From the IMG/VR virus record IMGVR_UViG_3300006917_000075, positions 1 through 35,955 of that record: a stretch of DNA of 35,955 nt. One strand, written 5' to 3'. Both the position numbers and the translations under genes were made by a program. This document shows, one piece after another, positions 1-35,955 of the stretch (positions are counted from its first letter, which is position 1; each line of letters opens with the position of its first letter). Origin of the DNA: a virus. The notes below the pieces were generated by a model, which was given only the letters and a program-made list of their open reading frames with translations, was not told the origin of the DNA and did not search any database.

Positions 1-462
1 ATGACTATGAGCGTTGCTGATCTCCGTGAGGCTGTAACACAGCTTCGCACAAACAAGGCTGTGCCACGTATCAATGACTTGTACGCTGCATACCTCCACC
101 CACGTCAGGCAGCTGACCTCCGTGCTGAATCAGGCACAGGCGGCTTCCAGGCACTCACCCAGTACGTAGACCGCACACCATTCGTGGCTGGCGCAGTCGG
201 CGTAATCGAAGGTGCATTCGTAGTTGAGACACCTCGTGTGCCTTACGCTGCGAACTCAGGATCAGTTAACGTCTACAAGGCAGTTATCGCTGGTCGTGAA
301 GCACTCGCTGAAGCACAGGGTCAGGACATCTCTACCGTTATCGGACCAGAGATCGACGCGCTCCGTCGTTTCCGTACCATCGGTTGGTACTATATGGGTG
401 GCTTTGCACGCCTCCGTGAAGCAGCACTGTATCGTATCGAAACAGCAGCTTCAATCAACTAA
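1..462 (+). CDS. Major capsid protein, N4-gp56 family, C-terminal part (5' end outside window)
   Basis: This is the C-terminal ~153 residues of the main shell protein of the phage head. The start VADLREAVTQLRTNKA and the passage YLHPRQAADLRAE match the late part of N4-gp56-type capsid proteins, where the family reads roughly V.DLR.AV..LR.N followed by a HP.Q..DL segment. The end, from GWYYMGGFARLREAALYRIETA, is the typical C-terminus (GWK..GGF..L...A..RIE). Full-length members are about 300-400 residues, so the ATG at position 1 is not a real start; the N-terminal half lies before the window. A hairpin follows at 476-493. The family assignment is from remembered motif pattern, not a search. 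Confidence 0.83.
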   Translation: MTMSVADLREAVTQLRTNKAVPRINDLYAAYLHPRQAADLRAESGTGGFQALTQYVDRTPFVAGAVGVIEGAFVVETPRVPYAANSGSVNVYKAVIAGREALAEAQGQDISTVIGPEIDALRRFRTIGWYYMGGFARLREAALYRIETAASIN

Positions 463-475
463 GTGCAACGGTGGG

Positions 476-493
476 GGGCAGGGAAACCTGCCC
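476..493 (+). terminator. Hairpin with GAAA tetraloop just after the capsid gene
   Basis: A perfect 7-bp stem (GGGCAGG / CCTGCCC) closes a GAAA tetraloop 14 bases after the capsid stop codon. No run of T follows (TTCATCACTT), so it is probably a partial terminator or an mRNA-stabilising 3' hairpin that keeps capsid expression high relative to downstream genes. That role is inference. Confidence 0.5.
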
Positions 494-517
494 TTCATCA
501 CTTAAGAAGGGAAGACA

Positions 518-844
518 ATGGCATATACCTTGGTAACTCCTTGGGAGAACGAGACTTGGTGCGACAGCACATACTTCAATATGTATGCACGCTTAGCAGC
601 GCGACCACTTGCTGGTGGGTCTTATACCGGTAGCACTCCATCATTCCTTACAGATGTCCCACGTGGGGTGACTCTAATGGTTACTGGTACAACAGTGACT
701 GCTAATAGAACTCCATACCAGGATGATCTAGCAAATGCTGATTACTACTTCCTCGGTGGTCACGCTTACACAGTGACAGACGAACAGGCTGCAGTGCTTA
801 CTGCAGCTGGATACGGTGAATACTTAACACCAGTAGTGGAGTAG
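518..844 (+). CDS. Hypothetical protein downstream of capsid
   Basis: A 108-residue protein with no motif I recognise. It is rich in Thr, Tyr and Gly, has a single Cys, no membrane segment, and ends in an alternating pattern (YTVTDEQAAVLTAAGYGEYL) that suggests a small beta-rich domain with a short terminal helix. A good ribosome site (AAGAAGGGAAG) precedes the ATG at 518. Its place directly after the major capsid gene and before a run of tiny genes suggests a head-decoration or head-completion role, but nothing in the sequence proves this. Confidence 0.75.
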   Translation: MAYTLVTPWENETWCDSTYFNMYARLAARPLAGGSYTGSTPSFLTDVPRGVTLMVTGTTVTANRTPYQDDLANADYYFLGGHAYTVTDEQAAVLTAAGYGEYLTPVVE

Positions 845-846
845 AT

Positions 847-1116
847 ATGGCTAAGCATTGGGAAGTACATCCAGTAGAGGTAGAAGATTGCTTCGGCTGT
901 AAGGTAATCGGATTACAGATGAGCACAGGTGTTGCAAGCAGTCGTGGTATACCCACTGCTAAGCAGCACGACAAAGAGTTGGGTGCGTACTATGACGCAG
1001 TTCGACAAGGCATTGAGCCACGCTCAACCAGACAGCCTGATATTGATGCAGCAGTACGCATCAGTAACGAAGCAGGCAAAGCCTTTGATGGTACGAATTT
1101 AACACTAAAAAACTAA
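847..1116 (+). CDS. Conserved phage protein with CFGCK motif
   Basis: An 89-residue soluble protein. A CFGCK pair lies at residues 15-19, followed by a helix-forming region with KQHDKELGAYYDAVRQGIEP. This pattern (CF.CK, then K..DKEL.AY...R.QG..P) recurs, as I remember it, in small proteins of actinobacteriophage structural regions; their function is unknown to me. Only two cysteines are present, so a full zinc site would need a partner or a dimer. It starts 2 bases after the previous stop codon, so it is probably translated together with that gene. Confidence 0.75.
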   Translation: MAKHWEVHPVEVEDCFGCKVIGLQMSTGVASSRGIPTAKQHDKELGAYYDAVRQGIEPRSTRQPDIDAAVRISNEAGKAFDGTNLTLKN

Positions 1117-1125
1117 GGAGTAAAA

Positions 1126-1263
1126 ATGGCAGACAAAAAGGTAGTTATTGTCAAGAACGTTGAAGAGGTAGAACACTACCCATCAGCAGACAAGCAGTAC
1201 GAGAACAACCGTAAGTATATGACATACGAGTCAATCTCTACAGGTGTCGGAGGTAAGAAGTAA
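1126..1263 (+). CDS. Small hypothetical protein (45 aa)
   Basis: A 45-residue ORF with an ideal ribosome site (AAGGAG, 5 bases before the ATG). It starts MADKKVVIVKNVEEVEHYP and ends in GVGGKK. It is hydrophilic, with charged ends and a Tyr-rich middle. Its stop codon overlaps the next start (TAATG), showing translational coupling in the run of tiny genes after the capsid. No family recognised. Confidence 0.7.
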   Translation: MADKKVVIVKNVEEVEHYPSADKQYENNRKYMTYESISTGVGGKK

Positions 1264-1400
1264 TGTCAGCTAAGGGTGAAATGTACAAGTCAAAGGCTGC
1301 TAAGAAGAAGCACGAAATGACTGAAGGCAAGAAGGAACGCAAGATGGAATACGGTTCCAAGGCCAAAATGATGCCTAAGAAGATGGGTAAGAAGAAGTAA
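1263..1400 (+). CDS. Very lysine-rich small protein (45 aa)
   Basis: A 45-residue protein in which about 17 residues are lysine and 6 are methionine (for example KSKAAKKKHEM and MMPKKMGKKK). It starts and stops with TAATG overlaps to both neighbours. No aromatic core or membrane segment is visible and it is probably unfolded alone. Such composition suits a nucleic-acid-binding or capsid-packed peptide; this is inference. No family recognised. Confidence 0.65.
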   Translation: MSAKGEMYKSKAAKKKHEMTEGKKERKMEYGSKAKMMPKKMGKKK

Positions 1401-1570
1401 TGGAAAAGAAACCAGCTAAGGTCAAGAAGGTGATGAAGGAATGGAAAGCAGGAACACTCCACTCTGGATCCAAGAAAGGCCCAGTCGTGAAGAACAAGAA
1501 GCAGGCTGTCGCTATTGCACTGAGCGAAGCTGGTATGGCGAAGAAGAAGCCAGCAAAGAAGAAGAAGTAA
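1400..1570 (+). CDS. DUF6496-like small basic protein (56 aa)
   Basis: A 56-residue basic protein. The central part, VMKEWKAGTLHSGSKKGPVV followed by a KNKKQAVAIALSEAG stretch, matches the short DUF6496 pattern (VM.E...G.L.SG..G..V....QA.AIALSEAG), a family of unknown function common in phages and bacteria. A C-terminal tail KKKPAKKKKK-like run of lysines adds more positive charge. It overlaps the previous gene by one base and is followed directly by the next ATG. A DNA-binding role is plausible from charge only. Confidence 0.72.
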   Translation: MEKKPAKVKKVMKEWKAGTLHSGSKKGPVVKNKKQAVAIALSEAGMAKKKPAKKKK

Positions 1571-1831
1571 ATGGCTAAGGACCCTCGCCTAGAGCGAGCA
1601 GGAGTCGAAGGCTTTAACAAGCCTAAGCGAACACCAAGCCATCCAACAAAGTCACACGTCGTTGTTGCTAAAGAAGGCGACAAGGTAAAGACAATCCGCT
1701 TTGGTCAACAAGGCGTCACTGGCGATAAGAAGCCAACAGCAAGGCAAGCATCATTCAAAGCTCGTCACGCACAGAACATTGCCAAAGGCAAGATGAGTGC
1801 GGCGTACTGGGCAAATAAGGTTAAATGGTAG
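1571..1831 (+). CDS. Conserved small phage protein (KTIRFGQQGV / KGKMSAAYWANKVKW)
   Basis: An 86-residue basic protein starting immediately after the previous stop codon. The central KTIRFGQQGVTG and the C-terminal FKARHAQNIAKGKMSAAYWA with a final NKVKW are hallmarks of a small protein I remember from many marine and freshwater phages, often near head genes; its function is not established as far as I know. The conserved basic helix plus Trp-containing end suggests DNA or capsid contact. Confidence 0.8.
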   Translation: MAKDPRLERAGVEGFNKPKRTPSHPTKSHVVVAKEGDKVKTIRFGQQGVTGDKKPTARQASFKARHAQNIAKGKMSAAYWANKVKW

Positions 1832-1844
1832 AAAGAGGTAAAAG

Positions 1845-2131
1845 GTGCCAACAGGTAATCCAGGGTCAACTCTAGTAGCAGAACTCAATAGGCTCGCTAA
1901 TGGTGGCACCTATCCTCCAATTACAGACTACCTTGATGAAGCAGGCGCAGCCCGTGCTTGGGCTGCTGCTCGTGGAGTAACAACACAACACACAGATACA
2001 GTAGGAGTACTCAATGACATCGCGGGCCTCACGACTCCTGTTTGGCAGCATCTTGACTATAACGGCGTATGTAACTATATCGCTGGTACTACTGGCCTCA
2101 CTGCAAACGCTGCTCTCCAAGGACTCACATC

Positions 2132-2135
<4 letters not shown>
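1845..2135 (+). CDS. Small phage structural-region protein (GTG start)
   Basis: A 96-residue protein beginning with GTG at 1845 after the ribosome site AGAGG. It has two or three degenerate repeats of a LN.LAG.T pattern (ELNRLANGG, VLNDIAGLT, CNYIAGTTGL) with an intervening AARAWAA helix. Similar repeated LN.LAGTTG motifs occur in short phage proteins near virion genes, function unknown. It ends in TTGA, overlapping the start of the next gene by 4 bases. Confidence 0.72.
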
Positions 2136-4219
<2,084 letters not shown>

Positions 4220-4233
<14 letters not shown>

Positions 4234-5116
4234 CGATATCATCAGTGAGATTCGTTCCTCACTAGCAGGCTTTACCCTGCGACAGGATAGAATCACATAT
4301 CTGACCAGTGCAATAAACACAACAGATACCGCTATCCAGATTGGCTCATCAGCCAACCTTGCTAAAGGTATTATCGAAATTGATAACGAACTAATTTGGA
4401 TTGATAACTTTACTCAGTCTAGTAACATTATGAACGCGGCTCCTGGGTTTGGTCGCGGATATCAGGGAACATCAGCTGCGCCTCACGCAGTCAACTCACA
4501 GGTAATTCTTACTCCTACCTTCCCACGTACTAACATCCAGCAGGCAATCAACGACACCATCAACTCTGTCTATCCTAAGCTCTGGGCTGTTTACTCAACT
4601 ACATTTACTTTTAACGCAAGCCAGACAACGTATGCGTTGCCAGATGACGCAGAGAATGTTCTCTATATGTCTTGGCAGACAACAGGTTCTAGCCGTGAAT
4701 GGCTACCAATCAAGCGTTGGCGTCAAGACCTTATGGCTAACGTTGCAACATTTAACACACAGAAGACCATTAACATCTACGAGAACATCCAGCCTGGTAG
4801 AACAGTTCAGGTCTGGTATATGGCCAAGCCACAGACAATGACTAGCGGTACTGATGAGTTCAGCTCAGTTACTGGTCTGCCAGAGTCTTGCCGAGATGTA
4901 ATCGTATATGGCGCAGCCTATCGTCTGCTCTCATTCATTGACCCAGGTCGTATCAACCTTACATCTGCAGAAGCAGATCTTGCAGATAGCAAGGTACCAG
5001 GAGCTGCAGGCGGTAACGCTTCTCGTTACATCTACGCACTGTACAACCAGCGGCTACAAGATGAGTCACTCAAACTTTCAGACCTATTCCCAATACGTCT
5101 CCACTACACCAAGTAA
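4220..5116 (+). CDS. Head-to-tail adaptor/connector-like virion protein
   Basis: A 298-residue protein. The N-terminal ~90 residues are beta-rich with IIEIDNELIWIDNFT and a GFGRGYQGTSAAPH loop, a pattern seen in phage proteins that carry an (E)xIxxE.(I/V) beta module. The rest (PRTNIQQAINDTINSVYPKL; VYGAAYRLLSFIDPGR; LYNQRLQDESLKL) is helical and resembles adaptor proteins placed between portal and tail of short-tailed phages. The GFGRGYQGT loop is echoed in the next gene's DYDTINEEIVWVTN region. Role is inferred from position and fold pattern. Confidence 0.6.
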
Positions 5117-5125
5117 GGCAGGATA

Positions 5126-5938
5126 ATGACACGTAAATATAGTTCAACCTCGGTTGCCACAACGCTATCGGCAGGTGTTAACAGTTCTGCTACAAGCATC
5201 ACAGTAGCATCTGGTACAGGTGCTGCTCTTATGGGTGGCGTAACACTAGGTGCTGGCAACGTAGACTCGTTTGCAGTAGCACTTGATTATGACACCATTA
5301 ACGAAGAAATCGTATGGGTCACCAACATCTCAGGAGATACGCTCACCATTGATCGTGCTGAAGCTGGTACAACAGCAATCGCACATACAGCAGGTGCATC
5401 GGTAAAGCACGTCTTTACTGGAGATGACGCAACATTCTTTACAGCAGGAGTAGCCACAGCAGATGGAGCAATCCAGAAGAGCTTGGTAACTGCTAAGGGC
5501 GATATCATCGCAGCAACTACTGCTTCAACAGTAGACAACCTAGCGGTTGGAACTAACGGTTATGTCCTAACTGCAGACAGCACACAGACAATGGGTATTG
5601 CTTGGGCAGCACCTGCTACACCTACACTCAACCTTACGCTTAACGCGCAGACTGGTACTACATACACTCTAGTATCAACAGACGTTAATAAGTTAGTTAC
5701 CTTGTCTAACGCTAGCGCTATTACGCTGACAGTGCCTAACGGTATCTTTACTACAGGCCAGCAGATTCACTGCCAGCAAATCGGTGCAGGACAGGTAACC
5801 ATTCAGTCGGACGGAACTACAGTCCTTACATCAACAGGCGCTACATCTACTGCGCCTAAGCTACGCGCTCAGTACTCAGCAGCCACAATCGTTTGCACGT
5901 CAAGTAACAATTTCACAGTGATCGGGGACCTATCCTAA
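5126..5938 (+). CDS. Tail fibre/virion protein with two modules
   Basis: A 270-residue Thr/Ala/Ser-rich protein. Residues ~1-110 contain a beta module (TTLSAGVNSSATSITVASGT; NEEIVWVTNISGDTLTIDRA; GTTAIAHTAGASVKHVFTGD) typical of phage fibres. Residues ~110-160 hold the linker KGDIIAATTASTVDNLAVGT, a common fibre phrase. Residues ~165-270 form a beta domain that is clearly repeated in the protein encoded at 6258-6626 (both contain QTGTTYT, NKLVTLSNAS, QIGAGQVT, STGAT, RAQYSA, IGD). Likely part of the host-contact apparatus. Confidence 0.75.
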   Translation: MTRKYSSTSVATTLSAGVNSSATSITVASGTGAALMGGVTLGAGNVDSFAVALDYDTINEEIVWVTNISGDTLTIDRAEAGTTAIAHTAGASVKHVFTGDDATFFTAGVATADGAIQKSLVTAKGDIIAATTASTVDNLAVGTNGYVLTADSTQTMGIAWAAPATPTLNLTLNAQTGTTYTLVSTDVNKLVTLSNASAITLTVPNGIFTTGQQIHCQQIGAGQVTIQSDGTTVLTSTGATSTAPKLRAQYSAATIVCTSSNNFTVIGDLS

Positions 5939-6258
5939 TGGCAACATATAAAGTTTTAGCGCAGTCTGCGCCGAGCGCAACAACTGCAACTACGCTATAT
6001 ACAGCATCAAGCGCAACGATTGTATCTAGCATTAACGTCGCTAATCTTAATAGTGCCGCAGATACCATTAGAATTGCAGTACGCCCTGCGGGAGCATCCC
6101 TTGCTAATCAACATTATGTAGCGTATGGAGTGCAGGTTCCACCAGGAGCATTTCTTACTTTAACTATGGGTATCACTTTGGCTAATACAGATGTTATTAC
6201 TATCTATTCAACTACAGGAACTAGCGCTTTTAGCGCATTCGGAAGCGAAGGTAACTAA
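5938..6258 (+). CDS. Small fibre-associated protein
   Basis: A 106-residue beta-rich protein starting at the ATG that overlaps the previous stop (TAATG). The phrases LYTASSATIVSSINVANLNS, IRIAVRPAGAS, YVAYGVQVPPGAFLTLTMGI and TLANTDVITIYS match a small phage family that I remember as a single beta-sandwich found next to tail fibre genes; the function is unknown. It is bracketed by two genes sharing a fibre module, so it is probably a virion component. Confidence 0.72.
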   Translation: MATYKVLAQSAPSATTATTLYTASSATIVSSINVANLNSAADTIRIAVRPAGASLANQHYVAYGVQVPPGAFLTLTMGITLANTDVITIYSTTGTSAFSAFGSEGN

Positions 6259-6626
6259 TGTCAGTAAGTCTCGTAGGTGGCACAACGAGTGCCTCAGCTC
6301 AATTAAACTTTAACGATCAGACTGGTACAACATATACCTTTGTGCTTGCTGATGCAGACAATAAACTTGTTACTTTATCTAATGCTTCTTCTATTGCAGT
6401 AAGCATCCCAACAAATGCTTCAGTAGCATTCCCAATCGGAACGCAAATTAACCTAATCCAAATCGGAGCAGGACAGGTAACCGTTTCAGCAGCGACACCA
6501 GGAACAACAACTGTTGTCTCAACTGGTGCAACTTCTGCTAGCCCAAAGTGTAGAGCGCAGTACTCTGCTATAACTTTGGTGAAGAAAAATACTGATTCTT
6601 GGTACGCGATTGGGGACATTAGCTAA
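6258..6626 (+). CDS. Stand-alone copy of fibre beta module
   Basis: A 122-residue protein that consists almost entirely of the module found at residues ~165-270 of the protein at 5126-5938. Shared landmarks in the same order are DQTGTTYTF, KLVTLSNASS, QIGAGQVTVS, STGATSASPK, RAQYSA and a final IGDIS. The start codon overlaps the previous stop. The stand-alone domain may be a trimeric fibre cap or a duplicate acquired for receptor diversification; that is inference. Confidence 0.75.
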   Translation: MSVSLVGGTTSASAQLNFNDQTGTTYTFVLADADNKLVTLSNASSIAVSIPTNASVAFPIGTQINLIQIGAGQVTVSAATPGTTTVVSTGATSASPKCRAQYSAITLVKKNTDSWYAIGDIS

Positions 6627-8233
6627 TGCCTATTCTTGGAATTTTTGCTTCACAAAACTATACTCGTGGTTTAGTTGTTGACTACCTTGTAGTTGCAGGT
6701 GGTGGTGGAGGCGGTGCATATACTGGCGCTGGTGGCGGTGGAGCGGGTGGACTTCGCTCAACAGTTACCGCAACCGGTGGCGGTGGTTCTCTAGAAACGG
6801 CATTAACTCTTTCTCGTAACAGCAGCTATACTGTAGTGGTAGGTGCTGGCGGTGTTGGTGAAATTGGAATAAACTATCCAACCAACGGCTCTGATTCTAC
6901 ATTTTCAACTATTACATCTACTGGTGGCGGTCGTGGTAGTGGTTACATTCAATCCATTACATTCTTTCCTGCTGGTTCTGGCGGCTCCGGCGGTGGTGGT
7001 TCGTATATAACTCAAACTGCTGGTGGATCTGGAACTTCTGGGCAAGGTTATGCAGGCGGTTCTGGTGCACAAGATGGAAGCGGTGACGCTGGCGGTGCTG
7101 GCGGTGGTGCAGGCGCTGTAGGCGGTAATGGTGGCACAAACGGTGGCGTCGGTGGTGTTGGTGTTCAAATTACTGCACTTGCTACACCTACAAGTACTGG
7201 TGCTAACAGCGGTTATTACGCTGGCTGCGGTGGTGGTGGTAAGTATTCTAACAACTCAGGCGGAGCAGGTGGTTCTGGCGGTGGCGGAGCAGGATCAAGA
7301 GAAGGTTCTGCTGGTACATCAGGTACTGCTAACACAGGCGGTGGCGGCGGGGGTTCAGGGCAAACTGGAATTCCTGCAACTTTTGCAGGTGGAGCTGGTG
7401 GCTCTGGAATTGTAATTGCTCGTTACTCAGGTGCTCAACAAGCAACTGGTGGAACTGTAGTAACAACTGGTGGATATACATATCATACATTTACATCATC
7501 AGGATCTCTTTATAGTGGAACAGTTGCTGCAGCTAAAGCAACTGGTGGAACTATTACCACTGATGGTACTTATTGGTATCACACATTCTTTGCATCAGGA
7601 ACATTTACTCCAAGTCAATCACTTACTTGTCAGTCTTTGGTTATTGGACCTGGTGGTGCAGGCGGTGGAAACGGTCGTGGTGGCGGAGCAGGTGGAGAAC
7701 TATTCTACACAACTGGTCAATCAATGTCTGCGTCTGCATATACAGTCACGGTTGGTGCAGGTGCTGCTTGGTCATCAAACGGTGGTCGTAATGGAACTTC
7801 TTCCGTTCTAAGCGGTTCTGGTATAACAACTGTTACAGCAACTGCTGGTCAAGATGCAAATGACCCTGGTGGCGGTACTGGAAGAAACGGCGGAGCAAGC
7901 GGCGGAAGCTATGCTGACCCTCTTGGTACTAATGGTAACAATGGTAATTCAACTTATTCTTCTTGGAGTTCTGTAACTGGAACAGGTCAAAATGTTTCAG
8001 GTACCTATTATTATGTAGGCGGCGGTGGTGGTGGTTCAAACGTCACAACCTCAGTTGCAACTGGTGGATATGGTGGCGGTGGCTCTGGCGGAAACAACCC
8101 AGCAGGAACTCGTACGAAAGCAACACCAGGAACTGCTAACACAGGCGGTGGCGGTGGTGGTATGGGTAACGGCGAGCAGGGAACCAATACAAACGGTGGT
8201 TCTGGTATTGTTATCATTCGATATGCTGTCTAA
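6626..8233 (+). CDS. Glycine-rich tail/adhesin protein with two Gly-rich domains
   Basis: A 535-residue protein with about one third glycine. Two copies of the same domain are visible. The first begins YLVVAGGGGGG (residue ~20) and ends SGIVIARYSG (~265); the second begins CQSLVIGPGGAGGG (~335) and ends SGIVIIRYAV (535). Between them is a doubled linker with GG.I.T.G.Y.YHTF..SG. This matches glycine-rich receptor-binding tips of phage fibres, where polyglycine-II-type helices carry the host-specific loops. The start overlaps the previous gene by one base. Internal duplication suggests recent domain copying. Confidence 0.82.
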   Translation: MPILGIFASQNYTRGLVVDYLVVAGGGGGGAYTGAGGGGAGGLRSTVTATGGGGSLETALTLSRNSSYTVVVGAGGVGEIGINYPTNGSDSTFSTITSTGGGRGSGYIQSITFFPAGSGGSGGGGSYITQTAGGSGTSGQGYAGGSGAQDGSGDAGGAGGGAGAVGGNGGTNGGVGGVGVQITALATPTSTGANSGYYAGCGGGGKYSNNSGGAGGSGGGGAGSREGSAGTSGTANTGGGGGGSGQTGIPATFAGGAGGSGIVIARYSGAQQATGGTVVTTGGYTYHTFTSSGSLYSGTVAAAKATGGTITTDGTYWYHTFFASGTFTPSQSLTCQSLVIGPGGAGGGNGRGGGAGGELFYTTGQSMSASAYTVTVGAGAAWSSNGGRNGTSSVLSGSGITTVTATAGQDANDPGGGTGRNGGASGGSYADPLGTNGNNGNSTYSSWSSVTGTGQNVSGTYYYVGGGGGGSNVTTSVATGGYGGGGSGGNNPAGTRTKATPGTANTGGGGGGMGNGEQGTNTNGGSGIVIIRYAV

Positions 8234-8246
8234 CAAAGGATATTAA

Positions 8247-8450
8247 ATGACTAAAAATAATGTCACACCTATTAAAGAAACCAAGCCTACTCAGTGCTTT
8301 AGTTTTGAAGTAACAATGCTGGTTCATATTATTGCAGATGATGCAAAAACAGCCAAAGATCAGCTTGATGAAAAAGGTGGAATTGTCACTAAGCGTGACG
8401 TGAAACTACTTAACACAGCAACGCTTTATGGAGAAGAGAAGGAAAAGTAA
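8247..8450 (+). CDS. Hypothetical protein (67 aa)
   Basis: A 67-residue soluble protein with ribosome site AAAGGA before the ATG at 8247. The middle (FSFEVTMLVHIIADDAKTAKDQLDEKGG) reads as a beta-strand then an amphipathic helix; the end is charged (EEKEK). No family recognised. It lies between the glycine-rich adhesin and the next fibre-related gene, overlapping the latter by one base. Confidence 0.65.
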   Translation: MTKNNVTPIKETKPTQCFSFEVTMLVHIIADDAKTAKDQLDEKGGIVTKRDVKLLNTATLYGEEKEK

Positions 8451-8788
8451 TGGCTCACTACGCAAAAGTAGAAAATGGTATTGTTACACAGGTAATTGTG
8501 GCAGACGGACCAGACTGGTGCGAACAAAACTTAGGTGGAGAATGGGTACAAACCTCATACAATACTTATGGTGGAGTTCACTCAGGCGGTAAACTTCCTA
8601 TTCACAAGAACTACGCAGGAATTGGATACACATTTGATGGTGTTGGCTTTGCCGCACCTCAACCATATCTATCTTGGACTTTTAATAAAGATACATACCT
8701 TTGGGAGCCTCCAACACCTATGCCTACAGATGACAAACGTTACGCTTGGGATGAACCAACAACCTCTTGGGTTGAAGTAACACTTTAG
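8450..8788 (+). CDS. Conserved phage protein with fibre-tip-like tryptophan pattern
   Basis: A 112-residue protein: HYAKVENGIVTQVIVADGPD at the start, QTSYNTYGGVHSGG and KNYAGIGYTFDGVGF in the middle, and SWTFNKDTYLWEPPTPMPTD ... YAWDE at the end. This is a phage family I recognise by pattern (NG.V..VIVA; KNYAGIGY.YD; W.......W..P...P.D...Y.WDE), common downstream of tail fibre genes; its biochemical role is not known to me. A terminator follows at 8803, so it closes this transcription segment. Confidence 0.8.
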   Translation: MAHYAKVENGIVTQVIVADGPDWCEQNLGGEWVQTSYNTYGGVHSGGKLPIHKNYAGIGYTFDGVGFAAPQPYLSWTFNKDTYLWEPPTPMPTDDKRYAWDEPTTSWVEVTL

Positions 8789-8802
8789 TATCTAGTAATA
8801 CC

Positions 8803-8827
8803 GCACCGCCAACAGGCGGTGCTTTGT
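8803..8827 (+). terminator. Intrinsic terminator after the fibre genes
   Basis: A perfect 8-bp GC-rich stem (GCACCGCC / GGCGGTGC) closes a 4-base loop (AACA), followed by TTTGT. It lies 15 bases after the stop codon at 8788 and before the ribosome site of the 8857 gene. The T-tract is short, so it may be only partly efficient. Confidence 0.72.
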
Positions 8828-8856
8828 CGTACCATAAAACAATTTAAGGAGTAGCA

Positions 8857-11058
8857 ATGGCTTATGGAAGTGATATCAGTGAGCGCTTACCGGCGGTCCT
8901 ATCGAATCCAGCAGGCAGTACAACATACACACCTACTGGGTATTCCTACGATATCGCTATCGCAGGTTTGCCATTCTTTATATCTCCTTTAGATGACTCG
9001 CCTTATCGTCGTGTCACAGCCCAGTATCGTAAGAATCAGTTTGATACTAGCCGCGAGCCAGGTGAGCAGACGCTCACTGGTTGGTGGCTACGTTCGCAGT
9101 CTTCATTCCACTTTGGTCAAGGCATTAAGTTCTTTGAGCCAGCACAGGATGAGTCGCTACGTTTCCAGTACACAGAGTCTAAGGGCTTAGATGTATGGAC
9201 TAAGGGTCAGGCAACACTGCTTCCTTCTTGCGATAGTCAGCACATCACCACAGGTGGTATCAGAACTGATGGTCGTCCTTGGCAGATTATGCGATCTATC
9301 CAGTGGACAACTAACGGCAACACCTACGATGGTGTACTGCTAGCTGATGAGTATGACGCAGACAAGATATTTCCTGCGATTACTGTATCTATTAACAACA
9401 AGGCTCTGACTACTAACGTAGCAACGCTGACTACAACAGCAGCACACGGCCTATGTACTGGTATGGAAATCACCATCACTGGCGTAGATGCTACCTTCAA
9501 TGGTTCATACACCATTACAGGTGTGCCAACTACAACTACCTTTACCTACGCTAAGACTGCAGCAAACGTACCGTCTACTGCGGTATCTCCTGTAGGAACA
9601 GGCGTGGCAGATGTTATCCACTTCATTGACTACAACGCAGGCACAGATGACCCTGTCTATGCAATCTGTGACGATGGTGTCTATGCCTACTGGGTAACCA
9701 ACGATACTGCATCTGGTAAGTTGGAAGTGAATAAGAAGGCGCTTAGCGCCAGTGCTTCTACAGCACCAACTGTAATGTTTACTTCACCTAGTATCACTGT
9801 GGCTAATGCTGTCATTGAGTACACCAAAGAACGTTTGGTTATGTGCGTTAACGACAAGGTCTACGAGTTCTCAGGTCAGGCAACATCATTGCCTACACCT
9901 ATCTACAGCCATAACGACCCTAACCACGTCTTTACTAGCATCACCTCAAGCGGTGCTGCAATCTACATTGCTGGCTACTCAGGTATCCAATCTAATATCT
10001 ACAAGTTTACACTTGAGACAACAGGTGCAATGCCTACCCTGACATCTGCTATTACAGCAGCTGAACTGCCAGTAGGTGAGCGTTGCTTTAAGGTTAGTTA
10101 CTACCTCGGTTATATGGCTATTGGTACCAGTAAGGGTATGCGTGTAGCGCAGACCTCAGACCAAGATGGCTCTATTGCATACGGCCCATTACTCTTTGAG
10201 TCAGACCAACCAGTCTATGACTTTGCTTTCCGTGACAAGTACATCTGGGCAACTACTGGTGTAGATGGACAGGCAGGCGTTACTCGTGTCAACCTTGGCA
10301 CAGAGATTAGCCAGTTGGTTTTTGCCTACGCCTGGGACTTGTACGATCCTGCAGATACGCTAGGACATAACACAACCAGTTGTTCCTTTATGGGAGATAC
10401 AGACCGCCTTGCATTCTGCAACGCTGGCAATGGAACAGATGGCACTGTCTATGTGCAGTCAGCATCGGTACTAATGGAGACTGGCTACCTACGTACAGGC
10501 TTCATCCGTTACAACACACTTGAGAATAAAATCTTTAAGTTGGTACAGCCTCGTATCGATACCCTTAACGGTGCATTCAATATGTACTCAATCAGCGCTG
10601 AAGGTGTTGAAGCAAACATCGGTACCTTTGCACAGGGAGACGCAGTCCCAGAGGTTAACGTCAACTACCCAATCGGTGCTAACCAGTACGTAGCATTTAA
10701 GTTTGAGATGTTTAGAGATGCAGACGATGACGAACTTGGACCATTGTTTACTGGTTACCAGGTTAAGGCGTTGCCTGCTATCCCACGTCAGCGCTTAATC
10801 CAGTACCCATTGATGTGCTACGACCACGAGATGGATAAGTTCAACAACGAAGTTGGATACGAAGGATCAGCCTATGCCCGTATGTCTCAGCTCGAAGCAG
10901 TTGAGAATATCGGTGACACCATCCGCGTACAAGACTTTAGAACTGGTGAGTCCTATATCGGACTTATCGAAGAGTTAGACTTTATTAACAAAACCCCATC
11001 AGATAAGCGATTCTCCGGGTACGGAGGCTTGCTCCTAGTAACGATTAGGTCGGTGTAA
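8857..11058 (+). CDS. Large tail protein, probably nozzle-like
   Basis: A 733-residue protein, the largest in the tail region. The N-terminus (SERLPAVLSN; LPFFISPLDDSPYRRVTAQY) and the long middle, with repeated strands such as DPVYAICDDGVYAYWVTND, IYIAGYSGIQSNIYKFT and FRDKYIWATTGVDGQ, suggest a beta-propeller-like or beta-rich tube domain. Residues ~180-250 hold an inserted module (TTNVATLTTTAAHGLCTGME ... GSYTITGVPTTTTFTYA), a known phage/virion beta insertion (…HG.. G..ITI.G…FNG.Y.ITGV..TT.FTY). The last 150 residues form another domain. Together with an adaptor and no tape-measure gene this fits a short-tail nozzle, but the exact role is inferred. Confidence 0.62.
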   Translation: MAYGSDISERLPAVLSNPAGSTTYTPTGYSYDIAIAGLPFFISPLDDSPYRRVTAQYRKNQFDTSREPGEQTLTGWWLRSQSSFHFGQGIKFFEPAQDESLRFQYTESKGLDVWTKGQATLLPSCDSQHITTGGIRTDGRPWQIMRSIQWTTNGNTYDGVLLADEYDADKIFPAITVSINNKALTTNVATLTTTAAHGLCTGMEITITGVDATFNGSYTITGVPTTTTFTYAKTAANVPSTAVSPVGTGVADVIHFIDYNAGTDDPVYAICDDGVYAYWVTNDTASGKLEVNKKALSASASTAPTVMFTSPSITVANAVIEYTKERLVMCVNDKVYEFSGQATSLPTPIYSHNDPNHVFTSITSSGAAIYIAGYSGIQSNIYKFTLETTGAMPTLTSAITAAELPVGERCFKVSYYLGYMAIGTSKGMRVAQTSDQDGSIAYGPLLFESDQPVYDFAFRDKYIWATTGVDGQAGVTRVNLGTEISQLVFAYAWDLYDPADTLGHNTTSCSFMGDTDRLAFCNAGNGTDGTVYVQSASVLMETGYLRTGFIRYNTLENKIFKLVQPRIDTLNGAFNMYSISAEGVEANIGTFAQGDAVPEVNVNYPIGANQYVAFKFEMFRDADDDELGPLFTGYQVKALPAIPRQRLIQYPLMCYDHEMDKFNNEVGYEGSAYARMSQLEAVENIGDTIRVQDFRTGESYIGLIEELDFINKTPSDKRFSGYGGLLLVTIRSV

Positions 11059-11261
11059 TGCAGGCACAAGACTATGCAGCAATCACTGTTGCAGTATGTA
11101 CAGTAATCGGTGGCTTCTCAGCAGCAGTACGCTGGCTAGTAAAGCATTACCTAGCAGAACTTAAGCCGAACTCAGGCTCAAGTCTCAAAGACTCTGTCAC
11201 AAGGCTTGAGGAAAAGGTTGAGATTCTCTACCAGATTCTGATTCAGCGAGGTGGCAAGTGA
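11058..11261 (+). CDS. Small membrane protein, lysis cassette
   Basis: A 67-residue protein with one hydrophobic segment near the N-terminus (YAAITVAVCTVIGGFSAAVRWL, about residues 6-27) and a C-terminal coiled-coil-like tail (SLKDSVTRLEEKVEILYQILIQ). One membrane anchor with a cytoplasmic coiled coil is the layout of several phage holin or antiholin partners. It overlaps the tail gene by one base and the endolysin by 4 (GTGA). A lysis role is inferred from this position. Confidence 0.65.
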   Translation: MQAQDYAAITVAVCTVIGGFSAAVRWLVKHYLAELKPNSGSSLKDSVTRLEEKVEILYQILIQRGGK

Positions 11262-11713
11262 TTCCATTAGCAAAGAAGGCAACGCCTGCAGCTATCGCTG
11301 TGTTGCGTCAAGCAACAGCACACTGGCCAAAGCGTAAGAAGGCTAGCGATGGACTCTTACCTAGTAAGGCACACGTCCACCAGAACCCAAACTCAGACCA
11401 TAACTCAGGATATGCAGTAGACCTGACAGATGATGTCAAGAATGGCGTCAACTGCGCTGTTATCTACAGCGAACTACAGAAGGATAAGCGAGTTAAGTAC
11501 CTGATATTCAAGGGAAAGATTTGGTCTGCCAAGAACGGTGAACAGATTTATACCGGTATCAATAAGCACAACAAGCACCTTCATATCTCTATTAAAGAAG
11601 GATGCGGTAACGACACATCCCCTTGGTTTGGCTGGATGGGTAAGCCAAAGACAATCAATAAAGTAAAGGCTAACTTACCTAAACCTTTACCTAAGAAAAA
11701 GGAAACCAAATGA
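11258..11713 (+). CDS. Endolysin, M15-type zinc peptidase (VanY/DD-carboxypeptidase-like)
   Basis: A 151-residue protein, GTG start in a GTGA overlap. Residues ~30-58 (SDGLLPSKAHVHQNPNSDHN ... GYAVDLTDD) and ~104-111 (HNKHLHIS) form the M15 zinc site: H48 and D55 in S-D-H-x-x-G-x-A-x-D and H109 in H-L-H. This layout (SDG..PS..H...NP.SDH..GYAVDLT) is common in actinobacterial phage endolysins that cut the peptide part of peptidoglycan. The last ~35 residues are basic and could bind the wall. Flanked by membrane-protein genes, it is the main lysis enzyme; a second wall enzyme lies at 23031-23441. Confidence 0.88.
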   Translation: MIPLAKKATPAAIAVLRQATAHWPKRKKASDGLLPSKAHVHQNPNSDHNSGYAVDLTDDVKNGVNCAVIYSELQKDKRVKYLIFKGKIWSAKNGEQIYTGINKHNKHLHISIKEGCGNDTSPWFGWMGKPKTINKVKANLPKPLPKKKETK

Positions 11714-11898
11714 ACGCAAAGACAAAGGCAGTACTCGCAACATATCTACGTGCAGGAGTGGCAGCAGTACTTGCTCTCTATCTTGCAGGTGAGACAGATC
11801 CAAAGAAGCTAGGCGCTGCAGCGGTTGCTGCTATCGCAGGTCCAGTCCTTAAGTGGCTAGACCCAAAGGCTACAGAGTTTGGTCGTGGGTCTAAGTAA
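11710..11898 (+). CDS. Holin-like membrane protein
   Basis: A 62-residue protein starting in an ATGA overlap with the endolysin gene. It has two short hydrophobic stretches, AGVAAVLALYLAG (~14-26) and LGAAAVAAIAGPVLKWL (~34-50), separated by a charged turn (ETDPKK), and a charged tail (DPKATEFGRGSK). Small two-span proteins with this tail next to an endolysin are typical actinophage holins, which open the membrane at the end of infection. The family name is uncertain, but the cassette position is strong. Confidence 0.75.
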   Translation: MNAKTKAVLATYLRAGVAAVLALYLAGETDPKKLGAAAVAAIAGPVLKWLDPKATEFGRGSK

Positions 11899-11917
11899 CC
11901 CATCAGCGCGAGGCAAT

Positions 11918-11953
11918 GGCCCTCACTCCTTCGGGAGTGGGGGCCTATTTTTT
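11918..11953 (+). terminator. Strong intrinsic terminator after lysis genes, C(UUCG)G loop
   Basis: A 12-bp stem (GGCCCTCACTCC at 11918-11929 / GGAGTGGGGGCC at 11934-11945, one G-U pair) is closed by a TTCG tetraloop flanked by C and G, the very stable C(UUCG)G form. A run of T follows at 11948-11953. It ends the rightward late transcript. Confidence 0.93.
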
Positions 11954-12052
11954 GTTGCCTAAAATTAGACAGGTCCACCTATCCAGTTAAGGAAAAGAAC
12001 CCCTGGTTCCATTATCGGCAGACCTGCAAATAAATACTAGCAGAAAGAACAA

Positions 12053-12084
12053 AACCCCTACAGGCCGCGAAGACTGTAGAGGTT
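12053..12084 (-). terminator. Terminator for the leftward HNH operon
   Basis: Read on the minus strand, this is an 11-bp stem with one G-U pair and a 10-base loop (12064-12073), and the 3' side runs into TTTTGTTCTTT. On the plus strand the same stem has a C-A mismatch, so it is better formed in the leftward RNA. It lies just after the HNH gene's end and faces the 11918 terminator, insulating the two convergent transcripts. Confidence 0.7.
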
Positions 12085-12128
12085 GTGTCCAGCACTCAAG
12101 CAGGTACTTATGTTTCCCTGCTCAGTAC

Positions 12129-12485
12129 TTAAAAAATACCAGAGTTTGAATCATCATTCAAGTGGGTCTTTAGACGGTGGCAGTTTGCACAGAGCGTCTG
12201 TAGATTCGTAGGGTCGTTGTTCCACCTGTCCCCGTCGATGTGGTCAACGTCAAGCTGACTGATGTGGACTGGCTTGAAGTCACAGTGCTCGCAGTAGTTC
12301 TTCTTATGGACTGTGTACGGATAGGCGTACTTGTTGACAGCCTTCTTGTAGACAGCCTTGCACTTGTATCGGCCTCCAAGGGAGGCAGCTTTAGAGTTTC
12401 TAAGTTTGACTTTAGTAGGTCCACAGACTGAGCATATACCCGTCCGTAGGGTTTCATCAATCTCCGAAAGACTGTGCTTCATCAC
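12129..12485 (-). CDS. HNH endonuclease
   Basis: A 118-residue protein with a complete HNH site: zinc cysteines C65-x2-C68 (CEHCDF), the catalytic QLDVDHIDGDRWNNDPTNLQ core with D81-H82, and zinc ligands C99-x2-C102 with H103 (LCANCHRLKT). An extra N-terminal CSVCG pair (C18, C21) may be a second zinc knuckle. HNH enzymes in phages either act in DNA packaging beside terminase or are homing endonucleases. This one sits far from the terminase, in a leftward two-gene insertion between lysis and replication genes, which favours a free-standing homing endonuclease. It overlaps the upstream gene by 29 bases. Confidence 0.9.
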   Translation of the reverse strand: MMKHSLSEIDETLRTGICSVCGPTKVKLRNSKAASLGGRYKCKAVYKKAVNKYAYPYTVHKKNYCEHCDFKPVHISQLDVDHIDGDRWNNDPTNLQTLCANCHRLKTHLNDDSNSGIF

Positions 12486-12723
12486 GATCTGGGGGACAGG
12501 GTACGACTACTAGATTGCCACACGAGAAGCAGGTAGCATCGAGTGCGTACCAGACCAGTTCGTAATCCTCAAAGGACGCTGCGACGTTAAAGACCATCGA
12601 CCCACACGGACACACGTGGAGCGGTCCTAACTGTCTTAAATCGGTCCCAAAAGGCTCAGGAAGGCCATAGAATGGGTCCTTACTGGACCTGAATTTCCGC
12701 AGGGTTGGTAGACGGTGACGCAC
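12457..12723 (-). CDS. Zinc-ribbon-like hypothetical protein (GTG start)
   Basis: An 88-residue protein with GTG start at 12723 and a good ribosome site (AGGAGG, 9 bases upstream). Four cysteines, VCPCGS and CFSCGN, are spaced 24 residues apart and form a CxC/CxxC zinc-ribbon-like pair; between them is FEDYELVWYALDA. The N-terminus is basic. It is the first gene of the leftward unit with HNH. No family recognised. Confidence 0.7.
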   Translation of the reverse strand: MRHRLPTLRKFRSSKDPFYGLPEPFGTDLRQLGPLHVCPCGSMVFNVAASFEDYELVWYALDATCFSCGNLVVVPCPPDRDEAQSFGD

Positions 12724-12749
12724 AGTATTGGGCCTCCTGACTTTCAGTC

Positions 12750-12764
12750 GGCCCTCTAAGGGCC
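12750..12764. repeat. Short perfect hairpin in divergent region
   Basis: GGCCCT and AGGGCC pair around a 3-base loop (CTA) between the leftward gene start and the divergent promoters. It lies in the 5' leader of the leftward transcript and could act as a leader hairpin. No further evidence. Confidence 0.4.
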
Positions 12765-12790
12765 GCTACTGTTATTCGCCTACGGCTCAT

Positions 12791-12796
12791 ATTGTA
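12791..12796 (-). promoter_or_regulatory. Leftward -10 element (TACAAT)
   Basis: On the minus strand TACAAT lies 68 bases before the leftward GTG at 12723, close to the TATAAT consensus. No clear -35 is seen at 17 bases; ACACAT is the nearest sequence, so the promoter may be activator dependent or weak. It shares its upstream side with the rightward early promoter. Confidence 0.45.
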
Positions 12797-12800
12797 GCCA

Positions 12801-12829
12801 GACACTGCCCAGTATGTGTCTTGCGACAC
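12801..12829. promoter_or_regulatory. Candidate operator, GACAC/GTGTC repeats
   Basis: GACAC (12801-12805), GTGTC (12816-12820) and GACAC (12825-12829) lie between the two divergent -10 elements and overlap the rightward -35. The first two form an inverted repeat with 10-base spacing and the last two a tight one with 4. This is a plausible binding site for a regulator controlling both directions, but the units are only 5 bp. Confidence 0.35.
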
Positions 12830-12854
12830 GCCGATAACTGGTACGATATTCCTA
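12821..12854 (+). promoter_or_regulatory. Early rightward promoter, apparently giving a leaderless mRNA
   Basis: TTGCGA (12821-12826), 15 bases, then TACGAT (12842-12847). The start codon of the first early gene is at 12854, 7 bases after the -10, exactly where transcription would begin. There is no Shine-Dalgarno sequence between. Leaderless mRNAs are common in Actinobacteria. The spacer is short (15 instead of 17), so the -35 is uncertain. Confidence 0.5.
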
Positions 12855-13189
12855 TGCCTAGAATCTACTCAGTCAAAATCTTCGGTCAGAGATACAAGAT
12901 TGACTACAAGCACCACGACGAAGATAGTTACGGTCTTACTGATTCTCAAGTAAATCGAATCAGCTTGCGTCACAACCTACCTGAAGACAAGATGATTCAC
13001 GTGCTAATGCACGAGGTTACTCACGCTGTTATCCACGAGTCCTTACTTGCACAACGCAAGCGCTTCGATGTAGAAGAAGTCTGCGATCTAGTGGGATACC
13101 ACATCGTAGATACTTTACAAGACAACCCTGCGTTACTAGAATGGGTATTCAAATGTAAGCCGATTGAAGTCAAGGAGGAGACAGAATGA
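12854..13189 (+). CDS. HExxH zinc metallopeptidase-like protein
   Basis: A 111-residue protein whose most telling part is VLMHEVTHAVIHES (residues 51-63), a HExxH zinc site (H53, E54, H57) within an amphipathic helix; a later acidic region (EEVCDLVGYHIVD) may give the third ligand. It is shorter than ImmA/IrrE or SprT proteins but has the same type of catalytic helix. The upstream extension to 12728 is ignored because the -10-like TACGAT sits inside it. It is the first gene of the rightward early operon, a place where phages often encode takeover proteins, for example a peptidase for a host regulator; that target is unknown. Confidence 0.75.
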   Translation: MPRIYSVKIFGQRYKIDYKHHDEDSYGLTDSQVNRISLRHNLPEDKMIHVLMHEVTHAVIHESLLAQRKRFDVEEVCDLVGYHIVDTLQDNPALLEWVFKCKPIEVKEETE

Positions 13190-13293
13190 AAGAGCTAATT
13201 GCATACTGCGGTGTTGCATTCCTTATCGGGTTTGTTACCGCATACGGATTCGATGCCTGGTTACAGTGGATGGATGACCGCAAATGGCGGTAA
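13186..13293 (+). CDS. Tiny single-span membrane protein (35 aa)
   Basis: A 35-residue ORF in an ATGA overlap, with the ribosome site AAGGAGGAG. One membrane span, IAYCGVAFLIGFVTAYGF (about residues 5-22), is followed by an aromatic, charged tail (DAWLQWMDDRKWR). Function unknown. It overlaps the next gene by 10 bases. Confidence 0.65.
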   Translation: MKELIAYCGVAFLIGFVTAYGFDAWLQWMDDRKWR

Positions 13294-13568
13294 AAAAGAA
13301 AGCTGCGCCAAAGCGCAAGCCAAAACCTAAAGATGATTACATTGCAGTTAACGTAAATACTTACGGTAACAATTACTTGGCAAGTGCCTACGATAATTTA
13401 ATCAATGGGATGTTGCCCAAAGAACCAGAAAACCTTGAAGGCAAAGTGGTTTATTGGAAAGATAAGTTTGAAAAAGAACAAAGACTTTGCAATGAGGCGC
13501 GTGCCAAAGTACAAATGCTTGAAGGAATCGTTGATAGGGCTTTGATAAGGAGTTGCCGTGGCGATTGA
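13284..13568 (+). CDS. Hypothetical protein with basic N-terminus
   Basis: A 94-residue protein. The first 17 residues are very basic (AVKKKAAPKRKPKPK); the middle has an alternating aromatic stretch (VNVNTYGNNYLASAYDNL) and the end a charged helix (KDKFEKEQRLCNEARAKVQMLEGI) that may be a coiled coil. No family recognised. It overlaps the nuclease gene by 11 bases. Confidence 0.68.
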   Translation: MAVKKKAAPKRKPKPKDDYIAVNVNTYGNNYLASAYDNLINGMLPKEPENLEGKVVYWKDKFEKEQRLCNEARAKVQMLEGIVDRALIRSCRGD

Positions 13569-14517
13569 AGATCCAAAGGAACTACTGCTACACGTACTGC
13601 ACGCACAAGATGCAAGTCGTGACCGCAGTCAGCAGACAGAGGTAGGACCATCAGAGATTGGTGGATGTAAGCGCAAGGTCTGGTACAGACTGAACGCACA
13701 GCCACATACCAATGACAACCAATCTAAGTTGGCTGCCATTATGGGTACTGCTATTCACGCAGCTATCGAAGAGGCTATCGGCGCACTTGATCCTGAAGGC
13801 AAAGAATACTTGGTTGAAACTGAGGTTGCCTACGGTGATATGAAAGCACACGTGGACTTGTTCGTACCTAGTACTGGTGCTGTCATTGACTGGAAGACTT
13901 CTAAGATTAAGAACCTTAGTTACTTCCCGTCTAACCAACAGCGTTGGCAGGTACAACTCTATGGTTACTTGCTATCTAAGAATGGCTATGAAGTAAAGAC
14001 AGTTAACCTAGTAGCTATTGCACGTGATGGTGCTGAGAAGGACATCAAGGTACATACAGAACCTTACGATGAGACTATGGCACTTGCTGCTTTATCCTGG
14101 TTGGCCAATGTCAAGGCATCAACCACCTTGCCGGAGCCAGAGAAGGATGCTAGTTTCTGCAAGGACTACTGCCAGTACTACGATGCAACAGAAGAGATGG
14201 GTTGCGGTGGTCTAAAGAAAGAACGTATCGTCCTTAGTGAAGTCGTGATTGAGGACGAAGAAGTTGACAAGCACGCACTGCATTACTTACAGTTAGATAG
14301 CAAGATTAAAGAGCTGGAAAAAGAACGCGAGACTTTGAAAGCATCTTTAGAAGGTTCAACTGGTACTACAAGAAGCGGTGTAGAAATCAGTTGGACAACA
14401 GTCAAAGGTCGTGAGACAGTTGATGCAAAAGAAGTTGAGAAACTTCTAGGGTTTGTACCAAAGATTATTGGTAACGAATCTGTAAGACTAAACATCAAAA
14501 CAAGTGGAGGAAAGTAA
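13558..14517 (+). CDS. Cas4/RecB-like PD-(D/E)XK exonuclease with probable Fe-S cluster
   Basis: A 319-residue protein, GTG start. Motifs in order: SEIGGCKRKVWYR with C37; GTAIHAAIEEA (H67); ETEV (E88); KAHVDLFVP (D100); VIDWKTSK (D111, K113); and WQVQLYGYLL (Q131, Y135). These are the RecB/Cas4 nuclease motifs I-III and QxxxY. C201, C205 and C216 (FCKDYCQYY...GC), with C37, can hold a 4Fe-4S cluster as in Cas4 and AddB. The last 100 residues hold a coiled coil (KIKELEKERETLKASL) and a small domain. Probably a DNA-end-processing exonuclease for recombination or replication. Confidence 0.87.
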   Translation: MAIEDPKELLLHVLHAQDASRDRSQQTEVGPSEIGGCKRKVWYRLNAQPHTNDNQSKLAAIMGTAIHAAIEEAIGALDPEGKEYLVETEVAYGDMKAHVDLFVPSTGAVIDWKTSKIKNLSYFPSNQQRWQVQLYGYLLSKNGYEVKTVNLVAIARDGAEKDIKVHTEPYDETMALAALSWLANVKASTTLPEPEKDASFCKDYCQYYDATEEMGCGGLKKERIVLSEVVIEDEEVDKHALHYLQLDSKIKELEKERETLKASLEGSTGTTRSGVEISWTTVKGRETVDAKEVEKLLGFVPKIIGNESVRLNIKTSGGK

Positions 14518-14904
14518 ATGGCTGCAAACGAAAACACAAAGTTCCAGATCAACTACAAGTTGGCTGACGGAACTCTTATCAACCTTTATGCTGCAGATGT
14601 AAAGGACCTAGAGACAGGTCTAGTTGACCTATCAATGGTGGCACAGTTGATTAAGTCAACAGCTGCTGACCTTGGTGGTAGCAACGCTACAGCTGCTGCA
14701 GTACAGAACATCCAGGCAGCATTCAACGCAACACCAGTAGCAGTAACCAGTACTGGTCAGGATGCAGCAACTGCAACCAAGATGTGTAAGCACGGCGCAA
14801 TGTCATACAAGAGCGGTACCTCAGCGAAGGGTCCTTGGCAGGGCTATATGTGTCCATCGCCAAAGGGCGCACCAGATAAGTGCGAGACTATCTGGGTTCG
14901 TTAA
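14518..14904 (+). CDS. Conserved phage protein with C-terminal zinc-finger-like motif
   Basis: A 128-residue protein with good ribosome site (GGAGGAAAG). Residues ~8-85 form an alpha/beta domain; residues 92-128 (MCKHGAMSYKSGTSAKG then WQGYMCPSPKGAPDKCETIWV) carry C-x-H and two spaced cysteines and look like a small metal-binding knuckle. This C-terminal pattern recurs in actinophage proteins next to exonucleases. A single-strand DNA-binding or recombination mediator role is possible from neighbours; there is no proof. Confidence 0.7.
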   Translation: MAANENTKFQINYKLADGTLINLYAADVKDLETGLVDLSMVAQLIKSTAADLGGSNATAAAVQNIQAAFNATPVAVTSTGQDAATATKMCKHGAMSYKSGTSAKGPWQGYMCPSPKGAPDKCETIWVR

Positions 14905-14907
14905 TGT

Positions 14908-15174
14908 ATGCGCGAGCCAAGGTTCTACGAGAACCCTGCCTGCGCTGAAGTAGGAGGTGACTTTTGGTTTCCGGAAAAAGCCGACGGGTCAATGAATACT
15001 GTAGAGATGGTGATGGCAAAGTCTATTTGCCGTACCTGTCCACACAAAGCTGAATGTGCAGAGTGGGGAATCAACAAAGAAGTACACGGAATCTGGGGCG
15101 GTTTAGCACCACGAGAACGTGAATATATTAGACGAGACAATAAAATAAAACTGAGGGAGGAAGACGTTGCTTGA
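14908..15174 (+). CDS. WhiB-family Fe-S transcription regulator
   Basis: An 88-residue protein with the complete Wbl layout: C12 (PACAEVGGDFWFPE), C41-x2-C44-x5-C50 (ICRTCPHKAEC), and the GIWGG turn (residues 61-65) followed by a charged APRERE tail that contacts DNA. The four cysteines hold a 4Fe-4S cluster sensitive to nitric oxide or oxygen. WhiB proteins bind the host sigma factor region 4 and occur in Actinobacteria and their phages, so this gene is the strongest host clue. It probably redirects host transcription or blocks superinfection, as known for phage WhiB (TM4 WhiBTM4). It overlaps the helicase gene by 8 bases. Confidence 0.95.
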   Translation: MREPRFYENPACAEVGGDFWFPEKADGSMNTVEMVMAKSICRTCPHKAECAEWGINKEVHGIWGGLAPREREYIRRDNKIKLREEDVA

Positions 15175-16045
15175 TCTACAACGTGCGTGGGGAACTGTCC
15201 TCACGAAAGCAACGCCTCTTCCTGATGTATGGACTGCGCTCGCAGAGAAGCAGGTGAAGTTCCGTAGGGGACAAGTCTGTATGGTAGCTGCAGCGCCTAA
15301 CGCTGGTAAGTCTATGTTCGCACTTATCTATGCAGTAAAGGCACAAGTACCTACGCTGTTCTTTTCAGCAGATACTGATACCACTACTGTGATGATGAGA
15401 GCAGCAGCTCACGCGAGTGGGCATAACCAAGTAAACGTCGAACAGAATCTATCTTCTGATTCGCACTACTACGACAAGCACTTCGATAAGTTAAAACATA
15501 TCAAGTGGGTCTTTGACTCTAGTCCGTCACTCGATGATATCGAGTTAGAGATTAAGGCATACGTAGAGTTGTACGGCCAAGCCCCTGAGTTGATCATCAT
15601 AGATAACCTTATGAATGTAGCTGCAGAGACAGACAACGAATGGGCTGGGCTTCGTGCAATTATGATGGAGCTTCACGATATGGCACGTAAGACTGAAGCC
15701 TGCGTACTGGTACTGCACCACGTCAGTGAGCAGTCAGAGTATGGCTCACCTAGTGAACCGCCAGCACGTCGTGCTATCCACGGTAAGGTCAGTCAGTTAC
15801 CTGCCTTGATACTTACACTGGGCTACAACCCAGTCACTGCTGAGTTAAAGATTGCTGCGGTGAAGAACCGCTTTGGTCCACACGCAGCAGATGGCAAGGA
15901 CTATGCCATACTCCTGGTCAACTATGGTGCCTGTCAGATATCTGATAAGAACGCCTACGGAGCAATGCTCCAGCACGATGCACGGTACGGGTATACTGGT
16001 AATTACATACCAGAGGATGAGTATGGACACGAGGTTGCTGTATGA
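15167..16045 (+). CDS. DnaB-like RecA-fold helicase/ATPase
   Basis: A 292-residue protein with TTG start in an 8-base overlap, ribosome site GAGGGAGGAAG. Walker A is APNAGKSM (residues ~43-50) and Walker B is LIIIDNL (142-148); a later LVLHHVSEQS is the arginine-finger/sensor-like stretch of the RecA fold, and a RAIHGKVSQLPALILTL strand follows. The N-terminal domain of full-length DnaB is absent, so it resembles the single-domain RadA/KaiC-type or phage DnaB-like helicases. It sits in the same operon as the split primase, so a replicative helicase role is likely. Confidence 0.85.
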   Translation: MLDLQRAWGTVLTKATPLPDVWTALAEKQVKFRRGQVCMVAAAPNAGKSMFALIYAVKAQVPTLFFSADTDTTTVMMRAAAHASGHNQVNVEQNLSSDSHYYDKHFDKLKHIKWVFDSSPSLDDIELEIKAYVELYGQAPELIIIDNLMNVAAETDNEWAGLRAIMMELHDMARKTEACVLVLHHVSEQSEYGSPSEPPARRAIHGKVSQLPALILTLGYNPVTAELKIAAVKNRFGPHAADGKDYAILLVNYGACQISDKNAYGAMLQHDARYGYTGNYIPEDEYGHEVAV

Positions 16046-16272
16046 CACACGATGAATTGCTAGAAAAACTGACTGACTACGAAGCGCACTTTGACCAAGT
16101 GCGTGACGAAGAAAAAGCATATAACGCGCTTCGTGCAGTAGTGGAATTGCATAAGCCCGAAAGAATAACCATTGAAGGGTTCAAAACAGAGTATTGGTGT
16201 ATGGCAGACAATAATGAACCAACTCCTTATCCCTGCCCCACCATTTTACAAATAGAAAAGGAAATTAAATGA
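16042..16272 (+). CDS. MTHDEL-family small protein, copy 1
   Basis: A 76-residue protein in an ATGA overlap. It opens MTHDELLEKLTDYEAHF and contains NALRAVVELHKP followed by a C...YPCPTILQIEKEI end. The protein at 16694 has the same opening, ALRAIVELHP and a CKTIQVIQEEL end, so the two are paralogues. Small proteins of this type with MTHDEL, ALRAVVELH and PCPTIQ.I are common in actinophage early regions; the function is unknown. Two cysteines could bind metal. Confidence 0.8.
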   Translation: MTHDELLEKLTDYEAHFDQVRDEEKAYNALRAVVELHKPERITIEGFKTEYWCMADNNEPTPYPCPTILQIEKEIK

Positions 16273-16418
16273 ATAAGAACAATCTTTTTGCATTAGTAAT
16301 CAATATTGCTGGCGCATTTTCGTGGTATTGGCTTGGTTATTTGAACGGCAAAAAGAAAAAGTGTAATGAAACTTATGTAATAAATAATTTTGATAGCACT
16401 TTTAAGGAAAAGAAATAA
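16269..16418 (+). CDS. Small membrane protein (49 aa)
   Basis: A 49-residue protein in an ATGA overlap. It has one membrane span, LFALVINIAGAFSWYWLGY (about residues 6-24), then a stop-transfer sequence KKKKC and a hydrophilic tail. Its base composition is more AT-rich than the neighbours. Function unknown. Confidence 0.65.
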   Translation: MNKNNLFALVINIAGAFSWYWLGYLNGKKKKCNETYVINNFDSTFKEKK

Positions 16419-16609
16419 TGAAAGCAAAATGTTTTTGTGGTCAGCCAGCAACGGGTCGCAATACAGTAAGAGACAAAAGGGGCTTGGATTATTCAATGGT
16501 TTATGTTTATTCAACTTGCGATGAGCATTGGGATTCAACCCCGCCAGAATTGTGGGCACCATCTAGGCAAGAGGCTTGGAAGGCTGCTATTGAAAGGGGG
16601 CAGAAGTGA
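16418..16609 (+). CDS. Small cysteine-containing protein (63 aa)
   Basis: A 63-residue protein overlapping the previous stop by one base. KCFCGQPATG near the start and a later CDEHW give C-x-C and C-x2-H, a zinc-finger-like set. It ends EAWKAAIERGQK in a helix. Found between two small membrane-protein genes. No family recognised. Confidence 0.65.
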   Translation: MKAKCFCGQPATGRNTVRDKRGLDYSMVYVYSTCDEHWDSTPPELWAPSRQEAWKAAIERGQK

Positions 16610-16707
16610 ATACTTGGCAATTTCTAATACTAACCAATGTTGCAATCATAAATATAAATGTTTCATATTTGTGCTATATCGTTAGGAGCAAAAATGACTC
16701 ACGATGA
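16606..16707 (+). CDS. Tiny membrane protein (33 aa, GTG start)
   Basis: A 33-residue ORF starting with GTG in a GTGA overlap. It is mostly hydrophobic (WQFLILTNVAIININVSYLCYIV) and ends RSKNDSR. It overlaps the next gene by 14 bases. The start context and hydrophobicity match other tiny genes of this operon, but the evidence is limited to one ORF with a typical overlap. Confidence 0.48.
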   Translation: MNTWQFLILTNVAIININVSYLCYIVRSKNDSR

Positions 16708-16969
16708 ACTGATGGTAAAAATAAATCAGCGTTATTGGAAAATGTTTAATCACAATTCTCAAGACCAAACTGAGTCAGGTATTGAACATAGGACATTTAT
16801 ACAAAACCAATACTTTGCCCTTCGTGCAATAGTGGAATTGCACCCTATGTGGACTGACTATAGGTACACTGAAACAAGTAAAGAGTTAGTGGAATTTTGT
16901 GGTTGTTGTCAGGAGAAATGGCCCTGCAAAACCATTCAAGTTATTCAGGAGGAGTTAGGCAATGGCTAA
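16694..16969 (+). CDS. MTHDEL-family small protein, copy 2
   Basis: A 91-residue paralogue of the protein at 16042-16272: MTHDELMVKI opening, ALRAIVELHPMW middle, and CGCCQEKWPCKTIQVIQEEL end, with four cysteines and thus a better zinc site than copy 1. The start at 16694 is chosen because TTAGGAG lies 7 bases upstream; a longer start at 16658 has no ribosome site and adds a hydrophobic stretch from the previous ORF. Function unknown. Confidence 0.8.
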   Translation: MTHDELMVKINQRYWKMFNHNSQDQTESGIEHRTFIQNQYFALRAIVELHPMWTDYRYTETSKELVEFCGCCQEKWPCKTIQVIQEELGNG

Positions 16970-17117
16970 CACAGAGATTCAGTATCTAAAGAATGAAATC
17001 AAACAACTCAAGGCTGATATGGCTAACCTCATTATGGCCTTGATTGAACTGAAAGTATTTAAGATTACGACAGATGAGAACGGTAACCCTGTCTACGATA
17101 CTGGTAAGAATGAGTAG
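16962..17117 (+). CDS. Small coiled-coil protein (51 aa)
   Basis: A 51-residue protein overlapping the previous gene by 8 bases with ribosome site AGGAGG. Residues 5-35 form a heptad-rich helix (IQYLKNEIKQLKADMANLIM), followed by ITTDENGNPVYDTGKNE. It probably dimerises. It overlaps the nuclease gene by 8 bases. No family recognised. Confidence 0.68.
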   Translation: MANTEIQYLKNEIKQLKADMANLIMALIELKVFKITTDENGNPVYDTGKNE

Positions 17118-17466
17118 TCCGAAGTACAACAAGGCTAAGGGTGCAGCCTTCGAGATCGATGTGATGAAATGGTTTCGAGGACTGGGTGTATTAGCTGAGC
17201 GCTTACGTCTAGCGGGTAAAGATGACGAAGGTGATTTAGTATGTGTAGTCGCGGGAAAGACATACATACTAGAACTCAAGAACACGGCAAGACTAGACTT
17301 GCCAGAGTTCTGGAGGCAGGCAGAAGTTGAGGCGCTTAACTACGCTAAGGCTCGTGGTATTGGGGAAGTTCCACTGCATTATGTTGTAGTTAAGCGTCGC
17401 AACGCTGGCATAGATAAGGCTTGGGTAATCCAACCTATTGATCAGTGGCTAAAGGAGAAGCAATGA
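17110..17466 (+). CDS. Holliday-junction-resolvase-like PD-(D/E)XK nuclease
   Basis: A 118-residue protein. The motif GAAFEIDVMKWFR (E15), then EGDLVCVVAGK (D42) and ILELKNTA (E55-x-K57) is the PD-(D/E)XK active-site order found in archaeal-type Hjc and related phage nucleases. The length fits a single-domain resolvase that would cut branched replication intermediates before packaging. The start at 17110 is chosen over 17074 because it overlaps the preceding stop (ATGAGTAG) like neighbouring genes. Resolvase versus general nuclease cannot be settled here. Confidence 0.8.
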   Translation: MSSPKYNKAKGAAFEIDVMKWFRGLGVLAERLRLAGKDDEGDLVCVVAGKTYILELKNTARLDLPEFWRQAEVEALNYAKARGIGEVPLHYVVVKRRNAGIDKAWVIQPIDQWLKEKQ

Positions 17467-17705
17467 ATAACACAAAGAAACAATTATTAGAAAAGATTGA
17501 TTATATTAGGAAGCAATCATTAGGACAGATTGATTACTTAAGCAACAATGTTGCTTGGAAGTGGCAGTTTGAAAGATTGCAAAGCGAAGTGACTACATTT
17601 AAGAACGTATTGATTGAAGCAGGAATCTTAGTAAGTTCAAAAGGTATAAACCAGACAATCATCGTGGTTGATGGCGAGCAGTACTCAATTAGAAAGGTTA
17701 AATAA
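17463..17705 (+). CDS. Hypothetical helical protein (80 aa)
   Basis: An 80-residue protein with ATGA overlap and ribosome site AAGGAG. The first 55 residues are helical (LLEKIDYIRKQSLGQIDYLS; KWQFERLQSEVTTFKNVLIEAG), then a short beta end (TIIVVDGEQYSIRKV). It may be an oligomeric regulator, but I recognise no family. The start was taken at 17463 rather than 17445 because of the coupling to the previous stop. Confidence 0.65.
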   Translation: MNNTKKQLLEKIDYIRKQSLGQIDYLSNNVAWKWQFERLQSEVTTFKNVLIEAGILVSSKGINQTIIVVDGEQYSIRKVK

Positions 17706-17828
17706 ATGCCAGTACCAGGCGGAGAAATCACAAGCACAGAAACGTGGAGCGAAGCCCCAGTCGAAGAAGTAGTAGAAGCAGTAGAAGAGGAGTTGCCAAG
17801 TGAGCCTGACACTATTCAAGAGGATTGA
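17706..17828 (+). CDS. Small acidic peptide (40 aa)
   Basis: A 40-residue protein, very acidic: about 13 Glu/Asp and no Lys or Arg, for example EEVVEAVEEELPSEPDTIQE. It starts right after the previous stop. Highly acidic small phage proteins sometimes mimic DNA to block host restriction or nucleoid proteins (for example Ocr); the size here is much smaller, so that is only a possibility. It overlaps the next gene by 29 bases. Confidence 0.5.
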   Translation: MPVPGGEITSTETWSEAPVEEVVEAVEEELPSEPDTIQED

Positions 17829-18027
17829 TATTGATGTTGACTGGTACTTCACAGCAGTATCAGTAGGCTTTACGTTACACAGACGTGGCTTCCAGTTGTC
17901 ACTTGTCTTCTTTGATATTAGCTTTTACTACATCAGTCCTAAGTACAGAGCTGAGATTGATGAACGAATCAAGGCTGCCAAGGCGATTGTCCACGCTATG
18001 GAAGAAGAGCAGTGGTACGAAGGATGA
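17800..18027 (+). CDS. Hypothetical protein (75 aa, GTG start)
   Basis: A 75-residue protein with GTG start after the ribosome site GAGGAG. The central part (IDIDVDWYFTAVSVGFTLHRRGFQLSLVFFDISFYYI) alternates polar and aromatic residues and reads as a beta-sheet rather than a membrane helix; the end is a charged helix (ERIKAAKAIVHAMEEEQ). It overlaps the acidic ORF by 29 bases and the next gene by 4. No family recognised. Confidence 0.65.
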   Translation: MSLTLFKRIDIDVDWYFTAVSVGFTLHRRGFQLSLVFFDISFYYISPKYRAEIDERIKAAKAIVHAMEEEQWYEG

Positions 18028-18191
18028 AGTGGCGGAGTAAAGCTACCGGCACTGAGTTCAAGGCATATGATTCTTTTAGCCCCGCTCAGAAAGGCTATTG
18101 GATAATGTTACAACCAGAAGGCAGTGAGCATTACGGCCCACACATTACTTACCAAGAACTGATTGAATCTTTTGAGAAGGTGGAAGAATGA
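18024..18191 (+). CDS. Small hypothetical protein (55 aa)
   Basis: A 55-residue protein in an ATGA overlap, with Trp/Tyr-rich N-terminal half (KWRSKATGTEFKAYDSF) and a helical C-terminus (TYQELIESFEKVEE). The ribosome site is AAGGA. No family recognised. Its stop overlaps the next gene start (ATGA). Confidence 0.6.
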   Translation: MKWRSKATGTEFKAYDSFSPAQKGYWIMLQPEGSEHYGPHITYQELIESFEKVEE

Positions 18192-18340
18192 TCTGTCAGC
18201 CTTGTATAGATGCAGGCGAATATAATCGCTTGAATCAGTTAAAACTTAGCGAAGCACATCACGAACAATGCGAGGGGTGCGTATGCCAGCACAAGACTGG
18301 TCCAGGGTACGTAAGGCGGGAAAGTTCAAAGGCAAAGTAG
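18188..18340 (+). CDS. Small zinc-finger-like protein (50 aa)
   Basis: A 50-residue protein in an ATGA overlap with cysteines C3-x2-C6 and a C28-x2-C31-x-C33-x-H35 cluster (QCEGCVCQHK), separated by a helix containing SEAHH. The pattern of CxxC, then H..C..C.C.H, suggests one or two zinc sites. It overlaps the primase zinc-domain gene by 58 bases, so that stretch codes in two frames. Function unknown. Confidence 0.6.
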   Translation: MICQPCIDAGEYNRLNQLKLSEAHHEQCEGCVCQHKTGPGYVRRESSKAK

Positions 18341-18660
18341 ATGCCAACGATATCCCGATAGATGCCATCGTCAGGTTCTTTGGTGGTGAAGTAAGAGAAG
18401 GTAAGTCAGCCAGCGTACGGTGCTGCTTACACTCAGACAGTAGAAGGTCTGCTGTTATGAACACGTACGACAACTTGTACTACTGCCATACCTGCGGTAA
18501 GGGTGGTAATGCAGCTAACCTAGTGTGCATACTAGAGAACTTGGAGTTTAACGATGGCCTCAAACGTGCAGTCGAAATTGCAGCTGGAAGCGGCGCAGCG
18601 ATACGCACAACAAATAAGTCCGGAGGCTCTCGTCGCACTCTCAGAACGTGGGATCTCTGA
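18283..18660 (+). CDS. DNA primase zinc-binding (CHC2) subunit
   Basis: A 125-residue protein covering the N-terminal zinc domain of DnaG-type primases: VDANDIPIDAIVRFFGG, then VRCCLHSDSRRSA (C48, H50), LYYCHTCGKGGNAANLV (C68, C71), and LEFNDGLKRAVEIA. The domain recognises the template start site and lets primase begin synthesis. The family homology ends near residue 100; the last ~20 residues are likely just the frame running to its stop at 18660. The TOPRIM half starts at 18554 in the +1 frame. The ATG at 18283 is taken rather than 18268 because it gives the usual short lead-in; both are possible. Confidence 0.85.
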   Translation: MPAQDWSRVRKAGKFKGKVDANDIPIDAIVRFFGGEVREGKSASVRCCLHSDSRRSAVMNTYDNLYYCHTCGKGGNAANLVCILENLEFNDGLKRAVEIAAGSGAAIRTTNKSGGSRRTLRTWDL

Positions 18661-19204
18661 GGAGATAGCTGCGCTCTATATGCTCGGTAGCGTGACTGAT
18701 CCTATGAATGGTCACGAGATGCACGATGGGTGGATATCTATTCCATACATCACTGCGATGAACCACTGCGTAGGCTTTAAGTTCCGTAGGTTAGATGATG
18801 GTAAGCCTAAGTACGGTAGCCCTACTGGGCAGAAGGCTCACCTCTATAACGTTACTGATACCACCATTTTGAGTAAGCACATCGTGGTCTGCGAAGGTGA
18901 GCTGGACACAGTCATAGTCTCAGGTGTCCTTGGTATCCCAGCAGTGGGTGTACCTGGAGTGCAGGCTTGGAAGCCACACTTTGCTAAGTTGCTCAACGGT
19001 TATGACACTGTCTACATCGTAGGAGATAACGACGTGAAAGAAGATGGCACCAACCCAGGTGCTGAGTTCTCTAAGCGCGTGGCATCCGAGGTTCTTAACG
19101 GAACTATTGTTACACTTCCTCCTAATATGGACATCAATGACTACTACTTAGCCTATGGAGCGGAAGCGACAAAGACTTTGCTGGTAGGTGAGGCGATTGG
19201 ATAA
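18554..19204 (+). CDS. DNA primase TOPRIM (catalytic) subunit
   Basis: A 216-residue protein with the RNA-polymerase/TOPRIM core of DnaG-type primases: an entry helix with ISPEALVALSERGISEE and LYMLG, a strand region GWISIPYIT and VGFKFRRLDDGKPKY, then TOPRIM motif CEGELDTVI (E114) and YIVGDNDVKEDG (D158, D160). It synthesises RNA primers on single-strand DNA. Its own ribosome site GGAG lies at 18543-18546, 7 bases before the ATG, inside the zinc-subunit gene. The two parts together make one primase, but as two polypeptides in different frames (107-base overlap). Confidence 0.87.
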   Translation: MASNVQSKLQLEAAQRYAQQISPEALVALSERGISEEIAALYMLGSVTDPMNGHEMHDGWISIPYITAMNHCVGFKFRRLDDGKPKYGSPTGQKAHLYNVTDTTILSKHIVVCEGELDTVIVSGVLGIPAVGVPGVQAWKPHFAKLLNGYDTVYIVGDNDVKEDGTNPGAEFSKRVASEVLNGTIVTLPPNMDINDYYLAYGAEATKTLLVGEAIG

Positions 19205-19210
19205 GAATGA

Positions 19211-19600
19211 ATGGCAACAGATGATACAGACTTTGCATACTATGGGCTTTCACATCTTAGAGATCAACGTCGAACAGGAGACACTACTAATATGTCCAAC
19301 AGCAACCCGCTCGTAGACCATCTAGCAGTTACTGGTTACCGCGCTAGCGGTGTATCTACTGAAGACCTTACGTCTTTCATTGAATCCTTTGCATCGCTTC
19401 GTGCTTCCCGTGTGCGTGGAGTGGGAGCAGACCAGTATGCAATAGCACAAGGACAGAAGTTCGAGTCCTTTACTGTGGCAGATACCATTAGAGAACTGAT
19501 TGAAGAGCTGGCAGATGCTAGTAATTACATAGACTTCCTTGCCATTAAGTTACTTAACTTACAACACACTATAGATTTGGTGCTACCTGACTGTGACTGA
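19211..19600 (+). CDS. Conserved actinophage protein with MazG-like helices
   Basis: A 129-residue protein. The conserved core runs from NPLVDHLAVTGYRASGVSTE through SRVRGVGADQYA and QKFESFTVADTIRELIEELA to DASNYIDFLAIKLL. RVRG.G..QY, QKFE and EELAD..NY are signatures of a small phage family with MazG-like acidic helices; MazG proteins hydrolyse nucleotide triphosphates. Activity here is not proven. The start may instead be ATG 19292 (AGGAGA upstream), where homologous proteins would begin; the first 27 residues have no recognisable pattern. Confidence 0.72.
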   Translation: MATDDTDFAYYGLSHLRDQRRTGDTTNMSNSNPLVDHLAVTGYRASGVSTEDLTSFIESFASLRASRVRGVGADQYAIAQGQKFESFTVADTIRELIEELADASNYIDFLAIKLLNLQHTIDLVLPDCD

Positions 19601-20225
19601 GATACATCCATCCATATATGACATCGTACCTAGCGTAGCTAGTACTGTGCATAAGAGTTACAAGAAGTTCGTTGAGCGTGATGACGTTAAGCAGGAGTGC
19701 CTGCACTGGGCGCTGACTCGTGCTGACTATATCAACGAGCAGTTGGGTGAAGAGAATGTAGAACAACGCAGACATAACGAGCAGAAGATTGCGTGGCAGA
19801 TGAAGCGTGCTGCTGAGCGTTACTGTCGTAAGGAGAAGGCTACTAAGTCTGGCTATCAGTTAGGTGATGAAGCCTACTATCAGAGCGCTACCTTAGGTCA
19901 ACTACTACCCTTTGTTATTGCATCAGTACTAGACGGTACTGTGCTAGAGCAGGCTCAAGAGATGATCCGTGATGGGCAACCGAAGGGTTCGTCAAGCCCT
20001 GCTGAAGGTGGCAACCTACTGGCTATGCTCATCGATATCAAAAGTGCGTACGAAGATTTGAATGAGAAGGACCAGAAGATACTGGCACTGCGTTACCACG
20101 AGAACCTAACGCTAGCGCAGATAGGTGCAGCACTAGAGTGTCACTTCACTACAGCAGACCGCAGGGTTAACCACGCTATGCGTGAGCTGAACAATAAACT
20201 AGGTGGAGCAAGTCCATACCAGTGA
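19593..20225 (+). CDS. Sigma-70-like RNA polymerase factor
   Basis: A 210-residue protein with GTG start. The N-terminal part (VASTVHKSYKKFVERDDVKQ; NEQKIAWQMKRAAERYCRKE) resembles sigma region 2. The C-terminal part (LNEKDQKILALRYHENLTLA, then QIGAALECHFTTADRRVNHA) is a good region 4 helix-turn-helix: L..K.Q.IL.LRY.E.LTL..IG..L......A..R...A...L. A weak region between fits a phage sigma-like factor rather than a full housekeeping sigma. With the WhiB protein, which binds sigma region 4, it points to control of phage late transcription. Confidence 0.75.
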   Translation: MTEIHPSIYDIVPSVASTVHKSYKKFVERDDVKQECLHWALTRADYINEQLGEENVEQRRHNEQKIAWQMKRAAERYCRKEKATKSGYQLGDEAYYQSATLGQLLPFVIASVLDGTVLEQAQEMIRDGQPKGSSSPAEGGNLLAMLIDIKSAYEDLNEKDQKILALRYHENLTLAQIGAALECHFTTADRRVNHAMRELNNKLGGASPYQ

Positions 20226-20605
20226 ACGAGATAATCCTGTATGACTTTCTTAAACTTAATCTCTACCCTGATTTGCTGCGTGCTCCTGGAATCTATGATG
20301 CCTTCGACTGCACCAGTGAGAAGGCCGGTCACTTCATCGAACTGAAGTGTCGCCAAACCCATTATTCTACGCTACTTATAGAGCAGATGAAGTACCGCAA
20401 GCTCATCGAGCAGGCCTATCACAGAGAACTTTTGCCCTTCTATATCAACAGCACTCCTCTTGGTATCTACTCCTTTGATCTTACAGAGTTAGATGAACCA
20501 GAGTGGTTCGTTCATCAGATGCCAGCGACTACAGAGTTTGAGAACACTAACAAGGTTGATAAGATAGTAGGGTACTTAGACATAGAGGAGGCGGTTAAAC
20601 TATGA
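20222..20605 (+). CDS. Putative PD-(D/E)XK-type endonuclease
   Basis: A 127-residue protein, GTG start. It has YDAFDCTSEKAGHFIELKCR, that is D26/D29 followed by E40-x-K42 on a beta-strand, then a helix (LLIEQMKYRKLIEQAYHR) and a strand FYINSTPLGIYSFDL. The D...ExK order and the size suit a small PD-(D/E)XK nuclease. It is not clearly related to the resolvase-like gene at 17110. Called putative because only the central motif supports it. Confidence 0.6.
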   Translation: MNEIILYDFLKLNLYPDLLRAPGIYDAFDCTSEKAGHFIELKCRQTHYSTLLIEQMKYRKLIEQAYHRELLPFYINSTPLGIYSFDLTELDEPEWFVHQMPATTEFENTNKVDKIVGYLDIEEAVKL

Positions 20606-20697
20606 AATTTATATGCAGGATATTTGGTTGCAAATTATTCCATCTTAACTCACACAATGTAACGTGTCAGCGTTGCGGAACTAGAGTGAAAGTATGA
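20602..20697 (+). CDS. Tiny zinc-ribbon protein (31 aa)
   Basis: A 31-residue ORF in an ATGA-type overlap, ribosome site GAGGAGG. Cysteines 5 and 10 (CRIFGC) and 23 and 26 (CQRCG) plus His residues form a complete small zinc ribbon (a GC..H....C.RCG.R pattern). Such stand-alone ribbons are common in phages. Function unknown. Confidence 0.6.
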   Translation: MKFICRIFGCKLFHLNSHNVTCQRCGTRVKV

Positions 20698-20786
20698 GTA
20701 TGTTATCTGCAGTTGTTTCACTTGTTTGTACTGCACTTAATGTTGGTTTATGTATTGGTTATGTAGCAGGAAAGAATAGACGATGA
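20694..20786 (+). CDS. Tiny membrane protein (30 aa)
   Basis: A 30-residue ORF in an ATGA overlap. A single membrane span (AVVSLVCTALNVGLCIGYVAG) ends in KNRR. It is positioned like other tiny membrane proteins in this operon. No strong ribosome site is seen, so translation probably depends on coupling. Confidence 0.5.
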   Translation: MSMLSAVVSLVCTALNVGLCIGYVAGKNRR

Positions 20787-21202
20787 AGATTGAGATAGAC
20801 CTAGACAAAGTGCGCTTTGATGTGCAGGCACGCAAAGAGATTGACCCTGCGTTCAAGACAGTTCAAGTAAGACGCTACGGTAAGCAGATGATGGCACACG
20901 ACTCAATACCAGATGAGATCTGCATTGAGCAGATGACGGCTTTGATTAAGTCAGAGATAAGCAAACTAATGCTGTATGCACCTGATGTATCTGATATCAA
21001 ACCTAATGATGTACGCATTGAACCAAACTATTTTGGTGGCAAAGTTATTGTTGGAGATTTCTATTACGCTTCTGCTATCGCAGACTACTGGTTTGCTGAG
21101 CAGGAAAGAGCCGTAGCTAAAGCCAGACTCGATGCCGTTGAAGAGTATAAACAACAGCTTTCAGAAGGCTTGACAGATAAGGATAATGAAGATGACCTAT
21201 GA
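20783..21202 (+). CDS. Hypothetical protein (139 aa)
   Basis: A 139-residue acidic protein in an ATGA overlap. It has an N-terminal beta-alpha start (MKIEIDLDKVRFDVQARKEI), a central strand region with PNDVRIEPNYFGGKVIVGDF and a helical, charged tail (ERAVAKARLDAVEEYKQQLS; ending KDNEDDL). No family recognised. It overlaps the FmdB-like gene by 17 bases. Confidence 0.7.
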   Translation: MKIEIDLDKVRFDVQARKEIDPAFKTVQVRRYGKQMMAHDSIPDEICIEQMTALIKSEISKLMLYAPDVSDIKPNDVRIEPNYFGGKVIVGDFYYASAIADYWFAEQERAVAKARLDAVEEYKQQLSEGLTDKDNEDDL

Positions 21203-21365
21203 CTACGAGTGTACAAAGTGTAAGAACAGTTACACAGTTGAGCGTGGCATCCGAGAAGAAGAAGTGTTGCCAGTATGCGTTGGTTGTCACGAGTCTATGA
21301 CTCGCGTCTGGTCTGCGCCTGGCATAATTTTTAATGGGAGTGGCTTCTATGTCAACGGGGGTTGA
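21186..21365 (+). CDS. FmdB-type zinc ribbon protein
   Basis: A 59-residue protein (or 57 from ATG 21192) with the pattern YDYECTKCKNSYTVERGI, then PVCVGCHESMTRVWSAP and GIIFNGSGFYVN. Two CxxC pairs (C9, C12 and C31, C34) form the zinc ribbon of FmdB/CxxC_CXXC_SSSS regulators; the IIF.G.GFY.... end is typical. These are putative transcription regulators, common in phages. The final part overlaps the methyltransferase gene by 17 bases. Confidence 0.82.
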   Translation: MKMTYDYECTKCKNSYTVERGIREEEVLPVCVGCHESMTRVWSAPGIIFNGSGFYVNGG

Positions 21366-21933
21366 GTACCCGAACTGGTTTGCCCAAGCTGCACAGCAGA
21401 ACTTTGAGACACACCTTACTGAGTACGCTGGCAAAGATAACCTTAAGTTCTTACAGCTTGGTGTATTTACAGGGGACACTAGCGTATGGCTAGCAGAACA
21501 TATCCTTACTGGTACTGGTTGCTGGTTGATAGATGTAGATACGTGGCAGGGTAGCGATGAAGAAGCGCACGAGACTATGGACTTTGCTGATGTCTTTGCT
21601 ACCTATCTATCTAAGATAGAGCCATACAAGAATAGGATTCGTCCGTTCAAGCAGACTACTACTTGGTTCTTACAGAGTGTGCGTAAAGATCCTGACTATG
21701 ACTTCATCTATGTGGACGCAGACCATACAACTGTCGGTGTCATAATGGACGCTGAACTATCGTGGCCACAGCTAAAGTCTGGTGGCATTATGGCCTTCGA
21801 TGATTATGAGTGGGGTTCACACTTGCCTATGCACTTGCGTGCTAAGCCTGGCATTGACCTCTTCCTCCTTCGTCATAAGGGTGAGTACGATACCTTGGCA
21901 GTTAATAATCAGTACTGGATTAGAAAGCACTAA
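21349..21933 (+). CDS. Class I SAM-dependent methyltransferase
   Basis: A 194-residue protein. FLQLGVFTGDTSVWLAEHI (residues ~34-52) is the SAM-binding glycine loop (motif I), LIDVDTWQG is the post-I acidic loop, and YDFIYVDADHTTVGVIMDAE (around 118) with GGIMAFDDYEWGS is the Methyltransf_24-like active side. The substrate is unknown; members of this type modify sugars, small molecules or proteins. The start at 21349 is taken because GGGAG lies 8 bases upstream; the longer start at 21334 lacks a ribosome site. It is the last rightward early gene, followed by a hairpin. Confidence 0.82.
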   Translation: MSTGVEYPNWFAQAAQQNFETHLTEYAGKDNLKFLQLGVFTGDTSVWLAEHILTGTGCWLIDVDTWQGSDEEAHETMDFADVFATYLSKIEPYKNRIRPFKQTTTWFLQSVRKDPDYDFIYVDADHTTVGVIMDAELSWPQLKSGGIMAFDDYEWGSHLPMHLRAKPGIDLFLLRHKGEYDTLAVNNQYWIRKH

Positions 21934-21964
21934 CCCCCACCGGAAAGAGTAACGGTGAGGGTTA
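21931..21964. terminator. Hairpin between convergent operons
   Basis: TAACCCCCACCG (21931-21942) pairs with CGGTGAGGGTTA (21953-21964): a 12-bp stem with a single C-A mismatch in plus-strand RNA that becomes a G-U pair in the minus-strand RNA. The plus-strand stop codon (21931-21933) is inside the stem. No T-run follows on either side, so it may be a weak bidirectional terminator or an RNA-stabilising hairpin. Confidence 0.6.
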
Positions 21965-21994
21965 GCGTCGAGCAGAAGGAAACGAATGAACAGG

Positions 21995-22402
21995 TCAGAC
22001 TATATCACAGATATTGCCAATGATCCATTCAACTACGGGAACTGCCACGGCGTTTCCTACCTGACGATAGCGTGTTGAATCAGCGCACTCAGCAGTCCAG
22101 TCATCAGGAAAACCTTGCAGTCTCTCGCACTCTACTGGGGTTAGCCTTCTAATAGGTACTTCAGACTTAACTACGTAAGGAACTCTTGCCCCTCCTGTTC
22201 CCCAGTAAGTGGCTACTGTTGGAGAATACTTATCGTAGAATCTCGTATCGTCAACGCGGGTAGCCTCAAAGATCAGAACAGTTGCTCTTGCTTCAGCTGT
22301 ATTATCAAATGCGTTCAATGTAGGACACACTCCTCCCTCGATCCAGGTTTCATAGTCTTCATTGGTCTGCGCTCTCCGGCTTTTGACGTACCACATTTTC
22401 AA
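21995..22402 (-). CDS. C5 cytosine DNA methyltransferase, C-terminal part (separate ORF)
   Basis: A 135-residue protein with TTG start in a TTGA overlap, or ATG two codons later. The first ~90 residues (WYVKSRRAQTNEDYETWIEG; PTLNAFDNTAEARATVLIFE) belong to the target-recognition region, and the end has motif IX, RRLTPVECERLQGFPDDW, and motif X, YRQVGNAVAVPVVEWI. It lacks the catalytic motifs, which are in the ORF at 22399-23031. The two parts are probably needed together, as in the two-subunit M.AquI enzyme. The frame is -1 relative to the upstream ORF. Confidence 0.85.
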   Translation of the reverse strand: MKMWYVKSRRAQTNEDYETWIEGGVCPTLNAFDNTAEARATVLIFEATRVDDTRFYDKYSPTVATYWGTGGARVPYVVKSEVPIRRLTPVECERLQGFPDDWTAECADSTRYRQVGNAVAVPVVEWIIGNICDIV

Positions 22403-23031
22403 ATGCTTCCTGTAGTAGATCCGGCAACTTCTTGCCGTGACGATTGCTCCTGCGTAACACTCCCTCTGCTGCGGGAACTGTTAAATAGTACTTCTGCTGG
22501 ACTGGTTGAGTTTGGATCACGTCTTCCAACGACGAAGACACGCTTGCGCCGTTGGGGTACTCCGAAGTACTGAGCATCAAGCACGCGCCAGGCAACAGAA
22601 TACCCGAGGTCTGCCATCGTCCCGAGTACGACAGCAAAGTCTCCTCCTTCGTTAGAGGTAAGCAGACCAGGGACGTTTTCGATGATGAACCACTCGCTTT
22701 GCGTTTCTTCCACAAGTCTTGCAGCTTCCCAGAATAACCCGCTTCTTGCGCCAGCAAGACCAGCCCTCTTGCCAGCGACGCTGAGGTCTTGGCAGGGAAA
22801 TCCTCCTGTAATAATTCCTTTGCCTGGTGTAAATCCTGCTTCAATTAAATCACTCCCCTTTACGGTAGTTATATCGTTAAATTGTTTGGTATCAGGAAAG
22901 TGTTTCGCTAATACTTTATTGCAGTTCTTATCTATCTCTACCGAGGCTACGACTTTCACTCCTCGTCGTTGCATAGCAAGGTCAAACCCTCCGATCCCTG
23001 CAAAGAGGGATACTCCCGTTAGGTTACTCAT
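22399..23031 (-). CDS. C5 cytosine DNA methyltransferase, catalytic N-terminal part
   Basis: A 210-residue protein with motif I SLFAGIGGFDLAM (residues 8-20), motif IV GGFPCQDLSVAGKRAGL with catalytic C80, motif VI IENVPGLL (117-124) and motif VIII VPQRRKRVFVVG (158-169). It methylates cytosine C5, probably to mask the phage DNA from host restriction. The start at 23031 is chosen because it overlaps the previous stop (TGATG); an upstream extension to 23070 lies in another gene. The ORF stops before the usual motifs IX and X; those are in the next ORF. Another open frame (22359-22844) covers most of the same DNA. Confidence 0.9.
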   Translation of the reverse strand: MSNLTGVSLFAGIGGFDLAMQRRGVKVVASVEIDKNCNKVLAKHFPDTKQFNDITTVKGSDLIEAGFTPGKGIITGGFPCQDLSVAGKRAGLAGARSGLFWEAARLVEETQSEWFIIENVPGLLTSNEGGDFAVVLGTMADLGYSVAWRVLDAQYFGVPQRRKRVFVVGRRDPNSTSPAEVLFNSSRSRGSVTQEQSSRQEVAGSTTGSI

Positions 23032-23302
23032 CAGTACCAGCCTCGCTTGTGGTGGGCGAGAGCGCGGCACGCAGATCCTCGATAGCGGTGTTCAATGTAT
23101 CGTAGACCGTGAAGGATTTGAAGTTCAGGCTGTCCACTACGCTCTCCAAGGAGCTGAGCAATTCCATAAGCCGAACTTCGTTTGTTGTCGGCAAGGTGGT
23201 CAAACCTGCTTTCACGGGTCCATAGGGTGACAAGGCACGCAACTTCTTTTCTCGAATATCCGAGAGCGCGACTATATTCTCTTGCGATTCGTTTGTTCTC
23301 AC
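23024..23302 (-). CDS. Possible overlapping protein (92 aa) inside the transglycosylase gene
   Basis: A 92-residue ORF starting with GTG in a GTGA overlap with the 23299-23583 gene and a GGAGGAG ribosome site. It lies almost wholly inside the transglycosylase gene in a different frame. The sequence looks protein-like: a LSPYGPVKAGL turn, a helix (RLMELLSSLESVVDSL), VYDTLNTAIEDLRAALS and an acidic end. It overlaps the methyltransferase start by 8 bases, like several true pairs here. No homologue is recognised, so it might be a shadow of the transglycosylase. Confidence 0.45.
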   Translation of the reverse strand: MRTNESQENIVALSDIREKKLRALSPYGPVKAGLTTLPTTNEVRLMELLSSLESVVDSLNFKSFTVYDTLNTAIEDLRAALSPTTSEAGTDE

Positions 23303-23441
23303 GCTTCTCCTCCATTGTAGCCTTGGTTCGTGCTTTCATTACCGGCTTCTCCGGTACGTGCAGCGGTGGCAACGGGTCGTGTATCCACACCGCTAGTAGT
23401 CCCGTTAATATCAAGCCACTTACGACCTTGCGCTTCGTCAT
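23031..23441 (-). CDS. Lytic transglycosylase (SLT/goose-lysozyme-like fold)
   Basis: A 136-residue protein. Residues 5-20 (KVVSGLILTGLLAVWI) are a signal/anchor, 30-60 a charged helix, and 60-136 the catalytic domain: YSRKEVACLVTLWTRESRFD with catalytic E77, NKRSSAYGIAQLL, QILHGLRYIEHRY and a final HHKRGWY. This matches actinobacterial SLT domain proteins (W..ES.....A.N..S.AYGI.Q ... Q...GL.YI..RY...C.A..H....WY), which cut the glycan strand. It has a good ribosome site (GGAGAGGGAGAA) in another gene's coding sequence. Its role may be wall opening for exit or entry. Other starts (23339) would lack the anchor. Confidence 0.82.
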   Translation of the reverse strand: MTKRKVVSGLILTGLLAVWIHDPLPPLHVPEKPVMKARTKATMEEKRENKRIAREYSRALGYSRKEVACLVTLWTRESRFDHLADNKRSSAYGIAQLLGERSGQPELQILHGLRYIEHRYRGSACRALAHHKRGWY

Positions 23442-23583
23442 TCGCCTTCTCCCTCTCCAGCAGCTCCTTGTAAGCGTCCGGATATAGTTGTGCTAGTTTG
23501 ACTAGAGCACGATCTCGCGCCCGTCTATAATTACGTTGGCGTACCGCCATATTTGCAGCGGTAGCTAGCCTTCTCTCGCTCAC
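23299..23583 (-). CDS. Hypothetical helical protein (94 aa, GTG start)
   Basis: A 94-residue protein with GTG start in a GTGA overlap. Residues 12-55 are a very charged helix (RQRNYRRARDRALVKLAQLY; ELLEREKANDEAQG) with many Arg; the remainder (DTRPVATAARTGEAG; NQGYNGGEA) is flexible. Proteins with R.RNYRRAR.RAL..LA..YP..Y..L...EK occur in actinophages; the function is unknown. Its last 143 bases overlap the transglycosylase gene in another frame. Confidence 0.72.
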   Translation of the reverse strand: MSERRLATAANMAVRQRNYRRARDRALVKLAQLYPDAYKELLEREKANDEAQGRKWLDINGTTSGVDTRPVATAARTGEAGNESTNQGYNGGEA

Positions 23584-23651
23584 TCTCTTCCTCTTTCTAT
23601 CATAAGGTAGCCTACCAGCAGGATAACTGTCATTACCAACCAGTAACTCAC
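23580..23651 (-). CDS. Very small membrane protein (23 aa)
   Basis: A 23-residue ORF with GTG start, GTGA overlap to the previous gene and to the next (23583), and a strong ribosome site (GGAGG). It is one membrane span, YWLVMTVILLVGYLMI, followed by ERGRE. The double coupling and ribosome site are the reason to accept a protein this short. Function unknown. Confidence 0.5.
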   Translation of the reverse strand: MSYWLVMTVILLVGYLMIERGRE

Positions 23652-23890
23652 CGGCTAGCCTCCTTTACTATGGCCGTTATATCTAACGGCTCGCCTATGA
23701 GGTAGGCGTCATCATCATTGGTAGTCCACCCGGACACCAAGATCCGGGTAGCTGTAGGGGAAGTAGCTATCCACGTGAGAGCTTCTCTCTCACTATTGCC
23801 ACCCCACTCAGCGTTACCGCTTTCGTCCACTATCTCATAGAGCAGCACGAGGGCAGACTTAGGCGGGTGAAAGGCTATGACGTTACTCAT
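23648..23890 (-). CDS. Hypothetical protein (80 aa)
   Basis: An 80-residue soluble protein starting MSNVIAFHPP after a good ribosome site (GAGGAGGAG). The middle is beta-rich (ALVLLYEIVDESGNAEWGG, ALTWIATSPTATRILVSGWT). It reads as a small ubiquitin- or Zn-free beta-alpha domain. No family recognised. It ends in a GTGA overlap with the tiny membrane gene. Confidence 0.68.
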   Translation of the reverse strand: MSNVIAFHPPKSALVLLYEIVDESGNAEWGGNSEREALTWIATSPTATRILVSGWTTNDDDAYLIGEPLDITAIVKEASR

Positions 23891-24005
23891 TACTCTCCTC
23901 CTCTTCTATATTAAACAAGCGCGATAGTGCGCTATTGGCACGCGTAAGCGTGGCTAGCAGCTCTTGCTGCTCTCTCTTCATAGTCTCTTCCATAGTCTCA
24001 CTCAC
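23883..24005 (-). CDS. Small helical protein (40 aa, GTG start)
   Basis: A 40-residue ORF with GTG start in a GTGA overlap. Almost all of it is one amphipathic helix (EETMKREQQELLATLTRANS) followed by a very acidic end (NIEEEESNE). Its last 8 bases overlap the next start. A likely small coiled-coil protein; no family recognised. Confidence 0.55.
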   Translation of the reverse strand: MSETMEETMKREQQELLATLTRANSALSRLFNIEEEESNE

Positions 24006-24202
24006 AGTAGGCACCCGCATTCATTTACCGGGCGAATATGGTCACCGCACATAACAGTCACCTCTTCACCGTATCCTTTCGTTACGCAAGGCGGGCAGAT
24101 ATTGCCCTCTCCCTCTTGATCATCGAAATACTCTTCACATTCAGCGCACTTAACCTCGTTAAGTACGTGGTTAGACCACGGGTCAGCGTCGTAATAGCTC
24201 AT
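24002..24202 (-). CDS. Small zinc-finger protein (66 aa)
   Basis: A 66-residue protein in an ATGA overlap. CAECEEYF and NICPPCVTKGYG give two CxxC pairs, with more cysteines at the end (VMCGDHIRPVNECGCLL). It reads as a zinc ribbon plus a second knuckle. Function unknown; probably a nucleic acid or protein contact module. Confidence 0.7.
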   Translation of the reverse strand: MSYYDADPWSNHVLNEVKCAECEEYFDDQEGEGNICPPCVTKGYGEEVTVMCGDHIRPVNECGCLL

Positions 24203-24348
24203 TCGCCCTCTACCTCTCTCATATGCTCGCGGAATAACCGCACGCTCTCGCGCTTACTGTAACCGTAATAGCTGCGTGTCACTAAGTAACCGTCTCCCGC
24301 TAGCGCATAGATAACCCACGCGCCCTCTCTATTTTTTTCGATAGTCAT
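24199..24348 (-). CDS. Small hypothetical protein (49 aa)
   Basis: A 49-residue protein. The start at 24348 is taken because GAGGGAAAGAG precedes it; the longer ORF to 24411 runs through a hairpin and has no ribosome site. The sequence is beta-hairpin-like then helical (GAWVIYALAGDGYLVTRSYY; ESVRLFREHMREVEGE). Similar to small actinobacterial/phage proteins in style, but no family recognised. It has the conserved hairpin at 24395-24419 in its leader. Confidence 0.65.
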   Translation of the reverse strand: MTIEKNREGAWVIYALAGDGYLVTRSYYGYSKRESVRLFREHMREVEGE

Positions 24349-24394
24349 ACTCTTTCCCTCTTTTCTCTTTCGATCCCGGCTAGGTACCGGCCAC

Positions 24395-24419
24395 CGCTCA
24401 CCGCCTAACACGGTGAGCG
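24395..24419 (-). promoter_or_regulatory. Leader hairpin, copy A
   Basis: A perfect 9-bp inverted repeat (CGCTCACCG / CGGTGAGCG) with 7-base loop, in the 47-base leader before the gene at 24348 and 20 bases after the clamp stop. The same stem with a matching outer sequence occurs at 25092-25117 in front of the clamp gene. It could be a regulator-binding site, a terminator-attenuator or an RNA processing site. Confidence 0.6.
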
Positions 24420-24438
24420 ATAGTCTCGCACCTAGAGC

Positions 24439-25044
24439 TTAGGCCTTACGCATAGGCATAAGTAGTGCAGCCCATTCGATTTTATCGTGCGGAATTGTCA
24501 CCTTAATAGGCTTACGCTCTCCGGAGAATTCCATAGTAAGCATAGCGCCGGCCTTATTAGAGGTAGGTACCTTGCCAAAATCTGCCATATAAGTAGGGTT
24601 AAACGACACCTCTCCAATAGCTACGCTCTCGCTAGGGATAAGGTGCTCATATGGCGGGAACTTACCGGTGCCTAATTGAATCGAAAGGCTAGTGCCACCG
24701 ATAGCCACGCTTAGAGTATCTCCCGCACGCGTAAAGGTGATATCCCTGCTCACTCTCTCACTCTTAATAGCTGCGAGGATATTCTTAAGATCCGATAAGC
24801 GGATAGCGCTAGGCGATAGTTCGCTCTCACTCTCTACTGTAAGCACGCCGGCGATTAGGCGGTACCTATCGCTCGCGCACGCTTTAACCTTGCCACCGGT
24901 GGCCGATAGGTAAACCGCTGCAAGGCTATCCACCGCATTCTTACCCTTATCCGCTGCAATAGCTGCGCCGGTGAGTAAGTCTGCAATATCTGCAGCGCTT
25001 ACGGTAATGCTCTCTAGTGTCTGCTCTCTTACTATTGTGTCCAT
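24439..25044 (-). CDS. DNA polymerase III beta sliding clamp-like protein (short)
   Basis: A 201-residue protein with clamp signatures in order: IAADKGKNAVDSLAAVYLSA, KACASDRYRLIAGVL (in DnaN: ..A.DR.RL....), GTGKFPPYEHLIP (in DnaN: G.FP.Y..LIP) and SFNPTYMADFGKV, ending PIKVTI and WAALLMPMR (in DnaN: .P...LIMPMR). Full-length clamps are ~370 residues; this one has the last two thirds of a clamp, about two of three domains. It would hold a polymerase on DNA. No DNA polymerase gene is seen here, so the host polymerase is probably used. The start at 25044 is chosen (AGAGAGAGC ribosome site); the longer ORF runs through a hairpin. Confidence 0.82.
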   Translation of the reverse strand: MDTIVREQTLESITVSAADIADLLTGAAIAADKGKNAVDSLAAVYLSATGGKVKACASDRYRLIAGVLTVESESELSPSAIRLSDLKNILAAIKSERVSRDITFTRAGDTLSVAIGGTSLSIQLGTGKFPPYEHLIPSESVAIGEVSFNPTYMADFGKVPTSNKAGAMLTMEFSGERKPIKVTIPHDKIEWAALLMPMRKA

Positions 25045-25091
25045 ATTCTTAGCTCTCTCTTTCGTATATGTCCGGCCTAGACGCCGGCCAC

Positions 25092-25117
25092 CGCTCACCG
25101 ATTAGCACCGGTGAGCG
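25092..25117 (-). promoter_or_regulatory. Leader hairpin, copy B
   Basis: The same perfect 9-bp inverted repeat as copy A, with 8-base loop, 48 bases before the clamp gene start and 14 bases after the previous stop codon. On the minus strand both copies read AGACTATCGCTCACCG, a loop, then CGGTGAGCGGTGGCCGG. That the flanks are also conserved suggests a shared function. Confidence 0.6.
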
Positions 25118-25130
25118 ATAGTCTTACCGT

Positions 25131-25262
25131 CTAGTACTCTCGCCCGCTTATCCTGCACCATACGTAATGGACGCCCTCCACCGCGCCCCATAGGGCAAGG
25201 CCGGCCACCGCATAAGCTGCAAGGGATAGCAGCACGCTAAGTAAATAGGCTAGCTCGCTCAC
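25131..25262 (-). CDS. Small membrane protein (43 aa, GTG start)
   Basis: A 43-residue protein with GTG in a GTGA overlap and ribosome site GGAGG. One long hydrophobic stretch (LAYLLSVLLSLAAYAVAGLA then LWGAVEGVHYVW) may be one or two membrane spans; the tail CRISGREY is polar. The longer ORF to 25337 starts inside the upstream gene and is less likely. Function unknown. Confidence 0.62.
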   Translation of the reverse strand: MSELAYLLSVLLSLAAYAVAGLALWGAVEGVHYVWCRISGREY

Positions 25263-25723
25263 TCTTGCACCTCCAGCTCTTCCGCTGTATCCATTACCCA
25301 TTGCGCGAGCACGTAATATAGGCCACGCATAGCGCAATAGAGATAGGCGCTATTCATATCGGTATAGGTAACAATAGGCGCACCATAGGTGCTGGCCACC
25401 TCTTCATCTAAGTCGGTGCTGGCCCATAGGCTTAGCTCTTGCACGCGTCGATTGATGTTGCTGTAGTAATCTTCACACTCACTATCTGCGAGTTGGCCCG
25501 TCATATCCTGTAAATCATCTAGTGAATATTCTCTATCATCATCTAACCAATCTGCGAAAGTATCCGCAGCTGCTACTACCTCGCCTACCCATTGCGGGCC
25601 GGCCACGTTATCCGGTAGCAATTCCCATAGGCTAGCCATAGGGCCAATAGCGCCACCGCTATGCATTGCGTCGGCTGTAACGCTTGAAAGTATTGATTTA
25701 CATTGCTTTCCTGTAGTGTGCAT
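25259..25723 (-). CDS. Conserved hypothetical protein (154 aa), first gene of leftward operon
   Basis: A 154-residue acidic protein. Notable phrases are ADTFADWLDDDREYSLDDLQ, CEDYYSNINRRVQELSLWAS (a likely conserved core), VTYTDMNSAYLYCAMRGLYYVLAQW and an acidic end. No domain is recognised with confidence. It follows the promoter at 25781-25809 and a weak AAGAGA ribosome site, and leads the accessory operon that contains the clamp and methyltransferase. As first gene of that unit it may be an early takeover protein. Confidence 0.7.
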   Translation of the reverse strand: MHTTGKQCKSILSSVTADAMHSGGAIGPMASLWELLPDNVAGPQWVGEVVAAADTFADWLDDDREYSLDDLQDMTGQLADSECEDYYSNINRRVQELSLWASTDLDEEVASTYGAPIVTYTDMNSAYLYCAMRGLYYVLAQWVMDTAEELEVQE

Positions 25724-25780
25724 TTTTTTCTCTTTTCTTGTAGCGGTGTTAGGTGTTCGCCACTAGGTAAACCTTAGCAG

Positions 25781-25809
25781 AAAATATAGGTGTGTCTACC
25801 CTAGTTCAA
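25781..25809 (-). promoter_or_regulatory. Leftward promoter for the accessory operon
   Basis: On the minus strand: TTGAAC (25809-25804), 17 bases, then TATTTT (25786-25781), with TATATT overlapping. This is close to the bacterial sigma-70 consensus with ideal spacing. Transcription would start near 25774 and reach the first gene at 25723 after a leader of about 50 bases. Confidence 0.68.
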
Positions 25810-25949
25810 GGGTATTTTTATCTTTATTTTTAAGAGCTGCGCCGGCTCTATCTAATCGGATCTAGTACCTATTAGGGCCGGCTATTGGGTAAGCCGTGGC
25901 CTATCGGGTAGGGCTATCGGCTTAGAGTCTAGGCTTATGAGCTGCGAGC

Positions 25950-25994
25950 AGCTGCACCGGTTAGAGCTGCAAGGGTTAGAGCTGCACCGGTTAG
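25950..25994. repeat. Three tandem 15-bp repeats (iteron-like)
   Basis: AGCTGCACCGGTTAG is repeated three times head to tail; the middle copy differs at two bases (AGCTGCAAGGGTTAG). CGGTTAG units continue at 26007-26013 and 26021-26027 and a related CGGTTA at 26028, with two ACTTAAT elements between. Repeats of this size and spacing are what replication initiators bind. Confidence 0.75.
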
Positions 25995-26091
25995 CGGATA
26001 CTTAATCGGTTAGGGCTTAGCGGTTAGCGGTTACTTAATTAGAAAAGGTTATGCGGTTAGGTCTGCCGGCTGGCTAGTCTGCCCCTGAAAG

Positions 26092-26111
26092 TTTTGCAGT
26101 ATTTTGCAGTA
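26092..26111. repeat. Perfect 10-bp direct repeat
   Basis: TTTTGCAGTA occurs twice in a row. It is 10 bases, one helical turn, so both copies face the same side of DNA, which suits a protein-binding pair. Function unknown. Confidence 0.5.
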
Positions 26112-26146
26112 ATGCCCCGCCCTGCGCCTTGCCCCCCTCCCCCTTG

Positions 26147-26167
26147 CCGTCTCACAGACTGAGACGG
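26147..26167. repeat. 8-bp inverted repeat with 5-base loop
   Basis: CCGTCTCA and TGAGACGG flank CAGAC. No T-run on either side, so it is more likely a DNA-binding site or structural hairpin than a terminator. Confidence 0.5.
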
Positions 26168-26299
26168 ACCCCTCATTGTTAATTTACAGGCGGGCGGTCC
26201 CTGTACTCCCCAACAAAAAATATTTGCTAAAGTGAGATTCCGTAATATGGCTCTGACCTGCGGTTATATATACTGTGGTACAACTCACACAGCACTACC

Positions 26300-26322
26300 C
26301 GCTAAATGAGCTTATTTTAGCG
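26300..26322. repeat. 7-bp inverted repeat next to an AT-rich promoter-like stretch
   Basis: CGCTAAA and TTTAGCG flank 9 bases and are followed by TTATATATAG (26324-26333), which resembles a rightward -10 region. It could be an operator for a transcript running toward the terminase gene. The -35 is not clear. Confidence 0.4.
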
Positions 26323-26341
26323 CCTTATATATAGTAGGGGA

Positions 26342-26465
26342 GCAAAGCGGGGAAGATTGGCTTTGCGACCCGTTACGCTACGGGTGGAACCCTCCGCGTA
26401 GCCCCCTAGGGCGAAGCGGTATTTACCCCTCGCTACGCTGTGGCTTGCTCGGGAGTTTACTCCCG
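26342..26465. repeat. Cluster of short hairpins
   Basis: Three clean hairpins in 124 bases: GCAAAGC/GCTTTGC (26342-26348 with 26360-26366), ACCCGT/ACGGGT (26368-26373 with 26380-26385) and CGGGAG/CTCCCG (26450-26455 with 26460-26465, loop TTTA). The sequence is GC-rich and structured, and may be a non-coding RNA or part of the origin or pac region. Confidence 0.45.
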
Positions 26466-26594
26466 CTGCGGTGCTTTTAGTTGGGATAGTTATATCCAGT
26501 ATTGAATCTTATATTTTGAGATAGCCCAGTAATAGATTGCTTCCCCTAGTATAAATGAAAGGGCATTCCGGCCCATTTACTATTAGGAGATTAC

Positions 26595-28454
26595 GTGGCA
26601 GAGAATAGCGCTGATATAGCCAAGAGAATTATTCTTGGCTGTGTGGCAGAAGGTATGACCATTGACGCCGCTTGCGGTTCAGCCGGTAAGTCTATGAAGA
26701 CTTATGAGTACTACCGTCGCACCGACAAGGTTTTTGCAGATAAGGTAGATCGTACTAGGTTAGGTCTGAAGGAAAAGTCCTTCGCCTCCGGCGATGTTCA
26801 CGATATCGACTTCGTCGAGTTCAGACAGCGATTCCTGCACAGCAAGACCTTCCCACATCAGAAGAACCTCATAGATGTGATTGAGGGTAGAGAACCTTCG
26901 TGGCTCCATCCCAGTATGAAGTACGAACCGGGACTTGCGGCAAACCGTGTTCTGATTAACATTCCGCCAAACCACGCCAAGTCGATTACGGTCACCGTCG
27001 ACTACGTCACGTGGAAGGTAGCTCAGAACCCCAACTTCCGAGTTCTGATTGTATCCCAGACGCAGCAGTTAGCTGCCGACTTTCTCTACGCCATCAAGCA
27101 GCGATTGACGCATCCTATGTATGCAGACCTTCAAAGCGCTTATGCTGCTGGTGTAGGGTTTAATTCCAAGACCGCTTCCTGGCAGGCAACCCGCGTCACC
27201 TTCGGTGATGAGCTTCGTGAGTCTTCTGAAAAGGATCCGAACATCGAGGCCGTCGGTATCGGCGGTCAGATTTACGGCAAGCGTGCCGATATGATTATTG
27301 TCGATGACGCGGTCACCTTAAAGAACGCTAACGAGTTTGAGAAGCAAATCCGTTGGTTGACGCAGGACGTACGTTCTCGTCTTAACCCTACTGGTAAGCT
27401 AATCGTTATTGGTACTAGAGTTGCATCCGTTGACTTGTACCGTGAACTCCGTTCCGAAGACCGCTACCCAGGCGGTCTGGTTCCGTGGAAGTATCTGGCG
27501 ATGCCAGCCCTTCTGGAAATTGATGAAGACCCCGACAAGTGGGTTACCCTCTGGCCTAAGTCAGATGCTCCCTTTGATGGACAAGAAGAATCCGATAAGG
27601 ACGAGGACGGCTTGTACCCACGTTGGTCTGGTCGTAACTTATACAACGAACGTCAAGCTATGGATGCAAGTACCTGGGCGCTGGTCTACCAGCAACAGGA
27701 TGTATCCGAGAACGCAGCCTTTGACCCAGTATGTGTTCGTGGCTCGATTGATGGAATGCGTAAGTCAGGTCGTTTAGAACCTGGACACCCAGGACATCCC
27801 AAGGACTTAAGTGGCTTTACCATTATCTGCGGTATGGACCCAGCGATTGTTGGCGATACCGCGGCTATCTGTTACGCGGTAGACCGTGCTAGTAATAAGC
27901 GCTACATCGTAGATGCTATGAAGATTACTAGACCATCCCCTCAGCAGATCCGTGACATTATCCTTAACTGGACTTCGCTCTACTCACCAAGTGAGTGGAT
28001 TATTGAGAAGAACGCTTTTCAGGCTTTCCTTACTCAGGATGAAGGCATTAAACAATTTTTGGCATCCCGTGGCGTTCTATTAAAGGAACACCATACTGGT
28101 TCTAATAAGTGGGACTCAGGCTTCGGTGTTGCATCTATGGCTACCCTCTTCGGTACCAAGCAACACGATGGCAAGCACCACCGAGATAACTTAATACATC
28201 TACCTAGTGACCAGACTGAAAACGTCAAGGCTCTTATCGAGCAGTTGATTACGTGGACACCTACCACTAAGGGTAAGACCGATATGGTGATGGCACTCTG
28301 GTTCTGTGAGATCCGAGCACGCGAGATGCTCAACTACGGCCAGTACGCCACACACCACTTGAAGAATCCGTTTCTTACATCAGCTGAGAAACGTAAGCGA
28401 GTCGTTGTCAATATAGACGAAATGCTCGCTAACCAGAACAAACTATTCGTCTAA
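26595..28454 (+). CDS. terL: Terminase large subunit
   Basis: A 619-residue packaging motor, GTG start after TAGGAGA. An N-terminal helix-turn-helix-like segment (~20-42) is followed by the ATPase: Walker A-like INIPPNHAKSITVTV (residues 121-135), motif VLIVSQTQ, Walker B DMIIVDDAV (232-240) and motif III region VIGTRVAS. The C-terminal nuclease half starts with IICGMDPAIVGDTAAI. It translocates DNA into the prohead and cuts it. No separate small subunit gene is visible just upstream; the N-terminal helix-turn-helix may partly do its job, or the small subunit lies outside the window. Confidence 0.93.
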   Translation: MAENSADIAKRIILGCVAEGMTIDAACGSAGKSMKTYEYYRRTDKVFADKVDRTRLGLKEKSFASGDVHDIDFVEFRQRFLHSKTFPHQKNLIDVIEGREPSWLHPSMKYEPGLAANRVLINIPPNHAKSITVTVDYVTWKVAQNPNFRVLIVSQTQQLAADFLYAIKQRLTHPMYADLQSAYAAGVGFNSKTASWQATRVTFGDELRESSEKDPNIEAVGIGGQIYGKRADMIIVDDAVTLKNANEFEKQIRWLTQDVRSRLNPTGKLIVIGTRVASVDLYRELRSEDRYPGGLVPWKYLAMPALLEIDEDPDKWVTLWPKSDAPFDGQEESDKDEDGLYPRWSGRNLYNERQAMDASTWALVYQQQDVSENAAFDPVCVRGSIDGMRKSGRLEPGHPGHPKDLSGFTIICGMDPAIVGDTAAICYAVDRASNKRYIVDAMKITRPSPQQIRDIILNWTSLYSPSEWIIEKNAFQAFLTQDEGIKQFLASRGVLLKEHHTGSNKWDSGFGVASMATLFGTKQHDGKHHRDNLIHLPSDQTENVKALIEQLITWTPTTKGKTDMVMALWFCEIRAREMLNYGQYATHHLKNPFLTSAEKRKRVVVNIDEMLANQNKLFV

Positions 28455-28470
28455 TAATAAGGAGACAACG

Positions 28471-28809
28471 ATGGCAAAGAAGATTTACAAGGCAGACCCA
28501 ACTATGAAGCCACTAGGCACAAGAACTAATAAGACTGTTGAAAAGACATCAGTTACTGTTAAGCCAAAGTCTTCTGCAAAGCCAGCTTCAGGCAAAATTA
28601 AGATTACAAATGTCAAGGTATCTACTGCTGGTGGACCTAAGCCTAAGACAAACGTCTCTGGTACATCAATGGCTGCTGGCACAAAAGTTGTAAAGCCTAA
28701 GCCTATGACAGAAGCTCAGAAGCAGAAGAAGGCTATGGACGCGCTAGAAAAGAAGCGTGCAGATGTTGCTAAGAAGACTGGCAAGCGTCCTAACTACTAC
28801 ACTAACTAA
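28471..28809 (+). CDS. Small basic protein between terminase and portal
   Basis: A 112-residue very basic protein (Lys in about one quarter of positions) with low complexity: VTVKPKSSAKPASGKIKI, PKPKTNVSGTS and a C-terminal helix (PMTEAQKQKKAMDALEKKRA). Ribosome site AAGGAGA. No globular pattern is seen. It may bind DNA or the portal during packaging, or be an ejected core protein; neither is shown. Confidence 0.65.
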   Translation: MAKKIYKADPTMKPLGTRTNKTVEKTSVTVKPKSSAKPASGKIKITNVKVSTAGGPKPKTNVSGTSMAAGTKVVKPKPMTEAQKQKKAMDALEKKRADVAKKTGKRPNYYTN

Positions 28810-28817
28810 GGATTACA

Positions 28818-30566
28818 ATGCTCACACCAAAAGAAGTTAACGCGAAGTTAGGTCGCTTGCAGACCAAGTTTGCAGCCCGCGACCAACGTATGCGTGACGT
28901 CCTTTCGGTGCGTCAAGGAGATCTATCTAAGGTCTATCCTTCGATGTTCTCCGAGGATTACCCTAAGCCACTCGTAGCAAACTTTATTGACGTTGCTGCT
29001 CGTGACTTGGCAGAAGCAATGGCACCACTGCCATCCTTTAACTGCTCAGCATCCAATATGGTTTCTGACTCAGCACGTAAGGCAGCAGATACACGTACTC
29101 GTATTGCCAACTTCTATGTAGGCGTATCAGAGTTACAGCTCCAGATGTATGAAGGTGCTGACTGGTACAACACATACGGAATGATGATTGGTATGGTCGA
29201 GATGGATTACGACTCTAACAATCCACGTATGCGCCTGCTCAATCCGTGGGGTTGCTACCCAGAGGTAGACCGCTTTGGTCGCGTTGTCTCTTTGACTCAG
29301 GTTCTTAACACTGACACAGAAACACTTGCAGCACAGTACCCAGAGTTTGCAGAACAGATTTACAAGAAGAATAACTACCAGCCTGGTAACCCATACATCA
29401 CTATGGTTCGTTACCACGACGAAGAACAAGACCTTATCTACCTACCAGAGCGTCAGAACCTGACTCTTGTACGTACACCTAACCCAATCGGTAAGTGTCT
29501 AGTACGTGTAGCGATGCGTCCATCTCTTGATGGTCAGGCACGCGGTCAGTTCGATGATGTGTTGGCAGTACAGCTCGCACGTGCTCGCTTTGCAATCCTT
29601 CAGATTCAGGCAGCAGAGAAGTCTATCCAAGCACCTATTGCTATCCCACAGGATGTGCAAGAACTTGCTCTCGGTCCAGACTCAATTATGCGTTCATCTC
29701 AGCCACAGAACATCCGTCGCGTTGGACTAGAACTTCCACCAGGAGTATTTACAGAGTCGGGAGTACTAGAACGTGAACTTCGGCTTGGCGCTCGTTACCC
29801 TGAGTCACGATCCGGTAACATCAACGCAAGTGTTATTACTGGTCGTGGGGTCCAAGAGTTGCAGGCTGGCTTTGATACTCAGATTAAATCCGCACAGGCA
29901 CAATTCGCCAGAATGTTTGGCGATCTTATTGGGCTTTGCTTCGAAGTAGACGAGAAGCTATTTAGAAACATTCAGAAGACAATCAAGGGTTCAGAAGATG
30001 GAACACCGTATGTCTTGAAGTACACACCAGGACGCGACATTCGTGGCGAGTACGGCGTAGAAGTACGTTACGGAATTATGTCTGGTATGGACCCATCACG
30101 TGCAATCATTGCACTGCTCCAGATGCGTTCAGACAAGTTGGTTTCACGCGACTATGTACGCCGTGAGATTCCAATGGACCTTAACGTCACACAGGAGGAA
30201 CAGCGTGTTGATATTGAAGAGATGCGCGATGCTCTTCGCGTTTCTGTTGCCCAGTATGCACAGGCGATACCTGCTCTTGCAGCGCAGGGGCAAGACCCTT
30301 CACAGATTGTCTCTCGTATCGCAGAGGTTATCAAGGGTCGCCAAAAAGGATTAGCACTCGAATCAATCGTGGAGAAGGTATTTACACCTGAACCACAGCC
30401 AGAGATGGCAATGCCACCACAGGGTGGCCCAGAACTTCCAGTAGCAGGTGCGGCCCCCGCTCCTGCCTCGCAGCAACCTCCACAAGAACAAGCTGGTCAG
30501 GCCCCTGCTACTGGTCAAACTCCAGATATAGCTCAACTACTAGCCGGTATCACCGGCGCAGCGTAA
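28818..30566 (+). CDS. Portal protein
   Basis: A 582-residue protein of portal length placed directly after the terminase. It has an N-terminal helix bundle (LQTKFAARDQRMRDVLSVRQ; NFIDVAARDLAEAMAPLPSF), a wing region with strands (MRLLNPWGCYPEVDRFGRVV; ITMVRYHDEEQDLIYLPER), a long helix region near residues ~240-280 and a crown, and a Pro/Gln-rich tail (~525-582). The ring-shaped dodecamer is the DNA channel of the head. No catalytic motif is expected. Confidence 0.82.
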   Translation: MLTPKEVNAKLGRLQTKFAARDQRMRDVLSVRQGDLSKVYPSMFSEDYPKPLVANFIDVAARDLAEAMAPLPSFNCSASNMVSDSARKAADTRTRIANFYVGVSELQLQMYEGADWYNTYGMMIGMVEMDYDSNNPRMRLLNPWGCYPEVDRFGRVVSLTQVLNTDTETLAAQYPEFAEQIYKKNNYQPGNPYITMVRYHDEEQDLIYLPERQNLTLVRTPNPIGKCLVRVAMRPSLDGQARGQFDDVLAVQLARARFAILQIQAAEKSIQAPIAIPQDVQELALGPDSIMRSSQPQNIRRVGLELPPGVFTESGVLERELRLGARYPESRSGNINASVITGRGVQELQAGFDTQIKSAQAQFARMFGDLIGLCFEVDEKLFRNIQKTIKGSEDGTPYVLKYTPGRDIRGEYGVEVRYGIMSGMDPSRAIIALLQMRSDKLVSRDYVRREIPMDLNVTQEEQRVDIEEMRDALRVSVAQYAQAIPALAAQGQDPSQIVSRIAEVIKGRQKGLALESIVEKVFTPEPQPEMAMPPQGGPELPVAGAAPAPASQQPPQEQAGQAPATGQTPDIAQLLAGITGAA

Positions 30567-30583
30567 CCGAAGGAGGTGCAAAT

Positions 30584-30712
30584 ATGAACAAGGGATCACA
30601 CGCTCCAGCCCCAGTACAACCAGTTAAGGTTGACACTAAGGCAGGATCAGTTAAGGGCGGTAAAGTTGACTTCGGTTATGCCGGAACAGCTCGCAAAGGC
30701 AAGAAGGCTTAA
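30584..30712 (+). CDS. Small Lys/Gly-rich protein (42 aa)
   Basis: A 42-residue ORF with a near-perfect ribosome site (AAGGAGG) 8 bases before the ATG. It is flexible and basic: PAPVQPVKVDTKAGSVKGGK, ending TARKGKKA. No fold or family seen. It sits between portal and a membrane-type protein. Confidence 0.6.
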   Translation: MNKGSHAPAPVQPVKVDTKAGSVKGGKVDFGYAGTARKGKKA

Positions 30713-30730
30713 TGACGAAAGGCGTACGGG

Positions 30731-30943
30731 ATGATGGAAGACAATAGAGTACGTCCTCCCGTACGTCGTTCTCACTTTGTAGTTTTGTTTGCAGAGTTTG
30801 CATTTAACTTAATGCAAGCAATTACAGGATTTTTTGAAGCATTATACGAACTAAGCATTTACCACGCCAACCGTAAGGTTGAAGAGAACTCTGCGTGGGA
30901 ACAAATGACACAAGACCTAGAGACTTTAGAGGAGGACAAATGA
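30731..30943 (+). CDS. Small membrane-associated protein (70 aa)
   Basis: A 70-residue protein: an Arg-rich start (MEDNRVRPPVRRSHF), a hydrophobic/aromatic stretch (VVLFAEFAFNLMQAITGFFE, about 16-36), then a helical acidic end (WEQMTQDLETLEEDK). The hydrophobic part could be a membrane or virion-internal helix. The start is either ATG at 30731 or 30734. It ends in an ATGA overlap with the next gene. No family recognised. Confidence 0.62.
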   Translation: MMEDNRVRPPVRRSHFVVLFAEFAFNLMQAITGFFEALYELSIYHANRKVEENSAWEQMTQDLETLEEDK

Positions 30944-31347
30944 CAACTGCGCCAATGAACCCATTAGCAGGTCCTTCAGGTCCAGGCAAGTATTCAACCC
31001 GTACAGATAAACTTGATATGGGTTCGACATCATACGGAGAAGGTGTAGAGACAGCGGCTATTAAGTCAGGTGCTCCACTTGCTAAGACTCCAGATACACG
31101 TCCAACACCAGCTGCAGAAGTACGTGCAGCGGCAGGCGAAGCAGTCACACCATTATTCGCACCATCAGAGCGTCCAGATGAACCAATCACTGCAGGTATC
31201 CCAATGGGAGCAGGTCCTGGTCCAGAAGCTCTAATGATGGGCAAGCAGACAATAAAGACATCAGACACATTGGCAAAGATGTTGCCATTTGATACTACTG
31301 GTGAAATCGGAATTTTATACCAACAAGCGTTAGCGCGGGGTGACTAA
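30940..31347 (+). CDS. Hypothetical virion-region protein (135 aa)
   Basis: A 135-residue protein starting at ATG 30940 in an ATGA overlap (an in-frame extension to 30895 lies in the previous gene and is less likely). It is rich in Pro, Ala and Gly with flexible sequence (MNPLAGPSGPGKYSTRTDKL; APLAKTPDTRPTPAAEVRAA). A short helical end (TSDTLAKMLPFDTTGEIGIL) may pack on the next protein. Perhaps a scaffold or minor head protein; not proven. Confidence 0.62.
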   Translation: MTTAPMNPLAGPSGPGKYSTRTDKLDMGSTSYGEGVETAAIKSGAPLAKTPDTRPTPAAEVRAAAGEAVTPLFAPSERPDEPITAGIPMGAGPGPEALMMGKQTIKTSDTLAKMLPFDTTGEIGILYQQALARGD

Positions 31348-34300
31348 TGGCTGATAACTTAAATGCAGCAGCATTTGCTGCCGGTTTAAGTGATGCTGAG
31401 CGTGCCAAGATTGAAGCACTTAATAAGACTCTTAATGTCCACAGAGAATTAAGTAATCTTCCAGCAAACGTAGCAACACAAGAATTTAATTCAAAGACTG
31501 CTGCACAGAAGAATGCTCTTAAGGGAGTAACTGGCGATACAGCAGAATCTCGTGGATTCTTTGGTAGCGCTTGGCATTACACTGGCGGAGCATTACTAGC
31601 AGGGCTACAAGAAGTATCAGATCTTACAACTCGCCTTTATCGTGTTTCTCAACTTGAGGATGCACAAGAAGGAAACCAGTACAAGGGTCTATCTGGTCTT
31701 AAAAAGGCTTGGGATACAGCCAATGACAAAGGCGACAAAGTCTTTGATATCAATAGAATTGAAAAGGCACGCAAGAAGTTTGGCGAAGCCGAAGTAAATG
31801 TTGCTACAAGAATCGCTGCAGGCGAAAGCCTTGACAAGATTGTTGCTGAAGGAACAGAAGAAGAAAAGCAAGTAGCAAGAATTGCTTACAAGGGTTTTAA
31901 GACAGACTCTTTAGATGCGTCAGGCTTTCAGGAAGTACTAGATGCTGTCAACGCAGCTAAGTACTCACCAGGTCGTCAGGCTGCTAACGCTGTCCTTCCT
32001 GGACAACTAGAAGGATCTGGTCTTTTCTACAAGCCAATCTCTGGAACTATTGATGCTGCTTACCGCATCTTTGCAGACCCAACACTTGTACTCGGTAAAG
32101 TAAAGCGTGCTATTGACGCAAGCAGATATGCTCTTGATGTTGTTATCGGACAGAACAAAGTGGCTCAGGTATTTGCCAACCCAAAGGTAGTAAACTTTTG
32201 GAATACATACGGTTCTGAACTTGACAAACTTAACAAGGCTAAGTCTGCAGGAAATACAGTAGAGGCAGTTGCTGCTACTAATAACCTAAAGCGCCTTGCT
32301 CCAGAGTTCGGTCCAGCTGTAGTTAACTCATTTATTAAGGCTGACGTCCCAGTAACCGATGCCCTTACTGCAAAAGCATTCTTTGAGAACGCTAAGCAGA
32401 CTGAAGAAATCTTTAAGGGTTCTATTGGACGCAAGCGTGTGCTTATGCCACGCCTTGACCTATCACGTCAAACACGTGTAACTGTTGCAACAACAGCAAA
32501 CAAGATCTTTGACCTAGACCGCATTGGTCCTAAATTTGTCGACAACCTTTTCTTTGGTGCTGCAGCAACAGATGACGGCATTGCTGAGACTATTATCAAC
32601 GGACAAAAGACTATCGTTGAGTCAGTTAAGGCAGATGCTAAGGCTAAGGGAGTCGCTCGTTTCTCAACAGCAATGGTCCAAAAGCGTATCGATAACTTTA
32701 AGCGTCGTTTCGAAAACATCCCATTTTTTGATGGAGACGTACTAGACGTAACTGCAAAAGAAGCACCTACTAAGATTTATCAACTAGCACGACTTACACT
32801 TCCACAGCGTGAGTCAAAGTTGATTGCACAGGCATTTGAGAATGCTGCAGTAGGACGCAAGAAAGAAATTTACTACGGTCTTCAGGGAACTATCCTTGAT
32901 ATCCGTGGAGCCAGCGCTACTAAAGAAGCGCGTGAAATAGCACTTAAGGCGCAGGGTAAGACTAACGCTATCTATGCTGCTCGTAACGCAGATGGTTACA
33001 ACCCATCACTTCTACCAGATGGTGAATCAGTTGGTTTGATTCCATCAGACTTTTCTAACTTTGTAACAACTCTTAGTGTTAAGGATATTGACCGCCTTAC
33101 AGCACGAAGCGGTTGGATTCAGCGTGCATTTGGTTTTGCTCACTCAGACTGGGTAGACAAGATGACCGGATACTGGTCATTCTTAACACTTGCTGGCCCA
33201 CGTTATGCACTCCGTAACGCAACAGAAGATTTACTTGTACACCTTGCTATCGGTGAATCACCTTGGGGTCTTGTACAGGGGCGTTCTCTATCAACACGTT
33301 TGCGTACAGCACGTCAGGTAGAAAAGGGTTTGACAGATCTTCAGAAGTCTGCAGCAAACCCACTAGGTGGAGTGTTGCGTTTTGTTAACAAGAAGGAAGC
33401 AGCAAGCTACACAAAGGCTATTGATGAAGCAGCAGGAGACTTGAAGAAAGTCCGTCTCATTACAGCCAATGCTCTTAACGAAGGCAAGATGGCTCGCTTT
33501 TATGAGCGTACAGGAATTGGAAAGTTAACAAAGCAGGACCGTGAGTTGCTCTCTGAGCAGATTCTATACGGTGACCTTGACAACGCTCTAGCAGATGTTG
33601 TTGAAGGTGGCCGTAACGCGTTCACTGGAGTTGACCAGTACACAAAGACAATCGCACATACTCGTAAGAACAGGGTTCGCACAGCTGAACTTAAGTACGA
33701 TATGGGAGCAGGTTTCCGCAGAGCAAAGGGTAAAAAGGGCTTTGATGAAATCAAGCCAGATGTTGTTAACGAAGCATCTCTTATTGCTTGGGTTATGCGT
33801 ATTGGTTACTATGCTAACGACAATCTAGGCGGTATTGCTATCGCTAACTTGGCTACAACACCAGAGGGTGAACGCCAAGCAATCATTAAGATTATGGACT
33901 GGATGAAGAACAATCCAGAGATTATGAACCAAGCTCGTATGGAAGAGCGTGGTATCAGTCAGGCTGAACACGCAAAGCGTATCTACGAGGCAGCAAAGCA
34001 ACTGTTTGTAAAGCGTGACGGAGTAACTCTTAATGAAGACTTGCTCAGCAAGGTCAGAACATTTGACCCAGAGACAGGCGCATACAGAATTTCAGGTCAG
34101 TTAGGTCTTGATGACCTACCTATCAATAATGCTGACTTGCCAGACTACATTGTTGGTCCACAACTTGTATCTATTTCAGACTCTGGCAACTACACAGGAT
34201 CATTGATGGAGTGGGGATGGGACTGGTTAGGTAACGCTAACGCACGTCTATCACGTGAACCTATGGTTATCTCAGAGATGATTAAACTACGTAAGCAGTT

Positions 34301-35955
34301 CAAGTCATCTGGGTTTGAAGATGCATTCATTGCATCATTTAAGCGTGGCATCACAGACGAAAAGGGCCTAGTAAAGGCAGAGCGAGCAGCAAAGACTAAG
34401 CTAGCAGAGATAGTAGAAGACAGAGCAAGACTACAAGTACTTGCTTATGTAGATAATCCTGCAGTGCAAAGCCAGTTTGCGTTCTCTATTCGTAACTTTG
34501 CACGTTTCTATCGTGCTACTGAAGACTTCTATCGTCGCTTTTACCGCACAGTTCGCTTTAACCCAGAGTCAATCCGTCGTGCTCAACTAACTTATGAGGG
34601 AATTACACACTCAGGTTGGGTACAGAAGGATGATCAGGGTGAAGCGTACTTCGTATACCCAGGAACTGAACACGTTTACAAGGTAGTTCAGGGTGTAATG
34701 ACAGCATTTGGTGTACCAGCAGAGTTTAAGGTACCAATGCCAGTAGAATTTGGTGCAAAGATTAAAATGATTACTCCATCTTTGAACCCAGAGTCTATGG
34801 TTCCTACATTTGCTGGTCCAGTATCTGGCATTTCAATCAAGGTTGCAGCAAACCTTCTTGACTTTGTTTCACCTGGTGCATCAGACACCATTACCCAGTA
34901 CGGTCTTGGTAAGTATGCAGTAGACCAGTCATTCGTTTCGGCGTTCTTGCCAGCACACGTTAACCGTATCTATCAGGCTATGAACAAAGATGAGCGTGAT
35001 GGCCAGTATGCGTCAGCAATGCGTAAGGCTATGACCTATCTTGAGTCAGCTGGACACGGTTTGCCAGAGAAATTTGATGCAGAAGGTAACTTAATACCAC
35101 CAACACAGGGTGAATTAGAGAAGTACCGCGAGCGCCTTAACAATGTAACCCAATCAATCTTGGGATTGCGTGTAGTTTATGGATTCGTAGCACCTGCTAC
35201 ACCAACAGTCCAGTTAAAGTCAGAGATGGCAGACTGGGTTCGTGAGAACGGTAAGGCTAACTTCAAGCAGGTCTGGTATGGACTACTAGATCGTACTGGA
35301 GATTACGATACTGCCATCAAGGAATGGGTACGTTTGTTCCCAGACCAGATTCCATTTACTATTTCAGAGTCAGAGCGTTCTACTGTTGCATACTTCCGTT
35401 ATGCTGAAGAATCAGGACAGTTCGTTGACAAGAATGAAGGACTGTTTAAGCAGTATCCACAGGGTGCAGCTTTCTTAATCCCACACAAGTCTGGTTATTC
35501 TTGGAATGCCTACAAGACTATGACTGATATGGGTCTACGTAAGAACAAGAGAGTCTCTGACTTCCTTCGTGAAGTACAGACTGCAGCAGATATGCAGACT
35601 TACTACGCAAAGAAGACAGAATATGAGACTAATCTTGAGGCAGTAGGAACAGACTTTGAGCGTAGCCAACTTCGTTCCGAATGGCGAGATTGGGCTTCTA
35701 ACTTCAAGCAGTTCCGTCCACTCGTTCAGGAAGAACTAGCAGAAGGCGGAAGAAAGGCTATCGAGCGTCAGCGTGCTCTTGATGACCTTCAGCAAATGCT
35801 TAACGATAAGTCTGCTCGCAAGGCAGACCCAAAGACATTCGATGTACTTAAGCAGATGAATGACCTTTATGTATCTTACAAGGAAAACTACGAGGCTCTT
35901 AGCCAGTTCTCAGGAACAAGCATCCTTCAGGATTCAGAAAAAGAAGGAACAATTA
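31347..35955 (+). CDS. Giant virion protein, N-terminal 1536 residues (3' end outside window)
   Basis: An ORF of at least 1536 residues still open at the window end, translated from ATG 31347 (TAATG overlap). It is helix-rich and without recognised catalytic motif. Notable phrases are WSFLTLAGPRYALRNATEDL (~residues 610-630), SGLFYKPISGTIDAAYRIFA (~230) and RNFARFYRATEDFYRRFYRT (~1050). Size, position between portal and capsid genes, and helical content suit an internal head protein ejected with the DNA, as in T7 gp16 or N4 giant proteins. No RNA polymerase motif was seen. Function inferred from size and order. Confidence 0.78.
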   Translation, partial: MADNLNAAAFAAGLSDAERAKIEALNKTLNVHRELSNLPANVATQEFNSKTAAQKNALKGVTGDTAESRGFFGSAWHYTGGALLAGLQEVSDLTTRLYRVSQLEDAQEGNQYKGLSGLKKAWDTANDKGDKVFDINRIEKARKKFGEAEVNVATRIAAGESLDKIVAEGTEEEKQVARIAYKGFKTDSLDASGFQEVLDAVNAAKYSPGRQAANAVLPGQLEGSGLFYKPISGTIDAAYRIFADPTLVLGKVKRAIDASRYALDVVIGQNKVAQVFANPKVVNFWNTYGSELDKLNKAKSAGNTVEAVAATNNLKRLAPEFGPAVVNSFIKADVPVTDALTAKAFFENAKQTEEIFKGSIGRKRVLMPRLDLSRQTRVTVATTANKIFDLDRIGPKFVDNLFFGAAATDDGIAETIINGQKTIVESVKADAKAKGVARFSTAMVQKRIDNFKRRFENIPFFDGDVLDVTAKEAPTKIYQLARLTLPQRESKLIAQAFENAAVGRKKEIYYGLQGTILDIRGASATKEAREIALKAQGKTNAIYAARNADGYNPSLLPDGESVGLIPSDFSNFVTTLSVKDIDRLTARSGWIQRAFGFAHSDWVDKMTGYWSFLTLAGPRYALRNATEDLLVHLAIGESPWGLVQGRSLSTRLRTARQVEKGLTDLQKSAANPLGGVLRFVNKKEAASYTKAIDEAAGDLKKVRLITANALNEGKMARFYERTGIGKLTKQDRELLSEQILYGDLDNALADVVEGGRNAFTGVDQYTKTIAHTRKNRVRTAELKYDMGAGFRRAKGKKGFDEIKPDVVNEASLIAWVMRIGYYANDNLGGIAIANLATTPEGERQAIIKIMDWMKNNPEIMNQARMEERGISQAEHAKRIYEAAKQLFVKRDGVTLNEDLLSKVRTFDPETGAYRISGQLGLDDLPINNADLPDYIVGPQLVSISDSGNYTGSLMEWGWDWLGNANARLSREPMVISEMIKLRKQFKSSGFEDAFIASFKRGITDEKGLVKAERAAKTKLAEIVEDRARLQVLAYVDNPAVQSQFAFSIRNFARFYRATEDFYRRFYRTVRFNPESIRRAQLTYEGITHSGWVQKDDQGEAYFVYPGTEHVYKVVQGVMTAFGVPAEFKVPMPVEFGAKIKMITPSLNPESMVPTFAGPVSGISIKVAANLLDFVSPGASDTITQYGLGKYAVDQSFVSAFLPAHVNRIYQAMNKDERDGQYASAMRKAMTYLESAGHGLPEKFDAEGNLIPPTQGELEKYRERLNNVTQSILGLRVVYGFVAPATPTVQLKSEMADWVRENGKANFKQVWYGLLDRTGDYDTAIKEWVRLFPDQIPFTISESERSTVAYFRYAEESGQFVDKNEGLFKQYPQGAAFLIPHKSGYSWNAYKTMTDMGLRKNKRVSDFLREVQTAADMQTYYAKKTEYETNLEAVGTDFERSQLRSEWRDWASNFKQFRPLVQEELAEGGRKAIERQRALDDLQQMLNDKSARKADPKTFDVLKQMNDLYVSYKENYEALSQFSGTSILQDSEKEGTI

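Follow-up and report, generated by a model that had tools for sequence, protein, structure and literature searches.

The DNA analysed here, called the window throughout, is a single IMG/VR phage record of 35,955 bases, both ends of which lie inside genes (Table 1). Its minus strand between 24439 and 25044 holds one intact frame of 201 codons, and the plus strand there is full of stops. An initial annotation had described the product as a sliding clamp of about 200 residues with DnaN motifs, and both points held: DRYRL (aa 59-63) and LLMPMR (aa 194-199) are present together with FPPYEHLIP. When the single sequence was compared with Pfam, E was 0.11 for domain II and 0.025 for domain III, neither of which passes the cut-off. 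The protein matched PDB clamps at E 1.5e-4, a PHROG processivity-factor family at E 1.1e-12 and PHROG 12598 at E 4.6e-14, and EP23p08, a member of the same family, matched DnaN in the PDB at 4.5e-8. An AlphaFold2 model of the window clamp (21 rows; mean pLDDT 76, pTM 0.77), confident over aa 11-130 and not over the last third, was superposed on E. coli beta residues 120-366 with 187 residues aligned (rmsd 2.6, Z 18.6), and its best BFVD match was the REQ2 clamp-like protein of 266 aa (E 3.7e-13). These results indicate that the window protein is a weak-scoring but real homologue of DnaN, the beta clamp, beyond chance.

Table 1 Positions of the clamp gene, its predicted parts and other genes of the window
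Feature	Position	Strand	Details
Short beta-clamp gene (about 1.5 domains by alignment)	25044..24439	minus	201 aa; ATG at 25044, stop 24441-24439
Domain II (predicted), two beta-alpha-beta-beta-beta modules	24631..25011	minus	aa 12-138
SDRYRL, predicted pocket subsite I	24856..24873	minus	aa 58-63; E. coli 172-177
FPPYEHLIP, predicted domain II end and linker side of pocket	24634..24660	minus	aa 129-137; E. coli 241-249, including P242
Third module (predicted), domain III second half only	24442..24630	minus	aa 139-201; with LLMPMR (E. coli 360-365)
Terminase large subunit	26595..28454	plus	transcribed away from the clamp
DnaB-like replicative helicase	15167..16045	plus	phrog_243, E 2.5e-73
Primase, two overlapping frames	18268..19204	plus	zinc part 18268-18660, Toprim part 18554-19204
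Sigma-like protein	19593-20225		

Domain architecture of the short clamp

The protein had been read as two of the three domains of a standard clamp, a count that had to be lowered. Pfam coverage runs over positions 10-115 of 116 in the domain II profile and only over 72-121 of 121 in that of domain III, and in alignments to E. coli DnaN residues ~250-311 are absent from the window clamp. We used two alignments. The first set 14 short clamps, of the present phage and of others, against E. coli DnaN; the second combined 23 short and 24 full-length clamps. In both, the short clamps show domain II, a gap at ~250-311 and a restart at ~312 that continues up to the C-terminal MPMR region, with 10 to 14 residues left of the block 244-311. 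By these alignments, the window clamp is domain II plus the second half of domain III, about 1.5 domains and not two, and keeps 3 of the 6 beta-alpha-beta-beta-beta modules of a beta protomer. Domain I is absent from every short clamp whose start is visible; since L066 and L067, two of the 23 short clamps, run off the contig end and were trimmed to the matched part, this absence holds for the others and not for these two. L065 and L069 were trimmed at the C-terminal side.

In the model, domain II of the window clamp consists of strand 11-16, helix 17-28 and strands 43-69, followed by strand 75-82, helix 83-95 and strands 101-123, with block pLDDT of 81-93 up to aa 130 and 63 for 131-140. The third module is of low model confidence (block pLDDT 36-78). 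The helix of module II-2 is thus retained, and helices stand in both domain II modules. The model of EP23p08, an E. coli-type short clamp (pLDDT 86.5, pTM 0.84), has no helix in module II-2, a DNA-facing helix, and still aligns to DnaN with Z up to 14.1. Both predicted structures match DnaN along their whole length.

A profile search found 27 IMG/VR loci, several of them mutually identical and one identical to the copy in the window. All 27 carry intact frames, of ~195-205 aa from a conserved start, and the short length is a trait of the whole family; a truncated or frameshifted clamp gene is ruled out because the relatives are equally short and their frames intact. Against 7 relatives the dN/dS of the window gene was 0.16-0.29, which places it under purifying selection. 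The annotators of Bcep781 name their copy 'DNA Pol III b subunit fragment', as though such genes were functionless, decaying fragments of a captured dnaN. The low dN/dS, the intact frames of the 27 relatives and the absence of the same half domain in distant phages make this reading of the window gene extremely improbable.

Phage genome and the search for a polymerase

Since the window holds a WhiB gene and a terminase that reached about 44% to Streptomyces phage terminases, its best annotated matches (47% to unannotated uncultured phages), the sequence points to an actinobacterial host. The clamp lies in a minus-strand block near the oppositely oriented terminase, an opposition also found in the related records G004 and G005, and is several kb away from the replication genes. 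Besides helicase and primase, the window encodes a Cas4-like exonuclease. The zinc-finger and Toprim frames of the primase overlap by 107 bases, with the same layout in the related genomes G001 and G005; a programmed frameshift or a two-subunit primase is possible. A DNA methyltransferase is likewise split between two minus-strand ORFs with a 4-base overlap (21995-22402 and 22399-23070), the second being the C-terminal part by eye, and G005 has a methyltransferase ORF of 215 aa. On the minus strand at 23024-23583, a transglycosylase-like ORF (23031-23441) overlaps two other ORFs, and all three have homologues in related phages. A glycosyltransferase-like gene (3172-4233, phrog_13126) stands beside a gene for a collagen-like repeat protein (2467-3162) among genes of unknown function.

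The initial annotation had seen no DNA polymerase gene in the window, allowed that one might lie in the missing segment, and suggested that the clamp captures the host replicase. The first statement stood for the families searched: Pol A, Pol III alpha and Pol B (PF00136) each matched 0 of 11 records, and PF03175 matched 0 of 7 in a search that was itself weak in controls (1 of 14 genomes, none over cut-off). The delta-prime clamp loader family PF13177 also matched 0 of 7 records. For the missing segment we turned to relatives. G001 (38,480 bp) carries a direct terminal repeat of 123 bp, and another record, G003, spans both ends of G005 (40,549 bp), so that G001 and G005 look like closed genomes; in neither did the searches for Pol A, Pol III alpha, Pol B and PF13177 find anything. 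In G004, the gap of the window corresponds to a gene for the major head protein, one with a weak scaffold match and others of unknown families. A polymerase in the missing segment was therefore rejected, since searches of the closed relatives for Pol A, Pol III alpha, Pol B and the weakly controlled PF03175 came back empty. As no polymerase of the searched families was found, the phage presumably uses the host replicase.

The tie proposed between the short clamp and a missing polymerase fared less well. While the window phage lacks the polymerase families searched, a family A polymerase was over cut-off in 4 of 14 short-clamp records, weak in 1 and not found in 9, of which three are possibly incomplete IMG/VR contigs; none of the 14 matched Pol III alpha or Pol B. 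Since short clamps also occur beside a family A polymerase, the presence of the clamp does not track the polymerase, and the link is weak. Capture of the host replicase by the window clamp is possible, and would more likely be by the pocket than by a ring.

We also searched the 54 ORFs of the window for clamp-binding motifs (CBMs) and found no clear excess over shuffled sequences. The loose pentamer occurred once (shuffled mean 1.47) and the loose hexamer twice (1.44); the strict pentamer did not occur, and the strict hexamer occurred once (ORF 17800-18027) against a mean of 0.13, a count reached by 26 of 200 shuffles. The only CBM kept in relatives (4 of 5) lies in a 733-aa protein of unknown function. 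With no CBM excess in the window proteins, the search gave no phage partner for the clamp.

Pocket and ring residues in short clamps

The dimer residues I272, L273, E298 and E304 had no letter in any of the 23 short clamps, the window clamp included, and coverage of the block 244-311 was 0.15-0.21. Under five alignment modes, stray letters at the dimer residues appeared in 0, 0, 0, 1 and 3 of the 23. The same half of domain III is missing from Matteo gp40 and REQ2 gp51, which come from two temperate actinophages. Judged from these alignments, all 23 short clamps lack the part of domain III that bears the dimer interface, its first half.

The pocket of the E. coli clamp that receives CBMs is built of 18 residues in the list given in PMC11139829, and all 18 of these columns were aligned within the retained part. 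In E. coli DnaN plus 14 short clamps, the columns conserved at 90% or more were L155, P242, P363, N320, M362 and R365, all of the pocket; among the 14 short clamps alone there were 7 such columns, 6 of the pocket and the seventh being column 142. As a control for clamp-wide conservation, we restricted the comparison to the 37 columns of the retained part at which at least 90% of 24 full-length clamps agree. Counting a column as kept when half or more of 18 non-redundant short clamps retain it, we found 15 of 15 kept for the pocket and 12 of 22 for the others (Fisher p 0.0019), and mean retention was 0.77 for pocket columns vs 0.45 for the others (rank test p 0.0021). The pocket and other counts were identical across the five alignment modes; stricter cut-offs gave a smaller pocket excess (10/15 vs 6/22, p 0.02; 5/15 vs 1/22, p 0.03). 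The comparison thus indicates that short clamps preferentially retain CBM pocket residues. Single pocket positions vary in several members, and the window clamp differs from E. coli at several of them, e.g., 174, 175, 246 and 247.

The full-length controls were 20/24 gammaproteobacterial and comprised 19 of 80 fetched gammaproteobacterial DnaN, E. coli DnaN and four full-length phage clamps; actinobacterial DnaN was represented by two printed segments from mycobacteria and one other. The short set was chosen for shortness, and of one group of 14 loci L068, L071 and L072 proved full-length and L070 and L073 contig-edge pieces, none of which was counted as short.

Residues that face DNA gave a less uniform picture. 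The pore residue R197 is present in 24 of 24 full-length clamps vs 2-3 of 23 short clamps. K198 is a known DNA contact, reported as 87% identical and 98% similar over 90 species (PMC5042465). In our set it is K in 22 of 24 full-length clamps and, depending on the alignment mode, in 0-8 of 23 short clamps; the second alignment as first made gives K in 1 of 23, and in the first alignment (A4) it is K in 8 of 14 short clamps. The EP23 protein has K at 198 in some alignments, and the window clamp has L/S at 197/198 in five modes and K at 198 in A4. The apparent loss of K198 in short clamps is therefore alignment-dependent and not robust. Helix charges in the short clamps are mixed, with the III-2 helix more positive than in full-length clamps.

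The initial annotation had suggested a PCNA-like trimer of two-domain subunits. A true DNA-encircling ring of new stoichiometry could be such a trimer or an assembly of four three-module subunits, which would restore twelve modules (3 x 4), and it draws on the clamp fold that the model gives across the whole window protein, on the helices kept in both domain II modules and on K198, which may be kept in part of the family. A precedent would be beta*, a two-domain internal product of E. coli dnaN, of which we found no report in the open-access literature among the matches listed. A trimer would need two full domains per subunit where 1.5 are present; the half domain of the interface is missing, nearly all short clamps have lost R197, and the EP23-type relative has no II-2 helix. 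We consider a ring of either kind quite unlikely. With no interface half domain and R197 mostly lost, the PCNA-like trimer in particular is unlikely, and a stand-alone docking pocket fits better.

Labels, origins and gene context of the family

Starting from P0002, a divergent relative, tblastn returned 277 phage records at E<=1, with 240 matched over at least 80% of the length of P0002. The 277 include GenBank/RefSeq twins, near-duplicates, at least 2 bacterial contigs and some full-length phage clamps, among them those of Rhizobium 16-3, AmM-1 and Pthi1. Hosts of phages with such genes include E. coli, Salmonella and Klebsiella. The window clamp itself had no match at E 0.01 in a tblastn search of 50,697 phage records; at E 10 it matched 60 records, the best being Gordonia phages at E about 1, and a scan of bacterial genomes (A1) confirmed no relative.

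PHROG 3007 was matched end to end by 6 of 6 short clamps scanned. Among the best 30 of the 277 rows, 16 were named Pol III beta or beta clamp, 10 RusA-like or Holliday junction resolvase and 4 otherwise. 'RusA-like Holliday junction resolvase' is the label of PHROG 3007, PHROG 12598 and several RefSeq records (NC_016566, NC_013600, NC_021534 and NC_070798 are examples), and the GenBank twins of some resolvase-labelled records read Pol III beta subunit or sliding clamp. When 10 short clamps were scanned against Pfam (E<=1), no RusA family came up; 9 matched clamp families and L049 gave only a chance match. The RusA-like label was rejected on these scans, and since the matches of PHROG 3007 are clamp homologues, we think that the resolvase label is a propagated error. 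As the family already carries annotations, either Pol III beta subunit or resolvase, the gene in itself is no discovery. What deserves specialist attention is the trimming of a half domain, the apparent repetition of this trimming and the selective retention of the pocket. No structure or function study of a short phage clamp, and no report of its binding, oligomeric state or role in infection, was found in open-access full text among the matches listed.

EP23p08 shares 30-34% identity with E. coli beta and 16% with that of M. tuberculosis; for the window clamp the values are 20-24% with mycobacterial beta and 12-13% with E. coli beta. A tree was built from the domain II segment, with 35 rows over 114 columns and five near-copies left out. 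In it, two mycobacterial DnaN grouped with the window clade, Matteo and REQ2 (support 96/94), and the remaining short clamps fell in other places. Four state changes were needed, at least two of them forced by starred branches, and a single clade of all short clamps was rejected (p-AU 0.019). The tree is built on a short segment and has several long branches, with joins of long branches flagged, so we take more than one origin of the short clamps as likely rather than shown. If right, the same cut sites would have been reached independently in different phages.

We read the gene context in 13 annotated phages with a short clamp, picked for spread and not randomly; 11 belong to the 277 records. 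In EP23, Bcep781, Snoke and Shewanella 1/41 the clamp, by itself or together with a single neighbour, lies on the opposite strand from the flanking late genes. In Skate and pYD38-A it belongs to a small ParB-like operon that faces structural genes; in both (Skate, L046, 17476-19080; pYD38-A, L055, 1986-3510) the order is a ParB-like gene, a 57-aa ORF and then the short clamp. The clamps of yong1, Matteo and REQ2 lie in the early region of a temperate phage, that of yong1 between the cII gene and two replication-protein genes. Vibrio 1.087.A, 1.118.B, RLK and PEi21 show contexts outside these three patterns.

This context bears on two functions for a retained pocket. In one, the short clamp would be an adaptor of the phage replisome whose pocket holds host Pol III alpha or the clamp loader and delivers it to the replication proteins of the phage without encircling DNA. 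The window phage, G001 and G005 lack a polymerase of the searched families and a delta-prime clamp loader, the window has a helicase and a primase, and the positions of the yong1, Matteo and REQ2 genes speak in its favour. The adaptor would require a second binding face for a phage partner, and none was identified; the window clamp is distant from the replication genes, short clamps elsewhere sit inside late-gene blocks in several phages, and phages with their own family A polymerase carry them too. On balance the adaptor appears unlikely, and it is the main rival of the decoy discussed below.

In the other, the short clamp would couple replication to late transcription, as T4 gp45 is described to do in PMC9690074, its pocket binding a phage sigma-like factor. 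The window does encode a sigma-like protein, and several short clamps lie amid late genes. The sigma-like protein has no CBM match, and a tracking clamp requires a ring, which leaves this coupling very unlikely.

A proposed pocket-only clamp and its relation to known systems

Our preferred reading, held tentatively and at a little less than an even chance, is that the window clamp is a 'pocket-only' decoy that probably does not encircle DNA and competes with host DnaN for CBM clients. The architecture, its recurrence, the retention of the pocket and the absence of the interface come from sequence and prediction; from them we infer the lack of a ring, the CBM binding and the decoy effect. In this scenario, a phage lineage would have acquired a bacterial beta clamp and retained only the stretch that builds the pocket, i.e., domain II and the second half of domain III, while domain I and the half domain with the dimer interface were discarded and the DNA-facing surface was lost at least in part. 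The product would most likely not be found around DNA. Off DNA, its pocket would hold the CBM tails of host clamp clients, for which Pol III alpha, clamp loader delta, Hda-type regulators, repair polymerases and MutS/MutL are candidates, and competition with host DnaN would shift which clients reach the clamp during infection.

A monomeric mutant of E. coli beta is described as binding DNA, binding delta ~50x tighter than the dimer and being unable to tether Pol III (PMC11139829). Going by this mutant, a pocket without the ring parts would be expected to bind clients without conferring processivity, and since the pocket is kept and much of the ring is lost, the short clamp may seize host replication proteins instead of encircling DNA. 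Several observations speak against the pocket-only decoy: the loss of K198 is not robust, the helix charges are mixed and the window clamp keeps the II-2 helix; moreover, a decoy that absorbs delta or alpha would harm phages dependent on host Pol III. The broader proposal, that phages in actinobacterial and proteobacterial hosts repeatedly and independently pared the clamp to its pocket and used it as a soluble CBM-capturing decoy, seems to us doubtful and rather on the unlikely side.

Waterfoul gp48, a 'sliding clamp', is reported to be toxic on overexpression in M. smegmatis (PMC11797047, PMC10700055). It was rejected as direct evidence, as its gene of 1131 bp encodes a full-length clamp, and it serves as a lead only. 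Mycobacterium abscessus MabR prophages are reported to keep a 'sliding clamp' gene among the genes thought to be expressed in lysogeny (PMC9434293).

If the short clamps are pocket-only, both current readings of them, processivity factor and resolvase, would be wrong. They would form a natural, genetically encoded class of inhibitors for the clamp/client interface, which is a drug target (PMC11139829), and would show which clamp client phages most need to have controlled.

Compared with DnaN (PF00712, PF02767 and PF02768), the window clamp is homologous in domain II and in the latter half of domain III, and has the same fold and CBM pocket. It differs in lacking domain I, the first half of domain III and, with that half, the dimer-interface residues; in the short clamps R197 is lost in nearly all, and K198 varies by alignment. 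The short 'DNA polymerase III beta subunit' proteins of PHROG 3007 and 12598, such as EP23p08, Bcep781 gp15, Skate 41, Gordonia phage Matteo gp40 and Rhodococcus phage REQ2 gp51, are of the same length class and lack the same half domain, whereas the window clade is divergent in sequence. PCNA and T4 gp45 belong to the clamp superfamily and likewise have fewer domains per subunit than DnaN. They have two complete domains each according to PMC9690074, in contrast to the 1.5 of the window clamp, which belongs to the DnaN branch.

A further parallel is offered by the phage inhibitors of the clamp or its loader, with which the window clamp would share interference at the clamp/client interface. 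Among them, N4 gp8 acts against delta, and Gp168 is presumably from phage Twort. Gp168 bound to a beta clamp is the subject of PDB entry 7evp. Such inhibitors bind the clamp or the loader, whereas the window clamp would be a stand-alone copy of the pocket; if this is true, a pocket made by the phage would mirror the phage inhibitors that plug the host clamp.
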